NCBI GenBank assembly: GCA_947184155.2
Contig: CAMXCT020000314.1
Coordinates: forward strand, 104,486 to 168,485
DNA from: Cladocopium goreaui
Taxonomy: Eukaryota > Sar > Dinophyceae > Suessiales > Symbiodiniaceae
Length of the DNA: 64,000 nucleotides
Direction: 5' to 3'
Shown: positions 1 through 64,000 of the stretch, in pieces
Position numbering within the stretch: position 1 is the first letter of the stretch
Layout of the letters: each line of letters starts with the position of its first letter
Translations under genes and position numbers: made by a program
The notes under the pieces: model-generated
The model's database searches: none
The model's input: only the letters and a program-made list of their open reading frames with translations
What the model was told of the DNA's origin: nothing

Positions 1-2035
1 AACTGGCGGTGCCTTAACAGGTGATCCTTTAACAGGTGGTTGTGCTGTTGATGTGGATGTTGGTTCTCGCTGAAGGTGAGCTGGAGCTGCCTTAAAGCGC
101 ACTGGTGTGGAAGTTGTAGTTGTAGCTTTTGGTGGCGTGATAGGTGATCTTGCAGGCGCAGGAGGTGGCGTTGGTACATCTGCCGGTGGTCTATTGCTCC
201 TGGCTCTGCTGACAGATCGGGATCGAGTCTGTCCTACATTTTTGAAAGAATCTCTCCGCAAAGGCGGAACACTGTCTCTTCTTTCTTAGCGTTCATGTCT
301 GGATTCTTCCCGCCTATCGAGATAACCTTGATTTCTATTCATCCATTTTTCACGTCTTTTGTCTTCTGATTTCTTAGTTCGAATGCGCATATTTTTGAGT
401 GTTTTCAATTGTGCAAAGGCAAGGAGAGGTGAGTGCCATGCACAGTCCTTCTCTGCCAAACCTAAATCATATGGCAACAGATGTTTTAACTGCTCAACAT
501 CATTCAACATAACTTCGTCGGAAAAAGCTGATCCTGAAAATCCATCCGCAGAGGCGGAATCTTCTTTGGCACGAGCTTCCGTAATGGCGGTTTGCTTACC
601 GTAACAAAGAGAAATTAAAAGCATGGAATCACAATCAGCATCCTCACCAGACATGCTTCGGATGTAATCGGCTGCAGTGGTCGATGAAACTACGTTATAC
701 GTAATGCGATTGATCGGGCTGCGATGCAGATTGATCTGTTGGAGAAAACGCTCAAGAATGTCAATCATGATGCATGTCCGGAAATCGGAATGGTCATCAG
801 ACTTGAAACTGCGTTGGGCAAAAAGGTTACCATCACCTGAAAGAAAATCACATTGGTGCTCGACGCAACTGGCCACAAAACCAAGCCACTTTTGGCATGT
901 CTCCTGATAAGCGTGGACCCAGGCGTATGACGAGATGTGAAAAACCGCAACGCGGCATTCGGCTAACAAGAGACGGCGAACGTCATGTGTGTCAGCACCG
1001 GGGTTTACCTCGCAAACTTCAACACCAGAAACAGCAAGATCATCATCTCCATCAATCTCACAAATTGAATGATCAAGAAAATCTAAAGTGGTCGCCAGTG
1101 GACGGTCATGCTGATGAACAGTGGTTTCGACATTTTTCGCGACATCCGGTCTCGGAATACGAACACCTGTTGCAGGATCAACAAACTCACCGGAAGTATT
1201 TTCACCATGACATAAGCGGAAGATAGCACCGTGGAGAATCCAAAACGGGCTTGACTTATTTCCGATCTCAATCTGATGGTGTCCGAGGAGCTCGATAAAC
1301 GAGCCGACATCATGCGAACCACGAAGAAAATAGCAACGGATTGAGAGTTAATTGAAGGGTGAACTACCATGCCGATCATTCCATATTCATCTGCAAGTTC
1401 ACGATGAGCGGCAATTCCTCCGTATTCGTCGGAAGCCTCACATAAACACACAATATGAGCCGCATTACGGAATACAAGGTGTGGCAAAACTCGATGATTG
1501 ATATCTGTTCGAACCCACTTGGGGAATTTTGAACAAATAACAAAAGTCAAAATGCCAAGCTGATAAGTGTCTCTCTGGAATTCATGGATGTTATCCTTGG
1601 TGCGCTTGACAACACCTTGGACTGCTCTTTTGCCAAGAAGACACGATCGGAATAGTTCCAATAAACGGAGAATTTCTTCCTCACTGAGCTCAGGACCGTC
1701 AGGGTACTTAAAATAAGCTTCTGGTCTCCAAATCGGAAGAGGAGTCAGATCCTGGGCGTCAATGTAGTGTTCCTGAAGAGTTGGAATTCGAGTTCCACTG
1801 GGCATAGAGTAAATATAGCCAGTGTAATCGAACTGCTCGATACCGTGCCTTGCAAAACTCTGAAGGTAGGTATTGCCCAGGGATCGGCCTTCACGCAAAT
1901 GCGAGATAAGGTCCTGAAAATTTTCCTGTCGGGTTTGCTCGTGTTCGAGACGTGTGGCTCCGAAATACGAAGACTCAGCAAGAACAGCATCGACAAGCAC
2001 TCCGATATCGAAAGGTGACTTGGATGAGCTGATAC
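1..2035 (-). pseudogene. 3' part of the copia-1 accessory ORF: EEP-nuclease-like region and Pro/Arg-rich tail
   Basis: This continues the Tpt1 ORF beyond the inserted element. One frame runs from 2035 to about 1330 and includes HIVCLCEAS, which resembles the first catalytic motif of endonuclease/exonuclease/phosphatase (EEP) enzymes. A one-base shift in the T-rich stretch near 1330 moves reading to the frame that includes SGDGN, like the EEP G-D-x-N motif, and later DCDSMLL, a weak match to the terminal SDH motif. That frame is open to 286-288, where a TAA interrupts it. Past the TAA the same frame stays open to base 1 and encodes an Arg/Ser- then Pro/Thr-rich tail. EEP membership is tentative because the closing His is not evident. 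The copy is broken by a frameshift, a stop and the upstream insertion, so it is probably non-functional unless some breaks are sequence errors. Confidence 0.5.
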
Positions 2036-2065
2036 TACCCGATAGATCCAATCCGACTAAAAATA
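2036..2065 (+). repeat. Left terminal inverted repeat of the TA element
   Basis: Thirty bases matching the reverse complement of 6546-6575 without mismatch. The outermost dinucleotide is TA. Similarity continues weakly inward as TTTACTCC-type words. Confidence 0.9.
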
Positions 2066-2159
2066 CTCTTTACTCCTTTTTACTTCCCGACTAAAGAGTA
2101 AATGTACATTTACTCCCTGGAGGGAGTAAACGTACATTTACGTAAATATGCATTTAGTC

Positions 2160-2275
2160 CGGTGGCCATAGTGCAAACTGCACCGTGAGCGGTGCAGTTT
2201 GCACTGTGTAGTTTTCATGTGTCAAGATGGCGCGGTGCAGTTTGCACCCGGCGCGGTGCAAACTGCACCGCTTCA
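2160..2275. repeat. Cluster of GTGCAAACTGCAC palindromic words (left)
   Basis: Several alternating copies of GTGCAAACTGCAC and its complement GTGCAGTTTGCAC, arranged as small inverted repeats. The same words form a second cluster at 4260-4535 on the other side of the LINE remnant. Confidence 0.8.
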
Positions 2276-2600
2276 TTTTTGAGGCTTCTAAATTGTATGT
2301 TGTTTTGTGTATGTTGTGGGGTGGTTTTGCGTTGTTTGTGATGACTTTTTTCGTGGTTTGCATACCGTTGCCCAAATGTACATATGCTATTTTTGTTTGT
2401 GTTTTGTGGTTTGTTTGGGTGTGTTTGTGTGTTTGTTGTTTCTGTTTGTTATTGTTTATTTCGCGTTCCGTGTTTACTTTTGTTTCTTTGTGCTTGGTTG
2501 TTTGTTGTTTTTTGCTCTCTTTTTTTTTCAAACCATAGGTCTGGGTGAGACCCGTTGGCACCACTACAGCAGCTGTTCGTCCTATAGGTGAAAATGACTG

Positions 2601-4140
2601 TCAAAAAGGATCTTCTCGGTTGAGAGCCCAGGTTTTTATTTGTTCACGGTGTTCCCTGTTCTGTATTTCAAATGCTATATTGTGAAATTTTCTGCGCCAG
2701 CAATCTTTCATTGTTTCATACGTCCACGCCGCTCTAGGGCGACCCGCCCTTCTGTGTTCAACTTGTTGTGGCAAAAGATTTCTTGTAGCGAAAGTGGCTT
2801 GGTGTTGTGGGTGATCTCTTGGTCTTCTGATTATATGCCCCAATAATTTTAGTCGTTTTTCCATCACTTAATGGACGGATGATTTCCTCTGCGCCTAGGC
2901 CCATTTCCAAATTAGCGCGTCTGTAGACTTCATGGTTTCTAGTTGCTCGGTCGATGTAGGTTGTTGACATTTTCAAAAATTTTCTGAGACCTTTTAGTTA
3001 GAAAGTATCCAGTTTACTTGCTGCGGTTTCTGTTGGTTGCAGTGCTTCCAGGCTGTACAAGAGTTTGGAAACACAAACTGCGTTAAATACTTGAATTTTC
3101 CATTTGGTTGGCACCCGCGCTTGTTTCCAGAACAAGTCAAATCTTTTCAGTATCGGCATTGTGCTCGAGATGCGTCGATTGATTTCAATCTTAGGGTTCA
3201 CCTTTTTACTGATCCGCGTTCCCAAATACATAGTTTCGTCCACACTTTTCAACTCTTGCCCATCTGCGAATGTTATTTGATTGTTTCTGTTGTAAGTGAT
3301 GCATACGCATTTGTCTCTGTTTAGTTTTATGTTGTAGTATTATTTGATTCTTCTTCGATGTATCTCAGGTAATCTTTTGCAGTTTGGGTGTTTTTGGCAA
3401 TGACTAGAATGTCGTCTGCGTACAAAAGTTTTTGAAACTTCATGTTACTGACAGTTTTCTGGAAAAACGCATCGTTGTTCTTGCGCCTCACATCGAAGAA
3501 CAGGACGCTCATCATTAAATTGAATAAACAAAAGCGATAGCGGACATCCCTGCCGTATGCCAGAATGCTGTTTTTTTCCATTTGCTTTCTTCAGTATTCT
3601 GGATTGTTTTGAAGAACGGATGCTCATACAAAGCCTTAATGTTGTTGATCATTTTGGCGTTAATCTTCATTCGTTCCAGTGCTTCAAATAACCTTTGGTG
3701 TGATATTCTGTCAAAAGCCTTTTCCCAATCTAAGAAAATCATATAATATGATGTTCTGGTGCCCGGCTTCTGCTGGGTCTTGTAATCGGCGCAGGCAGAA
3801 TAGAGGTTCTGAAGTACTTTTGCCCCTCCTGAATCCAAATTGTGTGTCACTTACAAACTGATCAGTGGCGTCTGCAATTCTTTTCTGTAAAAATTTGGTC
3901 AAAATGTTGTATGATGAGTTCAGCAAAAGAATAGGGCGGTAGTGTTCGGGGAGCTCTGGGTTGCCTTTTTTTTACATAGAAACAACTTCTGCGTAGGCAA
4001 AATCATCAGGGTACGACTCTTCAGTCCACATTTGGTTCAGGATTCTCGCCAGCAACCTCTGGTTGTCTTCGTCTAGATATTTGTACAAGTCGATGGTTGT
4101 CTTGACTGTACGTCTTTTGCTGCACACAAGCTTCCCAACT
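2601..4140 (-). pseudogene. Decayed LINE (non-LTR) reverse transcriptase
   Basis: Successive minus-strand frames encode parts of one non-LTR reverse transcriptase in order. FGFRRGKST lies in the region before motif A, FLDWEKAFDRI is motif A, GIRQGCPLS is motif B and LLYADDILVIAKN is motif C with the catalytic YADD. YLGTRIS and SKLLYSLEAL belong to the thumb/connection, and a C-terminal tail has HIIRRPRD followed by RAGRPRAAW. At least five frameshifts separate these pieces, so it is dead. An upstream piece near 4020-4075 (LLARILNQMW) belongs to the same ORF, and no endonuclease was seen, so the copy is also 5'-truncated. It is nested in the TIR element, which is nested in copia-1. Confidence 0.85.
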
Positions 4141-4259
4141 CTTTTCTTCAAAAAAAGGTGTGAACATTGACATTTGTAAGAAAAATATGTGGCATTTTTG
4201 CGAAAAATATTGAATTTTTAAGAAAAAAACATGTTTTTGCAAAATGTCATATTCCACCT

Positions 4260-4535
4260 TTGGTGCAAACTGCACCATTCATAGTGCAAACTGCACTTTG
4301 CCATAGTGCACTTTTGGTGCAGTTTGCGCTAAGAATAGTGGAAACTGCACTATGCGTGGTGCAGTTTCAAGTTTATAGTGAAGTTTGCACTCTTCTTAGT
4401 GCAAACTGCACCAAAAGTGCACTATGGCATAGTGCAGTTTGCACTATGAACGGTGCAGTTTGCACCAAAAGTGCGCTATGGTCATAGTGCAGTTTGCACT
4501 ACAAATGGTGCAATTTGCACCAAAAGTGCACCAGT
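4260..4535. repeat. Cluster of GTGCAAACTGCAC palindromic words (right)
   Basis: About ten copies of GTGCAAACTGCAC, GTGCAGTTTGCAC and close variants in alternating orientation, separated by short AT-rich or GTGCACTATGG-like spacers. It matches the shorter cluster at 2160-2275. Confidence 0.8.
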
Positions 4536-6360
4536 TTTTTTTTGGCATGTATGTTTTTTTCATTCTTGAAACCAAAAAATTAGTGCACAAATGAATTGTG
4601 AGCAAGCATGATAGTTCTTTTGGGCTGTGTGTCTGGCTGAGTGCGGCATGAGCTCCATCCTTTTTCGAAATGCACACAGCAAGAACAAAATGTATATGTG
4701 ACATGAACAGAGCAAGAACAAGATTGCACTTGAAACTCACAAAGCAAGAACAAGAAGGTAAGACTTCGCTTCAGAACCTTCAGAAACTGTTTTGTTCGAT
4801 TGCGAACACCCACTCAAGGAAAAAATGATTCAGTTCTATCTTTTGGACCTTGGACGGCCTGTGATGCACAGGATTTCACACAAAAGGAAGTCTTGCTGTT
4901 TGCGATCTTTGTGCTCTGTGTGTTCCTGCTTTCTGCAGTTGACGTGTTCTTGATCAGCACTGCTCATTCACAACTTCACACCCACAGTTGTGGACATGAT
5001 TTTGGTGCTAGATGCACATGCTCTTGCTCGATCGAATGTTCCTGCTTTGCAAAAAGGTGTTCGTGCAATGTGCGGCAATCAGAATTTCATACAATCCAGA
5101 GATCCCCAACCTGAGAAAACGCAAGAACCATACATTTTTCCTTGAAACAATATGTATAATTATACGTTATACATGTTCTTCCAGCGCATGTGGTTCCTTG
5201 ATGATGCACAGTATATTTAAAGCTTTCTGGTTTGTTGTATGAAGGCCCCCAAAAGATAACATGTTGGAAACTTGAAAGTTTCAGGGTGGACATCTTATGT
5301 ATATATATATATAAAAGCAATCTTGGAAATTGCTTTCGGTTTTTTGATGCTTACCACATGTACACAAAAAAATATTGGGCACAGGAACAACCAATTTTGT
5401 GCGGGTTTCAGATCTGTGTTCTGAGGTTTGTCTGTTGTTTATGACTGTGGAAAACGAAACGTTCATGCGTTTTGTGAAATTGAAGTTTACAGGCGAAGAT
5501 GTCTGAAATCTAGTGACGCAGATGTCTGAAATTTTGGGTTAAAGCTTCTGAAAAGTAGGGTTAAAGGTGTGAGTTGTCACTGTGCACCTGAGAGTTTGAA
5601 AAATCATGCCTCAGCTCTTGGCCTATCATGGCAACCGCGAGACATGTGGATGGAAGCTTTCATGTCACAAGATTGATTCACTCTTTTGTGGCTCTAAGTC
5701 CGTGTTGGGCCAGATTTCATTCATTGCACATGTTTGAAGATTATCGGTTTTCTGTATTGTTGCTGAAACTGCTCTCATGTTTCACACGTGTGAAACTGCT
5801 CTCATGTTTCACACGTTGTGGTCAGAAAGGGATTTAGATTTTGTCTTTTCACCGAACTTCAATTCACTCTGGCTGAGCGCCAGGGCTTATGGATTCCTGC
5901 GGTGGTGTCGTCGCGCAAAGAAAATCATACACATAGAAACAGAAGCAAACGTCAAACACCAAAACAGATTGCACTTGTTGGTGAAAGAGAATCACATGGT
6001 TCACCAAAAGATGCCACGTGAAAGCAAGAACATGCAAAAGGTTGCAACCAGAACATGCCCGCAAGAAAAGGTAAGCAACACACGAATGCACAAACTTAGC
6101 ATTGACAATGTTGATATATATATATCTCTCTCTCTCTCTCTTAACATACAAATATATATATATACATATGTGTGTTTCTAGCAATACTTTTTGTGCCTTT
6201 TTTCAAGTCAGCAGCAATATTTCAAACATATATCCACAAAAGCAACCAGAAATCGTTGCCGTTTCATTCCAAAACTACAAGAATATCATGGTTTTCGTGT
6301 TTCCAACATATGTTGGTTCTAATGCCAGCACCGTGAAAAACATAGAAAAAATGAGAATCA
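4536..6360. other. Interior of TIR element, no gene recognised
   Basis: AT-rich sequence with short TA and TC microsatellites (about 5296-5314 and 6112-6170) and a 19-base direct duplication, CTGCTCTCATGTTTCACAC, at about 5769-5815. Short ORFs here show no recognisable domain, so I do not call a gene. Confidence 0.6.
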
Positions 6361-6545
6361 CTATAACATCAAAAATTTACTCCCCGGACTAAATCATCAT
6401 TTACTCCTAGGACTAAATCATCATTTACTCCTAGGAGTAAAATTTACTCCCTGGACTAAATTTACTCTTTAGTCGGGCTGCCCGACTAAATTTAGTCGCC
6501 GACTAAACCCTAAATCACTATTTTGGAGTAAATTTAGTCCAGGAC

Positions 6546-6575
6546 TATTTTTAGTCGGATTGGATCTATCGGGTA
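6546..6575 (-). repeat. Right terminal inverted repeat of the TA element
   Basis: Partner of 2036-2065. Its minus-strand TAG at 6566-6568 supplies the stop that ends the interrupted host ORF. Confidence 0.9.
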
Positions 6576-8513
6576 TCTGGCAAAAATTCAGTTGACAATT
6601 CAGAAGAATAATTAACAATATTATGATGGCAAGCCAAGCCGTGAGTGCGGCATTCTAAGCAATAGGCAAAGCCACAAGGGTGGCACCAGAACATTGCCTC
6701 GGCACAATTGCAATCTTCAAAATTCTTGCAGCACTGTGGGCCTGGTGGCCTGGGAAACCACGGAATGTCATCTGTTTCCTTTTTGAATTGTGTAAAGAAC
6801 TTTTGTGCTGCGTCCGCATCGCGGAACAATTCCTTGGCCTGTGTTGACATCTCACGGCGGGCCATAGTCTTAACAACAGAACGACGGCCTCCCCAAGGAG
6901 AATTGGCTGCCAGGTTAACCGCAGGAACCTGAGGCTTTTTCAGAACTGGCCGCAGTAGCGGCACCTTTCTGTTTCTTCGGCATTGGTTTGGCTGCAATTT
7001 TTCTTTTTGGAGCTTCGCTCTCTGAAGCAGAGGTTGCCTCATTGTTCTTCGCTTTTTCTAAGTGCTTTTTAAATCTCTTGGAGATTTCATCTCTGAGAGC
7101 GTTCACCTTTTTATCTTCCTCGGTCTCTGGTGGACCTCTTTCTTGGTCATTGGGAGTCACGACGGTGCGAACAGGCCTGGCAGGACCGGGTGCAGTTGAC
7201 CTAAAACATTCAAGAAATTTGGTCACAACTGGAATCTGTTCGATCTTCTCTGCGACATACTCCACATATTCGGAACGTGTCCAAGAAATACCGTCTCTTT
7301 CATTTTCAGCTTTCTTATCCCAGTACAATTGGTGGTGGCAAACATGCATTGCAAGATCAACATCGGAATCATAATCATTCATCCGTTTTAGCTCAGCCGT
7401 TTCCGGTATTTCAAGCCAGGCACGATCAACAAAAGACCAAACACCACAAAACCGAGTAAACGGTACAGTCTGATCTGTAAGAACATAACGATTGTGGGTG
7501 ATTGCCGGACCAAGGCCAGCTACGGCACCAGGACGAGCGATCAAAATGCAATCGGACTCTGGTCTCAGGACATCCCTCATGGTGCTGAGAGTCGAATCGA
7601 GAGCAAAATGAACATGATTCCGGCCACCGCGGGTGCCACCAGGAAGCAAACCGAGACTCCGAATAGACGGAAGATTTTTCTTGTTTGTTCCGTGGATAAG
7701 GTATCTGTTGACAAACATATCTGGCATAAATGGACAATGGCGAATTGAAACATCAGTGGAATGTCCACTCTCAAAACGGATAAAAATGCTCGCAATGTCA
7801 ACACCTTCAAGAGTGTCAGCTTGATTTTCACGGCGGGTTTCTTCGCCGAAGTCGGCAGTCATAAACCAATTATCCGGAACCGGAGTAACACCAGGCTGAA
7901 AATCGTCCGTGCTCATAAATCCAATCATTGCACGGGCTTTATTTGAATCACAGATAACGTGTGCCAAAGGCATCAAAAACCTGAAGGTGTTACCCCTGTC
8001 CTTAAGGCGCATAGAAATTTCATCTTCATCAAAGATCTGAAGATTTTTCGGGCCATCGCGATACAAAGCTCGAATTTTTCTGGCCGTGCCTTGGTGATTG
8101 ATCAATTCATGAAGGGACAGAGATCCGTCATGATGAAGCAGGTTAGTGTGCCTAAAAATGTAGGAAAGGTGACGTGACATCATTTCATAGTGATGATCCG
8201 CCAATGCAGCATCGTGATCCTCCTGAGTCTTGACTCCAGATTGTTTTCGAAGGACCTGTGCAATGCACTGAGAGAAAATTAAACTGTTAAGCTGTACAGA
8301 GTCAAGAGGAGCTAGAAAAGCATCATCGATTGCCCGACTACGATTTTCGTAAGAATTGGGGTCACGAGGCTGTCTTCTATCTTGACGTTCAGGACGGCCG
8401 CCACGCGGTTCATGTCGAGGTGTCTGTCCACGCGGGCCACGATGGCCACGCGGCGTATAATCCGCAGAGGCGAAATGATCTGTGCGGCCATGTTTTGAGA
8501 ACTTTGGTGGCAT
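6576..8513 (-). CDS. Copia-1 accessory ORF, 5' part: RNA 2'-phosphotransferase (Tpt1/KptA) domain plus Cys-rich segment
   Basis: The ORF starts MPPKFSK at 8513 with an Arg/Gly/Pro-rich basic N-terminus of about 60 residues. Tpt1/KptA landmarks follow in order: LSYIFRH (the invariant Arg-His), HHDGSLSLHELI, FRFLMP, IRFESGHS (equivalent of the IRAxQGHS motif), YLIHGT with IRSLGL, and RNHVHFA. Tpt1 enzymes remove the 2'-phosphate left at tRNA splice junctions using NAD+; this role is known for the family and not shown here. A Lys-rich linker follows. Around 6936-6945, at an A5 run, reading must shift one base to enter the frame containing CCKNFEDCNCAEAMFWC, a probable zinc-binding Cys/His cluster. 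That frame ends at a stop inside the inserted element's TIR and resumes at 2035. The ORF starts about 195 bp after the RT/RNase H stop on the same strand. Confidence 0.75.
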
Positions 8514-8708
8514 GAAAACAGTCAGTCACTTCTTTTTCGGCTGTGACTGGTTGAGAAAAAAAGGACTCTTCGAGGTGTATCCAGCTTCGGCAAAAGGGTT
8601 TCTGTCAACAGGTGCCAATGGGACGTTCTTGTCCGGCGATCGTACAAAAAGCAATATGAACCCTGTGAGCCGATAGATTGCAGACACAAATTTTCTTGAT
8701 ACGAAAAT

Positions 8709-10844
8709 TTACTCCTCAAAGTACATCATGGCAAAAACATAGTCAGAAATATCTTCACAAAAAAATGTCAACACATTGTGTGGCTCAGACAAAGTTTCAA
8801 TGACCCATGTTGTTAAGAAAGCCTTGTGCTTCAGTAACGACCGGAATGGTGGATGTACATCAACGTTTTCAAGTTTGCCAGTTGTAATAGACGACACAAG
8901 TTGGTCTGGTTTGGCAGTCGATTTTGTCAATGGATCTGCTAAACAGTATTCACTTGCAATATGACTCAAGTCGTCTAGGTGTCCGGTGTTACTTTCACGT
9001 CTTAACATTTGAATCAAATGATGGGTCTCTTTCTGTTCAGGTAAGTGTGTTGTCTGAGCTGTGGTGACTAGATTGTTTGCGTCTGTTCTAATATGGATAG
9101 GGACGATCTCACCACTAACATCGGCCCAGAGTGCACGCAAAAACAAACATGTACCAAAACATTTCATTAAGGCATTCAATTCGGCAACGGTAGTGGATTG
9201 TGTTGTTGTAGTTATCTTGTGACTTTCATAGTCAATAATCGATCCACGAGTGGCTGAGTTTGAACCGTCAATACGGTGTGCTTGCTTGTCGTAACCGGAA
9301 TTACGGTATGTTCCCTTGGAAGGCAATTTGCGGTCTTCGGCTAAGAAAATGACATGAGCACGCTGACTAGACTTATCACTGTTGTTGCGGTAGGATGCAT
9401 CAGGCATGCCAAGGATACGTTGAGAACCCTTCAAAGGCCAAAATCTTCCATCAACATACTGGCTCTTGAGGGTGCGAACAACCTTATTGATTTCCCTGAC
9501 ATCTCCGATGGTCGGACTAGCAGCGGCTGAGGCACAACGCGAAAACTTGTAACAGATGTGAACCTGTGTTCTACTCTGTAACCAATTGAGCTGTCCAAGA
9601 ACTGATCGGTATGCGGTATGAAGTTGTGGATTGCATTGGATGTTGTCCTTCAAAGACTTATCGATCTTGACTTCTTCAACTGCATCGACAGCAAGTTTCT
9701 GGTCAACAGAAATGTAGGGTCCATACTTGTCATGTGTCTTCCATTTTATGCGTTGGCCTACAAACATGATGTCATTTTTATCTTCTGAACCAACCGCAAA
9801 ATTCTTACGCAGACTGGACAAAACCTTGGACTCAAACACCTTGTCGCCTGCCATGAACAGGTCATCAACATGAAGACAAATAAAACCATGTGGACGGCGT
9901 CCTTGTGCATTGTTGCGGGCTACCGGATCCATGAGATGGTCAATTGCTTCTGAAATGGATACCTGTTCAGTATTGACACTGCGTGGTGGTTGATAAGTCT
10001 TAGTCTTAGAAGTACTGTCATACAAAACATAAGTACATCTATCTGCACGTGTGGGAACAAGTCCGCAGTCAAGTAAGGCTTTATCAATGATCTGCCACCA
10101 GCGGCGTGGCGCATCATTAAGACCGTAACCAGGCTTCTTAAGCCTAGCACCGATGTACGGTGGGTATCCGTACTCGGGTGGAATCTGGCAAATGATGTCT
10201 CGCGTTTCATCATAGGCTTCACCTTGGAGGAAAGCGGTCTTAAGGTCCATATGGTACAAATCCCAGTGATAGTTTGCAGCTAGTTGAGTTGCACATCGGA
10301 AACCTGCTCGAGAAGCTGCTGGGCTATCAGTTTGCTGAGTGTTCTTCTGCTTATCTTGAAAACCCTTGAGGACCCATCTAGCCTTACATTTCTGGAAGTT
10401 ACCGTCTTTGTCTTTCTTCACGGTAAGAACCCATCTTCCAGCTACAAAATTTCTAACTCTGGTCTTTCTCATATCAACAAGATCAAAAACTTCATTGTCA
10501 ATCCATGACTGGCATTTAGCCTTCTTGGCATCTAAAAACTGTTTGGCAAGTTGTCTCTTCTCTTGCTGAGTGGCTTCTTTTCTCTTCTTGCCAACAAGAT
10601 AAGAAAATTTGTCTGTCATAGAATACAACGTCATAAACGCTTTATCTTCATCATTAATGCCGTGATATTCTTCAATGATATCAGATCTGGTCTTACGGCA
10701 TCTGGCGCGCTGTCTCTCAGAAACAACTGAATAAGACATACCAATGGAATTGGACGATTCAACACTACTTAGAGCTACCGGTGAACCATCAATCAATCTT
10801 GGAACGGAGAATGAGGCAGTAGTTCTTGGGACAGAAAACACCAT
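8709..10844 (-). CDS. Copia-1 reverse transcriptase and RNase H
   Basis: A 711-codon frame. The RT has KARWVLKGF, YHMDLKTAFLQG (motif A Asp), KKPGYGLNDAPRRWW (the copia LYGLKQAPRxW equivalent) and CLHVDDLFMAG near residue 323 (motif C, catalytic DD). Ty1-type RNase H follows: GMPDASYRNN, the active-site-like TVAELNAL, HIRTDANNLV, and HIASEYCLADPLTK close to the C-terminus. Together these copy element RNA into DNA and degrade the RNA strand. The first codons (MVFSVPRTT) overlap the 3' end of the Pro-rich frame by about 50 bases in another phase; the natural product is probably one polyprotein, split here by a frameshift near 10845. All catalytic motifs appear intact. Confidence 0.9.
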   Translation of the reverse strand: MVFSVPRTTASFSVPRLIDGSPVALSSVESSNSIGMSYSVVSERQRARCRKTRSDIIEEYHGINDEDKAFMTLYSMTDKFSYLVGKKRKEATQQEKRQLAKQFLDAKKAKCQSWIDNEVFDLVDMRKTRVRNFVAGRWVLTVKKDKDGNFQKCKARWVLKGFQDKQKNTQQTDSPAASRAGFRCATQLAANYHWDLYHMDLKTAFLQGEAYDETRDIICQIPPEYGYPPYIGARLKKPGYGLNDAPRRWWQIIDKALLDCGLVPTRADRCTYVLYDSTSKTKTYQPPRSVNTEQVSISEAIDHLMDPVARNNAQGRRPHGFICLHVDDLFMAGDKVFESKVLSSLRKNFAVGSEDKNDIMFVGQRIKWKTHDKYGPYISVDQKLAVDAVEEVKIDKSLKDNIQCNPQLHTAYRSVLGQLNWLQSRTQVHICYKFSRCASAAASPTIGDVREINKVVRTLKSQYVDGRFWPLKGSQRILGMPDASYRNNSDKSSQRAHVIFLAEDRKLPSKGTYRNSGYDKQAHRIDGSNSATRGSIIDYESHKITTTTQSTTVAELNALMKCFGTCLFLRALWADVSGEIVPIHIRTDANNLVTTAQTTHLPEQKETHHLIQMLRRESNTGHLDDLSHIASEYCLADPLTKSTAKPDQLVSSITTGKLENVDVHPPFRSLLKHKAFLTTWVIETLSEPHNVLTFFCEDISDYVFAMMYFEE

Positions 10845-11827
10845 TTTGAATCATCAATAACAAGATCATTGTAGTCAAGAGTCTCATCTGTATCTGTGGA
10901 ACCATAAGGAATTGTTTCATCTGTGTCCTCTTCTGGTTCTTCTTCTTCTTCTTCTTCTTGCGGCTCTTGCTGATCTTGGGTGTCCGGTTGTGGATCATTC
11001 TCCGGCATAGGTGAAGGATTAAAAGGTTCATCTCCGTCTAGCGGAAGTATCGGCGGTCCATTGTGTCCGGATGGTGCGGCATCTGGATCAGGCTCGTCAT
11101 CATCAAAGTCATCAGGCACAGCATCATTCGTCGGTTTCTTCGGTTTCGAAGCGTTTGGAGCGACTACAGCGGGTTGTATGGTCGCGTTTGGTGTGACTGA
11201 TGGCTGTGTATCACCCCCCAAATGGTTACTAGGCTGAAATTGGGTTGAAGACGAAGGAGGCATTTGTCTGGATGGTCGAGCCTTAGTTGCTGGTGGTATC
11301 GGTGGATCACCTGGTGGACGCTTTGTGCTCTGTGTCATTGGTGTGTCATCAACGTTTGGTGGTATGATCGTATTGGGCACAATAATTGTATCTGGAGCAA
11401 CAGGGATGCCAGTGGCTCCAGGAAATGGTGGTTGAGGATGATCAGGTGGTGATGATGGATGTTGTGGTAAATCTGGTGGATCATCTTGTGGTGAATGCAT
11501 TTCATCATCTGGTGTATCATCACTTGGTCGTGGTGGAGAATGGAATGGTGTGTGAAAATGATCATCATCAGGAGGAAAGCCGGGATGCGGCGTATGTGGT
11601 CCATCAGGCATGGGAACGTCTGGAAGGTGTGGTGATGACGGTGGAGTGTTAAACTGTTCAGGCGGATGGTCATCATCTTGGTTGTTGTTCTGCTGAGGTG
11701 GTAGACCCGGTGGAGGGTCGATGTTGGCGTTCTGTTCAGGAGTGTCATCAGTATTGTCTGTAGGAATACTTCCATCATTGTTCCAAAACAATATTGCTGA
11801 CCAATGGCTAGCAATCAGCTGCGACAA
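10793..11827 (-). CDS. Copia-1 proline- and acidic-rich linker segment
   Basis: A 344-codon frame between the methyltransferase-like segment and the RT. It is dominated by Pro, Asp, Gln and His, with PPPGLPP, PSSPPDHP and a run of seven Glu followed by PEEDTDETIPYG. No fold was recognised, and it is probably disordered. Such a variable linker between integrase and RT is common in copia polyproteins. Frameshifts near 11890 (upstream) and 10845 (downstream) break continuity with the neighbouring frames, but the amino-acid sense joins well on both sides (WRALLWKKKDTS into LSQLIASHW upstream). Confidence 0.65.
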   Translation of the reverse strand: MSQLIASHWSAILFWNNDGSIPTDNTDDTPEQNANIDPPPGLPPQQNNNQDDDHPPEQFNTPPSSPHLPDVPMPDGPHTPHPGFPPDDDHFHTPFHSPPRPSDDTPDDEMHSPQDDPPDLPQHPSSPPDHPQPPFPGATGIPVAPDTIIVPNTIIPPNVDDTPMTQSTKRPPGDPPIPPATKARPSRQMPPSSSTQFQPSNHLGGDTQPSVTPNATIQPAVVAPNASKPKKPTNDAVPDDFDDDEPDPDAAPSGHNGPPILPLDGDEPFNPSPMPENDPQPDTQDQQEPQEEEEEEEPEEDTDETIPYGSTDTDETLDYNDLVIDDSKWCFLSQELLPHSPFQD

Positions 11828-12711
11828 ATCTCTAGGATGTACTCGCAGAAAAACATGAGACGTATCCTTCTTCTTCCAAAGTAGGGCACGCCATGTGTGT
11901 GGCGGTATTCAACGCGTAAGGACTGAAAACTACCACGAAAAATGATTGCGTTGTCAAACATGGACGTACTTAGATACATCTGTCTGACATGTGAAACATC
12001 TTGTTGTGCTTCGATCTGAACAGGGTGATAAACATTACCAGCGGGCAGAGCATTAATGCGGTTGAGCAAGCGTTTCGTATAGTAGTCGCGTACCGGAAGA
12101 CCCTGTTCGTACAAGTCAGTTGCCAACACCGGATGCTCGGATGCCGTAAGTGCGGCAAGCTGATTTTGCACTCCTCGCAATTCATCGAGATTCAAGTCTT
12201 CCAGCAGGTCTACGGCAAGTGACAACTGCGATGGATAGAGAGCCCTCGGATTTCCAAGCGGAAGGATGCATCTGATCAAAGTGCTACAAAATCTGTATGG
12301 ATAAACTTGTACCAACTTCGTTCTTGATCCATAACCTGGAGCACTTCCTTCCAATGGTTGATGATAATGAGTTGGATCCTTCTTGGATTTACTATTACAT
12401 CTCTTGAAAATTGGATTCAAGACTCCTTCAGGAAAGTTGTGAAGTAAAGATGTTGGTTTGTAGTAATAGTATCCATTCGGGTCTCTCATACCAAAGGCGC
12501 ACATATCTAATGTCCCATAGGTTACGGCATGCTTCGTGAGAAGGCGTTGAAAGTGTTTGGTAAACCAAATCTTGGAAGTCGCAGGATTTTCAATGATGAA
12601 ATATCTACCATGTTCAATCTGGTAAAGAGCGACTCTGGCACAAAATTCTACCATGGGAAGATACTTTTTCCTTTTCTGATAAGTATCTGCAGGATCATTA
12701 ATATTCTGCAT
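11815..12711 (-). CDS. Copia-1 methyltransferase-like domain, C-terminal part
   Basis: Continues the class-I methyltransferase-like domain that begins at the end of the 1,453-codon frame. The missing junction reads as a Cys followed by FGPWSQMQNIND, resembling the catalytic P-C motif of C5-cytosine methyltransferases. It is followed by FIIENPATSKIW (ENP in place of the usual ENV), LDMCAFGM, and a C/H-rich RCNSKSKKDPTHYHQPL. The remainder is a helical region without clear motifs. A one-base shift at TTTT near 12735 falls inside the Cys motif, so this copy is inactive if the sequence is correct. A domain of the same layout occurs in the second copia element at 61217-63457. Catalytic activity and target base are not shown. 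Confidence 0.6.
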   Translation of the reverse strand: MQNINDPADTYQKRKKYLPMVEFCARVALYQIEHGRYFIIENPATSKIWFTKHFQRLLTKHAVTYGTLDMCAFGMRDPNGYYYYKPTSLLHNFPEGVLNPIFKRCNSKSKKDPTHYHQPLEGSAPGYGSRTKLVQVYPYRFCSTLIRCILPLGNPRALYPSQLSLAVDLLEDLNLDELRGVQNQLAALTASEHPVLATDLYEQGLPVRDYYTKRLLNRINALPAGNVYHPVQIEAQQDVSHVRQMYLSTSMFDNAIIFRGSFQSLRVEYRHTHGVPYFGRRRIRLMFFCEYILEICRS

Positions 12712-15700
12712 TTGACTCCATGGTCCAAAACAGGTGCCATGTGGATGATTTTTGGCTGTTGTCGCTCAATGACTTCCATTGCCTTTCGCCGGCCTTCGGC
12801 AGTGAGCAAGTCGTAACCTGTGCGCAGGTCTATTGGAGCGCCGACTCGAAGTCCTTGCATTGCTGCCGCTTGACTAAGCTTGGCAGAGCCGCTAAACAGC
12901 TCAAGGAAATCTACCTTTCCTGTCATAGCTGGCTCCCATGTATAACTACCATATTGAATACCTTCAGGACCTGTCTGAATGGCATCGTGTTCTATGATGT
13001 TATTAGCATGGTCATCGGTGCGGCATGTGGACTTCACTGCTGTACAGGCGCCCTTGGCCGAAAATTCGGCACCGGCGGCAGCTTTGGCCGTAAAGTCGGC
13101 ACTGGCAAGTGCAATTGGTTCTAAAGGAATATCGATATCCTCTATAGGATTATGGTCTTTTCTTATTTTGCTGATGTTGACCTTCACTATTCTGGTTCCC
13201 AAGTCAACTCCAACCATGCTGCCATCTACTGAAACCAACTTTCCTTTTATCCATTTTCCTCCATGTGAACCGTCTGATTTGATTTTTGATTTGTCTTCGG
13301 TCCAATAGTAAACTTTATCACCAGGAAAGAATGGTCCATCACTAAGTTGAAGTTTACTTGCAATGTCTCTTCGAAGGTCATCAGACTGTTTTGCCTCTAG
13401 AAACTTTCGCATCGCCAGTGACCTTAGTGCTTCAATTTGTCTCTCAGGAGCAGGTGCCTCAGTCGTGAGCTGAGCTGGATTCATTTGCTCAATCGCCGTA
13501 ATATCGGCAGGTCTTCTTCCAAATGCTAATTCAATAGGAGTGACACCACCGAGTGTTACCATGGTATTCCTTGAAATGCAGGCTTGTCTCAACAACTGTT
13601 TGTAAGTAATGTTGGCAAGCAAAGGATCATTTTTCAAGGAAATTAGCATTAATGAGACCTGTTTCTTGAACATGCGAATGGCTGCCTCAGCTCGGTTTGG
13701 CCATGACGTTCCTGGTCCTAGAGAGATCGGCCTGATGCTATGCTGGTTGTAGTAACTCTCCATTTCAGTGCCCATGAAAGCTTGATCGGCAACAATGTAC
13801 TTGGGATTCAGCTGATAAGTTTCAAAGTACTCTTGAAGATGAGATAACGTCACCGAATCAGACCTATTCTGAACTACAAAGGCAGTAGTCAATGAAGTTG
13901 CACCGTCATACATAAGTAGGAATTGAAGTTTTGACTGAGGATTGATAGGAACTTCTCCATGATCAATGAAAGTAAGTTCACCAAAGACTTCACTTCGAAT
14001 TCCTGAAACCTTAGCTCTCGATGGTGCAATCTTGGCCGTGGAACATGTGTCACAAGATTTGGTAATATGGTCAAACTTGTCATAAATTTCTTTTGGCAAC
14101 TTCAGAGCTGATGTTCTTCTCTTGAATTGTTCAGTGGTTATGTGATAATGCTTCAAATGTAACTTGAGAAGTTCAGTAGGTGATTGAAGCTTATCATGAA
14201 TTCTCTGAAGTGCTAGTGACAATGTTCCTTTCGGTGATGGTTCCTTCTTATCTTCAAGTTTTACTTCAACCTTTGGTTCCGGTTTGACTTCGGATTCTTC
14301 TTCAATCTGAGGTTCCCGACGTCTTGGAATACCGTCCTTTGAACCGGAACTTGGTCCAGAGGCCACCATCGGCTCTTCATCAGGATCAAAAGGCTGAACT
14401 GGTACATCTAACTTGCTATCAGGCTGAATTACCTTCTTGACAATTTTCTTGGAATCAGACTTGGCCGTCTTCGGCGCTTGTGCTGATTTTGGCTCTGATC
14501 CCTTAAATCTCTTGCAACCTTCTTTGTTTGTGTGTGGACGATGTTTGCCATTGCATGCTGGGCATGTGATGTCTTCGGACTGAAAGCTGTACATCGGTTT
14601 CCAACTGGAAGTAGCAAGAGCCATAATGTCAAGGACTGGATGGTTGGATGTACTGACCGCTAATGCGGTGCGTTGCATTCCGAAAAGTGGACAAGTCATG
14701 AACTCACCTACAGGAGTATGCTCTATGTTCATGCGAAGATTCCTCATTTGTTCAACTGAAAAGAGGATTGGAACCTTACCTTTGTCCAGAATGTCAACGC
14801 ATGTTCTTATCCAACCAGTTTGTGCACGATCATTGCAAAAGTGAATCACCAATCTTTCTTTGACAGTAGATTGTTCTCCATTGGCAAATGAAAACTTACT
14901 TGAACATGGTTGCTTGGAAAACCAAATGTGATCACGCTTCGGATGCTGTTGGCAAGCCTGTACAAGGCGATCAATGGCAAAGCGGGATCCCATGGCTCGA
15001 GTGCAACCTGAATCAAGAATGACATAAGTCGGATGAGAACCTAAATCTACATACTCACAAAGCAATGCTTGTTGGGCACCATGATCATAATTGAGAAATA
15101 CACACTCTTCCGTAAAGACGGAATTGAGCGGGCTTGTGCGCGGCTGAAACGAATGCAGATCACCGATTTCGGTAGAAACACTCTTCTCAACTTGGCGGAT
15201 GCTCTGAAATAGGGACCTGTTCAAATCTGAAAAGCACTGGTACATCAAAGACACGAACAGAAGCATGAATGTGAGGGCTTCTACAAGTTCGTGTCCGAAA
15301 GATCGGAACAAGCAAATGCCTGAAAAACAGAACCGGTTGATCTTGTCGGTCTGTCCGTCCTCAGAAATGACGTCTTGATGCTTGTCCTCGGATGCGGTCA
15401 GTTCCTCAGCGGAAGCAAAGTAAGACCAATTGTACCAATCACCTTGGGAGTAATCTCCATCGTATCCATAGTAGGATTCATAACCTGACCAGTCATCTGT
15501 CCAATATGTGTCATAGTCATAACTCCAGCTTTCTTCGGCATGGGCTGTTTCTTGTTTTTCAGGGGCTTGTGATGCACTAGATGCTGCAGCCTGTGCTACA
15601 TTTGCTTGTGGAGGTTGTGACAAAAATGGATTGTTTCCTCCTTTGTTCTTGGCATCACCTTTTCCTTTTCCTTTCCATGAAGGCATTCCTTTGAAAGAAT

Positions 15701-17009
15701 CCTTTCCTTTCATCATTCCTTTCTTGCCCTTTTTACCTTTTCCTTTGCCCTTGCCTTTTCCCCAGAAAGCTGTGTCTTGCGGGTCATCTTCCCATGCTGC
15801 AAAACCCTTGCCTTTTGACCTCGAGCGGAAGCCGGGTCTTGATCTTTTTCCTCCTTTCTTGCCATAACCTTTTGGTTTACCTTTCTTGAAGGACCTGCCG
15901 TAGATACGGCGCTTAGAGTATGAACCCTTGGCGCTGAGAACCCAGAATTCGTTCTCGGTATACAGACCTGTGAAACCTTCTTCACCCGTCTCTTCATCAA
16001 AGACCCAAAATCCGTACTCACCTTCTTCGGTCTCGCCCTCGTCGGTGACGTAGAAGTTGGACCGCTTGCGGTGCGTGATGTTTGGGTCTGCAACACCTGT
16101 GCGAGAAACGGCAAAAAGTTCTAAGAACAGCTGTTTCACTTGGAGATAGGTATACTGAGGCATTGCAATCTGACGGATGTTCATTGACGAGACAAAAGGC
16201 CCACGTTGTTGCTCGTTGAGGTCTGCTTGAATTAGGAAGATCAGTGACATCAAATTGTCTGACAATGGAAACTGCTGTGCATGTCTGGTCCTTCTGTTGG
16301 TTATGGTCTGTTCTCTAAGTTCTTGTTGATAAGCTAGCTTATCTTCATCTGTTACAATTCCATTATAGTGCAGTTGTTGCTCATCAGTGAGTGCTGCCGT
16401 AAATGCCTGGGTGCCGGCTTCGGGAAGATCGGATATGTCCAGCAGATCGGACCAAGAAGCCAACAAACGCTTCTGCGCGATCTCGAATCGCCCTATCCAG
16501 TGCACGAATTCACTCTGGCCTCGGTATGTGCGAAACATCTGGAGGAATCGCCAAAGAAACACATGATTTACTCCCTTCACGAAGTATGGTCTCAATGTGT
16601 CCTTGAAATGGGCGAGGCCACGATCCGGATCTCGGAGTAGGGCATTGTCGAGCATCGACTTATAAAAAGAAGCGGAACCAATGAGGGCATTCTTTAATGA
16701 TGGTCCATGTTTATCTGCATCCAATGTTGTGATCCCTAACCAGTCATCAATTAAATCTTCATATTCAAACCAACTTGATTGGCCATCAAATTGGGGCGGA
16801 ACCTTTGGTGTCATTTTGATGCCCATCCGGTTTTCGGAATGACTGGTAGCGGCATATGCTTCAGGCTCTTCATAAGAAACAATTTGGAGTTGTTCTTCAT
16901 CTGAATCCATGTTATGGATTAAGACCATGGCAGCTACTCTGGCTTGACCTACAGGTTGCCTCCGCAAGTCCGATATACGGAATGTATGCAGAGAACGGCA
17001 GTTCGGCAC
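12648..17009 (-). CDS. Copia-1 gag, aspartic protease, integrase and start of methyltransferase-like domain
   Basis: A 1,453-codon frame; the likely start is the Met of MVLIHNMDSDEE at 16928. Residues 30-330 are gag-like. A Gly/Lys-rich basic region around 370-470 (repeated GKGKGKG) replaces a zinc knuckle and probably binds RNA. Protease is marked by VILDSGCT near residue 664 (the D-S/T-G of aspartic proteases). Integrase shows the zinc-binding KHYH plus CDTCSTAK near 983 and the catalytic series FIDHG, VADQAFMG, PNRAEAAIRMFK (D, D, E). From about residue 1365, DFLELFSGSAKLSQA and PIDLRTGYDLL resemble the SAM-binding motif I and following strand of C5-type methyltransferases. The frame is lost at 12735, and the domain continues in the neighbouring frame. 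Confidence 0.85.
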   Translation of the reverse strand: MPNCRSLHTFRISDLRRQPVGQARVAAMVLIHNMDSDEEQLQIVSYEEPEAYAATSHSENRMGIKMTPKVPPQFDGQSSWFEYEDLIDDWLGITTLDADKHGPSLKNALIGSASFYKSMLDNALLRDPDRGLAHFKDTLRPYFVKGVNHVFLWRFLQMFRTYRGQSEFVHWIGRFEIAQKRLLASWSDLLDISDLPEAGTQAFTAALTDEQQLHYNGIVTDEDKLAYQQELREQTITNRRTRHAQQFPLSDNLMSLIFLIQADLNEQQRGPFVSSMNIRQIAMPQYTYLQVKQLFLELFAVSRTGVADPNITHRKRSNFYVTDEGETEEGEYGFWVFDEETGEEGFTGLYTENEFWVLSAKGSYSKRRIYGRSFKKGKPKGYGKKGGKRSRPGFRSRSKGKGFAAWEDDPQDTAFWGKGKGKGKGKKGKKGMMKGKDSFKGMPSWKGKGKGDAKNKGGNNPFLSQPPQANVAQAAASSASQAPEKQETAHAEESWSYDYDTYWTDDWSGYESYYGYDGDYSQGDWYNWSYFASAEELTASEDKHQDVISEDGQTDKINRFCFSGICLFRSFGHELVEALTFMLLFVSLMYQCFSDLNRSLFQSIRQVEKSVSTEIGDLHSFQPRTSPLNSVFTEECVFLNYDHGAQQALLCEYVDLGSHPTYVILDSGCTRAMGSRFAIDRLVQACQQHPKRDHIWFSKQPCSSKFSFANGEQSTVKERLVIHFCNDRAQTGWIRTCVDILDKGKVPILFSVEQMRNLRMNIEHTPVGEFMTCPLFGMQRTALAVSTSNHPVLDIMALATSSWKPMYSFQSEDITCPACNGKHRPHTNKEGCKRFKGSEPKSAQAPKTAKSDSKKIVKKVIQPDSKLDVPVQPFDPDEEPMVASGPSSGSKDGIPRRREPQIEEESEVKPEPKVEVKLEDKKEPSPKGTLSLALQRIHDKLQSPTELLKLHLKHYHITTEQFKRRTSALKLPKEIYDKFDHITKSCDTCSTAKIAPSRAKVSGIRSEVFGELTFIDHGEVPINPQSKLQFLLMYDGATSLTTAFVVQNRSDSVTLSHLQEYFETYQLNPKYIVADQAFMGTEMESYYNQHSIRPISLGPGTSWPNRAEAAIRMFKKQVSLMLISLKNDPLLANITYKQLLRQACISRNTMVTLGGVTPIELAFGRRPADITAIEQMNPAQLTTEAPAPERQIEALRSLAMRKFLEAKQSDDLRRDIASKLQLSDGPFFPGDKVYYWTEDKSKIKSDGSHGGKWIKGKLVSVDGSMVGVDLGTRIVKVNISKIRKDHNPIEDIDIPLEPIALASADFTAKAAAGAEFSAKGACTAVKSTCRTDDHANNIIEHDAIQTGPEGIQYGSYTWEPAMTGKVDFLELFSGSAKLSQAAAMQGLRVGAPIDLRTGYDLLTAEGRRKAMEVIERQQPKIIHMAPVLDHGVKCRILMILQILIRKGKSIFPW

Positions 17010-17170
17010 ACGGATCTAGACTTGGCGAAGGCACAGGCTCCGCTACCACTTTGAGGTAGCTATCCCCTTTGAGGGAGCCCTGGAATCTAATGTACAACAC
17101 CTGAGTCAAGCGTGAGCGACGGCACTCTTTTTCTATGCTGCGGTTTGCTGCTAGTCTTGAGCCATGCGGA
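17010..17170 (-). promoter_or_regulatory. Copia-1 leader with possible primer-binding site and partial spliced-leader match
   Basis: On the minus strand, upstream of gag, 17048-17034 reads TGGTAGCGGAGCCTG, comparable to the copia primer-binding sequence TGGTATCAGAGC. Further upstream 17169-17156 reads CCGCATGGCTCAAG, sharing CCG and TGGCTCAAG with the dinoflagellate spliced leader. Both matches are short; a 9-base match is expected about every other window by chance. No LTR was identified. Confidence 0.3.
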
Positions 17171-17249
17171 GTGCGCATGAAAGATATGAATTCAGTGTAC
17201 ATGTCAACATGCATGAAAGCATTGTGTAGACACGTAAAACAAAATAAGT

Positions 17250-17425
17250 AACAAGGGGAAAGAGAGAGAGGGGAAAGAGAGAGAGGGGAAAGAGAGAGAG
17301 GGGAAAGAGAGAGAGGGGAAAGAGAGAGAGGGGAAAGAGAGAGAGGGGAGAGAGAGAGAGAGAGGGGAAAGAGAGAGAGAGAGGGGAAAGAGGAGAGAGA
17401 GCGAGAGAGGAACGAGAGAGAGCTC
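17250..17425. repeat. GGGGAAAGAGAGAGA microsatellite
   Basis: Tandem GGGGAAAGAGAGAGA units that decay into GAGA/GGGA. ORFs over it are repeat artefacts. Confidence 0.95.
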
Positions 17426-18290
17426 TTTTCCCTCTCTCTCCTCTCCTTTTCCCTCTCTCGTCTCTCTTCCATTTTCCTCCTCTTCTATACTCTTTTTCCC
17501 TCCTCTCTCGCTCCCGCTCCATCTCCTTTCTGCTCTCCCTGCTGTTTGTCCCCCACCTCTCTCCTCTCTCTCTTCCTTTTCCCCTCCTCTCTCTCCCCTT
17601 TTCTCTCTCCTCTCGCTCTCTCTCGCTCTCCTCTCCTCGTTGACGCTCGCTCTCGCTCTCTTTCCCCCGCTCGCTCTTACCCTCTGCTAGGCCTTCCCTC
17701 CTCTCGCGCGCCGCTCTCGCTCCTCGACTGCTCGCAGCTCGCGGTTTCCCTCTCTCCGCTCTGCTCTGGTGCCTCGTCTACTCCTCTCCTCGTTTCCCCC
17801 TCTCGCTCCGCTAGCTCATCGCGTCTCGGGGGGCACTCGCATCATGTCGCGCTGGGTCGCGTCCGCGCTTCTCGCTCGCGCGCGCGCCCCGACCCCCGGC
17901 AAACACCCCCTTTTCCCCTCTCTCGCTCCTCTCTATCGCTACTCCACTCTCGATCTACCTCTCTCTACCTCTCGCTCTTCTCTCTCTTCTATCTTTCCTT
18001 CCTTCTCTCTCCTGCTTTTCCCTCGTCTCCCTTGTCTCTTCGCTTTCTTTCTTTCTTCCTCCCCCTTTCTTTTTCTGTTTTCCTTGCGATCTTTCTCGCG
18101 CCTCATCTCCTCAACCACCTTTCGGTCCATCAGTGGGTTCGCTATGCCGTCCATGCATCACTACAACACCTTTCCTTTAGGTTTCCTATCTTTGAAACTT
18201 CCGCCACCGCCTTTTGCGGTACTACTGGTAGCCTTATTCATAAGATCTCGATTTGTTTGTTCCATATCAGCGCAAGTCTTATCTTGCGTG
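17426..18290. other. CT-rich low-complexity DNA, no supported gene
   Basis: About 860 bases strongly biased to CTCTC and CCCTC on the plus strand. Long open frames in several phases reflect the scarcity of stop codons in pyrimidine-rich DNA; the Ser/Leu/Pro-only translations show no domain. Confidence 0.75.
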
Positions 18291-19400
18291 TGTAATGTGC
18301 AATGCAGGGCTGACAACAAAATGTATTAAAGGCAGGGTCGTGCCCGGTCAGTTGCACCTCTGTATTCCTTGAACGCATCCATTGCCCTCCCGCCTTTTTG
18401 GTGCAAGGATGAACCGGTTCCAGACAAACTGGCCGACATGCTGAGGATTGGATTGGGATAGACAGGGATGGACTGAGATTGTGTAAGCTCTGGCCAAGCT
18501 TCGGCCGATCCAAGGTAAAAAGGCCGTGTTTTTTCTTTCGCCCATCGGTCATAACCCAGTCATATAGGTTTGAATTGCTTAAATTAGCTTTTATTATTTG
18601 CAAATTAAACGCTGCTTGCTGCAGGCAAAGGAAGTGCACAATTCCTCGCTCGCATCATAGTCTGACGTCCGACAGAACACCGTTGGGCTGCCTGTGCAGC
18701 ATGAAGGCATTAAGCCATCACGGTCCACTCACGAAGCGCACCCTCGGCTTGCACACACTTTTGCTACAGCGCTATCTCTTTTACTTGATGAAATCATGGC
18801 AGCATAGCCTAAGGTTTTTCTTTGGCATTTATTGACACACCATATTTCGCACTGCAAACATAACAAATATTACATGCTGGCACATTCATCACATACATCC
18901 CGCATGTCCTTCATGAATTGCACTGCACATTCTTAAATAACGCCATTGCCTTGAGATTGTTACATCTTGGCATGTTCACAAGATACTGCCAGAAAAGAAA
19001 AATGAACCCATGTTTCAAACATATTCACCGTAGTTCGCTGTGATCCAAATTTTGACACACAATCAGAGACAAAAACAAATTTGAAGCCCTTATTAGACAC
19101 TAAGCCAACATCAAAACAATTTCGAATAAATTTTACCAGCCACACATGAACTCTAAAATAATTCGTTTTCCTAACCAATGAAAATATATAACGGTAGCAA
19201 ACCGTAATCCAGCCATATGTCAAGCCTAAACCAGCCCCAAGTGAAACCCTGAATCAACAGTGAATAGATCCTAAACCAACCATCAGCTAAGCCCAAGCCA
19301 AAATTAGATTAACCCTCCACCAGGCGCGCAAGGACCCTGAACCAAGCCTAAGTTGACCCTAAAACTGTTCCAACCTCCAGTGAAAGTTTTGGCGAGCGTT
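18291..19400. other. Unassigned intergenic DNA
   Basis: No recognisable domain or RNA gene. Short ORFs only. From about 19210 to 19370 there are loosely repeated words around AAGCCTAA and ACCCTAAA, not a telomere array. Confidence 0.5.
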
Positions 19401-19412
19401 TGCTGCGCAGGG

Positions 19413-19773
19413 CTACATATATACATAAACATCCCGTCGCGCCGTTTTCCGTACGTGCGTTTTGCACAATTTCATTATCATCAGGTCCACTTCAAATGTA
19501 TTTCGTTTGTATTTAGTGTGGGAAAAATGAAATATTTTTGTAGCAACGAGCACCATCAGTAAGAAGAACGGAGCGACGACGATCAGTTGTGGGAACAACA
19601 ACTTCACAAGCTCCACTTTCTTCGATTTTCCCCCAACTCTCCGGGGGAGGTTTTCCTCCACGTTTCACTCGGGCGTGGCCCAGATCCCACAGACAAAGCT
19701 TTCTAAGAGCCTGGCACGGAAGCGGTGACATCTTGTGTGGACAACACATGTTGAGGAATAAATGTGGCGTCAC
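19413..19773 (-). pseudogene. Possible transposase fragment (ISXO2-like core)
   Basis: The minus-strand frame ending at 19513 contains VPTTDRRRSVLLTDGARCYKN. LLTDGARCY resembles the second catalytic Asp motif of IS1595/ISXO2-type transposases and compares with LHTDSAKSY in the intact gene at 20998-22239. A second frame overlaps downstream, implying a frameshift. The first Asp and the Glu motif are not visible. Short and broken; an unrelated ORF is possible. Confidence 0.3.
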
Positions 19774-19979
19774 TCCCCGTAAACTTACATGTATGAATTT
19801 GACGTGAGAACGCTTTCAACGTACCATGACATGGAATGGACTTCGAAGGGAGGACCGGACAGGAAAAAAAAACGAAGGAAAAGAAATGACATGAATTTTC
19901 ACGCACAGTCACATGTCCCTCATCTCTTTGGACCATACCAAAGACTTGAGAGTAGACCACGTCGCCAGATTGATCTTCA

Positions 19980-20210
19980 TATAGTAAACGATCCCAGAGA
20001 TCTCAGCAGCGTAGCAATGGATCATGTACGAAGTACAAGGTACGTTAACATCCCCCACCCCCCCACCCCACCCCATCAGCAGCGTAGCAACATGTAACGT
20101 AGTAAACGATCCCAGAGATCTCAAGCCGCGTAGCAATGGATCATGTACGAAGTACAAGGTAGTACGTTAACATCCCCCACCCCCCCCACCCACCCCACCC
20201 CAACATAGAG
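19980..20210. repeat. Two tandem copies of a ~115-bp unit
   Basis: AGTAAACGATCCCAGAGATC, then the CAATGGATCATGTACGAAG word, then a C-rich ATCCCCCACC tract occurs at about 19983-20080 and again at 20100-20205, with a small insertion in the second copy. Confidence 0.85.
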
Positions 20211-20259
20211 ATCTTCAAAAATGTGCGTTTTACTCGTACGGTTTTTCGGGGCGTAAGCA

Positions 20260-20281
20260 TAAACTATATATATATATATAC

Positions 20282-20312
<31 letters not shown>

Positions 20313-20361
20313 TATATAGTTATATATATATATATATGCTACCCCCCCCCCCAAGACCTAC
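20260..20361. repeat. TA microsatellite joined to poly-C/AAGACCTAC motif
   Basis: (TA)n with TACATATATG interruptions, then ACCCCCCCCCCCAAGACCTAC ending at 20361. The inverted counterpart GTAGGTCTTG plus a G run and TA repeat is at about 26678-26730. Confidence 0.8.
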
Positions 20362-20365
20362 ATTT

Positions 20366-20784
20366 TTTGTATTAGGTATGTCCTTGGCTGCCTTGTCTTT
20401 CTTCTCATCTTCTCACCTATTGCAACACTGCATCAGGAAAGTAGCTTGTGCGCATGCACCTGGACACATCTCGCCCACATATGTAGCTGTAGCATAGCAC
20501 ATGTGAAGAAACTGACCACGTAGGTGCATGAACACTGAGAGCACCTGGGTGGGTGGGAAAGGACAAGCAATACACTAGACATTTTGTGTACCAGATATGT
20601 CCTTGGCTGCCTTGTCTTTCTTCTCATCTTCTCACCTATCGCAACACTGCATCAGGAAAGTAGCTTATGCGCATGCACCTGGACACATCTCGCCCACATA
20701 TGTAGCTGTAGCATAGCACATGTGAAGAAACTGACCACGTAGGTGCATGAACACTGAGAGCACCTGGGTGGGTGGGAAAGGACA
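20366..20784. repeat. Two tandem copies of a ~200-bp unit
   Basis: Both copies run from TATGTCCTTGGCTGCCTTG through GTAGCTGTAGCATAGCACAT to GGTGGGTGGGAAAGGACA, nearly identical (about 20373-20565 and 20596-20784). They lie just outside the transposase gene. Confidence 0.88.
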
Positions 20785-20997
20785 GAGAATGTATTGCTTT
20801 GGACGCATGAGCCCATGTGTAGCATTATCATAGCGCATAACTCAATTGGACCGAGGAACAACGAGACACCAATCGAGACATATTCCATGAAGAAGACCTG
20901 GCAGAAATTGGATCCAAAAGAAGCTTTCGGCACGATTGTGAACACGGAAGACCCGAAGCAATATATTGCAATGCATTTTTCCCCAAAGCTCTACGGC

Positions 20998-22239
20998 TCA
21001 CTTCTTGCCCATAAGGCGCTTTGCGGCCCATTGGCACAGAGATCCGGTCGCCGCCCACATGTCTGCATTTTTGTACCAATACTGATACTGAGCAGATCGG
21101 AGTTTGGATCTCAGCAGGCTCGACCCGGCTTTTGTATTTTGATTAAGGCTGAGACGCTCCTTTAAGAAACGCCAGCAGCGGTCAATCACTTGGGTGCCAG
21201 CTTTCACACGGATCTTTTTATTTGTGCCTGGAAGCTTGTGTTCCACTACTTTGACATATCGTGGCGCCTGCCATTTCCATTTGCCGCGTACTTTCACGCG
21301 TTTTTTGCAATGGACTACTCGATCGTGCAACACCCCTGCAACACGGACCCTATAACTCTTGGCAGAATCCGTGTGCAACACAACCTTTCTGTTCTTCAGC
21401 CAATGGTCAGCAAGGGGACGCCACTCGACTTTGCGTACTGCACCGGGTCCCGGTGCACGTGCATCTGTACGAACAGGCTTCAGACGATGCAAGACCAACG
21501 ACTCCGGCTTCCCTCGCTGAACAATACCACACCATTGTTCCCACTCAATTAGCTTCTTGGTGTTGCCCAGCTCTGACACATCAGTGATAGTCTTCTTGTC
21601 AAATGTAGTTTCGTCTGCCTCGACATCCTGCCACGCTGCTCCGTTGCCGAAGACAATCTCTTTCTCCTTCTCCTCCACATACTCCTTGCGTAGTAAAGCC
21701 AATCGCTTGTCCAAGTCCTCGATGGCCTTGTGATTCACATGCATGAGCCTGTGGATGGTGGAGTTTGGAATGTTGTTGATTTTGAGAAGTAATAGGGCAG
21801 CCTGAGTCTGCAAGGGGCTACCTGCCACACCACAACCTTCTGTAAACAGAGGGTGTAAGTGATGCGGATTGAAGTAGACCTGGCACCCCCTGGAATTGCA
21901 GCGAAGCTTAGGGGATGAGTCACCAGGCTTCTGCACCCAACCGCGTAGCTTCCCCTTCTCACACCGAGGACAAGTTTTGCCATGCCAATCAGGCAACAAG
22001 CCATCCTGCATCAACATCTGCACGATCCCCTTGTCGGTCGCATGGAGGATGTCTGGCAAGGACCTCTTCCACTTTGTCTGGTCCATGCGAAGACCCCGCG
22101 GACCAACATCCGCAGCACCCCTTGTATACGGTACATTCTGCCAAGACTTTGCCTTCGTCTTCTGAGAAGCTGGGCGTTTCAAGACCATACGAGATTTGCC
22201 CTTCTTTGGTGCCGGGAATGGATTGAATTTGGAACGCAT
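20998..22239 (-). CDS. IS1595/ISXO2-like DDE transposase
   Basis: Starts MRSKFNPFPAPKKGK (ATG at 22239), 413 residues, basic N-terminus. A zinc ribbon, CPRCEKGKLRGW with CNSRGC about 15 residues later, is followed by a helical region that reads like a helix-turn-helix. The catalytic domain shows VEADETTFDKK (first Asp), VVLHTDSAKSYR (second Asp) and VIDRCWRFLKERL near the C-terminus, placing Arg where related enzymes carry the N/E...LK motif. This architecture is typical of the IS1595/Merlin transposase superfamily, which cuts and joins element ends. The frame is intact. It is the last gene of a same-strand trio with the ATPase and coiled-coil genes; gaps are about 265 and 335 bp. Confidence 0.75.
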   Translation of the reverse strand: MRSKFNPFPAPKKGKSRMVLKRPASQKTKAKSWQNVPYTRGAADVGPRGLRMDQTKWKRSLPDILHATDKGIVQMLMQDGLLPDWHGKTCPRCEKGKLRGWVQKPGDSSPKLRCNSRGCQVYFNPHHLHPLFTEGCGVAGSPLQTQAALLLLKINNIPNSTIHRLMHVNHKAIEDLDKRLALLRKEYVEEKEKEIVFGNGAAWQDVEADETTFDKKTITDVSELGNTKKLIEWEQWCGIVQRGKPESLVLHRLKPVRTDARAPGPGAVRKVEWRPLADHWLKNRKVVLHTDSAKSYRVRVAGVLHDRVVHCKKRVKVRGKWKWQAPRYVKVVEHKLPGTNKKIRVKAGTQVIDRCWRFLKERLSLNQNTKAGSSLLRSKLRSAQYQYWYKNADMWAATGSLCQWAAKRLMGKK

Positions 22240-22504
22240 AGCGCAATGGCCTTGAGTGATGGCTATATGGAACACAAGAGTTGAGCTGTATGCTGCAGTG
22301 CAATATGCATGAATGGATGCTCGCTTCGCTTGCAATTACTTGTGCTTCGATGGAGACAGCGGACCTTGATTGCACAACACCGACAACATAACCTTTTCGT
22401 GCGATGGCTATGATCCTTTTTTTTTCTTCTCCCCTCGGACACGACTTCGCAAGTCTATCTTGCTATTGTACGAATCTACTGCATTCGAATTATAGGCTAC
22501 TTGT

Positions 22505-24415
22505 CTACATGCCATTCAGTCCCATGTAGTGGGCTGCCTCTTCATCAGCCTCTAAATCCATACTCTTCGGTTCCTCAGGCTCCGCTTCCATGGGATCTTG
22601 GTATGCAGCTTCTGCATCCTCAGCCAACTCCTCAATGTGCTGCGATGGTGGTGGAGAAGTCTTGGCCCGTAGTCGACGATCGGGATAGACGAAATTGCCA
22701 CGGCGACGCCCCGAGGGTTGAGTGCCAATGGGAGGCACAGGGCAGACCACATCCATATTGGCTTCTGGAGTAGAAGGGCAGGATGATGGTGGCACAACAT
22801 GGGCACTGCGGAAAAGAAGTTTGTCCTGAAGCTTGTGGTTCACATAAGCAACATAATCCTGCAGGTTTTCATATCCTGCAATCTTCTGAAATCCTTCCTC
22901 CAAGACTTCCTGTTCCTGGAGAATCTCTGCATCAAAGTTTGATCCAGTCTCCATCGTACCTCCCTTGTACTTTCCATACAAAGGTTTGTCCCGCTCACCT
23001 AGCAAGTCAAGATGCACGTCCTCCAGGCAAATCCGATGCACAATGGCATCTCTATGTGCACTTGGCAAACGAAGGTAGAGAGCGTGGTTGCCGAACATGA
23101 AGACAATGGAGCGTTTCAGTACTGCCAAGACATCTTTCTCTCTGTCACCGCGGAAGAATTCATCAAGCAAGCTAAAGAAGTTGGCTTCAGAAATCACTGT
23201 GTCACCTGCATTGCAATCAAATCTTTCTTCTGCCAAGTCATTGGACGCATAGGCCCTCATTTGATTCCGTAACATCTTGGTATCGTTGTACCTGGACTCA
23301 ACCGTTCCATCCTCATCACATGTAAGGAAACTCTTCAGGTCGGCTATGCACACCTTGCTTCGATCGGGGTCGTCTAGAAAGAGAGCCTCTTGAACCTGAG
23401 GGGCTTTGTGCCTGAAGTTGTCCAGGGATTTGGCTCGGCGCCAACCAGCCTTCAGGCCTTCACATCCAGATCGACGAACGTGGTAACGACCAAGCGCCAT
23501 TGCCAGAGTGATCACAAAGGGCGTTTTCCCCACACCAGGACAACCCAGCAGCAAGAGGCCAAAGTTGATGAGCAGTGGATACAAGTATGGTAGCAAGATA
23601 GTGTGCAAGAATGGCTTCAGGCTATAGGTTGTGAGGGGAAACTCGGTCATACTCACAGCACCTCCAAGCCCCTTGCTTTTGTTTTGGCACATTTGCCGTA
23701 CCTTCGCCTCCGGCCATCCTGCAATAGGTGTGCTTGAGTCAGGCTTGATGTTGAGCAGGATCCACAGTGTTTGCTCGTTGAGAGCGTCACATTCTGGGGC
23801 AAATGCATTGATATGGTAGATGCCTTCTTCCAGCTCAGACCTTGATGGTGACCAGGTAGGTTTTGAGGAATGCTCCGCCTGGGTCTTCTCTTCAAGGGCA
23901 AACCATCTAAGTTGATACCCTCCCAAATGATTGAGAAGCCACTGCACTCCCTTTTTGATGTTCCAGGGCCCCGATCTAAAGACTGGAATATAAGCTTTCC
24001 CACTGCACAAAGCTTCGGCAGCTTGAAAGGACATCGGACGTGGCAGATAGAGCACTTTGAGAACATCTACGTTTCCATTCGCCATGGTCACATGCACGAA
24101 GTCCATTTTGGTTGTACTCGGAGGAGTGCCTTTGAAACGGATGGGTTCAGGTAAATCATCCCATCGATATTGCATAGCGATCTGGCCAATGTCGACTGGT
24201 TCGCCACATGAGGGTATGTCATTGTGGAAATCAAAGAGAACTGTAATGGATTTCACACCCTTTTGCAAAGGTCTGCACGCATCAGTCGTGAATCCAATGC
24301 ATGTGATGGGCTCTTCCACTTCGACAATCCCACATTTGGCTTCTTCCAAGGGTCGTAGATATAACGGTTTCTTTCCCAATGCTTGGATTGCCTTATCCAT
24401 CAATGTTCCAGCCAT
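22505..24415 (-). CDS. SF3-helicase-like P-loop ATPase
   Basis: The likely start is MAGTLMDKAIQ at 24415 (636 residues); the frame is open upstream. The N-terminal half has no recognised domain. The C-terminal half has LLLLGCPGVGKTPFV (Walker A), EALFLDDPD (Walker B with paired Asp) about 60 residues later, and MRAYASND after a further 40, matching motif C of superfamily 3 helicases. SF3 enzymes are usually viral or plasmid replication helicases acting as hexamers. I see no HUH nickase motif, so this is not a standard Rep protein. The C-terminus is acidic and Pro-rich. The gene is intact and flanked on the same strand by a DDE transposase and a coiled-coil protein. It could act in replication or as a transposition-regulating ATPase; the role is inferred. 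AAA+ of another class is an alternative. Confidence 0.65.
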   Translation of the reverse strand: MAGTLMDKAIQALGKKPLYLRPLEEAKCGIVEVEEPITCIGFTTDACRPLQKGVKSITVLFDFHNDIPSCGEPVDIGQIAMQYRWDDLPEPIRFKGTPPSTTKMDFVHVTMANGNVDVLKVLYLPRPMSFQAAEALCSGKAYIPVFRSGPWNIKKGVQWLLNHLGGYQLRWFALEEKTQAEHSSKPTWSPSRSELEEGIYHINAFAPECDALNEQTLWILLNIKPDSSTPIAGWPEAKVRQMCQNKSKGLGGAVSMTEFPLTTYSLKPFLHTILLPYLYPLLINFGLLLLGCPGVGKTPFVITLAMALGRYHVRRSGCEGLKAGWRRAKSLDNFRHKAPQVQEALFLDDPDRSKVCIADLKSFLTCDEDGTVESRYNDTKMLRNQMRAYASNDLAEERFDCNAGDTVISEANFFSLLDEFFRGDREKDVLAVLKRSIVFMFGNHALYLRLPSAHRDAIVHRICLEDVHLDLLGERDKPLYGKYKGGTMETGSNFDAEILQEQEVLEEGFQKIAGYENLQDYVAYVNHKLQDKLLFRSAHVVPPSSCPSTPEANMDVVCPVPPIGTQPSGRRRGNFVYPDRRLRAKTSPPPSQHIEELAEDAEAAYQDPMEAEPEEPKSMDLEADEEAAHYMGLNGM

Positions 24416-24751
24416 TGCAATCAAAGGGGAGCACGGCGCGGTGCACAAGACAAGACTGGGGCGGACAGGTTTGGGCTCATGTGACACAGCAGAGAAGAAA
24501 TACGAGAGTGACAAGAATCCACACATGAATTGAATGTTGAATGTCAACTGCCAGCATGTTCAAAACAATCAGACCTTCCCAAGTACTTTCGCTGCCACAC
24601 GTGCATGCCAAGGACATATCTCTAAGTATGTATACATATAATGCTAAGGCTCAAGTCTCTAGTGCCAGACTGATTTTCTTTTCAGTGTGCATCAAGCGGA
24701 CGCAATGAGAGATACATCTTTTTCAACCCGCATGCCCTTGTCTCAGCGACA

Positions 24752-25480
24752 TCAATCGGATGCCATTTCATGATCAGAAGAGTCAGGAGACGAAGCTTCA
24801 GCAGCCAAAGATTCATCCATATCCATAGGGATATCCACGGCGTTTTCCGGCTGTAGCCGGCGCCGCAAAGCGGCATTTTCCTGAGACAGCCCTGCGATGA
24901 TCTCATTCTGCTCCTCAATCTGAGCGGTTGCCTTCGCAAGCTCGCAAGAGGTGTGATGCAATGCCGAGAAAATCCCCTCAAACTCCTCTTTCCATTTGAT
25001 CACTTCCTTGCTTTTCTTCTCGAGTTCAGCATCTGCCTGATGTTGTGGACCTTCGGAAGATGATGAATCCGAATCGGAATCGGATGTGGAAGACGAGGAT
25101 GCTGGCTTCTTCTCTTCCAAAGTGGAACTGGAGGATGATGGCTTCACATCTTCCAAGGCCAATTGCACAGTTGCAGTGCTCCTTTTCGGATTGGCCAGTA
25201 AGTTTTCTAAGCGCTGCTGGGCATCTGCACTCCATTCACCATCACCTCCCGGACGCAGGCGCAGTTGCCTTTGAATCGTGCCCATCATAGTCGTCAGGTC
25301 TCTCTTTGCAACTGGATGGCGGCTGTCATGAACCTTGACTGTTCCTGCTCCGATTTTTTCCAGGAGCTGAGATGTTGACGGTCGAGTCATGGTCACTTTG
25401 ATGTCAGGCTCTGGTGTCAATGTCATGATGGCCTTGCCTTGCGACATATTCACCGTGCCGGTCACGTTGAAGAACGCCAT
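24752..25480 (-). CDS. Ser-rich coiled-coil protein of the transposase/ATPase cassette
   Basis: Starts MAFFNVTGTVNMSQGKA at 25480, 242 residues. A basic/neutral N-terminal region of about 100 residues precedes an acidic Ser-rich linker (SSSSSTLEE, SDSDSDSSSSE). A predicted coiled coil follows (about residues 160-215; ELEKKSKEVIKWKEEFE, AQIEEQNEIIAGLSQENAAL), then an acidic tail ending DHEMASD. The family is not recognised. The coiled coil suggests self-association or binding to the neighbouring ATPase or transposase. It is the first gene of the three-gene set, and the frame is intact. Confidence 0.6.
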   Translation of the reverse strand: MAFFNVTGTVNMSQGKAIMTLTPEPDIKVTMTRPSTSQLLEKIGAGTVKVHDSRHPVAKRDLTTMMGTIQRQLRLRPGGDGEWSADAQQRLENLLANPKRSTATVQLALEDVKPSSSSSTLEEKKPASSSSTSDSDSDSSSSEGPQHQADAELEKKSKEVIKWKEEFEGIFSALHHTSCELAKATAQIEEQNEIIAGLSQENAALRRRLQPENAVDIPMDMDESLAAEASSPDSSDHEMASD

Positions 25481-25599
25481 GGCAAATAAGAGGGGAAGCG
25501 ATGAAAGCTGAGAACAAGAATGGCACTGGGGCAGTGACAATGGATTGCAAGAGCAGTGACAATGGATGGCAGGAATTGTATTTATGTCTTTTCCAGCCT

Positions 25600-26520
25600 A
25601 AAGGAATGCATCCAGAATGCATTCTTCCCAATATCTAAGATCCAAGATCTAAGAATTGCGGAGAAGTCTTGTGCAAATCTTGGGTTTGGAATTTGCCAGA
25701 ATACTCTTACCAATCCCTATGAAAATTCTTTAGGAATCCAAGATTTTGATCAAAAGTCTTGTGGGAAACTTGGATCTTGGATTTTGAATCTTGCAAAGAA
25801 TGCATTCAGAATGCATTCTTTCGGCAGGATTCAAGATTCAAGATTTCTAGGGACTCTTTGGAGCAAATCTTGAATCCACCCCCTGGATTCAAGATTCAAG
25901 ATTCAAGATTTCTGGGGGGACTCTTTGGGGCAAATCTTGAATCCGGATTCAAGATTCAAGATTCAAGATTTCTGGGGACTCTTTGGGGCAAATCTTGAAT
26001 CCGGATTCAAGATTCAAGATTCAAGATTTCTGGGGACTCTTTGGGGCAAATCTTGAATCTTGAATCCTGGATTCAAGATTTGCTGGAAAGAGTCCTCAGG
26101 AATCTTGAATCTTGAATCTTGAATCCTGGATTCAAGATTTGCCCCAAAGAGTCCCCAGAAATCTTGAATCTTGAATCCTCATTCAAGATTTGCCCCAAAG
26201 AGTCCCCAGAAATCTTGAATCTTGAATCTTGAATCCGGATTCAAGATTTGCCCCAAAGAGTCCCCAGAAATCTTGAATCTTGAATCTTGAATCCTGGATT
26301 CAAGATTTGCTCCAAAGAGTCCCCAGAAATCTTGAATCTTGAATCCTGGATTCAAGATTTGCCCCAAAGAGTCCCCAGAAATCTTGAATCTTGAATCTTG
26401 AATCCGGATTCAAGATTTGCTCCAAAGAGTCCCCAGAAATCTTGAATCTTGAATCTTGAATCCTGCCGAAAGAATGCATTCTGAATGCATGCTTTGCAAG
26501 ATTCAAGATCCAAGATCCAA
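25600..26520. repeat. Large imperfect inverted repeat of CAAGATT-type units
   Basis: Units of about 55-60 bp containing ATTCAAGATT, GGGGACTCTTTGGGGCAAATC and TTGAATCC are repeated head-to-tail from about 25788 to 26062. They then run in reverse orientation to about 26505. The outer edges are also inverted: AGAATGCATTCTTTCGGCAG at 25800-25825 versus its complement at 26463-26485. The transcript or single strand could fold into a hairpin several hundred bases long. No gene. Confidence 0.9.
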
Positions 26521-26554
26521 GATTCCCACGAGGGTTGGATTCAAGGCTTGAATC

Positions 26555-26730
26555 CTCTATGTATATATATATATATGTATATATACACTATATAACATCC
26601 CCCAAATCCCGGAATCCAAAATTACATACCAAAAATAGCAAATTTTACTGTAAATACCAGTACTTTTGTGAAATCGGTAGGTCTTGGGGGGGGGGGGTAC
26701 CATATATATATATATATATATATGTGCATT
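26555..26730. repeat. AT microsatellites with G-run and inverted AAGACCTAC motif
   Basis: TATATA tracts at about 26563-26595 and 26703-26725. Between them, 26678-26700 reads GTAGGTCTTG followed by a run of G and TAC, the reverse complement of 20340-20361. Confidence 0.8.
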
Positions 26731-26884
26731 TTTACGCACAAACACAACGTTTCGCTTGCCAAAACCTGTAAAATGTTTCACAGACTTTGAGGTTTAAGAT
26801 CTAGGGTTTTAGGGTTACGTGTTTCATGTTTTGTCTATTCCTTTGTTTTTCGCGAGGGCGTCTGAGCGAAGGGTTCTTCTAATA

Positions 26885-27470
26885 GTGGGGGTCTGTCAAA
26901 CATTCTCACATCTTCACATCTTCTCATCCTCACATCCTCACATCTTCTCATCTTCACATCTTCTCATCTTCACATCTGCTCGTCTTCACATCTTCTCATC
27001 TTCACATCCTCACATCTTCACGTCTTCTCATCTTCACATACTCACATCTTCACATCTTCTCATCCTCGCATCCTCACGTCTTCACATCTTCTCATCCTCA
27101 CATCCTCACATCTTCACATCCTCACATCTTCACACCTTCTCATCTTCACATCTGCTCATGCTCACATCTTCTCATCTTCACATCTGCTCATCTTCACATC
27201 CTCACATCTTCACATCTTCACATCTTCTCATCCTCACATCTTCACATCTTCTCATCTTCACATCACATCTTCACATCACATCTTCACATCTTCTCACCTT
27301 CACATCTTCTCATCTTCACATCTTCACATCCTCACATCTTCACATCTTCACATATTCACATTCTCTCTTGCCCTCTTGCTCTCTTGCCCTCTTGCTCTCT
27401 TGCCCTCTTGCTCTCTTGCCCTATTGCTCTCTTGCCCTCTTGCTCTCTTGCCCTCTTGCTCTCTCCGTCT
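26885..27470. repeat. Tandem TCTTCACATC array, then CTCTTGCC array
   Basis: 26885-27360 is built from CACATCTTC, CACATCCTC and TCTCATCTT hexamer-multiples. 27362-27470 is (TCTTGCCC TCTTGCTC)n. A 250-codon plus-strand frame across both is a repeat artefact (His/Ser/Phe only). Confidence 0.93.
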
Positions 27471-27523
27471 TTTCTATTTCTCTCTTGATGGCGCGGGGCA
27501 GTGCCAACGAGACGGCACGAAAC

Positions 27524-28145
27524 GCAACCCTTTCTCACGAAACGAGGTTCGATCGCCAAAAACTGAAGTAAAATTGCGATTTTGAAGTGTCGGTCGCAAC
27601 CCTTTCGAACGAAATGAGGTTCGAGCGCCAAAAACTGAAGTAAAATTGCGATTTTGAAGTGTCGGTCGCAACCCTTTCGCACGAAATGAGGTTCGAGCGC
27701 CAAAAACTGAAGTAAAATTGCGATTTTGAAGTGTCGGTCGCAACCCTTTCACACGAAATGCGGTTCGAGCGCCAAAAACTGAAGTAAAATTGCGATTTTG
27801 AAGTGTCGGTCGCAACCCTTTCGCACGAAATGAGGTTCGATCGCCAAAAACTGCGGTGAAATTGCGAGTTGCAAGTTGTCCCGCGCAACCCTTTCGCACG
27901 AAATGAGGTGCGATCGCCAAAAACTGAGGTAAAATTGCGATTTAACAACTTCCGTGGCAACTATTTCGCACGAAATGAGGTTCGATCGCCAAAAACTGGG
28001 GTAAAATTGCGATTTTGAAATGTCCGCGACAACCCTTTCGCACGAAATGAGGTTCGATCGCCAAAAACTCCGGTAAAATTACGATTTTGAAATGTCCGCG
28101 ACAACCCTTTCGCACGAAATGAGGCTCGATCGCCAAAAACTGAGG
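27524..28145. repeat. 72-bp tandem repeat
   Basis: About eight copies of a 72-bp unit beginning CAACCCTTTCGCACGAAATG and containing GGTTCGATCGCCAAAAACTG. Because 72 is divisible by three, the minus strand stays open and repeats a 24-residue motif with FRAKGLRPTLQNRNF. The first five copies are most alike and the right-hand copies diverge. Confidence 0.93.
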
Positions 28146-28935
28146 TATGTAAAAGCGTGTGTGTGTAAAAGCGTCTTTGTGTAAAAGCGTCTGTGTGTAA
28201 ACGCTTCTGTGTGTAAAAGCGTCTGTGTGTAAACGCGTCTGTGTGTAAAAGCGTCTGTGTGTCAAAGCGTCTGTGTGTAAAAGCGTCTGTGTGTAAAAGG
28301 TTCTGTGTGTAAAAGCGTCTGTGTGTAAAAGCGTCTGTGTGTAAAAGTGTTTGTGTGTAAACGTTTCTGTGTGTAAATGCGTCTGTGTGTAAACGCGTCT
28401 GTGTGTAAAAGCGTCTGTGTGTCAAAGCGTCTGTGTGTACAAGCTTCTGTGTGTACAAGCTTCTGTGTGTAAAAGCGTCTGTGTGTAAAAGTCTCTGTGT
28501 GTGAAAGTGTCTGTGTGTGAAGGTGTCTATGTGTAAAAGCTTCTGTGTGTAAAAGTGTCTGTGTGTAAAAGCGTTTGTGTGTCAAAGCGTCTGTGCGTCA
28601 AAGCGTCTGTGCGTACAAGCTTCTGTGTGTACAAGCTTCTGTGTGTAAAAGCGTCTGTGTGTAAAAGCGTCTGTGTGTAAAAGTCTCTTTGTGTGAAAGT
28701 GTCTGTGTGTGAAGGTGTCTATGTGTAAAAGCTTCTGTGTGTAAAAGTGTGTGTGTGTGTAAAAGCGTTTGTGTGTCAAAGCGTCTGTGTGTCAAAGCGT
28801 CTGTGTGTACAAGCTTCTGTGTGTACAAGCTTCTGTGTGTAAAAGCGTCTGTGTGTAAAATTCTCTGTGTGTGAAAGTGTCTGTGTGTAAAAGCTTCTGT
28901 GTGTAAAAGTGTCTGTGTGTAAAAGGGTCTGTTGA
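28146..28935. repeat. 16-bp tandem repeat (GCGTCTGTGTGTAAAA)
   Basis: About fifty copies of GCGTCTGTGTGTAAAA and variants (GCTTC, CTCTC, GTGTC; TCAA or TACA for TAAA). Variants recur in blocks, indicating higher-order duplication. Confidence 0.94.
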
Positions 28936-30700
28936 GCTGACCGAAATGCGTAGCACTCAGAAGTCGCATCGTGAAGTTACGTTGCAAGTTGCAAATGTGT
29001 TGTATTGGGGTTCAAGCATGCAACCGCCCCCGGGTCGCTACAAGTTGCGCAGCACTCAGACTTCGCATCGTGCTACAAGTTTGCAGAGTTTTTGCATTGA
29101 ATATGTTACAATCGATAGCATTCGACCTCGTCATTGACATGCCGCAGGAATCGCAGCTCGGAACCTAGTGACAGTGCAACAGTTCTGTACCAGTTCTGCC
29201 TGAGGCAGTCACCATTTGGATGCTGTGAAGCTACACATTCTAGCTTTGGCGCAGAAGCTCAGGGACGCAGGAATGTTATTGCACGCAGCGTGACTCAGTG
29301 TAATTCAACGCAAAACAAGCTTGGATTCGCAGTGGACTCAGCGTAACTCAACGCAAATCAAAATTGTTACACTCTTCCACATAATATGTGAGAAGACACA
29401 CACCGGGCTGCCGCCATGATTGCCCTTATTTGAAAACACCATCGAAACACCACATACCACCAATATAGTGAATTCATCGAAGCTGTTGATTTTTGTCAAT
29501 TTCCAAGGCATGCAACACTTTTTTTGCTTGTGGCTCCAAAGACGTCCCTGGCTTGGGAATGTTGGGTGTCTCACGAACTTTGTGCTGATGTGATTCTTGT
29601 TTGCGTCTGTTGGATTCAGGGGAAAATGTAGAGACGAAAAATCGAGAAACGAATCAATCGTAGCTTTTTGGTTCAAGATTTGCACGATCTTGGAGAACGT
29701 TGCTATGTCGAAAAGTGGCTCAACTTCTGGCAAAGCTAGAGCCCTGGTACCGCAGATTTTTTCGATTTCAAAATGAAGTGCATCGGCATAAGTCAAACAG
29801 AACTGTCTGAGACTTGTTGATGCGCGGAATGCTTCCTGTCTCACCATAGTGCATCCGCATAAGTCAAGCAGAACTGTCTGAGACTTTGTCATCTACACTT
29901 GACTTTTTTGAATTCGCCGACAGTGAATAAGGCTGCTGATTGCTTTTGCGCATGTAGTTGCATGGATTGATTTCATTTCTCATCCTAGATGCATTGGTGG
30001 GTAGCAGCACATATAGAAGCATCTCTCACATACAGAAATTGAAAAGACAACGGTTTATTTATTTAGAATTAACTCTTGTGTTTGTTGCTTTATCGGAGCT
30101 CACTTCTCAGACATTCTTCTGTTGGTTAAACCACTCTGGCCGCAGTTTGGGATTTGAGTAGGAACAAATCAGACATGGCATGTCGACGTAGCCGGTGTGA
30201 AATCAATGTTTTCCATTTGAATATATGTCAGAGTATATGCCAGGTTCGTCAGAGTATATGTCAGCCTGGTGTATCTCACCTCTTGTGGTTGGTTTGTTGT
30301 TGGTTGGCTTAAGGATTATATATATATATATATCCATTTCAACGTGCCTGCATGAGATGCATGCACTGCATGCATGCAAGTCATGTACAAGGTTTGCAAG
30401 CCATTTGGACCAAACCAGCTGTGCTTTTGGATCTTTTCACCAACGACCGCGGGCTTTGCTCGCGTTTGTGGCATTGTCGGGCCTCGCTCGCATGCTCCGT
30501 ATATAGGCGGTGTTTAAATACAACCAGTCTTAATCATGAATCTCCTCGGTCTTGCCAGGTGAACTACAAGTCATTGGCTTCTATAGGACTAAGGTGCACC
30601 CCCAATGCTGCAGCTGCATTGTTGAACTTGTTTTCGATATGTGGAAATGAGTGAGGCAATACCAGTGAGCGTAAACAACTGTAAGTTTTTTTGGCCCAAG
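28936..30700. other. Unassigned DNA with a weak ORF
   Basis: No domain recognised. The longest frame (29892-29338, minus, 184 codons) includes a 36-bp direct duplication around ATAAGTCAA, CAGAACTGTCTGAGACT (29785-29820 and 29850-29885). It has no signature motif and could be exonic or chance. A short TA repeat lies at 30312-30332 and GCATGCATGCA palindromes near 30357-30378. Confidence 0.4.
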
Positions 30701-30731
30701 ACTCGCTCACTGACATTCCCTATATAGAGCC

Positions 30732-31471
30732 ATGACCTCCGTGCCCATGGATGACAACGCATGGCTGCAGTGCTACGTGAAGGACTTCGGAGATTTGTCA
30801 GACATTGTAGTGGCCAAGTACCAGCACATGGACTCACATCGCATGCACGAATATATCTTCTTTTCCGGTGCCTCTGCAGTGGGATTCCTTCGCCGCACCC
30901 GAAAGTGTCTTATCATTGCTCAGGATTTTTGCTTTGTTTTCTTTTCAAAATTGGGGGTATATATAGTGTGGTTTAACTCATGCATGGTGGTTGTGTCTTG
31001 CTTTGCCTTTTTTGGCTTTACTCTTAGGAGCAAGAAGTACGTCTTTGGCTCGTGCGGCATGTGGGGTGCAGTCCAAGATGGAGAGTCTTGGACTATCCAG
31101 CTCCGGGGCTTTGCTTGCGAACATGGCTGCACGCTGTGGAACCTGGACTTTAAGTACCAAGGTGCTGCGCCTTGGTTGCTTCATCAAATATATTTAAAAA
31201 AACACAAGCTGTGGCAGACATTTTCATGCGCAAAAGTGCTGTTTAAGCTGTGCTTGTGTTTTTGCCCGGATCTAAGGGCCTCTTCAAGAGCGAGTTCGAA
31301 GGTGTGGTGCGGACTTTCACCGTGGCTTCCCGCCCCACGAAGTTTGGGCGCACCTTCCCTTGCGACCGAGGGTTGGCGTTGCCTCCTTGTGAAGCCTCGG
31401 AACCTTTGGCCTTGGTTGACACTACGAAGGAGGTGATTGAAGAGATCCCATGGACGTTGCTGGAGGAATAG
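30732..31471 (+). CDS. Candidate host gene with at least two introns, unknown function
   Basis: Exon 1 is 30732-30904, starting MTSVPMDDNAWLQCYVKDFG and ending in the middle of a Lys codon. A GT-AG intron of 123 bp (30905-31027) joins it in phase to exon 2, giving FLRRTRK then SKKYVFGSCGMWG. Exon 2 runs to about 31155 (TLWNLDFK). The next coding piece is in another phase and starts near 31271 after a pyrimidine-rich stretch and CTAAG, reading GLFKSEFEGVVRTFTV and ending WTLLEE with TAG at 31469-31471. I could not fix the second donor: a phase-2 GT at AA/GTACC or a GC donor would both be possible. No domain is recognised. It is one of the few places here with exon-like composition, and an upstream exon may exist. 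Confidence 0.5.
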
Positions 31472-32460
31472 TAGGTGCACAAAGGAGCTCACTCGGAATA
31501 GCCTGAATAGCCGCACTTGCCTTGCAGGCGAAGATAGCTTGTTGGCCATGCCGTGCAGGCGAAGCTTTGTGGCCATGGGTGCGTGGCGTGACCTTGCCAC
31601 AGTTGCAGGCGAAGCTGTTTGCAATGGGTGCAGGCCATGCAATCTATCCATATAGAACCTTTCCGATCCTTTAAATAAGGATTTCGGACGCATCGACGCA
31701 GCAAGAAAAATAGCAGCAAATTTGGGCATGTGTTTTCCTGATTTGACGTTTGTTCATCAAACAAGTTCTCTCTTCATCAAACAAGTTCTCTCTTGCCCCT
31801 TGTCTCTCCTGCGCAGGTGCTTCATCGTGTCCATCGACTTCGTTACAACTTTTCTCTGAGGATCGTGGTGTTGTTGTTGGGTTGGATGGATATTTCACAT
31901 GTGTTAAATATAGACATGTTGGCCTTGCTATAATGAGACATGTTTGGTTTACATGCAGGCGTGTGGATATATGACATGTGGATTTGCTGGCTGGTATATA
32001 GCTACAAAACATCATTTTGATCAATCCATTGATGACATTTTCCTTATTGCATTGTTTTTATTTTATTACTTGAAAATACCAAGGGTTGAAAAGGCTGCAG
32101 CCGGGCTTGGCTCGCTGGCCTGACCTAGCGGGCACTATGCTCGCAGGTTTGTCTGGAAAACATGCATGAGTGTTTCAATATTGGTTCACTACTATATGTG
32201 TCCATTTCATTATATACTTTGATCTATATACCAAACATGGTCCTGTGTAACTATATTAAAACAACTTCATGATTTTGAGCACGGTCATGAATCCAACCGA
32301 CCCACCAAAAAAGATATGTGACCTTTTTTTCACACGTACTTGCGAGATAAAATTTCGTTGCATGCTGATTTTTCTGGCGTTATGCTTTCATTTTACTATT
32401 ACCTTTTTTCATTATAGAGCTACAAAAAAATCAACATACTTCAAAAAAAATGTAGTTACA
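31472..32460. other. Unassigned DNA downstream of the candidate gene
   Basis: Short direct repeats (TTGCAGGCGAAG at about 31523, 31548 and 31603; CATCAAACAAGTTCTCTCTT twice at 31755-31793). No supported coding region. Confidence 0.45.
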
Positions 32461-32461
32461 T

Positions 32462-32660
32462 GTACATATAAGTCACTTAGGGGACTTAGGTTTGAAGCTG
32501 TCTAAGCGACTTAGCCCACTTAGCCTAAGTACGCTAAGTAGACTTAGCTAAGTCCGCTAAGTGGCTCAAAGCTAAGTGTGCTATCTAACTTAGCCTAAGC
32601 CGACTGAGTACTTAGCAAGTGCCTCAAGTACATAGTAAATATCATAAGTACTTACTAACA
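32462..32660. repeat. Dense cluster of CTTAG/CTAAG words
   Basis: About twenty occurrences of ACTTAG, GCTAAG, CCTAAG and TAAGT in both orientations within 200 bases, without a fixed period. It abuts the Penelope-like array. Confidence 0.75.
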
Positions 32661-32721
32661 AGGCTGATCCTCCAAGTAGAGTCAGAGGTTTTACGTCTAT
32701 TCGGTCGTTACACACACACAC

Positions 32722-33137
32722 ACTTGCTCAGAAACATCATTGCGAATTACTGTTGTGGAATGCATCTCACGTGCACAAGACAATCCCTTAAAGTCTGACA
32801 GGAAAGATTAGTTGATCCAGCGTGAAATTCATGGCGAAGTAAATTTTCTACGTCCTTGCTCTGAAGAAGGTTCAGATGCAGCGAAGTCCAAAATAAAATA
32901 ACATAATACCAGATTGCGACAACAGTGCATTGAATCGAAAAAGTCAAATGAACCGGCAAGGTGGTCTTTGGGTTAGCCACGTCCCGTAACGAGTAAATGA
33001 AGCAGGTACGTGGAGTTGATCAGACTCCATATCCTAGTCAACTGCATGGAGCTTCGTTGGCGACAGCCATGCAGCGACCCTGTCGCCCCCTGCTAAGTAA
33101 GAGGTTTTACATCTTTACAGATGGTTCACACACACAC
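32722..33137 (-). repeat. PLE-1 terminal repeat, 3' copy
   Basis: Begins ACTTGCTCAGAAACATC on the plus strand and ends GATGGTTCACACACAC. Nearly identical to 34031-34446. Confidence 0.85.
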
Positions 33138-33151
33138 CCTCCCGCAGGAGG
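33138..33151 (-). ncRNA. Hairpin at inner edge of PLE-1 3' repeat
   Basis: CCTCC-CGCA-GGAGG, a perfect 5-bp stem directly abutting the terminal repeat. In PLE-2 the same position has a different 7-bp stem (34918-34935). Confidence 0.5.
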
Positions 33152-33969
33152 ATGAGAAATTAAGGTCCCGACCATGAGATGAAAATGAAGAAGAAGGGCA
33201 ATGAAAATGAGGTGAAGATGACAATGAGATGAAAGTTACTTAACCAGGACGCAAAGAGGGGAACGCAAAAGAAGAGGGAAGGAGAAAACACCAACACATG
33301 AAACCTAGCCCAAAACGGGCAACCCTGGAAAGGCAAGGGAAAAGAAAAACGGAGGCCGAAGGACAACGGAACAAGACCAGCGGAGGAGGGGGAAGACAGA
33401 AGCGCCTGAACCAACCTGACACGGCGCAAACCTACAACAACCTCAGCACGCAACGGGCCAAACCTACCTGGAGGGAGGAGAACGCAAGAACACATGAAAA
33501 AGGAAGAAAAAGGGACCCATGGGGAACTAGTTAATGACATGATGCATCCACAACGCATGCAGTATTCGTGATAAGGCTCAAAGGCCCTCGGCTGTCAAGT
33601 TCCAACCCTATAGACGGCTTAAGTGTTCAACCCCTGAATTAAGTGCACAATTGAACCTCACCAACGACCATCAAAAGAAAGAAGAACCACACCTAAAGCA
33701 TGCCTGACGCCTCCATATGAACCCATGTCATGATGCAACTTGTCTGTCAAACTCTCGAGCAACGTTGAAAAACGGATGTTAACGTGGCTTCCAGCTATGC
33801 AGATCTGCAAAAGAAAAAGAAAAGGGTGATCCCAGGTACAGCGGGCAGCAGTTCAACACATCGACATCGACCGGTGAAACTTTGAAAAAAGGCCGTCTGT
33901 TTCACTTTACTTAGACGAATTACTAATTCAAAAGTGTAAATTCAGACATCGTTTTACTGTCAATTGTTA

Positions 33970-34026
33970 GCCTGGAAAGGCTTTCCCCGAAGGGTTCCTG
34001 CCAACTTGACGTACACAGCAGGAATG
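33970..34026 (-). ncRNA. Three-hairpin structured leader of PLE-1
   Basis: On the plus strand: AGCCT-GGAA-AGGCT, then CCC-GAA-GGG (on the transcribed strand CCC-UUCG-GGG), then TTCCTGC (33995-34001) pairing with GCAGGAA (34018-34024) around a loop containing CTTGACG. It ends two to five bases from the 5' terminal repeat. Function is unknown. Confidence 0.55.
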
Positions 34027-34030
34027 ACAC

Positions 34031-34446
34031 ACTTGCTCAGAAACATCATTGCGAATTACTGTTGTGGAATGCATCTCACGTGCACACGACAATCCCTTAA
34101 AGTCTGACAGGAAAGATTAGTTGATCCAGCGTGAAATTCATGGCGAAGTAAATTTTCTACGTCCTTGCTCTGAAGAAGGTTCAGATGCAGCGAAGTCCAA
34201 AATAAAATAACATAATACCAGATTGCGACAACAGTGCATTGAATCGAAAAAGTCAAATGAACCGGCAAGGTGGTCTTTGGGTTAGCCACGTCCCATAACG
34301 AGTAAATGAAGCAGGTACGTGGAGTTGATCAGACTCCATATCCTAGTCAACTGCATGGAGCTTCGTTGGCGACAGCCATGCAGCGACCCTGTCGCCCCCT
34401 GCTAAGTAAGAGGTTTTACATCTTTACAGATGGTTCACACACACAC
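34031..34446 (-). repeat. PLE-1 terminal repeat, 5' copy
   Basis: Near-identical partner of 32722-33137; joins the 3' repeat of PLE-2 directly through a CACACA run. Confidence 0.85.
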
Positions 34447-34917
34447 ACTTGCTCAGAAATATCTTATCGAATTACTGATGTGGAATGCATCGTACGTGCA
34501 AAAACACTTCAGTTAAACCTGACAGGAAGGGTTGAATGATTGGAAGTGAGAAACTGCTCGAAGGAAATCATTCTACGTCCTTGCTCGAAGGGTTTTCAGG
34601 TTCTGATGCAGCTCAGTCAGATTGCGAAAACCGTACGGTTGTTTGGTTTGAAAAAAGTTGAAAACCGACATGCCGGTACTTGGCTTAGCCGGTTGCCATG
34701 GACGAAAGTGAAAAATGGCGCAGGTACGCAGATTGGCGTCCCAATCTGTATCACCAGATCAAATGGGTGTCTTCGTTGGTAGCGGTCCCAAATGATCTGC
34801 CGCTACCCCCTGCGAAAATGAAAAAACCTCATGTCAGCAGAAATGAAAACAACAGGTACACAAAGGTCCGAGTTACAAAATAGAAGTTTTACATCTTTTC
34901 AGATGTTCCACACACAC
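34447..34917 (-). repeat. PLE-2 terminal repeat, 3' copy
   Basis: Begins ACTTGCTCAGAAATATC on the plus strand. Nearly identical to 45212-45672 with about six scattered differences. Confidence 0.87.
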
Positions 34918-34935
34918 GCCTCGCTGCCGCGAGGC
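34918..34935 (-). ncRNA. Hairpin at inner edge of PLE-2 3' repeat
   Basis: GCCTCGC-TGCC-GCGAGGC, a perfect 7-bp stem at the position equivalent to 33138-33151; the pairing is kept although bases differ. Confidence 0.5.
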
Positions 34936-35088
34936 TGTTTTGACGGCTGCGGAGTGGCTAGCGAAGCTCTTATCTAGGCCCTGAAGCAGGAAACAGCGAT
35001 TGACGCAAAATCAAAATACAGGGAGGAAATCTGCATTTGAATTATCCGGTCAGCTCAGAACGACATCGGCAGGAAGTTCAGCAGGTCT

Positions 35089-36027
35089 TTAGTCATCATC
35101 AATGTCGGACAACCTTTCCATCTGTTGAGCTTGCTGAGACAGAATATGGGTCGTCTGTGCTAAATGACTGGCAAGGTGGGCCAAGTCTGTTGCCGTAAAG
35201 ACCTGGACCGGATTGGTGCTCAAGTCATCTCCTGGATTCTCAAGCTTCTCGAGGATCGCCGCATTGGATTCCCTGTCATTGTTGAGAATGTCCCAAAGGA
35301 CTGCAGCCAGTTGGTGGATCTGACTTGGTACCGATGCGGCACCGGCGTTGGCGGTGATGGAATCTGTGTCTTCCATCCCGGATCCCGGCAATGATTCTTG
35401 GCTTTCTTCCGGTTGGTCAGCATTGTCAGACTCTTGCGGATAATGTTGCCAAGAGGTCTGCTCATGGTGCACTTCAGGAATGTTGAAGTGACGACGCCAG
35501 TAGTTGGCAAGTTGGGTGGATTGCTCCCATGAGTCTATCCATCCATAGCGGTCAGCACGGATGTGACCAACAATCCCATTGAAGAAAAACTCCGGTTGAC
35601 GGTTGTGTTGCACACCGTAACGGTCCACTTCCGTCACCATGAGGCGACTGACTCCCGGTTGATGAGGAGAGCGAACTTCTGTGAAGATGTGAGTATGGAG
35701 CGTTCGATGCTGTTGTTCGATCTCCGTTTGGAGTGGGTAGGCCTCTTCACGTACAGGCTGTATTGGGTTTTGATGGGCAGAGGTATCAGGAAGGGGTACT
35801 GGCTGAGCCGTAGCCGTATACCGGTAGTGAGATGAACTGCCGCTCTGATCCGTACCTGGAAAGGATGGCCAGGTCGGAGTATCAGTGACACTGCTAGGTG
35901 AAGGTCTTGGACCGGAGGATGTAGCATCACTGCTAGATTGGCTCTGAAGTCTGGAGTGTCGTCGTGGCATGCCCATCGGTGCACGAGGAGAAGTGATACC
36001 GGCAAGAAAGGAATCATGCTTGGTCAT
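35089..36027 (-). CDS. PLE-2 last ORF, unknown function
   Basis: 312 codons starting MTKHDSFLAGITSPRAPMG. A Ser/Thr/Pro-rich N-terminus is followed by a folded-looking middle (HIRADRYGWIDSWEQSTQLANYW) and a C-terminal helical, Gln-rich segment (LAHLASHLAQTTHILSQQAQQMERL) that may be a coiled coil. The frame is intact. It begins after a pyrimidine-rich stretch (36060-36150 on the minus strand), as do the two ORFs upstream. No family recognised. Confidence 0.55.
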   Translation of the reverse strand: MTKHDSFLAGITSPRAPMGMPRRHSRLQSQSSSDATSSGPRPSPSSVTDTPTWPSFPGTDQSGSSSHYRYTATAQPVPLPDTSAHQNPIQPVREEAYPLQTEIEQQHRTLHTHIFTEVRSPHQPGVSRLMVTEVDRYGVQHNRQPEFFFNGIVGHIRADRYGWIDSWEQSTQLANYWRRHFNIPEVHHEQTSWQHYPQESDNADQPEESQESLPGSGMEDTDSITANAGAASVPSQIHQLAAVLWDILNNDRESNAAILEKLENPGDDLSTNPVQVFTATDLAHLASHLAQTTHILSQQAQQMERLSDIDDD

Positions 36028-36160
36028 GATAAAGCTGAAGCCAAGAGCTATAAAATGTCAAAATAGGTGCCGGAAATGAAGTGACAAATGGAAATGAAAC
36101 AGGAAGAGAAGGAAAAAGAAAACAGGGACGCAAGAAGCAGCAAAAGGCTTTTTGTCCGCA

Positions 36161-36705
36161 TTATGGAAGCATGTTGCGGTTTTGGAGAGCCTCATGGCAG
36201 CTCATACGCATGATGTACGGCTGATAGTGAGACGTGAAATATCGAATATTGCTAGGGAATAAAATGCCAAATTCTTGACCTTCAGTCCAATGAGGACGAT
36301 ATTCATGAAGGAGTTCGACAAGGCGGTCCTCATTGTGGAGAGTGAAAGTGTCTCCAGTCTCATCTTGCCACCGGATGTCCATTGAGGACGGAGGAAGGTA
36401 GCGATCCCACGTGTACCAGATGTGTTGGCTGATGTAGTATAGCAGGTTGTACACCGTGAATGTGTCAAGTTGATGGATGTCAAGCAAGATATTGTAGGTG
36501 AACAGAGCAAGTTCTTCATTTCTGCTAAGGGTGGGCAGCACATCGCATGTCGTGGAGTCCATGACGTCATCATGGATTTTGTTGGCTCATGCCATGAATC
36601 ACGATGTTGATTGCGATGCTGCGGGTGGCGGCTTTGCCACATGGGATCGTCCCATGAACGGGAACGTTCAGGAGCAATACGTACGTAGTTGGATGAATGA
36701 GCCAT
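36161..36705 (-). CDS. PLE-2 small ORF, frameshifted, unknown function
   Basis: The probable start is MAHSSNYVRIAPERSRSWDD (ATG at 36705), just after TTTTCCAG, with a 150-bp pyrimidine tract upstream. Sense then moves to another frame near 36560 (MDSTTCDVLPTLSRNEELAL) and continues through LLYYISQHIWYTWDRYLP to a stop at 36161. The second part is rich in aromatic residues and compact-looking. The family is not recognised. Confidence 0.45.
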
Positions 36706-36904
36706 ATTTGCTGGAAAACAGACATGGACCGACATGTCAGGGAAGATGAGAACAGGAAAGCAGAAGAGAAGGAGGCCAAAAGGAAAAAAGGCAGGAGCGG
36801 AAGAAACCACAAGAGAGAGGAGGGAACGAAAACAGGAAAAGGAAGCAGAGACGAATGCAGTAGCAGCGAATGCACACTTTTTCCGGATGGGAGATCAATG
36901 CATC

Positions 36905-37922
36905 TTAGTCCTCAGCCTCTGGTTCGTGAGGTGGGTGAACACGGCCATGTTGGTCCGTTTGTTTTAAGATTCCCCATCTAAGTTTGCACACCTGGGGATC
37001 ACGGTGAAGTCGAGCTCCGATCGTCTTCCACGAAGGACGGGACTTTGTGTCCTGTTTTAAGCTGATTAGTTCTTGATCATCTGTGTTGGTCCAAGGAAGA
37101 AATGGGGGATCACGAGGAGGATCAGCTGGATTTGGTTGGAGGATTCGAAAAGTTGGAGATGGTGGTGCCTTTGGGTTCGGTGTCAGTGTGAGAGTGGAGG
37201 AGCCAGGTGGCGTGGTGGAGGTGGTGTTGGATGGTGCAGCGGGGCGATAGCCGATGTCTGTGTCCGGGTGATCATGTGCGGAAGCAGTTCCTGACACTGC
37301 ATCATAATCGGAATCATCTGAGTTGATTGAAGCCTCCAGGAGGTACTTCGGAGATGATGGGAAGCGGGCCAGGGCGACCACATCTCTCAGTGGCAGGGAC
37401 TCGGGTGTCTGGAACTGGCGCCGATTTTTGTTTTTTCTTCGGCTGCGGGTCTTCAGTTGATGAGGCCCGTTGTTTGGACCGAACAGGGACTGGGATTGTA
37501 GTCCTGGTCGTGGCTCGAGGAGGTTCAGTACCGGGTGAAGTACCTGGAGTTGGATCAATGACTGGATCCGTCATGAGAACTGGATTTCGTGCTTCCACAG
37601 GTGTAGCGGAAGTATGGTCGGCATCCCTGTAATGTGGTTGATGCGTGGTGGTGGGACGTAGGTTTGGTTCAGGATTCACAACCATCTGTGACGGAATGCC
37701 TCCATGTGACACCATGGTTGGTGGAAGTGAAGAAGGAGGTAAAGGAACGAAAGTGTGGAGGCCTCTGGATGTTGGACGTTCCAAGCGGAAATGTGAAGAG
37801 GGCATGGAATCTTCCCACTCAATGGACGGCTCGAAGAAGGGGAGAAGCCCCGCCAAGTGGTTTAGATGCACAATGGCCCGAGCCAGGTGGTGATGAAAGG
37901 CACGGCCTTGAGCGTGGTCCAT
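36905..37922 (-). CDS. PLE-2 Myb/SANT-like DNA-binding protein, frameshifted
   Basis: The likely start is MDHAQGRAFHHHLARA (ATG at 37922), preceded by a pyrimidine-rich tract of about 150 bp. A long Pro/Thr-rich region has a basic patch (PKKKQKSA). Reading shifts frame somewhere in 37320-37558 to the frame that ends at 36905. Near the C-terminus (about 37100-36957) WTNTDDQELISLKQ, SWKTIGARL and CKLRWGIL follow the three-helix Myb/SANT pattern with regularly spaced Trp. Myb/SANT domains bind DNA or histone tails. Here it could guide insertion or regulate the element; that is inference. Myb domains are not a usual component of Penelope-like elements as I know them. Confidence 0.55.
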
Positions 37923-37933
37923 GGGAAGCAAAA

Positions 37934-39499
37934 TTAACAGCAAGGAAAAGGGCAGAAGCGGTGGTTGAGCCAAGAAGCTGCAAAGAAACACCAGCAACAA
38001 CAAAGAAGGAGAAAACCACCATGAAGAAAAGAGAAAAGAAAAGAAACCCAAAGGAGAGAGCAGCAAGGACAATAAAAACCGGCAAGCATCAAGCGCATGT
38101 TTGACTTGGCGGTTGAAGGTTCTGATGCTGAATCAATAGGTGATTTGAAATTGTCTGGAGTTCCTCCTTGGGAAAACCAGCGCGTGTGTACAAATGAATT
38201 ATATAATTGGGCAAGACCTTGTTGGACGCGAAAATCAGGGAAGGCGCCCTTGATGACGATGTGGCAGCGCGAGCGAAAACCACTGAGGAGGACTTTCGGA
38301 GGGGAAGCTGAAAATGGTGAGAGGACTTGAGAGACGTTCGTCGGTCCCTGATAGATCAGTTCCAGTGGTTTTGTTTCAAGCATGAAGCCGAGAAATTCTT
38401 GGTCAGGTTCAGTTTCAAGAATGATAGGTTTGCCATAGAATCCATCGTCCAGGAGGACTTCATATGGTGCAAGTGCAGTGAGGCGTTTGTCTCCGAAGAT
38501 GAGACGGTTGTCGACGTAGCGGATATGGCGGATGAATAAATGCTGGTTGGAAAGAAGTTGATGGAAGGTGATGGACCAAATTTGCTCACTGATGGAGACT
38601 ACCATCAGACATAGAGCAGGTGACAGAGGACTGCCCATGGGACTTCCTCTGCATTGACGGACACATTTTTGGCCCAGTGCGAACGTTTGCATGTTCAGTG
38701 CTGATTTTATCAGGCCTGGGACATCTTTGATGATGATCTTTCGGGTGACATTGAGACGACGGAAAGTACGTCCTTTGATGATGTCTCCTGGATTGTTGGA
38801 TTTTCCCGGATAAACCGAAAAAGCTTCATCGTCGGAGACATTCATTTTTGGACGCAGAAAGTCCAAAAGCATGAACCAGGATCTGACGAATCTGTCTTGG
38901 TCAATGCTGGTGAAGAAGCCCGCTAAGTCTTGATTGACCAGGATTAAATCGGCGTCGACAGGCGCCGATTTCAAAATGGAGAGTAGTGTGTAAACACCCC
39001 CAGTGGCAAAGTGGTTGGGACAGGCTGCTGGAATGAGCTGAAAGATCAACCGGGCAAGGATGTTGAGCATGGGCCGAAATGGGGAGTCCACGAAGGAAAT
39101 GATGGGTCGGCCACTGCGGAATTCTTTCTTTCGTTTGGCCAAAATGTAGCCGGATGGAAGTTGACGGCCAGAACCCACTGCCCAAGGATAGGCTTTGCCA
39201 TGTTGACGTTGAAGGGATTCGACGAGTGAGGTCACTATGGAGGATGGTTCGTCCGGTAATTGTTCAAAGATTGAAGGGTCCATGGAAGGTTTGTTCAATG
39301 GATTGATAGTAAAGACATGGACAGTAGATGCGGAGAGAAGAGGAATGTTTGTCCTCGCAATGGAAAATGGTGCCTTCAAACGTGGATTGAAGTTTAGTGA
39401 TGGAGGACTTCGTGATGTGATTGGTGATTCGCTGGGTGTGTTCTGACCAGAGGTGGCAGAGGTCAGAGATGGTCGTCTGTGGCATAGAAGGTAAGCCAT
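37934..39499 (-). CDS. PLE-2 reverse transcriptase core
   Basis: The frame joins the GIY-YIG frame (39264-40829) by a one-base shift between 39499 and 39264. RT landmarks are RPIISFVDSPFRPM, NQDLAGFFTSID (motif A, catalytic Asp), CRGSPMGSPLSPALC (motif B) and HIRYVDNRLIFG (motif C). The GSPMGSPLSP form is typical of Penelope-like elements. Motif C reads YVDN where active RTs have YxDD: the first Asp is kept and the second is Asn. The true C-terminus is unclear because the frame runs on into the pyrimidine tract before the Myb ORF. The enzyme would prime on nicked target DNA and copy element RNA. Confidence 0.8.
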   Translation of the reverse strand: MAYLLCHRRPSLTSATSGQNTPSESPITSRSPPSLNFNPRLKAPFSIARTNIPLLSASTVHVFTINPLNKPSMDPSIFEQLPDEPSSIVTSLVESLQRQHGKAYPWAVGSGRQLPSGYILAKRKKEFRSGRPIISFVDSPFRPMLNILARLIFQLIPAACPNHFATGGVYTLLSILKSAPVDADLILVNQDLAGFFTSIDQDRFVRSWFMLLDFLRPKMNVSDDEAFSVYPGKSNNPGDIIKGRTFRRLNVTRKIIIKDVPGLIKSALNMQTFALGQKCVRQCRGSPMGSPLSPALCLMVVSISEQIWSITFHQLLSNQHLFIRHIRYVDNRLIFGDKRLTALAPYEVLLDDGFYGKPIILETEPDQEFLGFMLETKPLELIYQGPTNVSQVLSPFSASPPKVLLSGFRSRCHIVIKGAFPDFRVQQGLAQLYNSFVHTRWFSQGGTPDNFKSPIDSASEPSTAKSNMRLMLAGFYCPCCSLLWVSFLFSFLHGGFLLLCCCWCFFAASWLNHRFCPFPCC

Positions 39500-40829
39500 T
39501 GCGTTTCGTCCAGGTCTTGAGACCCAGTCGCATCTGATTATGATATTCCTTCTTGGACGGGAAGACTTTGTTGGACAAGGAACCTTCTGCGATCACTGCC
39601 ATTTCTGGTGGGAGTAAGGAATGGAGAAGGGAGCCTGATAGGACCCAATGTGGATCTGAGGGATTGAGAGCTGCGGGTTTGTAAGATGACCAAGATTTGC
39701 AACAGCAAATCGCTGGATTGGAAGTAGACCAATCATCGATGGCCTGTTTGTGATTGCAAAGTTTGTCGAGAACGGCAGCATGCTTGATGAAGACCATCTT
39801 GAAGGATGGAGTGTGGCATGGAACTTGGTGTTCCAGCATTTTGAAGTGCCACTGACGCAGGAATTTCCTCAATTGTGGCTGGAGATTCGGGGAAAGAGGC
39901 CATGGTGCCCGTAAGGCTGAGGCCCGTGGGGCCGGTTTTCCATGCCACCATTTTATTGAGGCATCGATTGCATTCAAGGAAAGAGTTCGGAAAGGTTCCT
40001 GGGTGTTGTTTGCCAACCGGCGAAGAGCATAGCAAAGGGTGAGACCCCCATCATTGGATCGGAGCATCTTCGTTTGTTCGAACCTCACCTTGGTATTTGA
40101 TCCTAAGGCGTGGATGATGATCCAGAGTTCCAGACGGTTTTGAAACCGTGATGACGTCAAGATTTGACGGACAAGTTGTGGAGTGAATTTGTGTTTGGCA
40201 CGACGCCAAAGGGTGGCCAGGCCGAACTGTGCGTTGGTGTTGAGAAGGGGTTTTTTGAGAATGCCCTTCTTTGTGTGGAAGAATTGGCAAATGAAGGGAT
40301 AGTTAAGTCTGGGTTGCCACTCTTGGATGAGGGCCATTTCGAGGCTGCGGTAGTCTGCCCTGTCTGTGTAGATTGGGATCGGAGCCCAAATGTACAGGTT
40401 GTCGTGATCATGCCAATAGCGAAGTGCCAGCTCGGCTTGGACAAGTCTCTCGTTCGTGAGTTGGAAATATTTTCTGGAGCGGCTGTACTCTCTGTCGAGG
40501 GTACTGTGCATTGCAGAGCCCACATAGACATAGAATTTGGGTTGCAAATTGGCAAAATGGGTGAAACGGATGTAGACGCTCTGAGGCTGGAAAAATTGTC
40601 TTGAAAAAAGATTGTGAGAGTGTAGGGTGGTACCCCAAAGGTGCTTGAGATCGGCACACTTCAGCTTAGGATTGGGTCGGAGACCGTGGAGGATTGCCAA
40701 CACCATCATACGTGTCTGGATGATGCGGAAGCCCTGAAAAAGGTGGATGCCGTGAGTCATGGTGAAGGGAGTCAAAATGTAGATGACTAGAATCATCGAA
40801 TGAAGAATGTGCAAATGGGATTGAAGCAC
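39264..40829 (-). CDS. PLE-2 GIY-YIG endonuclease domain (N-terminal part of RT protein)
   Basis: From about residue 97, KFYVYVGSAM corresponds to the paired GIY and YIG strands. Further on, ERLVQAELALRYW precedes MALIQEWQPRLNYPF, giving the conserved Glu and the terminal P-x-L-N. The remainder is a helical spacer leading to the RT core in the next frame. The ORF overlaps the stop region of the Pro-rich ORF: a short frame starting TTG at 40869 (LTSTSLSSQAQAQG) probably supplies its true N-terminus through another one-base shift near 40670-40730. Nicking of target DNA is the family role; the flanking CA repeats are a plausible target. Confidence 0.75.
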   Translation of the reverse strand: MLQSHLHILHSMILVIYILTPFTMTHGIHLFQGFRIIQTRMMVLAILHGLRPNPKLKCADLKHLWGTTLHSHNLFSRQFFQPQSVYIRFTHFANLQPKFYVYVGSAMHSTLDREYSRSRKYFQLTNERLVQAELALRYWHDHDNLYIWAPIPIYTDRADYRSLEMALIQEWQPRLNYPFICQFFHTKKGILKKPLLNTNAQFGLATLWRRAKHKFTPQLVRQILTSSRFQNRLELWIIIHALGSNTKVRFEQTKMLRSNDGGLTLCYALRRLANNTQEPFRTLSLNAIDASIKWWHGKPAPRASALRAPWPLSPNLQPQLRKFLRQWHFKMLEHQVPCHTPSFKMVFIKHAAVLDKLCNHKQAIDDWSTSNPAICCCKSWSSYKPAALNPSDPHWVLSGSLLHSLLPPEMAVIAEGSLSNKVFPSKKEYHNQMRLGLKTWTKRNGLPSMPQTTISDLCHLWSEHTQRITNHITKSSITKLQSTFEGTIFHCEDKHSSSLRIYCPCLYYQSIEQTFHGPFNL

Positions 40830-40865
40830 CTTGTGCTTGAGCCTGCGACGAAAGAGAGGTGCTAG

Positions 40866-42122
40866 TCAATTGGTGGGACTAATGCCTGCTGTCATGGCTC
40901 GAAGGAGATTGAGTGCATCATAGTTCTTCCCCATGAGGTTGACCGGGATACCCATCATGACGGCAACTCGTTCGACAGTGTCCAGAGCTTCTGCCGGTTG
41001 GTTGGCCCACCATTCCTCTGTTTTTGCAATGTTGTCCGTGAGGACCTTCCTCTTTGAATCCGATAAGTTGAGTTCTTTGAGCCATTTGTTGAAGGCTCGC
41101 ACTGCAAGGGATGGCGGCATGTTTTGAGCAAGCCAGGGATTCACAGTGGTGGTGGCGACAAGCAAAGAGGACGGATCGAAGCCAGGTGGTGCGGGAGCTG
41201 GGCTATGAGAATTCCGAAGGAGGGCTGCTTGAATAGGTGTTGAAGCAGGACTCGACGCTGAAGGTCCCGTGGTTCCTGGGGTGGATGGTTCACCTGAAGT
41301 TTCACCAAGTTGTTGGCGCAGTTGTGCCAACTGGCTTCTGAGTTGGGTGAGCTCATGCTGAGTGTCTGGATCTGCTGTACGGGTGGGAACCCAGCTATGG
41401 ATGAGGTCAGCAATGTGCTGTGCCGCATACTTGGTGTGATTGGTTTTGTCAAGTAGCTTTCCATCTTGTCTGGCTTTGCAGGAGGAGACTTTGTCCAGGT
41501 CGACTCCCTTGTTTCTGAGCTGCGTCAAGAGCTCAGTCATAAATACAACTGCTGCAATGTCTCCAGTGGGAATCAAGTAAAGTTCACGTCCATGAGCCAG
41601 CTTGCGAAGCCAGAAGTTGTTGGCCTGTTGATACAACAGGGCCGCCACTGGTAATTTCAAAGGATCACATCCTTCGATGTCCAGTTTTTGCGTGAAGGCT
41701 GATTGACGAATACTTCGAGGAAAGGTCGAACCGTTGATCTTCTGATTGTCGTAGTGATCTTTATCCTCTTGCCAGTGAGGATTGAGATCAAAGCCGTATG
41801 TGCGGCTGTCATCGACAGTTGTATGACCTCCTGGTGAGTTCGTGAATGGAGTACCAGCTTGACGAGGTTGGGACGAAGGGATCGATGGAGTGCTGGGTGA
41901 GGCAGCTTGAGTAGGTGGACAAGGCAAGGTAGGTGAGCACGGTGGAGTGGGTGGAAATGGATATGCCAAGGTGGGTGGAGGTGACGATGGAGGTGCCGAT
42001 GGAAACCGTGGATGTGGCCAGGTGCCCGATTGAGTGGCTGAGTTTTGACTGATGGATTGATTCAGACAATAGGCTCCCGACTGTTGTAAATTGAACTGAG
42101 GTCGAAACTGAGGTCGTGACAT
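40866..42122 (-). CDS. PLE-2 Pro-rich protein with helical C-terminus (ORF1-like)
   Basis: The likely start is MSRPQFRPQFNLQQ (ATG at 42122); 418 residues. The N-terminal 100 residues are mostly Pro and Ser. A structured middle includes KLDIEGCDPLKLPVAALLYQ and RELYLIPTGDIAAVVFM. A leucine-rich helix follows (HELTQLRSQLAQLRQQLG), a likely coiled coil, and a helical C-terminus (LAVRAFNKWLKELNLSDSKR). Position just before the RT ORF and the coiled coil suggest a nucleic-acid-binding or multimerising ORF1. Its TGA stop overlaps the start of the next frame. Upstream, TTTTGTTTTCCTCAG on the minus strand near 42304-42318 resembles a splice acceptor. Confidence 0.6.
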   Translation of the reverse strand: MSRPQFRPQFNLQQSGAYCLNQSISQNSATQSGTWPHPRFPSAPPSSPPPTLAYPFPPTPPCSPTLPCPPTQAASPSTPSIPSSQPRQAGTPFTNSPGGHTTVDDSRTYGFDLNPHWQEDKDHYDNQKINGSTFPRSIRQSAFTQKLDIEGCDPLKLPVAALLYQQANNFWLRKLAHGRELYLIPTGDIAAVVFMTELLTQLRNKGVDLDKVSSCKARQDGKLLDKTNHTKYAAQHIADLIHSWVPTRTADPDTQHELTQLRSQLAQLRQQLGETSGEPSTPGTTGPSASSPASTPIQAALLRNSHSPAPAPPGFDPSSLLVATTTVNPWLAQNMPPSLAVRAFNKWLKELNLSDSKRKVLTDNIAKTEEWWANQPAEALDTVERVAVMMGIPVNLMGKNYDALNLLRAMTAGISPTN

Positions 42123-42713
42123 TTTTGCTGTGAGTGCCAGACTGCCGTTTGCATTGGTCCACACCATCGAGGAAAGAAGGGTAGTTCTTGTCATACCGGT
42201 GGAATTGGAACACGAGGTTCAGCACGATTCCGTCCAGGCACTGGGGATCGAGATCGATCCGACTCCGCCATGGGTGCACAAAATGATGTCTTTTTTGGAC
42301 GCTGAGGAAAACAAAACTGCAAGTTCACAGAGGTTTAATCAAATTCAACTATTAAGAAAAACCCCGAGAAAACAAGAATCAACCACCGACATGACAGGTT
42401 CATCCAGCAAGATACTCAAGCATTGCAATGTCTGAAACCAGAAGCATCAAACTTGCTGGAGAACATGAAAAACTTGAAATTCAGATTGGAGCAACCGTGC
42501 ATTTTTGGTCAAGAGCGTGTCCAGGTTGTCCCTAGAAAGGTAAGATTCGGATTCCTGTTTAGGCCGAATGTCGCTAATAATACAAGATAACACATGCGCA
42601 GTGCTGAGTGCCTGTCATCTACGACGACCTGAGTAACGTTCCTCATTGCTACGATAGTTACAGTCGTCTGAGGTTGTGTCACCAATGTCGATCTTCATGG
42701 TGAGGTCAGCCCA

Positions 42714-44665
42714 TTAAAGAGCGATGAATTTCAATCCCACATATTGGCTGTGAGCAGTGTACTTCTCCGACGTGGTGACGATTCCTTTTTCAATCACACC
42801 GAGTTGAGCCATCTCGTTGCCTCCGGCTTTGTAGGCAGTATGGTCAGCGGACCCTCGATACATCGCCCCCACGACGATATCCTGTTGGCCCTTGCCTTTC
42901 TTGCCGATGGAGTCAAGGAGTTCTCTTTCTGCCCAGGGTGGGATCGTTCTATCACTGTTGGATACTTCTCTGCCAAGAAAGAATGCCCCAAAGGTTGGTA
43001 GGTGGCAACGCTGAGGGTCTTTGTGATAAGACCAGTTTGCAGGTCTGATCTTGCCTTCAAGGAGTATTTGTTGAGAAGTGTGAAGTGTCGTCCCATGACA
43101 AAGTGCCCATGTGTGATTTTGACGTTTGCCGAAGGGAGGTGGTATTTGGAAGTGGCTAGTGTCAGGTAATGGCATGATGAGTGCAAGCATGTTGGTGGAT
43201 GGAACTTCTCGGACATGGCAAGTTGATAAATCGTAGTCAGGGAGAAGGTTGGTGCTGAAAAAGAGTTGGACCGCCTTCTTGACCACATCTGGAGGGATCC
43301 GTTGATCAACTTGGTGAAGTTGTTCACAAGCCTTTTCATAATCTTCTTGATCCATAGTTGTGGAAGGCTTGGGACGATCGGCGGCTGCGATCTCATTTGC
43401 TGCGCGCATCCTGTCGGGATGGTTCAAAGCAAATGTTATATGTCGAGCCCATTCATCTCTCGAACCATCTTGGAGGTTGATGGCAACACGTCCTGGAGGG
43501 ACGGTGGTGGAACCACGAGATTGGACTGAACCTGATCTGTGTGGAGGTCGGCGTGGTCGATTGTAGGTGGTGCTGTGATCGGAGGAGAATGCTGTGAGTG
43601 GTTTGGTGGAGGAGACGTAGTGGCTGTGGTCACTGAATGTTGGTTTTGTGTAGTCAATCCAACCAGATGGGTTGGATGTGTAGGAGGATTTGGGGTAGTC
43701 TTTCCATTGGCCCCAGGATTTCCACTTATTGGTGGTCTGTTGGTCGTAGTGGTAGTAGGTTGACTGGGTGTTCGCAGTATGGGAGGATTGTTGTGGGTGG
43801 TGTTCCCACGTTGCGGGTTGAAGAGTGGCTGGCAAGTGACTGGGTTCGTGAAGTGGATGATCATCAACTCCTCGATGTTGTACTTCTCGATGACGTGGAG
43901 AGGCTGAGCGTAATGTGATCGATGCAGCTCTGCTTGGACGCCTCGAAGCATGTCTCGACGTGGAGTATCTTCTTCTGGATGAGGAGCGTGGACGAGACGA
44001 GCGATGGGCTCGTCTTTTGGATTTTGGTCGACGAGGACTGCGTGGGATGGAGATCGGACGTTTGTCCGGTGTTCTGGGACTGGAACGATGATGATGAGAG
44101 CGAGAACAAGAGCGACGGTGGGAACGTTGGTGTGATGGTGGGAAGTCATCCGGTGGATGAGGATGGCTGGGGATGGGTGGAGAGATCGGAATTGGTGGCT
44201 GGGCTCAGGTGGTGGAGGGTGACTCTTGTTGTGCCCTCGGTTCTTGTCCACAAAAGCCTGCATACTGGATTCGACCGTGTTCTTCATCTGCTGCATCATC
44301 TCCTCTGGATTGAAGGATACACTTGATCCAGGTTGTGTGGATGAAGGTGCCACAGGTGTTGGTGGTTCTGGCGCTTGTGGTGTGGACTGAGATGGAGGTG
44401 GAGTGGGCGTGGATTGATGGAAAGGAAGAAGCTGTTGGAGATGCTGGATGTGAGATTGAGCTTGTGACGCGAGTTGCTGATTTAGGATGGAATCTTGCTC
44501 CCTGAGAGCCGCCAGTTGCGCCTGAGTCTGAGCTTGAGACTGAGCTTGTGACTGCTGGTTCATCAAATCACCTCCACAAAATTGACCTTGAAGTCCCATC
44601 GGTTGTGGGTTCCATCCAAAGTTCCACATCGTGTCAGGGACGTTAGGAAAACGTCCAGGAAACAT
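42714..44665 (-). CDS. PLE-2 first ORF: Gln/Pro-rich region plus HGT-motif domain, frameshifted
   Basis: Starts MFPGRFPNVPDTMWNFG at 44665, then a Gln-rich stretch (QSQAQSQAQTQAQ) and long Pro/Thr-rich and basic regions. A one-base shift between about 43835 and 43436 leads to the frame with EWARHITFALNHPDRMRAANE, a helical block, and WALCHGTTLHTSQQILLEGKIRP, AFFLGREVSNS and VVGAMYRGSADHT. The HGT followed by a helix and Gly resembles the NAD-binding strand of the ADP-ribosyltransferase and Tpt1 folds, but no second diagnostic motif is clear. Other identities are possible. The frame ends intact at 42714. Confidence 0.5.
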
Positions 44666-45148
44666 GGCAGCACTGTCAGGTTTCGAAATTGAAAAACCTA
44701 GTTCAAAAAAGATGCATCCACATTACTGTGCAAGTTTCCCCTCGTTAGGCTCAATGGCCAGAGTTCAATTCAACCCCATCGACGGCTGTCAGTATTCAAG
44801 TGAATTAAGTGCACAATTGAACCTCACCAACGACCATAAAAAGAAAGAATCACCACACCTGCAGGAATGTCCTGATGCCTTCACATGGTCACATGTCATG
44901 TTGAACATGTCGAGCTCCGTACTCTCTTGGGCATCATTGAAAAAACGGATGTTGTCGCGGCTTTCAGCAGGCTACTCAGGAGATGCATTCACTCTGAAAA
45001 AATTGAGTCCCTGGAACAGCGGGCAGTTATTCAACACAAAACGACATCGACAGGTGAAACATGGAAAAAAGGCTGGCTGTTTCACTTTACTTAGACGAAT
45101 TACTAATTCAAAAGTGTAAATTCAGACATCGTTTTACCGTCAATTGTT

Positions 45149-45207
45149 AGCCTGGAAAGGCTTTCCCCGAAGGGTTCATACCACCTTGACGAATATCGGT
45201 ATGAAGG
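45149..45207 (-). ncRNA. Three-hairpin structured leader of PLE-2
   Basis: The first two hairpins are identical to those of PLE-1. The third stem is TTCATACC (45175-45182) with GGTATGAA (45198-45205), different bases from PLE-1 but fully paired, with CTTGACG again in the loop. This compensatory change supports a selected RNA or DNA fold. Confidence 0.6.
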
Positions 45208-45211
45208 ACAC

Positions 45212-45672
45212 ACTTGCTCAGAAATATCTTATCGAACTACTGATGTGGAATGCATCGTACGTGCAAAAACACTTCAGTTAAACCTGACAGGAAGGGTTGA
45301 ATGATTGGAAGTGAGAAACTGCGCGAAGGAAATCATTCTACGTCCTTGCTCGAAGGGTTTTCAGGTTCTGATGCAGCTCAGTCAGATTGCGAAAACCGTA
45401 CAGTTGTTTGGTTTGAAAAAAGTTGAAAACCGACATGCCGGTACTTGGCTTAGCCGGTTGCCATGGACGAAAGTGAAAAATGGTGCAGGTACGCAGATTG
45501 GCGTCCCAATCTGTATTACCAGATCAAATGGGTGTCTTCGTTGGTAGCGGTCCCAAATGATCTGCCGCTACCCCCTCCTAAAATGAAAAACCTCATGTCA
45601 GCAGAAATGAAAACAACAGGTACACAAAGGTCCGAGTTACAAAATAAAAGTTTTACATCTTTTCAGATGTTC
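45212..45672 (-). repeat. PLE-2 terminal repeat, 5' copy
   Basis: Partner of 34447-34917. Its outer edge (TTTTCAGATGTTCCACACAC) runs into CA microsatellite, so the exact end is uncertain by about 15 bases. Confidence 0.87.
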
Positions 45673-45702
45673 CACACACACACACACCCACGCACGCGCG
45701 CA

Positions 45703-45734
<32 letters not shown>

Positions 45735-45742
45735 CCCACCCA

Positions 45743-45773
<31 letters not shown>

Positions 45774-45930
45774 GCACGCGCTTGCGCACGCGCACGCGCA
45801 CACGCACATGAACACGCACACGCACACGCACACGCCACGCACATGAACACGCACACGCACACGCACACGCACACGCCACGCACATGAACACGCACACGCA
45901 CATGCACCCGCACCCGCACCGCACCACAAT
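45673..45930. repeat. CA/CACG microsatellite at the PLE 5' edge
   Basis: Runs of CACACA, CGCACGCA and CACGCACATGAACACG. Likely the insertion target of the Penelope-like array. Overlapping ORFs are artefacts. Confidence 0.93.
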
Positions 45931-46685
45931 CACCCCCTCGTTCTTCCTTGCCAGCTTGCTCGCCAGCATGTCTTTGCCAACTTGTGTGCCAGCCACCTCG
46001 ACACAGCCACCCTCCAACGAGGTTGCCAATGCTCTGGGCCCCTGCTTATGGCGAGCTGGGCCCCCACTGAACTGAACCCTGCAGGGAACTTGCAAGCTCT
46101 TCGGGCCCGAACCCCATGCCAGATTAAAGGACAGATTGGCTGTCAGAATATTTGTCAGAAAAAATGCCAGGTAGAATGCCAAAGAGAATGCCACATATAA
46201 TATCAGAGTTAATGTCAGACAAGATGTCATGAACATTTGTCACATATTCATACTCGCATCGTTTTCATATAGGTTTCACAAGTCTTGGCGCATTGTACTT
46301 GCATTGTACGTTGGCACATATTAGCTTCAATTTCTCCAAAATACGATTTCCTTATTTGTTTCTGCATTTGTCTTTCGGGCTCCCTGTCGGCAAGTTTGCT
46401 GACAGTGCCTGATCGAGGCTTGCCGGCGGCTTGCCGTTTTTGGGTTGTTCCTGAGTTTCTGCTCGCACTTACATGTATCTTATTTCAGGCATATGATTGT
46501 TTTTGGGCGTATTTGATGGTATTTGATCGCATGTGCATCTACCACTCTATAAGTTTTTAATCACGGACATTCCTGATCTGCGTGTTTCATCCAGTTTTTC
46601 CCCACATCTTTGTGTGGGGTTCTTGTTTTTGGTTCTGCATCCCGTCCGCCGCCTCCTCCTCCCGCCTCCTCCCGTCGCCTCCTCC
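45931..46685. other. Unassigned DNA
   Basis: Contains loosely repeated TGCCA and TGTCAGA words (46125-46230). No supported gene. Confidence 0.45.
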
Positions 46686-47105
46686 CGTCACACACAACTT
46701 GTCCACACACCACTTCTCATCACACCACTTGTCATCACACCACTTGTCTTCACACTACTTGTCCACACACAACTTGTCATCAGACCACTTCTCATCACAC
46801 CACTTGTCATCACACCACTTGTCTTCACACTACTTGTCCACACACAACTTGTCATCACACCACTTGTCTTCACACTACTTGTCCACACACAACTTGTCAT
46901 CAGACCACTTCTCATCACACCACTTGTCATCACACCACTTGTCTTCACACTACTTGTCCACACACAACTTGTCATCACACCACTTGTCTTCACACTACTT
47001 GTCCACACACAACTTGTCATCAGACCACTTCTCATCACACAACTTGATATCATACCACTTGCTCACACGCAACTTACTCACGCACAACTTGCACACAACT
47101 TGCAC
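46686..47105. repeat. 15-bp satellite (ACTTGTCATCACACC) with 120-bp higher-order repeat
   Basis: Monomers ACTTGTCATCACACC, ACTTGTCTTCACACT and ACTTGTCCACACACA alternate in a pattern that repeats every 120 bp (near 46780, 46900 and 47020). All three plus frames are open because 15 is a multiple of three. Confidence 0.93.
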
Positions 47106-47134
47106 ACAACTTGCACACATACAACTTACTCACG

Positions 47135-47520
47135 CAGGCGTGGCACTTGGCGACATGGATCGTCACTTTGCGTGGCAGGCGTGGCACGTATGGCACTGGG
47201 CTGGCTCTGGTGGCGCGCTCGGTTCCCACCAGGCGTGGCACTTATGGCACTGGGTTGGCTCTGGTGGCGCGGTTGGTTCCCAGGCGGCGCTGTGACGCCG
47301 CGGCGTTTTGCGTGGCAGGCGTGGCACTATGTGAGATCCACCTTCACTTTGTGTGGCAGGCGTGGTACTTGATGACATCGATTGTTACTTTACGTGGCAG
47401 GCGTGGCACTTATGGCACTGGGCTGGCTCTAATGGCGCGCTTGGTTCCCAGGCGGCGCTGTGACGCCGCGACGTTTTGCGTGGCAGGCGTGGCACTATGT
47501 GAGATCCACCTTCACTTTGT
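47135..47520. repeat. 168-bp satellite, left block
   Basis: Units contain GTGGCAGGCGTGGCAC and TGTGACGCCG; the latter recurs at 47291 and 47459 (168 bp apart). The block continues on the far side of the gap at 48150-48790. Confidence 0.9.
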
Positions 47521-47666
47521 TCCCCACATTGACGTGTGGGGTTTTTGTTTTTAGTTCTGTATCCGCCTTCCGCCTCCCGCCTCCCGCCGCCTCCCGCCCC
47601 CTCACTCACACTCACCCACTCACTCACCCACTCACTCCTCACTCACTCACTCTCACACACTCACAC

Positions 47667-47766
47667 NNNNNNNNNNNNNNNNNNNNNNNNNNNNNNNNNN
47701 NNNNNNNNNNNNNNNNNNNNNNNNNNNNNNNNNNNNNNNNNNNNNNNNNNNNNNNNNNNNNNNNNN
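47667..47766. other. Assembly gap of 100 N
   Basis: Exactly one hundred N, the usual placeholder for a gap of unknown size, inside simple repeats. Distances across it are not reliable. Confidence 0.99.
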
Positions 47767-48005
47767 CCTACCTCCCCTACCTCCCCTACCTCCCCTACCT
47801 CCCCTACCTCCCCTACCTCCCCTACCTCACCACCTACCTCACCTACCTCACCTACTTCACCTACCGCACTCACTCACTCACCCACTCACTCACTTCACTT
47901 CACTTCACTTCACTTCACTTCACTCACTTCACTCACTTCACTCACTCTCACATCCCTCACTCACACACACCACACTCGCATCACTCACTCACACTCTCAC
48001 TCACT
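47767..48005. repeat. CCTACCTCC and CACTTCACTT simple repeats
   Basis: CCTACCTCCC units grade into CTCACTCACTTCACTT. The left side of the gap (47595-47666) has related CTCACTCAC repeats. Confidence 0.93.
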
Positions 48006-48149
48006 CACTGTACATGAACATACATACATACACACAAACTCACCCACCATCACCGCTCCATCACTCTTATACTTCCTCTTCCCTTCTTGCTTTTCTATGG
48101 TCAGTCTAAGTCTAAAGAAGTTGGTAACATGCGGGGTTATCCGGTCCTT

Positions 48150-48790
48150 TAATTTGTGTGGCAGGCGTGACACTTGATGACATGGATTGTTACTTTGCGT
48201 GGCAGGCATGGCACTTATAACACTGGGTTGGGTCTGGTGGCGCGCTTGGTTCCCAGGCGGCGCTGTGACGCCGTGGCGTTTTGCATGGCAGGCGTGGCAC
48301 TTTGTGCTATCCACGTTCACTTTGTGTGGCAGGCGTGGCACTTGATGACATTGATTGTTACTTTGCGTGGCAGGCGTGGCACTTATGGCACTGGGTTGGC
48401 TCTGGTGTTGCGCTTGGTTCCCAGACGGCGCTGTGACGCCGTGGCGTTTTGCGTGGCAGGCGTGGCAATTGATGACATGGATTGTTACTTTGCGTGGCAG
48501 GCATGGCACTTATAACACTGGGTTGGCTCTGGTGGCGCGCTTGGTTCCCAGGCGGCGCTGTGACGCCGTGGCGTTTTGCGTGGCAGGCGTGGCACTATGT
48601 GAGATCCACCTTCACTTTGTGTGGCAGGCGTGGCACTTGATGACATCGATTGTTACTTTGCGCGGCAGGCGTGGCGGGCGTGTCGCTTTGTGACATCCAC
48701 CTTCATTTTGTTTGGCAGGCGTGCCGCTTGATGACATCGATTGTTACTTTGCGTGGCAGGCGTGGCACTTGTGGCACTGGGATTCTACAT
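48150..48790. repeat. 168-bp satellite, right block
   Basis: Continues the family at 47135-47520. TGTGACGCCG recurs at 48264, 48432 and 48559, giving one 168-bp and one shortened 127-bp interval. The final units decay just before the exon at 48.9 kb. Confidence 0.9.
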
Positions 48791-48886
48791 GTTGTCGCGT
48801 CGCTGCCAAGTGACGACAGGTGCTTTCTTTGCATCCGCGTTCATGGATGACATTTTCTGTCTTTCGCGTCCTGACGTATCGGTGGC

Positions 48887-49405
48887 AGCAACCAATGTGT
48901 CTCTGAGCACGAACCTGAAATTGTATTGAAACTGGTTACCAGCAACGATCCACCTCCAGTGAACATACGTGTGGTCGTCGGTAAAGCCGCTGCCGCTGCA
49001 ACCGAGTACAGGCCGCAGCCTGGAACCAGTCCATTGTACGATTTCTGCGAACTCCAGACTTTGATGCTGCGAAACTTGGACACCGTTCAGCTGAAAGATG
49101 TTGATCTTCGTTGCCCAGACAGTCTGATGGCCAAGCAACTCCGACAACGCTTCTACGAGATGCTGCGACGCAACGTGAAGCTAGGAAAGCGAACATTGTC
49201 CGAATTTCGGACAGGTCAGTTTTCCCCGACCTACAACATTCATGTGCTGGTGTCTGCAGATGGGCAGAGATTGGTTCTGCGCGCAAAGCTGCTTTATGAT
49301 CCCGTTTATCTTCGTGTGCCTGTGGTGGACGACGGCAAAATCACTCCCTGGAATAAACAGGCCTACCAGGAAGTGTGCGATGCTATTCAGCATGCTAGCG
49401 TGTGA
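48887..49405 (+). CDS. Probable 3' exon of an unknown host gene
   Basis: The frame is closed upstream by a TGA at 48872-48874, and possible acceptors are GGCAG/C (48888) or TCTGAG/C (48907). The readable part includes EPEIVLKLVTSNDPPPVNIRV, YDFCELQTLMLRNLDTVQLKD, LRQRFYEMLRRNVKLGKRTL and a C-terminal KITPWNKQAYQEVCDAIQHASV ending in TGA. Mixed composition with regular helices looks genuinely coding, unlike the neighbouring satellites. No domain recognised. Earlier exons must lie upstream, within or beyond the satellite and gap. Confidence 0.5.
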   Translation, partial: SNQCVSEHEPEIVLKLVTSNDPPPVNIRVVVGKAAAAATEYRPQPGTSPLYDFCELQTLMLRNLDTVQLKDVDLRCPDSLMAKQLRQRFYEMLRRNVKLGKRTLSEFRTGQFSPTYNIHVLVSADGQRLVLRAKLLYDPVYLRVPVVDDGKITPWNKQAYQEVCDAIQHASV

Positions 49406-49414
49406 ATTTTAACC

Positions 49415-49960
49415 AGCATGGATTGACGCTCCGTGCGAAGATCTTGCCATGTATGGCCAGGCTAGGGAGCTAGCTTTGAAATGGATTGACGCGCCGTGCG
49501 AAGATCCAGCGCCTGAATGCGGCCATGTGATCGAAAGAAAAGATAGCGCACATGACAGATCAGAACAGGTTCTGTGCAATCGGTTGTAGCGATTCTTGTG
49601 TCGCTTGCTTTCAGTGAGAGCTACATTGCTGCACTTGCCGCAGTCGCTTGGCAGGTCCAGCATGCTGCGATGTCGTGATCTTTGCTAGTGCTGCCCAGCG
49701 GTACGTCTGCTGAAAACGTTTAATGCCAGGTACCGCCTTCATTGGCAGATGAACGCTCACTCTGGTGCGTCGTGATCTTTGATCGTACTGTTACTCCTGA
49801 AACTGACAGACTTCATGATGACATCGCCTTTTCTGTATAGATATAACAGCTTGTTATTGTGCTGTTCTGCCAGGTACCGACTTCATCGCGCAGATGCTGC
49901 CGTTTCTGAACATACTATTCGAAGCAGTGGTCTCAGCAGTAGACATCAACCAATCACAAT
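49415..49960. repeat. Segmental duplication, copy 1 (3' flank)
   Basis: Contains TGGATTGACGCGCCGTGCGA, CTTGCTTTCAGTGAGAGC, CGCTTGGCAGGTCCAGCATG and GCGCAGATGCTGCCGTT. The same blocks in the same order occur at 50745-51110. Confidence 0.85.
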
Positions 49961-50278
49961 GACTATGTAATACGCATGTTGAGAGAGAGAGAGAGAAATA
50001 TATATATATATATACACATAGAAATTCCAAGTTTGCTTGCTGATTTGTAACACTGGAAGAACTGAAAAAATCGATCTCGGCTCCAGGAGCTCTCGGCTCA
50101 GTTTTGGTCATTTTTGCTGTGTAAATTGTCTTGCTCTTGTGCCGGCATTAGAAGAGAAACTCACTTTACGATTTCTCTGACCGCCTTGCGCCTCTTTCGC
50201 CAATGTATGGAAGAAACGTTTTGAAGCCCAAGGACGATTGACAGTCAGATTTCTCCTCGAGATTGGAAGGAAGCATGG

Positions 50279-50665
50279 ATGTCATGTCTTGAGTGCTTGG
50301 AGCAGACAGAGGGCAGAGTCTATGACTTGGAAGGCGATGACTGTATCATCTTGGCCCGGGTCAGACGTCTTCTCTGGGTGGCCTCCATGGACGACTGGTC
50401 CTTTCTTAAGGTTCTGGAGAATAATGCAGCAGTGTTGCAGCTGGAAGCGGTCGTGCCACAAGGAACCTCCTGGCGTGACTTTCATGCCTTCGTCGGCAGG
50501 TACCATAAGAGTCAGTTTGAAACTGCTGTGAGCGACCTCGGCATGCTGCGTGCCGCGTGGGAGTCTGCAGCGGAGGTGTCGTTGCCATATGCCGCTTGGC
50601 TGTGTATCGCAGAAGTGCAACTGGAGGAGACTTTCTGGATTGTGACCGTCCGCGGTTGTCCGTAG
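50279..50665 (+). CDS. Candidate host ORF, unknown function
   Basis: 128 codons from MSCLECLEQTEGRVYDLEGD to a TAG at 50663-50665. It includes DCIILARVRRLLWVASMDDW, FHAFVGRYHKSQFETAVSDL and LPYAAWLCIAEVQLEETFW. Balanced composition suggests a real exon or a small gene. It may be one exon of a longer gene, since the frame is open at its 5' side only briefly. A minus-strand frame covers the same bases but gives a less protein-like sequence. Its 3' flank duplicates that of the exon at 48.9-49.4 kb. Confidence 0.45.
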   Translation: MSCLECLEQTEGRVYDLEGDDCIILARVRRLLWVASMDDWSFLKVLENNAAVLQLEAVVPQGTSWRDFHAFVGRYHKSQFETAVSDLGMLRAAWESAAEVSLPYAAWLCIAEVQLEETFWIVTVRGCP

Positions 50666-50744
50666 GTGTCCGTGATGTTCGATGTGGCTGTTACCGTGTC
50701 TTGGACTTGATCCGGATTCCGTGTGCAGTATGTACCGTTTATAG

Positions 50745-51110
50745 CCAAAGGAGCTAGCTTTAGCTTGCATGGATTGACGCGCCGTGCGAAGATCTAGCGC
50801 CTGAACGCGGCCATGTGAGAGACAGAAAAAAGATCACGTTCATGACAAATGAGAACAGTTTCTGTGCAATCGGTGCCACTATTCTTGTGTTGCTTGCTTT
50901 CAGTGGGAGCTACATTACTGCACTTGCCGCCGTCGCTTGGCAGGTCCACCACGCTGCGATGTCGTGATCTTTGCTAGTGCTGTTGCAGTTGACGGTGCTC
51001 ATATGTCTGTTATCAATCTGTGCTTCTGAAACTAACAGTCTTCGTGACAGCCGGTGTTTTCTGTTGTTCTGCCAGGCACCGGCTTCGTCGCGCAGATGCT
51101 GCTGTTCAAT
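50745..51110. repeat. Segmental duplication, copy 2 (3' flank)
   Basis: Partner of 49415-49960. The copies are close, with small indels. Confidence 0.85.
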
Positions 51111-51162
51111 ACATGCATACATACATACATACATGCATGCATGCATACATACATACATACCA
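51111..51162. repeat. CATA microsatellite (first)
   Basis: (CATA)n with CATG interruptions. Confidence 0.95.
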
Positions 51163-51369
51163 GCCACAGGGCGTGCAGAAAGACTTCGCAAAATTTGCGG
51201 TTGCGGTATAAAGAGTGCAGACCATTACTTTGGTCAGCGGACCGAGTCAGCGGAAGTATGGTGAGCACACCATCGCTTTGATAGTATGTCGGGAAAAAAC
51301 CAGCAGAGCCTGGTGGAAATCAAAGAAGACGACGCAACTTACTCAAAAATTACTTACTCGCAAACAACT

Positions 51370-51545
51370 TGCCCTACATACATACATGCATACATACACG
51401 CATACACGCATACATACATACATACATACATACATACATACATACATACATACATACATACATACATACATACATCCATACATCCATACATCCATACATC
51501 CATACATCCATACATCCATACATCCATACATACATACATACATAC
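51370..51545. repeat. CATA/CATC microsatellite (second)
   Basis: About 44 tetramers, with CATACATC in the second half. It ends just before copia-2. Confidence 0.95.
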
Positions 51546-51624
51546 TGCGAATGGGGGCACAGTAAGAGTTCACTTCATTACCCCCATATACATAGCCATC
51601 TTTCCACAGCCAGGGGACCACAAA

Positions 51625-51647
51625 ACCGATGGTCCTTTTGGCTCAAG
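51625..51647 (+). promoter_or_regulatory. Relic-like dinoflagellate spliced-leader sequence
   Basis: ACCGATGGTCCTTTTGGCTCAAG compared with the 22-nt spliced leader DCCGTAGCCATTTTGGCTCAAG: the 5' CCG and the 3' TTTTGGCTCAAG (51636-51647, 12 bases) match; the middle differs and is one base longer. It lies 191 bases upstream of the gag ATG. Such relics arise when a trans-spliced mRNA is reverse transcribed and reinserted. A 12-base chance match in this window is unlikely but not excluded. Confidence 0.5.
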
Positions 51648-51838
51648 ACCCCTACTGCAGCGTCCAAGTAAAACAGAGAGCCATGCAGAAGCCTGCCTCC
51701 GGTTGATCATTGCCAAACGCCAAACGCGAAACAAATCATTCAAGAACGGACGTATTCAAGGGAACGTCCAATTCACAGGTTATCAGCCGTAGGTCTCCCA
51801 CGGAGCCTACGAGCGGGTAGCTGCGGACCTTACAACCA

Positions 51839-54800
51839 ATGGCTGAGGAGGACAGTAGCGATAACGCATTCTCATTTGCTGGACATGCCGCCGCACCAGC
51901 TGCCGGCACGCAGTCAAATTCTTCACAGAGTTTCGATACTGGTGGAAGCGAAACCTCAGAATTGAGACCTAGCACATCCAGACGACCTCTGGTTGCCCCA
52001 AGAGGGAGGTTAATGCCGACAATGCAAGCAATCCAAGACAGGGACAATACACCTGGAAAGAGGAGATCGTCCGCACGACAATCGTCGCCTCCGATGACTC
52101 CGAGGACTAAGGCGAAGCCTACATCTTCGAATCCGCCTTCACCGATTCAGGACGCTACACCATCAGGAGTAGGATCTTTTCAACAAGTGAATGTTCCATC
52201 AAGTGGTAGCGATGTCTTCACTGCCTATCAGAGTGAACTGTCAGAGTACAAAGCATCACTGGACAAGGCTACTGAAGAGGAATCTGTGCTTCAGGCGAGA
52301 TTAACCGAGATGGCCGCCTATGCCGACCAACAATTTAACTATCTGGAGAACACCACACATCAAGAGATGACATCGATGGCTCGACAACTTCAAGCACTGA
52401 ACTCTGAACTGCTCGCCGCACAACAGGAAGACGAAGGAGCAACTTATAGAATTGAAGAGTTGGAGAGGTATCGAACTATGTCAAATGAGGCAGCATCTCA
52501 TCTGGAATTTCGATATCCACAATTGAGATCTGAATTCAATGAACAAATGGGACAAGCGAATGCAATCATGGTACATGTAGGTGCAGATGCAAATGCTCAC
52601 ATCAATCAACTCAGATTGGAACTGGAAAACGCAGAGATGAACGCGAAGCAGGAGGCCCTGGCTGTTGGATATGCCAATGACAGAACATGTGCACTTCACA
52701 TTGAAATGCTAGAGATCGCAAACCAGAATCAAACGATGAAGAGTACTATGTCATTGAACATCAGACGGCTGGAAACGGAACTCGACTCTGCTGACGCGAA
52801 GAGGGTAGACATCATGAGGGAACTTCGTAGTGACCTAAGATCCGAACACAACAGATATTCTGAATGTGAACACCATCTAGCTCTGGAGGAATCACAACTT
52901 CAATTACAGGTTATTCGCAATGAAGGTCTACAATCACAACTGACCACATCGGAAAATCGATATTCTGAAGAGTTGACCTCTAAGGTGAGCGGAATGCGTG
53001 ATATGAGGATCATGGAACTACGATCTGAACTGCACATGAAACAAAGCCTTTTGGAACGAATGCAACATCAACTGACTGAATCGAAGAATCAGTATCATGA
53101 ACTCTCATGTCAGCAGGCGAGACATGCATCTCCAAGTGTTTCACCATCACATGGGATTTACTATGAGATGTATAATCAACTGCATGATGAGTATGAAACG
53201 GCCATGAGATCCAAGAGTGACGTTGATACTATGCTGCGGAGGACTAGGGCTGAGCTTATCGACAATGAGACATTGCTCAAGACCTACCAAAGCTCGTATG
53301 AATCACTGGGCAAGAAATACCAAGATGCTTTGGGAAAGATCGACTTCATGAGCAACAATCCGAATACTTCCAGTAACCTATTCGACACATTACATAACGA
53401 AATCAGTGACAGAGATGAAGCAATAGTTCGACTTAACACTGAAGTTGCAGATCGGGAAGAATCTCTTAATCGTGCTCATCGAGATGCCGGTAAAGCTATC
53501 AGCATGTTGAATGATAGACGACTCGTCATCAAAGGGGCCACAGATTATTCTATTCCTGAAAGTCATCTGACAGAAATGCACCAACTTGTCAATGAACGTC
53601 AAACAGAGGTGGAGGAAATGTCGAACACTATTGCTGCACTGAAGTTCGAAAACCAGGCTGCTTCCTCTTCTGCACAGAACCTGCAAGCTATAATGTATGG
53701 ATCATCCAACAATGCTTTTCCCAGGAATGAGTGTGAAGAGAAGTGCGCCAAGTTGAAAGCTGAACTGGAAGAGATGAAGCAAGAGAAGAAGTCGGAAGTC
53801 AATGCTCTTCGTGATGAGCTGAAGAAGATGGAAAAGCGTAAAGATTACTACAAGAACAACTTTTCCCAAGCTGAAGATCGTGCCAACGACGAAGAACAAG
53901 AATTTCGTGCTGAAGCCGAAGCTTTTGAGAAGCTCAGGAACGAATACAACACCAACGTCATTGAACTGGAGAACCTCGAAAAGGACAAGTCTAAATCTTC
54001 TATCTCTCAGAGAGAAGCAGAGAAGATCAACCTACAACCTTGGCCTAAGACCACTGAACTTTCATCCTGGAAGGGAAGTGTCGTTCATGAAGTTTGCGTT
54101 GCAAGTGGAGACCGACATTATGATGATTGGAAAGCGTGGCTAGCTCCATGTCTCACTGATCAGCCGGACTTGGAGACTTTGGCCAAGGCACCTGAGGTGA
54201 GATTCCAATCTATAGATGCTAAGCTCTCCAATGCTTTGAGGAAGGTCATCGACAATGCTGGAGACAAATCCATGCAAGTGAAGTATGACATGTCCATGAA
54301 GAACCAGATGTATGGGAAGAGCGGAGACTTCATTAAGGGGCGAGAACTGTTTGCGATGATTCTGATTAGTTTCAAGTCTCCTGACCACACTGAAGTTCTC
54401 TACAATGCTCATCATCTGTACATGTTCAGCTACTATGGAGATGACCAACTCGAGGCTTTCTACAACAAGTGGCTTGACATCATATACAACATGAAACATG
54501 ATGATCGGCCTTCTACAAATTCCCTGCGTGACACATTGTTCCGGAAAATTGAGCACTCAAAACTCATGCACTTTGATATCAGCCGATACCGTACCTTTGA
54601 TGAAGGGCATCATGAAAAGACTTTTGACTTCCTAATCAATATGATCAAGGGATACATTGCCAGAGGGAAGCAAGAAAGATTGTTGAAAGACAGAGAACGT
54701 GCAGTCAAGATATCGTTGTCATCCAACAAGACTATGCCAGCATTGGAAGATGACGTGAAAACTGCAGCTCCCACCAAGACGAAGAAGGAGGACGCTGCAG

Positions 54801-57800
54801 CCGCCTCGTCTGCTGGTGACCCTCCTAAAGGGAAGCCGAAGGCTAAGGCAAAGAGCGAGGCTGCTTCTGTCCTTCCTACTCCTTCTCCGAAGTCTCACGC
54901 CGACAAGAACAAGAAAGGCAAGGGCAAAGGAGGGAAGGGAAGATCGTCGTCACCCACTGACAAGAAGAAGATTTTCTGCAACTACTTCTTCAATAAAGGT
55001 GGATGTAACAAAGGTGACAAATGTCTCTACAGTCATTCTCAGAAAGTCTATGATGCCAAGATGAAGGACAAGAAAGGTAGAAGTCGAAGCAGAGATTCAT
55101 CTGGAAGGAAGAGTAAAGGGAGTTCTTCATCAGCTGGACCGAAGAAAAGGGTATGCTGGCAGTGGCAAAAGGGTACATGTACTTTTGGAAGCAAGTGCAA
55201 GTTTCTACATGCAGATCAATCACCATCAGCATCCTCTGAAAGAACCAGCAACAAGGACAAGAAGAAGAAAGCGGTTCCCATTACTATTGATTCCTTCTTT
55301 GACAGCGACACTGAAGATGCAAAGGATTATTCCTCGCCGAGGGTAGCCAGCGCAAAGAAATCTTCTGATGTTCGCAAGATCACGTTCAACATGGAGCCTG
55401 AGATCTACAAGATTCAGATCAAGGACTATCCGGAGGGAATGCCCAAACGAATGTATCGTGATCCCAACAAGCCTTATGTTTTCATGAAGACTGAAGATCT
55501 GACTGATGATCAATCCAAATCTGACAGCACACTAGGTCAAACTCGGGCAAGAGCTAGAGCTATCATCATGGATAGGACTGGACTCCACCGTGACGTAGAT
55601 GAAGTAAGAATCATCATCGGCCCGAAATTCGACATGCTGATCAAATTGGATGGTGATAAAGAGGATCTGGTGTTCTTGGAAGAACTTGTTGAACATGAAA
55701 CCGAAAGATCCCTCGAGAAGTCCAAGAATCTCATGTGCATTTCACTACCTGTGCAAGCCAAAGACCGAAGGTTCATTCTCGACTCAGGTAGCGGACATGA
55801 TCTGATTTCTGCACGAAAAGCTGAAAGAATGAACTTGAAGAAAAGAGTTTGTGATCCCATCATGTTCCACACTGCGAACGGTTCAACTGCCACCCAAACC
55901 GAAGCTGAAATTGATTTGGGAACATTTGACGAGATATCGCAAGCCTACGTCCTTGATGACACTCCATCGGTAATGTCTCTTGGGAAACGATGCATGGAAG
56001 AAGGATATTCTTTCGTGTGGCCTTCCGGTAAGATGCCATTCATGATCACAAAGAACGGGGAACGTATTGATCTGACGATCCATGACAATATCCCTTACAT
56101 TGATCTTGGGACGTATGAGTGCACCCCATATGAATGTCGTCAAACATCGAAGATTCATGACCTACTTGAGCGTTTCCAAGAGGACATCAACAACTTCGAT
56201 GACCTAGATGATATAGGCCGAACATCCCGAAGAGTATATCTGGATGGAGAAAGTGGGTTTGAGGTGACAAACGATGATCAAAATGGTTCTCAACACGTAA
56301 AGAAGCTCAAAGTGAAGAAGAGGAAAAAGACAGGGAACCGACGAAGAAAGACGGCATCACCTGGAGAAGAAATCCCATCTGATGATGAAGGTTATGCACC
56401 AGGAACTCCATATGATGGTCCCCCAGGAGGTCAAGAAACTGACCTGGGAGATGATGGACATGGAGCCCCTGAAGAAGTCGCTGAAGGTGACGAAGATGAC
56501 ATCGAAGTCGATGTTGTTGAAGGCGAATCCAGGGTAGCCAAGAGAGGAACACTCAAAAGGGAAGCAAACAGTCTGAACCACAAGTTGACTCACAGATACA
56601 AGAATCCATACTGTGACTCATGCATTCGCGCAAAGATGAAACACTTCAAGACTCGTAGAGGATCATACAAAAGGGAACTCAAGAAGTTTGGCGACCTCAT
56701 CACTTTCGATGCTGTTGACACATCCAAAGTTCATGATGATGTACTTATTCTGGAGAAGGAAGTGTTAGTCGTCAGAGACTGTTTTACAGGAATCATTGGT
56801 GCTTATCCGTCCGACCGAATGACAAAGGATGATGTAGTCAGAGCAGTGAAACAGTTCATCGGCGCCAAGAAGGTCAGACAGGCATATTCTGATCATGCTC
56901 CACAATTCATTGAAGCGATGAATGAGATGAAGATTCCAATTGATCATTCACTACCTGGAAGACCTCAGACAAATTCCATCGCCGAGAGAACGAATCAGTT
57001 CATTCTGACTGCAACATCTACATGTCTGTTGGAGGCCGGGTTACCACCATGCTTCTGGAGAACAGCAATCCTTTGTGTATGTCATCTACTCAATGTAGAA
57101 CCCAATGATGATGAACTTAGTGCTTGGTGTAAACTCCATGGAACTGACTTTGCTGGAAAACTCATTCCCTATGGTGCTCGTGTGAACTACAAGCCTCCGA
57201 AAACAAGAGAAGCAGGTCAACTTCACAAATTTGGACCTGATTCTATACCAGGAGTTTTTGCAGGGTATCACATTGGCCCAGGGATGCATTGGTCGAGACA
57301 ATACAAAGTTTGGCCTTTGAGTGAATTCGTACATCAGAATCTAGGTGACGATGCCAGCAAGCCAGAACATCGTCTTCTCAAACCTCCTCATCTGACCGAG
57401 AAAGTTGAGATGGTGACACCATTGACATTCCCATGCAAACAAGAATATGAAAGAGTGAACACGACCTTAGAAGGAATGAAAGAAAGAGAACTTCTCGATG
57501 GTGAACCATCCAAAAGACCTCGAGATGGTGATGAGGACGAGCAAGATGATGATGATGACGAGCTTGATGACGGAGATGATGGTGGACCTGGGCCAAGTGG
57601 TGGAAAAGCCTCAAAGAAACCTCTCGAAGCCTCTGAGGATATCTTCGAAGACAAGGACCCAGAAGAAATGACCTTAGAAGAACTCATCGATGCACAACCA
57701 GATCATTGGAGGTCAGGTAAAGCTGGGGATGGGAAGGTGTACCTCAATGATGATGGCGAGAAAGTCAAATTGAATGTCAAGGGGAACCCTTACAAGAGTG

Positions 57801-60800
57801 GAGATGATGGTAGGAGACTCTTCAAGACCTCATTGAGACCCAAGGGTACCTACTCTCCAGAAGAGTGGCGAAAGCTATCTCAATCTGACCGGAACGTCAT
57901 CCTCAAGGCCGAGAAGAAGAAGATGGAAAAGAAGGAGGCTGATGAAAAGAACAAAAGAAAGATTGAGGAAGTGAAGAAGAAATCACTGAAGAAGGAGAAG
58001 AAAGATTCAAAGAAGGACAAGGGCATGCCGAAGTCCAAAGACGATGATGGTGGGCAGGACGATCCGCACTCAAAGTCGAAGAAATCCGATGCAGGTGTTG
58101 GTGAGGTGATGAAGAACAAAGTTACTTTGCCTATCACATGTACGAGTGCATATCTTGACATGTATGACATCGTTGATGATGATGACGTTCATGGGAAACG
58201 TTACATTGATTGTCGGAAGATTAGAAGGAGTGCTGATGCGAGCCCATGTTCCGATGCTTCTACTGACGTCCCGGACGACGAGGAATATCTCACTGAATGG
58301 GACGAGTGGTCGGAGGTCGAGAAGGGCTGTGGTCCGAAAGCATCGTGGAGTGGTGAAGTTTGGAACACTTTGTCTGGTGTGATCTCGAAGTCTTCCACGG
58401 CAACGCCGGGTGAATCAACCATGATCAAGAATGGCAAGTGTATCAACGTCAAGAACATGAAGAACACAACCACTGACGATGATGATGATCTCATAGCATT
58501 CCCTACTATGCCATGTACATCTGCACCCAATAATATTCATCGAACCAAAGTACCTCCTGAAGGCCTGGGGGGAAAGCTCTTCAACGCCATGGTTTCACGA
58601 CCGGTTGGTAGAGCAGAGATTGAATCCAATCCTAAAGCAAAGGAAGCAATGCTCAAGGAATGGAAAGGACTCCGAGATCAAGAAGTGTTTGATTTCTCCA
58701 TGGTCCGAGAATATGATGATGTGGTTGCAGAAGCAAAGAAGAACAAGAAGGAAGTTCATATGGCTAGAGTTCATGGTATATGTGTGGAGAAGAACTACCA
58801 ACTACCTGAAGGTAATCCTGGTCGAAAGTTCAAAGGAAGAGGTGTTCTACTGGGTAATCAAGTGAAGAACCAACATTGGGAGGCAGCATTCTTTCAAGAT
58901 TTAGGGAATTCCCCTGCTTCCTTCGAAGCCTCACGGTGGGCCGATTTCTTTGGATGTCTTCCTGGGCATTCTGTCAAGCTCGCAGACGCGATCCAAGCTT
59001 ATATCCAGGCGAAGTTGAAGGGACCTCTATGCTGGGTGGAATTACCTACCGATGCTTGGCCTCCCGAGATTCAATACTGGAAGTTTCGACGCCCTGTCGT
59101 AAGACTTGACAAAGCTCTATATGGACATCCCGATTCAGGCACGATGTGGGAACAACATTGTGATAAGAAGGTCCAAGAAATTGGTTTTAAGCCCATTGGA
59201 GAGGAATGGCCATCAATGTATTTTCATGACAAGCTCAAACTATTGTTGGTAATCTATGTGGATGACCTCAAACTAGCTGGACCATCTGAAAATTTGGCCA
59301 AAGGTTGGGAAATGTTGCGTACCGTTTTACGCATCGAGCCCGAAACTGATTTGGGTTTGTATCTTGGATGTGTGCTTTCCCAAGGCGAGACTCAACTCCA
59401 TAATGGAAAGAAGGTCAAAACCATAACTTATAACATGGAAGGATTGTTAAAGTTATCGGTAGAAAAGTACCTTGAAATAATTGGTAAGGACACAAAATTG
59501 AAAAAGGTTTCGACTCCTAGCCTTCCAGAGGAAACGAAATGCAGCCCATACCGAGCTCCTTCCGATGGAAAGCGCAAAGTCGAGTGTCCGTGGTGTGCAC
59601 ATTCCTTTGATCCGGAGATGTCGGCTCTCAACGAGACCGTCAACTCACGTCCTGGCCAAGATAGTGAGATGCCGAATCGGGGAAATCTAGCTCCGCATGC
59701 AGCTAGTGTGCTTATGAAGCTGCTGTATGCAGCCCGCATTGCGCGGTTTGACCTTTTAAGATCCATCAATGCATTGGCACGCAATGTGACCAAATGGACT
59801 AAGGATGATGACGCCCGTCTTCATCACTTAATGTGTTATGTTAATTCCACATTGTCCCTAAAAATGATAGGATGGGTCGGTGATAAAATTGAAGATTTGT
59901 CGTTAGGACTCTTTGCAGATGCGGATTTCGCCGGCTGTGCTCACTCCTTAAGATCAACATCAGGATCGCACTTACAAGTCCAAGGTAAGTTCACAAGGTT
60001 CCCACTTGCTGGTGGAAGTAAGCGACAAGGGTGTGTTAGTCATTCAACCCCCGAAGCTGAAATAGTAGCCGCTGATACTGCTCTTAGGACTTTGGGAATC
60101 CCCGCGTTAAGTCTGTGGAAAGTCTTAGCCAGAGTTTTTCCCCAGCTCCTGTTTCATGACGATAATCAAGGGATGATTGGTGTTGTCAGATCAGGACGCA
60201 ATCCAACCATGCGTCATTTGGAGCGCACACATGGTATTTCCATTGCCTCCATGCATGAGCATTTTCAAAAGGATCATTTTGTTTTGATCTACGAAATTAC
60301 AGCCAAAATGGCAGCCGATATCCATACTAAAGGATTCAGGAATCCCATGGCATGGAAGAAAGCTTGTATGTTGATTAACCTGTTGGAACCTCAGGACTTA
60401 CAGAGCAAAGAAGTGTTAGACATGCTGCAACCTAGCACCGATGTCGACATGACTACTCGCCAAGTCTTTCAATCTAAAACTGAGGATATCCCTAACTTCC
60501 CATACACTGAAACCCCTATTCTACCAAAAGAAGTGTATAGGAAAGGGTTGACAAGTAAAGAAAAGCTTCAATATTTGCCTGGTATGGATCCAATCTTTGT
60601 TGTCAAGCAGCCGGTGTTTTATCGCCCCAAGCCACCAGGCTTGCTGGTACCGCCAGATGTGTTACGATCCACATGGATTCTTCTCAATGGTACATGGACA
60701 AAGGTCGAACACCGTGCATCTCCACCAGAGCAGGCAGTCCGATTCGATAAATGGGTTGAGCGCGCATGTTTTCAATATCATTCGCCCAACAAGCAGCCGT

Positions 60801-61216
60801 TGATCCCAGACACTGTTTCACAGTCAACATCAACGACTTCAACCCAACGGGTGTCGTCGTCAACGTACGCACACGCCCAGACTGCCCACTCGAGCTCCCA
60901 ACGGGACTCAGGTGTGTCCACACGCAATAGTCGTGTGAAGCATCCGGCCGACTCACCTATGCTGATGTTTTCGGTTGATGCATTGTTTTTAGACGCACAG
61001 ACATCGCCGTCTCAACACCCGAAACCCATACACCAGTGCCTTCAGCCAGCCACACGTGTGATCAACACGCTTATGCGCCTTGTTCATGGGGGGAGTGAGG
61101 GGTGGCATTCGCATTCAACTGGTGCATGTCAAAAACATCCGGAAATTAATGATAATATTCCTCATGTTAGCCCCACACGTAGATCCCAAGGACTTAGTAA
61201 GAAAAATGAAGACTAG
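51839..61216 (+). CDS. Copia-2 gag-pol polyprotein
   Basis: 3,125 residues in one intact frame, starting MAEEDSSDNAFSFAGHA. Residues 120-720 are mostly coiled coil, unusual for a gag. The gag core follows (QPWPKTTELSSWKGSVVHEVC onwards). Two CCCH zinc fingers (CNYFFNKGGCNKGDKCLYSH near 1045 and CWQWQKGTCTFGSKCKFLH near 1104) replace the usual CCHC knuckle. Protease has FILDSGSGHDLIS near 1312. Integrase has HKLTHRYKNPYCDSC near 1581, LITFDAVD, AYSDHAPQF and NSIAERTNQF. RT has GVLLGNQVKN, KLADAIQAYIQAKLKG, ALYGHPDSGTMW and VIYVDDLKLAG near 2473. RNase H has LFADADFAGC and HSTPEAEIVAADTA. A C-terminal tail of about 270 residues is Ser/Thr-rich. It ends with TAG at 61214-61216, and the same frame stays open beyond it. 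Confidence 0.93.
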   Translation: MAEEDSSDNAFSFAGHAAAPAAGTQSNSSQSFDTGGSETSELRPSTSRRPLVAPRGRLMPTMQAIQDRDNTPGKRRSSARQSSPPMTPRTKAKPTSSNPPSPIQDATPSGVGSFQQVNVPSSGSDVFTAYQSELSEYKASLDKATEEESVLQARLTEMAAYADQQFNYLENTTHQEMTSMARQLQALNSELLAAQQEDEGATYRIEELERYRTMSNEAASHLEFRYPQLRSEFNEQMGQANAIMVHVGADANAHINQLRLELENAEMNAKQEALAVGYANDRTCALHIEMLEIANQNQTMKSTMSLNIRRLETELDSADAKRVDIMRELRSDLRSEHNRYSECEHHLALEESQLQLQVIRNEGLQSQLTTSENRYSEELTSKVSGMRDMRIMELRSELHMKQSLLERMQHQLTESKNQYHELSCQQARHASPSVSPSHGIYYEMYNQLHDEYETAMRSKSDVDTMLRRTRAELIDNETLLKTYQSSYESLGKKYQDALGKIDFMSNNPNTSSNLFDTLHNEISDRDEAIVRLNTEVADREESLNRAHRDAGKAISMLNDRRLVIKGATDYSIPESHLTEMHQLVNERQTEVEEMSNTIAALKFENQAASSSAQNLQAIMYGSSNNAFPRNECEEKCAKLKAELEEMKQEKKSEVNALRDELKKMEKRKDYYKNNFSQAEDRANDEEQEFRAEAEAFEKLRNEYNTNVIELENLEKDKSKSSISQREAEKINLQPWPKTTELSSWKGSVVHEVCVASGDRHYDDWKAWLAPCLTDQPDLETLAKAPEVRFQSIDAKLSNALRKVIDNAGDKSMQVKYDMSMKNQMYGKSGDFIKGRELFAMILISFKSPDHTEVLYNAHHLYMFSYYGDDQLEAFYNKWLDIIYNMKHDDRPSTNSLRDTLFRKIEHSKLMHFDISRYRTFDEGHHEKTFDFLINMIKGYIARGKQERLLKDRERAVKISLSSNKTMPALEDDVKTAAPTKTKKEDAAAASSAGDPPKGKPKAKAKSEAASVLPTPSPKSHADKNKKGKGKGGKGRSSSPTDKKKIFCNYFFNKGGCNKGDKCLYSHSQKVYDAKMKDKKGRSRSRDSSGRKSKGSSSSAGPKKRVCWQWQKGTCTFGSKCKFLHADQSPSASSERTSNKDKKKKAVPITIDSFFDSDTEDAKDYSSPRVASAKKSSDVRKITFNMEPEIYKIQIKDYPEGMPKRMYRDPNKPYVFMKTEDLTDDQSKSDSTLGQTRARARAIIMDRTGLHRDVDEVRIIIGPKFDMLIKLDGDKEDLVFLEELVEHETERSLEKSKNLMCISLPVQAKDRRFILDSGSGHDLISARKAERMNLKKRVCDPIMFHTANGSTATQTEAEIDLGTFDEISQAYVLDDTPSVMSLGKRCMEEGYSFVWPSGKMPFMITKNGERIDLTIHDNIPYIDLGTYECTPYECRQTSKIHDLLERFQEDINNFDDLDDIGRTSRRVYLDGESGFEVTNDDQNGSQHVKKLKVKKRKKTGNRRRKTASPGEEIPSDDEGYAPGTPYDGPPGGQETDLGDDGHGAPEEVAEGDEDDIEVDVVEGESRVAKRGTLKREANSLNHKLTHRYKNPYCDSCIRAKMKHFKTRRGSYKRELKKFGDLITFDAVDTSKVHDDVLILEKEVLVVRDCFTGIIGAYPSDRMTKDDVVRAVKQFIGAKKVRQAYSDHAPQFIEAMNEMKIPIDHSLPGRPQTNSIAERTNQFILTATSTCLLEAGLPPCFWRTAILCVCHLLNVEPNDDELSAWCKLHGTDFAGKLIPYGARVNYKPPKTREAGQLHKFGPDSIPGVFAGYHIGPGMHWSRQYKVWPLSEFVHQNLGDDASKPEHRLLKPPHLTEKVEMVTPLTFPCKQEYERVNTTLEGMKERELLDGEPSKRPRDGDEDEQDDDDDELDDGDDGGPGPSGGKASKKPLEASEDIFEDKDPEEMTLEELIDAQPDHWRSGKAGDGKVYLNDDGEKVKLNVKGNPYKSGDDGRRLFKTSLRPKGTYSPEEWRKLSQSDRNVILKAEKKKMEKKEADEKNKRKIEEVKKKSLKKEKKDSKKDKGMPKSKDDDGGQDDPHSKSKKSDAGVGEVMKNKVTLPITCTSAYLDMYDIVDDDDVHGKRYIDCRKIRRSADASPCSDASTDVPDDEEYLTEWDEWSEVEKGCGPKASWSGEVWNTLSGVISKSSTATPGESTMIKNGKCINVKNMKNTTTDDDDDLIAFPTMPCTSAPNNIHRTKVPPEGLGGKLFNAMVSRPVGRAEIESNPKAKEAMLKEWKGLRDQEVFDFSMVREYDDVVAEAKKNKKEVHMARVHGICVEKNYQLPEGNPGRKFKGRGVLLGNQVKNQHWEAAFFQDLGNSPASFEASRWADFFGCLPGHSVKLADAIQAYIQAKLKGPLCWVELPTDAWPPEIQYWKFRRPVVRLDKALYGHPDSGTMWEQHCDKKVQEIGFKPIGEEWPSMYFHDKLKLLLVIYVDDLKLAGPSENLAKGWEMLRTVLRIEPETDLGLYLGCVLSQGETQLHNGKKVKTITYNMEGLLKLSVEKYLEIIGKDTKLKKVSTPSLPEETKCSPYRAPSDGKRKVECPWCAHSFDPEMSALNETVNSRPGQDSEMPNRGNLAPHAASVLMKLLYAARIARFDLLRSINALARNVTKWTKDDDARLHHLMCYVNSTLSLKMIGWVGDKIEDLSLGLFADADFAGCAHSLRSTSGSHLQVQGKFTRFPLAGGSKRQGCVSHSTPEAEIVAADTALRTLGIPALSLWKVLARVFPQLLFHDDNQGMIGVVRSGRNPTMRHLERTHGISIASMHEHFQKDHFVLIYEITAKMAADIHTKGFRNPMAWKKACMLINLLEPQDLQSKEVLDMLQPSTDVDMTTRQVFQSKTEDIPNFPYTETPILPKEVYRKGLTSKEKLQYLPGMDPIFVVKQPVFYRPKPPGLLVPPDVLRSTWILLNGTWTKVEHRASPPEQAVRFDKWVERACFQYHSPNKQPLIPDTVSQSTSTTSTQRVSSSTYAHAQTAHSSSQRDSGVSTRNSRVKHPADSPMLMFSVDALFLDAQTSPSQHPKPIHQCLQPATRVINTLMRLVHGGSEGWHSHSTGACQKHPEINDNIPHVSPTRRSQGLSKKNED

Positions 61217-63457
61217 TGGCAGTGGGAAGGGGAAGAGACATTGATCCGAATTCACAAAACGCCTAGACGGCAGAATTTCGTGCCACAGGATTGCGAAGAC
61301 TGTCCTTGTGACCACAGGATCATATGTGATGAAAGGGAAACCGAGCAGAAGTTCAAGACGAACACTCGAGTGATCAAAGACATGTGGAGGTTCAAAGGTG
61401 ACAACAATGAAACAACAAACAAACTGAATGAATTCTGGACAGGAAAATCGACATTCAAGGTGCTCGCCAATGCCGAAGTGATTGATAGTGATAAGAGCTA
61501 TAAGGTGAATCAGGGGGTCATCACACTCTGCACCCATTGCAGTGAGCTGAACACCATCCCTATCACTGATGTTTTTGTCCCCTATCAATATCACATTGAA
61601 GTAAGCAAACATGAGGTTGACCATCCTAAAGTGTCGGTAATCCTATGGAGAGATCGTAAGAATAGAACGTTGGAATTTCAATTGTCCAAATCACCTTGTG
61701 ATCTGATGACATCCAAGTTTGCCAAGTTTTCCCTTACAATTAATCTGATTGAAGTTCCTCGAGATGTCCCATGCTTCGTCCTGTTATGTTCCGAGGAGAG
61801 AAACTGGCTCACATATCTGCAAAACAAAATGCAAGATGAAATAAAGTTTCATGTCGTTCCCATCACTGAAGATGATGACATGCTCTCGCCGTATGGAATA
61901 AGTAAAGCAAGACGATGCCTTAGGACCAAGCTCGATTCAGTGTTCTTTGCAGGTCCGTGTACAGGAGGTTCACCATGGAACCGAATCAATCGATGGGTAA
62001 GTGAAGCAACGACACAACTCATTGAAGCAAAGAAGCAGATCTTCTGGGCCATGTGGGAAGTGTTTACGTCAGTGCTATGTGAACTCATCAACATGGGATC
62101 GCCAGCCTTGCTTGAACTGCCTAGAGGTTGTGATTACTGGAAAGACCGTAGAATGACTGATCTCGTGGAAGGAACTGTAAATCATGAGCACAAATTCGAT
62201 GGATGCATGTATGGCTTGAAATCGCAATTCCAAGAAACTCCCAAACCAATCAAGAAACCTTGGAAGATTGTCACGTGGGGGTCATTTCCAAAGTTGCATA
62301 GGAAGTGTGATCGCCGTCATGACCATGCAGAATGTGCCGGTAGGGAAACTCGCATTACTCAAATTTACACCGAGTGGATTGCAAAAATCATTATGAAAGG
62401 CATCAATGAACATGTGATCAAAAACAGTCCATTTGTGAATGTCAAAGTAAGAAAGCAGTGGAGAATCATCGCACCCGATGATGATTGGTTGAGTGAAATG
62501 TCTCGTGATTCAGAGAATATCCGCAGTCACCCTATCAAGCCGGTGACGACAACTGCCTGTGCCGCTCGAGGGCCCGACGCCATCGATCTTTTGTTCGAGC
62601 GCTCTCTTCTGCACTGGTACTTTTCAAGATCAACGTCACCTTTGACAAGATCTTCGTGGTCTTCGGCACTTCTGTGGCATCTGCTTTCTGGATTCAACGA
62701 TAATTTGCTGTTTCGAGACCCACGGTCCGTACACTTGTTGGAGTTGCTTTCTGGATTCAACGATAATTTGCTGTTTCGAGACCCACGGTCCGTACACTGG
62801 TTGGAGTTGATTGGAGCATTGTCACATTGCTATTTGTCAATACAGACTGGACCATTGAAAATCACAATGACTGAAGGTGTTGATTTGAAGTCTTTAGGAC
62901 AATTCTCAAGCAAAAGAATCACAATTGCTAAGACGATTCTCAAAGAGACACATGAGAAGGTGATCACAGCTAGAGTACCACCTCCATTCAGGGACACACG
63001 TGATGCGGGACCCCGCTTGCTTGCCTCAGAGGACACTGTCAATCAATGGATTCGATTTGGCATGCCTCCAGTGATCGTATATTCTGCATATTTTGCGAAT
63101 ACCAGGTACGCCAATGAAGCAACTGGTGAAGCATTGGAATTAGCATACAAGATTTTGCAGAGATCACAGGACTCTGAGAAAGAATGCCTAGGCTGGGAGT
63201 TCGTGTCGAGAGGATCAAGATTTGTGAAAGTCTTTACCTCGAGGTGCCCCTATGAGGACAACATGGTAGGTCTTTTGATGGATGCAAGTATTCATTCAAG
63301 ACTTGATGAGCTGTGGATCGTTCTCACCAAAGGACATTTTCCAGAACCATTTGATGATGTGCATAGTGCAGCATTTGCTGAAGCGAAGATCAGAGACATG
63401 AAGCAAGTGTACCGAGGCACACCATCATTCAGCACAGAACCGAGTGCGACGTCGTGA
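61217..63457 (+). CDS. Copia-2 in-frame extension: methyltransferase-like ORF
   Basis: In the same frame as gag-pol after the TAG; if translated separately, the first start-like codon is TTG at 61241. The N-terminal third is unassigned (FWTGKSTFKVLANAEVIDSD). From about 61945, FFAGPCTGGSPWNRINRW, then ALLELPRGCDYWKDRRM, KFDGCMYGLKSQ with KPWKIVTWG, and CDRRHDHAECAG follow the same order as the methyltransferase-like domain of copia-1 (Cys-GPWSQMQNIN, IENPATSKIW, LDMCAFGM with KPTSLLHN, C/H cluster). Here the Pro-Cys motif is intact. The C-terminal third (MPPVIVYSAYFANTRYAN and beyond) is unassigned. A 63-bp in-frame duplication lies at 62683-62808. Function as a nucleic-acid methyltransferase is inferred from the motif series. 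Confidence 0.65.
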   Translation, partial: WQWEGEETLIRIHKTPRRQNFVPQDCEDCPCDHRIICDERETEQKFKTNTRVIKDMWRFKGDNNETTNKLNEFWTGKSTFKVLANAEVIDSDKSYKVNQGVITLCTHCSELNTIPITDVFVPYQYHIEVSKHEVDHPKVSVILWRDRKNRTLEFQLSKSPCDLMTSKFAKFSLTINLIEVPRDVPCFVLLCSEERNWLTYLQNKMQDEIKFHVVPITEDDDMLSPYGISKARRCLRTKLDSVFFAGPCTGGSPWNRINRWVSEATTQLIEAKKQIFWAMWEVFTSVLCELINMGSPALLELPRGCDYWKDRRMTDLVEGTVNHEHKFDGCMYGLKSQFQETPKPIKKPWKIVTWGSFPKLHRKCDRRHDHAECAGRETRITQIYTEWIAKIIMKGINEHVIKNSPFVNVKVRKQWRIIAPDDDWLSEMSRDSENIRSHPIKPVTTTACAARGPDAIDLLFERSLLHWYFSRSTSPLTRSSWSSALLWHLLSGFNDNLLFRDPRSVHLLELLSGFNDNLLFRDPRSVHWLELIGALSHCYLSIQTGPLKITMTEGVDLKSLGQFSSKRITIAKTILKETHEKVITARVPPPFRDTRDAGPRLLASEDTVNQWIRFGMPPVIVYSAYFANTRYANEATGEALELAYKILQRSQDSEKECLGWEFVSRGSRFVKVFTSRCPYEDNMVGLLMDASIHSRLDELWIVLTKGHFPEPFDDVHSAAFAEAKIRDMKQVYRGTPSFSTEPSATS
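62683..62808 (+). repeat. 63-bp in-frame tandem duplication
   Basis: Two adjacent copies encoding LLSGFNDNLLFRDPRSVH, one base different (CACTTG versus CACTGG). 21 codons, so the frame is kept. Confidence 0.93.
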
Positions 63458-64000
63458 TTAGCTGTCACACGAACTGCAGAGTACTTCAAAGTCATGGACG
63501 AACTAGCAAAGGTCAATCCCAAATCACCGTCTGACAATGACAATTACTTTGCAACAATGCGACAGATGGTAGAGACCCACATCAAACTCTTGGGTTTCTC
63601 ATTGAGATACCACAACCAGCACAATCCTCAAGATTTGATCATCCTTCAAGATGTGATGAGAGATGTCGTGGAGTTCGAAACGGAACGTCCGAAGGGAAGG
63701 AGTGCTGCGCAGAATCATTTTCTATGCTTGCTCACTTTGGGCTCGACGATTGAACGCCACAAGACTAGTGCTCGAGGAGACATGAACCTTGCTAAACTAG
63801 CTGCTTGGACTGACATCCAGACATCGGTCCTCGAAGTATTCGACATCCCACAGGGAATTTTGATTGGATTGGGTTATTGCTGATGAAGGTGCACGATACT
63901 CCGAAAAGGAAAGACGTCATGCCTGTCATAGCCAGCTCAAGGACTTCATCACGACGATGACTGAGACGCAGGCAGGAACTGGTGGCGGCATGCACAACTT
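63458..64000 (+). CDS. Copia-2 second in-frame extension, partial at window end
   Basis: Follows the TGA at 63455-63457 in the same frame (LAVTRTAEYFKV then MDELAKVNPKSPSDND; first ATG at 63494). It includes MRQMVETHIKLLGFSLRYHN and VMRDVVEFETERPKG and stops at TGA 63881-63883. A frame one base over then continues with ADEGARYSEKERRHACHSQ to base 64000, so a shift near 63865-63880 is likely. Helical and charged; no domain recognised. Incomplete because the window ends. Confidence 0.5.

Follow-up and report, generated by a model that had tools for sequence, protein, structure and literature searches.

A six-gene, high-copy element of probable Penelope-like type in the genome of the dinoflagellate Cladocopium goreaui

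Of all retroelements, Penelope-like elements (PLEs) stand nearest to telomerase. In the window, the 64,000-nucleotide stretch of Cladocopium goreaui DNA analysed here, six genes (A to F) lie between two nearly identical repeats. The multi-gene unit has the order repeat, leader, A-B-C-D-E-F, hairpin, repeat, it recurs in the genome together with truncated and gene-less relatives, its ends carry (TG)n, and its six proteins are under selection. Gene A contains a PARP-like fold and gene D a Myb domain. We consider the block to be one of the many copies of a six-gene PLE with an endonuclease in the dinoflagellate, and we give this reading, together with the expression and insertion steps proposed below, a probability of about 0.78. 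The features are as follows.

45673..45924, no strand: (CA/TG)n and CACG microsatellite adjoining the 5' end of the element (right end in the window), likely the target of insertion
45208..45681, minus strand: 5' terminal repeat R (pseudo-LTR), starting with GAACATCTGAAAAGATGTAAAAC after (TG)n and ending in ..TTTCTGAGCAAG
44771..45191, minus strand: leader S, common to the left short unit and other copies
42714..44665, minus strand: gene A, with a Q-rich coiled-coil start, an SR-rich middle and a PARP-like ADP-ribosyltransferase domain at about 42756-43409
42302..42303, minus strand: putative trans-splice acceptor AG of gene B, with a polypyrimidine tract before it
40866..42271, minus strand: gene B, Pro-rich, with a coiled coil; interrupted near its start in the window
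37934..40796, minus strand: gene C, with N-terminal GIY-YIG motifs (40302-40580), a CPC linker (39315-39359) and then reverse transcriptase (RT)
from 39160, 38935, 38650 and 38521 downward, minus strand: RT motifs of gene C
37978..37979, minus strand: putative trans-splice acceptor AG of gene D, with the DinoSL-like stretch CTTCTTGGCTCAA after it (37965-37977)
36905..37922, minus strand: gene D, Pro/Lys-rich, with a C-terminal Myb/SANT domain; interrupted in the window
36711..36712, minus strand: putative trans-splice acceptor AG of gene E
36161..36705, minus strand: gene E, of no known kind; interrupted in the window
36048..36049, minus strand: putative trans-splice acceptor AG of gene F
35089..36027, minus strand: gene F, of no known kind, 312 aa, intact
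34918..34935, minus strand: GC-rich hairpin sequence GCCTCGCGGCAGCGAGGC, with which the element body ends; (TG)n and then the 3' repeat come directly after it
34443..34917, minus strand: 3' copy of terminal repeat R, sharing 98% identity with the 5' copy and followed by (TG)n
32718..34449, minus strand: short unit lacking the element genes, in head-to-tail arrangement with the six-gene block on its right
34027-34449, 33603-34011 and 32718-33140, minus strand: parts of the short unit in order, namely repeat T, leader S and, after a filler, repeat T'

The terminal repeats (34443-34917 and 45208-45681) are 98.1% identical over 475 nt, and the span from repeat to repeat is 10.8 kb. A sequence-only reading had described a block bounded by near-identical repeats; the repeats are as described, but the block does not stand alone, as a second unit adjoins it on the left and a microsatellite on the right. 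The own repeats of that second, short unit are 99.3% identical. The (TG)n/(CACG)n tract at the right end measures 250 bp, and short (TG)n stretches occur at the other unit ends listed, where some of the TG may be element sequence. The hairpin GCCTCGCGGCAGCGAGGC was found exactly at six further loci and with one base changed at C3332. Same-strand reading frames had also been expected between the repeats. All element frames are indeed on the minus strand and inside the repeats, and there are six genes; however, A, B, C, D and E are interrupted by frame changes in this copy, and F is the one gene with a continuous frame from start to stop.

Evidence for a multi-gene unit comes from its recurrence elsewhere in the genome. 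The six genes were present in A-F order at 5 of the 16 loci read (C5714, C1265, C246, C2148 and C3486, the start of A being undetected at the last), so that the window's gene order inside the same repeats was recovered in the organism's own genome. The remaining loci were 5' truncated, partly deleted, hidden by gaps, or short gene-less units; at C1045, C4198 and C4316 the 3' ends are intact and the 5' part is absent. A first look at the 1.17 Gb genome gave 1,584 RT candidates; scoring covered 94 of these, and every one was a match. Among the best 94 RT and best 95 B matches, 56 B-RT pairs were found with B upstream at a spacing of 1,577-1,917 bp (exactly 1,603 bp in 27 of them). The other 39 of the 95 B matches had no in-range partner in the best-94 RT list, a number that can be read neither way because both are best-match lists. 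The idea that the RT alone recurs is wrong, because it sits in A-B-C-D-E-F order at independent loci and in these 56 pairs. Linkage was also seen in homologs (120 per query): D-region sequence follows the RT in 39 RT homologs, E-region sequence precedes F in 8 of 120 F homologs, and leader sequence occurs in 16 of 120 A homologs. Within each of the 10 units compared, the two repeats share 98.1-100% identity (for C5714 the 3' repeat covers 345 nt, where the stretch read ends), versus a mean of 82.6% between copies; the earlier proposal that the block moved as one unit is therefore upheld.

The dN/dS values ranged from 0.06 to 0.39 over 25 gene comparisons (each pair with 60 or more codons aligned), and all six genes were below 0.4. 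Same-genome recurrence and these values together exclude a chance assembly. An ordinary one-gene PLE, consisting of C alone, could have inserted among host genes unrelated to it, or such genes could have landed around it. Profile-recognised domains only in C and D and the interruption of five of the six genes in the window would fit such an origin, but it is refuted by the same order at other diverged loci, where both repeats surround all six genes, and is opposed by purifying selection on every gene; we regard it as highly improbable. As an early pointer to linkage, now superseded by direct reading, the homolog lists shared 6, 7 and 6 source-sequence lengths versus 0.13-0.20 expected. Scans of viral contigs, for which C, F and the PARP-like domain of A served as queries, gave no relatives.

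Gene C encodes the RT protein. Its longest open frame is 643 aa in the nine rows compared and 963-964 aa in the public homologs P0021 and P0018, whose frame ends extend into the spacer. The window copy matches the RT profile PF00078 at E 7.7e-4, below the cut-off of that profile; the best RVT_1 value in Pfam was E 4e-5. With the motif description of PMC1564403 (consulted in excerpt), SVY, Y[VL]G, Arg, Glu and Asn were found in that order in relatives; the GIY-YIG alignment comprised six clean copies. The GIY-YIG part had no match in Pfam or PHROGs and no credible one by sequence in the PDB. In the union of GIY-YIG and RT in one frame, as the sequence-only reading had it, the RT half has a profile match and the endonuclease half is putative, being assigned by ordered motifs that no profile recognises. 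These motifs lie before the RT, and the C-terminal endonuclease order was not found. NCBIfam, queried with one protein or piece per gene A-F, gave nothing useful apart from C, which matched a group II RT weakly. The linker carries CPC in 10 of 10 copies and CPV in the relative P0059. Over 32000-46500, Rfam recognised no hammerhead ribozyme family with an E limit of 5; its five matches were each far under the gathering score.

Pseudo-LTRs, head-to-tail units and 5' truncation (the three loci named above, of 16) are features of PLEs. It is unusual for a PLE to encode PARP-like and Myb proteins, and an LTR-type or virus-derived element, with the repeats as true LTRs, would account for these proteins, for the several genes and for within-copy repeats as similar as the LTRs of one insertion. 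On the other hand, Pfam gave no match to an integrase, protease, RNase H or tyrosine recombinase among the scanned ORFs of the element, GIY-YIG motifs and RT share one protein, copies are 5' truncated and units stand head to tail. An LTR or viral origin is accordingly very unlikely, and assignment to the PLEs is preferred.

Among the closest known systems are PLEs with an N-terminal endonuclease (Chlamys/Naiad), reportedly described by Craig et al. in 2021. They have a CxC linker motif and an insertion bias for microsatellites. The window element shares with them the GIY-YIG motifs before the RT, pseudo-LTRs and the lack of an Rfam hammerhead, and its CPC linker and (TG)n ends may correspond to their linker motif and insertion bias; it differs in its five extra genes, its 10.8 kb length, a GIY-YIG region invisible to profiles and the CPV of P0059. 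Canonical Penelope/Poseidon elements also form tandem pLTR units with GIY-YIG and RT in one protein, but their endonuclease is C-terminal, and they have one ORF and a hammerhead ribozyme motif (PMC11167929, in excerpt). The sequence-only reading had called the block far more complex than the usual PLE. This fits endonuclease-bearing PLEs, which excerpts of PMC6431247 describe as compact single-ORF elements; among PLEs at large, however, the Terminons of rotifers, endonuclease-deficient PLEs of up to 40 kb with accessory ORFs, are a multi-ORF precedent (PMC6431247). Terminons/Athena of bdelloid rotifers resemble the present element in being giant and PLE-type, with accessory ORFs, 5' truncation and head-to-tail arrays, whereas they lack the endonuclease, are bound to telomeres, contain hammerhead motifs and encode exonuclease, esterase, stand-alone GIY-YIG-like and Rep functions (PMC6431247, in excerpt). 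The window element instead has GIY-YIG motifs, assigned by motif, in the RT protein, (TG)n ends and PARP-like and Myb proteins. No published description of this six-gene element was recognised among titles and abstract openings, with subscription literature mostly outside this set, which is no proof that it is unpublished.

Gene A had been taken for an HGT-motif protein. Its former "HGT" domain is instead ADP-ribosyltransferase-like and, in the structure model, folds like a PARP catalytic domain, an assignment that is new here. In Foldseek, ranks 1-11 were all PARP entries, two of them PARP-HPF1 complexes, and all 50 rows listed by VIA were PARP/ARTD domains, at a sequence identity of 6-10%. 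An unrelated fold that merely resembles ADP-ribosyltransferases would be in keeping with the middling model confidence and Z and with the absence of a Pfam PARP match for gene A. However, both searches converged on one family that was never named in the query, and the H, Y/F and E motifs are conserved in the expected order, which makes a mere resemblance quite unlikely. The triad is H-Y-E in 56 and H-F-E in 9 of 68 homologs (of 120; in the other 52 not all three motifs were located), and the window copy has F at the Y place. In contrast to known PARP/ARTD domains, this one belongs to a retroelement protein, in which it follows a coiled-coil/SR region. Full-length A is open in 1 of 9 copies (C1265, 694 aa), and the homolog P0131 has 689 aa; C1671 was left out of this count, as a 5,000-base stretch of N behind it gives its A row an apparent length of 1,702 aa.

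The other four genes agree with the sequence-only reading, which had listed a Pro-rich coiled-coil protein (B), a Myb/SANT-like protein (D) and two proteins of no known kind (E and F). Gene B is open at the expected length in 2 of 9 copies (459 and 471 aa from the start codon), and these two clean copies form its alignment. The Myb domain of D matches PF13921 at E 8.8e-7, above cut-off. Gene D is open in 5 of 10 copies (323-349 aa), E in 5 of 11 (202-203 aa) and F in 6 of 10, including the window (309-324 aa). The structure model of F is poor (pLDDT 47.4), with an unstructured start and a helical end. Pfam gave nothing useful for A, B, E or F, only weak names such as DUF6643 in one F homolog, and the PDB searched by sequence gave no credible match for the element proteins queried.

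Expression of several genes from one element probably uses the spliced leader of the host. The genome contains 172 exact DinoSL copies versus 0 for the control, and DinoSL addition is a proposed means of splitting polycistronic RNA (PMC7245778, in excerpt). In the window, a polypyrimidine-AG precedes all six starts (p 2e-4 versus random places). In diverged copies a strong one precedes B, D, E and F at a distance of 5-55 nt, and at A and C it is not above background. An AG in the top 4.4% was found within 75 nt of the start in 9/9 B, 9/10 D, 9/11 E and 10/10 F rows, versus 12.3% of random sense stretches. As the acceptors before B, D, E and F are far above background, spliced-leader trans-splicing of one long RNA is suggested. 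Among DinoSL-like traces at the six starts, D alone stands out, with a score of 18 in 9 of 10 copies and 24 in one (null mean 12.8, single-row p 0.04; 18 is reached by 3.1% of 100-nt windows); the trace at F is not significant (p 0.20), and DinoSL with up to 3 mismatches does not occur in the window. A relict-leader-like sequence, CGTAGCAACTTGGCTCAA, lies 5' of D in copy C3486. Separate spacer promoters, cis-splicing or re-initiation could also express the six genes. Such routes would suit the absence of above-background acceptors at A and C, the distance of just 70 nt between B and C, and the description of dinoflagellate polycistronic expression as rare (PMC11453091, in excerpt), but they leave aside the strong acceptors in a DinoSL genome and the proposed role of DinoSL addition, and we consider them rather unlikely.

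With trans-splicing as the preferred route, one long RNA would be made from the repeat, and the spliced leader would be joined at the polypyrimidine-AG of at least four genes (B, D, E and F) to give separate mRNAs; unspliced RNA would serve as the element genome. The GIY-YIG part of C may nick (TG)n-rich DNA and prime reverse transcription there, which would often break off before reaching the 5' end. Packaging or carriage of the RNA may fall to B and to the coiled-coil/SR part of A, D may aid target finding, and the ADP-ribosyltransferase of A may act at the break by modifying proteins of host repair or chromatin. A bolder proposal, which we hold as possible rather than probable, is an endonuclease-bearing PLE that works as an operon: its genomic RNA would be cut by host trans-splicing into per-protein mRNAs, D would have been captured from a spliced-leader-bearing host mRNA, with the relict in C3486 marking its 5' side, and A would be an active PARP-type ADP-ribosyltransferase at the integration break.

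A six-gene form, with 1,584 RT candidates in one genome, means that the PLE class can reach retrovirus-like complexity. If trans-splicing expresses the element, a spliced-leader host would be the condition that permits multi-gene retroelements. A PARP-like enzyme encoded by a retroelement would offer a direct handle on how PLEs meet host DNA repair. In addition, the element would give a name to some of the repeats that lack annotation, and to some of the predicted genes, in assemblies of dinoflagellate genomes.

The candidate Penelope-like element (PLE) occupies the minus strand of the window, and its left neighbour is a second unit that carries no genes.

Features of the locus (window coordinates)
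34443-45681, minus strand: element block with direct repeats (R) at both ends
32718-34449: gene-less short unit of repeat, leader, filler and repeat; repeat-to-repeat distance about 1.3 kb

The two repeats of the element are about 465-475 nt long and 98% identical. In the sense direction, a (TG)n-type microsatellite is followed by R, the leader (S), genes A-B-C-D-E-F, a GC hairpin (GCCTCGCGGCAGCGAGGC), (TG)n, the second R, and again (TG)n. In the window and at ten loci, the repeat starts with CATCT-loop-AGATG then AAA and ends with TGAGCAAG, in a survey that searched for those very motifs and to which repeats lacking CATCT-loop-AGATG or TGAGCAAG are invisible.

This organization recurs across the genome. 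Sixteen loci were read, ten of them picked by R and six taken from 31 loci marked by reverse transcriptase (RT).

Loci read in the same genome, by contig
Chosen by R:
C5714: complete, R to R
C3486: all six genes, beginning of A undetected
C1045: cut off within C
C4316: tail genes from within D, and 3' repeat
C4198: tail genes from before E, and 3' repeat
C1671: R, leader and beginning of A; 5,000 N; then end of D, E, F and R
C3332: R, leader, incomplete A; another R
C2085: single R, alone
C1669, C6128: short units
Chosen by RT:
C1265, C246, C2148: A-F between repeats; 5' repeat of C2148 at the edge of the stretch read
C4051: contig ends within D
C5339: A-D and beginning of E; rest of E and F absent from the next 3.7 kb
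C3948: B-F; A absent within 4 kb

Gene order was also followed through independently ranked lists of RT and B matches (the best 94 of 1,584 and the best 95 of 7,959 first-look candidates, respectively). These gave 56 co-oriented B-RT pairs whose members are separated by 1,577-1,917 bp, and by exactly 1,603 bp in 27 pairs; the remaining 39 of the 95 best B matches have no RT in that range among the 94 listed. Protein homologs from public assemblies extend into neighbouring parts of the element: D-region sequence lies behind RT in 39 of 120 RT homologs, leader sequence ahead of A in 16 of 120 A homologs, and E-region sequence ahead of F in 8 of 120 F homologs, with read-through from F into R in four and from A into B in one. 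Some of these stretches read out of frame, so they are taken as DNA adjacency. In one homolog, P0088, which is an internal deletion product, RT runs straight on into the middle of F within a single reading frame. To the left of the window, the same contig carries a second RT (C314:82168-85437, minus strand) with B 901 nt ahead instead of the usual 1.6 kb, and R matches at C314:88441 and C314:675; this is another copy, which has probably suffered a deletion. Directly ahead of the complete copy on C5714, relatives of E and F with only about 30% identity (C5714:26090-27120) are a remnant of a family, much older or different, that shares the tail genes.

The sequence-only reading had argued from the terminal repeats that the block moved as one unit. 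The two repeats of one unit are 98.1-100% identical in all ten units compared (the window element, the window short unit and eight others). Repeats of different copies have a mean identity of 82.6%, and their maximum (four values, 98.9-99.6%) falls entirely between the two units on C1669. Three of the 16 loci keep intact 3' ends and stop within C, within D or before E, the pattern expected of target-primed reverse transcription. Judged by these sequence comparisons, the six-gene block is one unit, predicted to be copied by reverse transcription.

The short unit in the window has repeats (T) that are 99.3% identical and the same type of leader, and it is joined head to tail to the element. Pairs of R matches 1.26-1.40 kb apart were found in eight contigs (C1990, C4807, C6128, C120, C747, C1477, C1300 and C248), which suggests that the short gene-less unit is an abundant non-autonomous derivative. 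C1669 holds two short units in opposite orientations. Behind the second repeat T' of the window's short unit, (TG)n and then TAACGACCGAATAGACGTAAAAC (within 32600-32730) look like the start of a third unit at 32.7 kb, so that the head-to-tail array may comprise three units or more. Satellite arrays of 72-nt and 16-nt units at 26843-28758 are related to sequence behind the A domain in the homolog P0231.

Gene A encodes a Q-rich coiled coil followed by an SR-rich middle part, and its conserved C-terminal domain has a PARP-like fold. Gene B encodes a coiled coil and a Pro-rich part; gene C, RT preceded by GIY-YIG motifs and a CPC linker; and gene D, a Myb/SANT match (PF13921, E 8.8e-7, profile search). 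Profile searches of Pfam and NCBIfam found no known family for E and F. In the window copy, F alone is open end to end, and A, B, C, D and E have frame changes. Among other copies in the same genome, a frame of the expected length is open in one of nine rows for A (694 aa), two of nine for B, five of ten for D and five of 11 for E, and for F in six of ten, the window counted. Frames of C reach at most 643 aa in the rows compared from this genome, and 963-964 aa in the homologs P0021 and P0018. Because the frames are broken here and open elsewhere, the window element is a defective copy or contains indel errors of the assembly. Selection on the genes is seen in dN/dS values of 0.06-0.39 against the window, gene by gene (25 comparisons, seven loci); the highest, 0.35 and 0.39, both belong to A.

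Ahead of RT, relatives of C read SVYI...KFYVGSA...DREYSRSR...LEMALIQEWQPRLN. Craig et al. (2021) reportedly recognized a PLE clade with an N-terminal endonuclease (EN), and the GIY-YIG motifs of C, by which EN is identified here, occupy the same position. Their order (GIY, YIG, Arg, Glu, Asn) is the one described in PMC1564403. Neither Pfam nor PHROGs gave a profile match for this part of C, and the GIY-YIG call is therefore motif-based.

The 1.166 Gb assembly (6,202 contigs) contains 172 exact matches to the fixed part (21 bases) of the dinoflagellate spliced leader (DinoSL; sequence from PMC6050394), against none for the reversed control; the host is a dinoflagellate. Pyrimidines make up 73-78% of spacers C-D, D-E and E-F versus 52-56% of the genes. 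In the window, a polypyrimidine-AG lies 7-57 nt ahead of all six starts, with a mean score of 0.98 versus 0.80 at random places (p 2e-4; against ATGs, 6e-4). This rule was fixed only after inspection, and a fairer test comes from the other copies. A strong AG, defined as the best AG within 75 nt ranking in the top 4.4% of all AGs, precedes B in 9/9, D in 9/10, E in 9/11 and F in 10/10 rows of copies, and A in only 3/9 and C in 2/9; random 75-nt sense stretches of these copies have one in 12.3%. Treating the rows as independent, although they are not, gives a chance probability of 3e-7 or less for B, D, E and F; the values for A and C (0.09 and 0.31) are unremarkable. Directly behind the AG of D, most rows have CTTCTTGGCTCAA, with a nearer likeness to DinoSL in C3486. 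This stretch (37965-37979 in the window) is kept at the same site in other copies despite divergence and lies near the -50 to -100 range reported for relict leaders in PMC6050394; it may be a relic left by capture from host mRNA. We read the AG sites as putative trans-splicing of a polycistronic genomic RNA, a mode of expression called rare in dinoflagellates in PMC11453091.

In the proposed working of the element, transcription would start from the repeat, and trans-splicing would yield single mRNAs. A and B would serve packaging, D targeting, and C nicking and priming, and the predicted enzyme of A may act on host proteins at the break.

Multi-ORF PLEs are already known. According to PMC6431247, Terminons are multi-ORF PLEs that are located at telomeres and lack an endonuclease, whereas EN-bearing PLEs are described as single-ORF. 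The window element has several ORFs as Terminons do, but with GIY-YIG motifs, and differs from the EN-bearing PLEs in its six genes.
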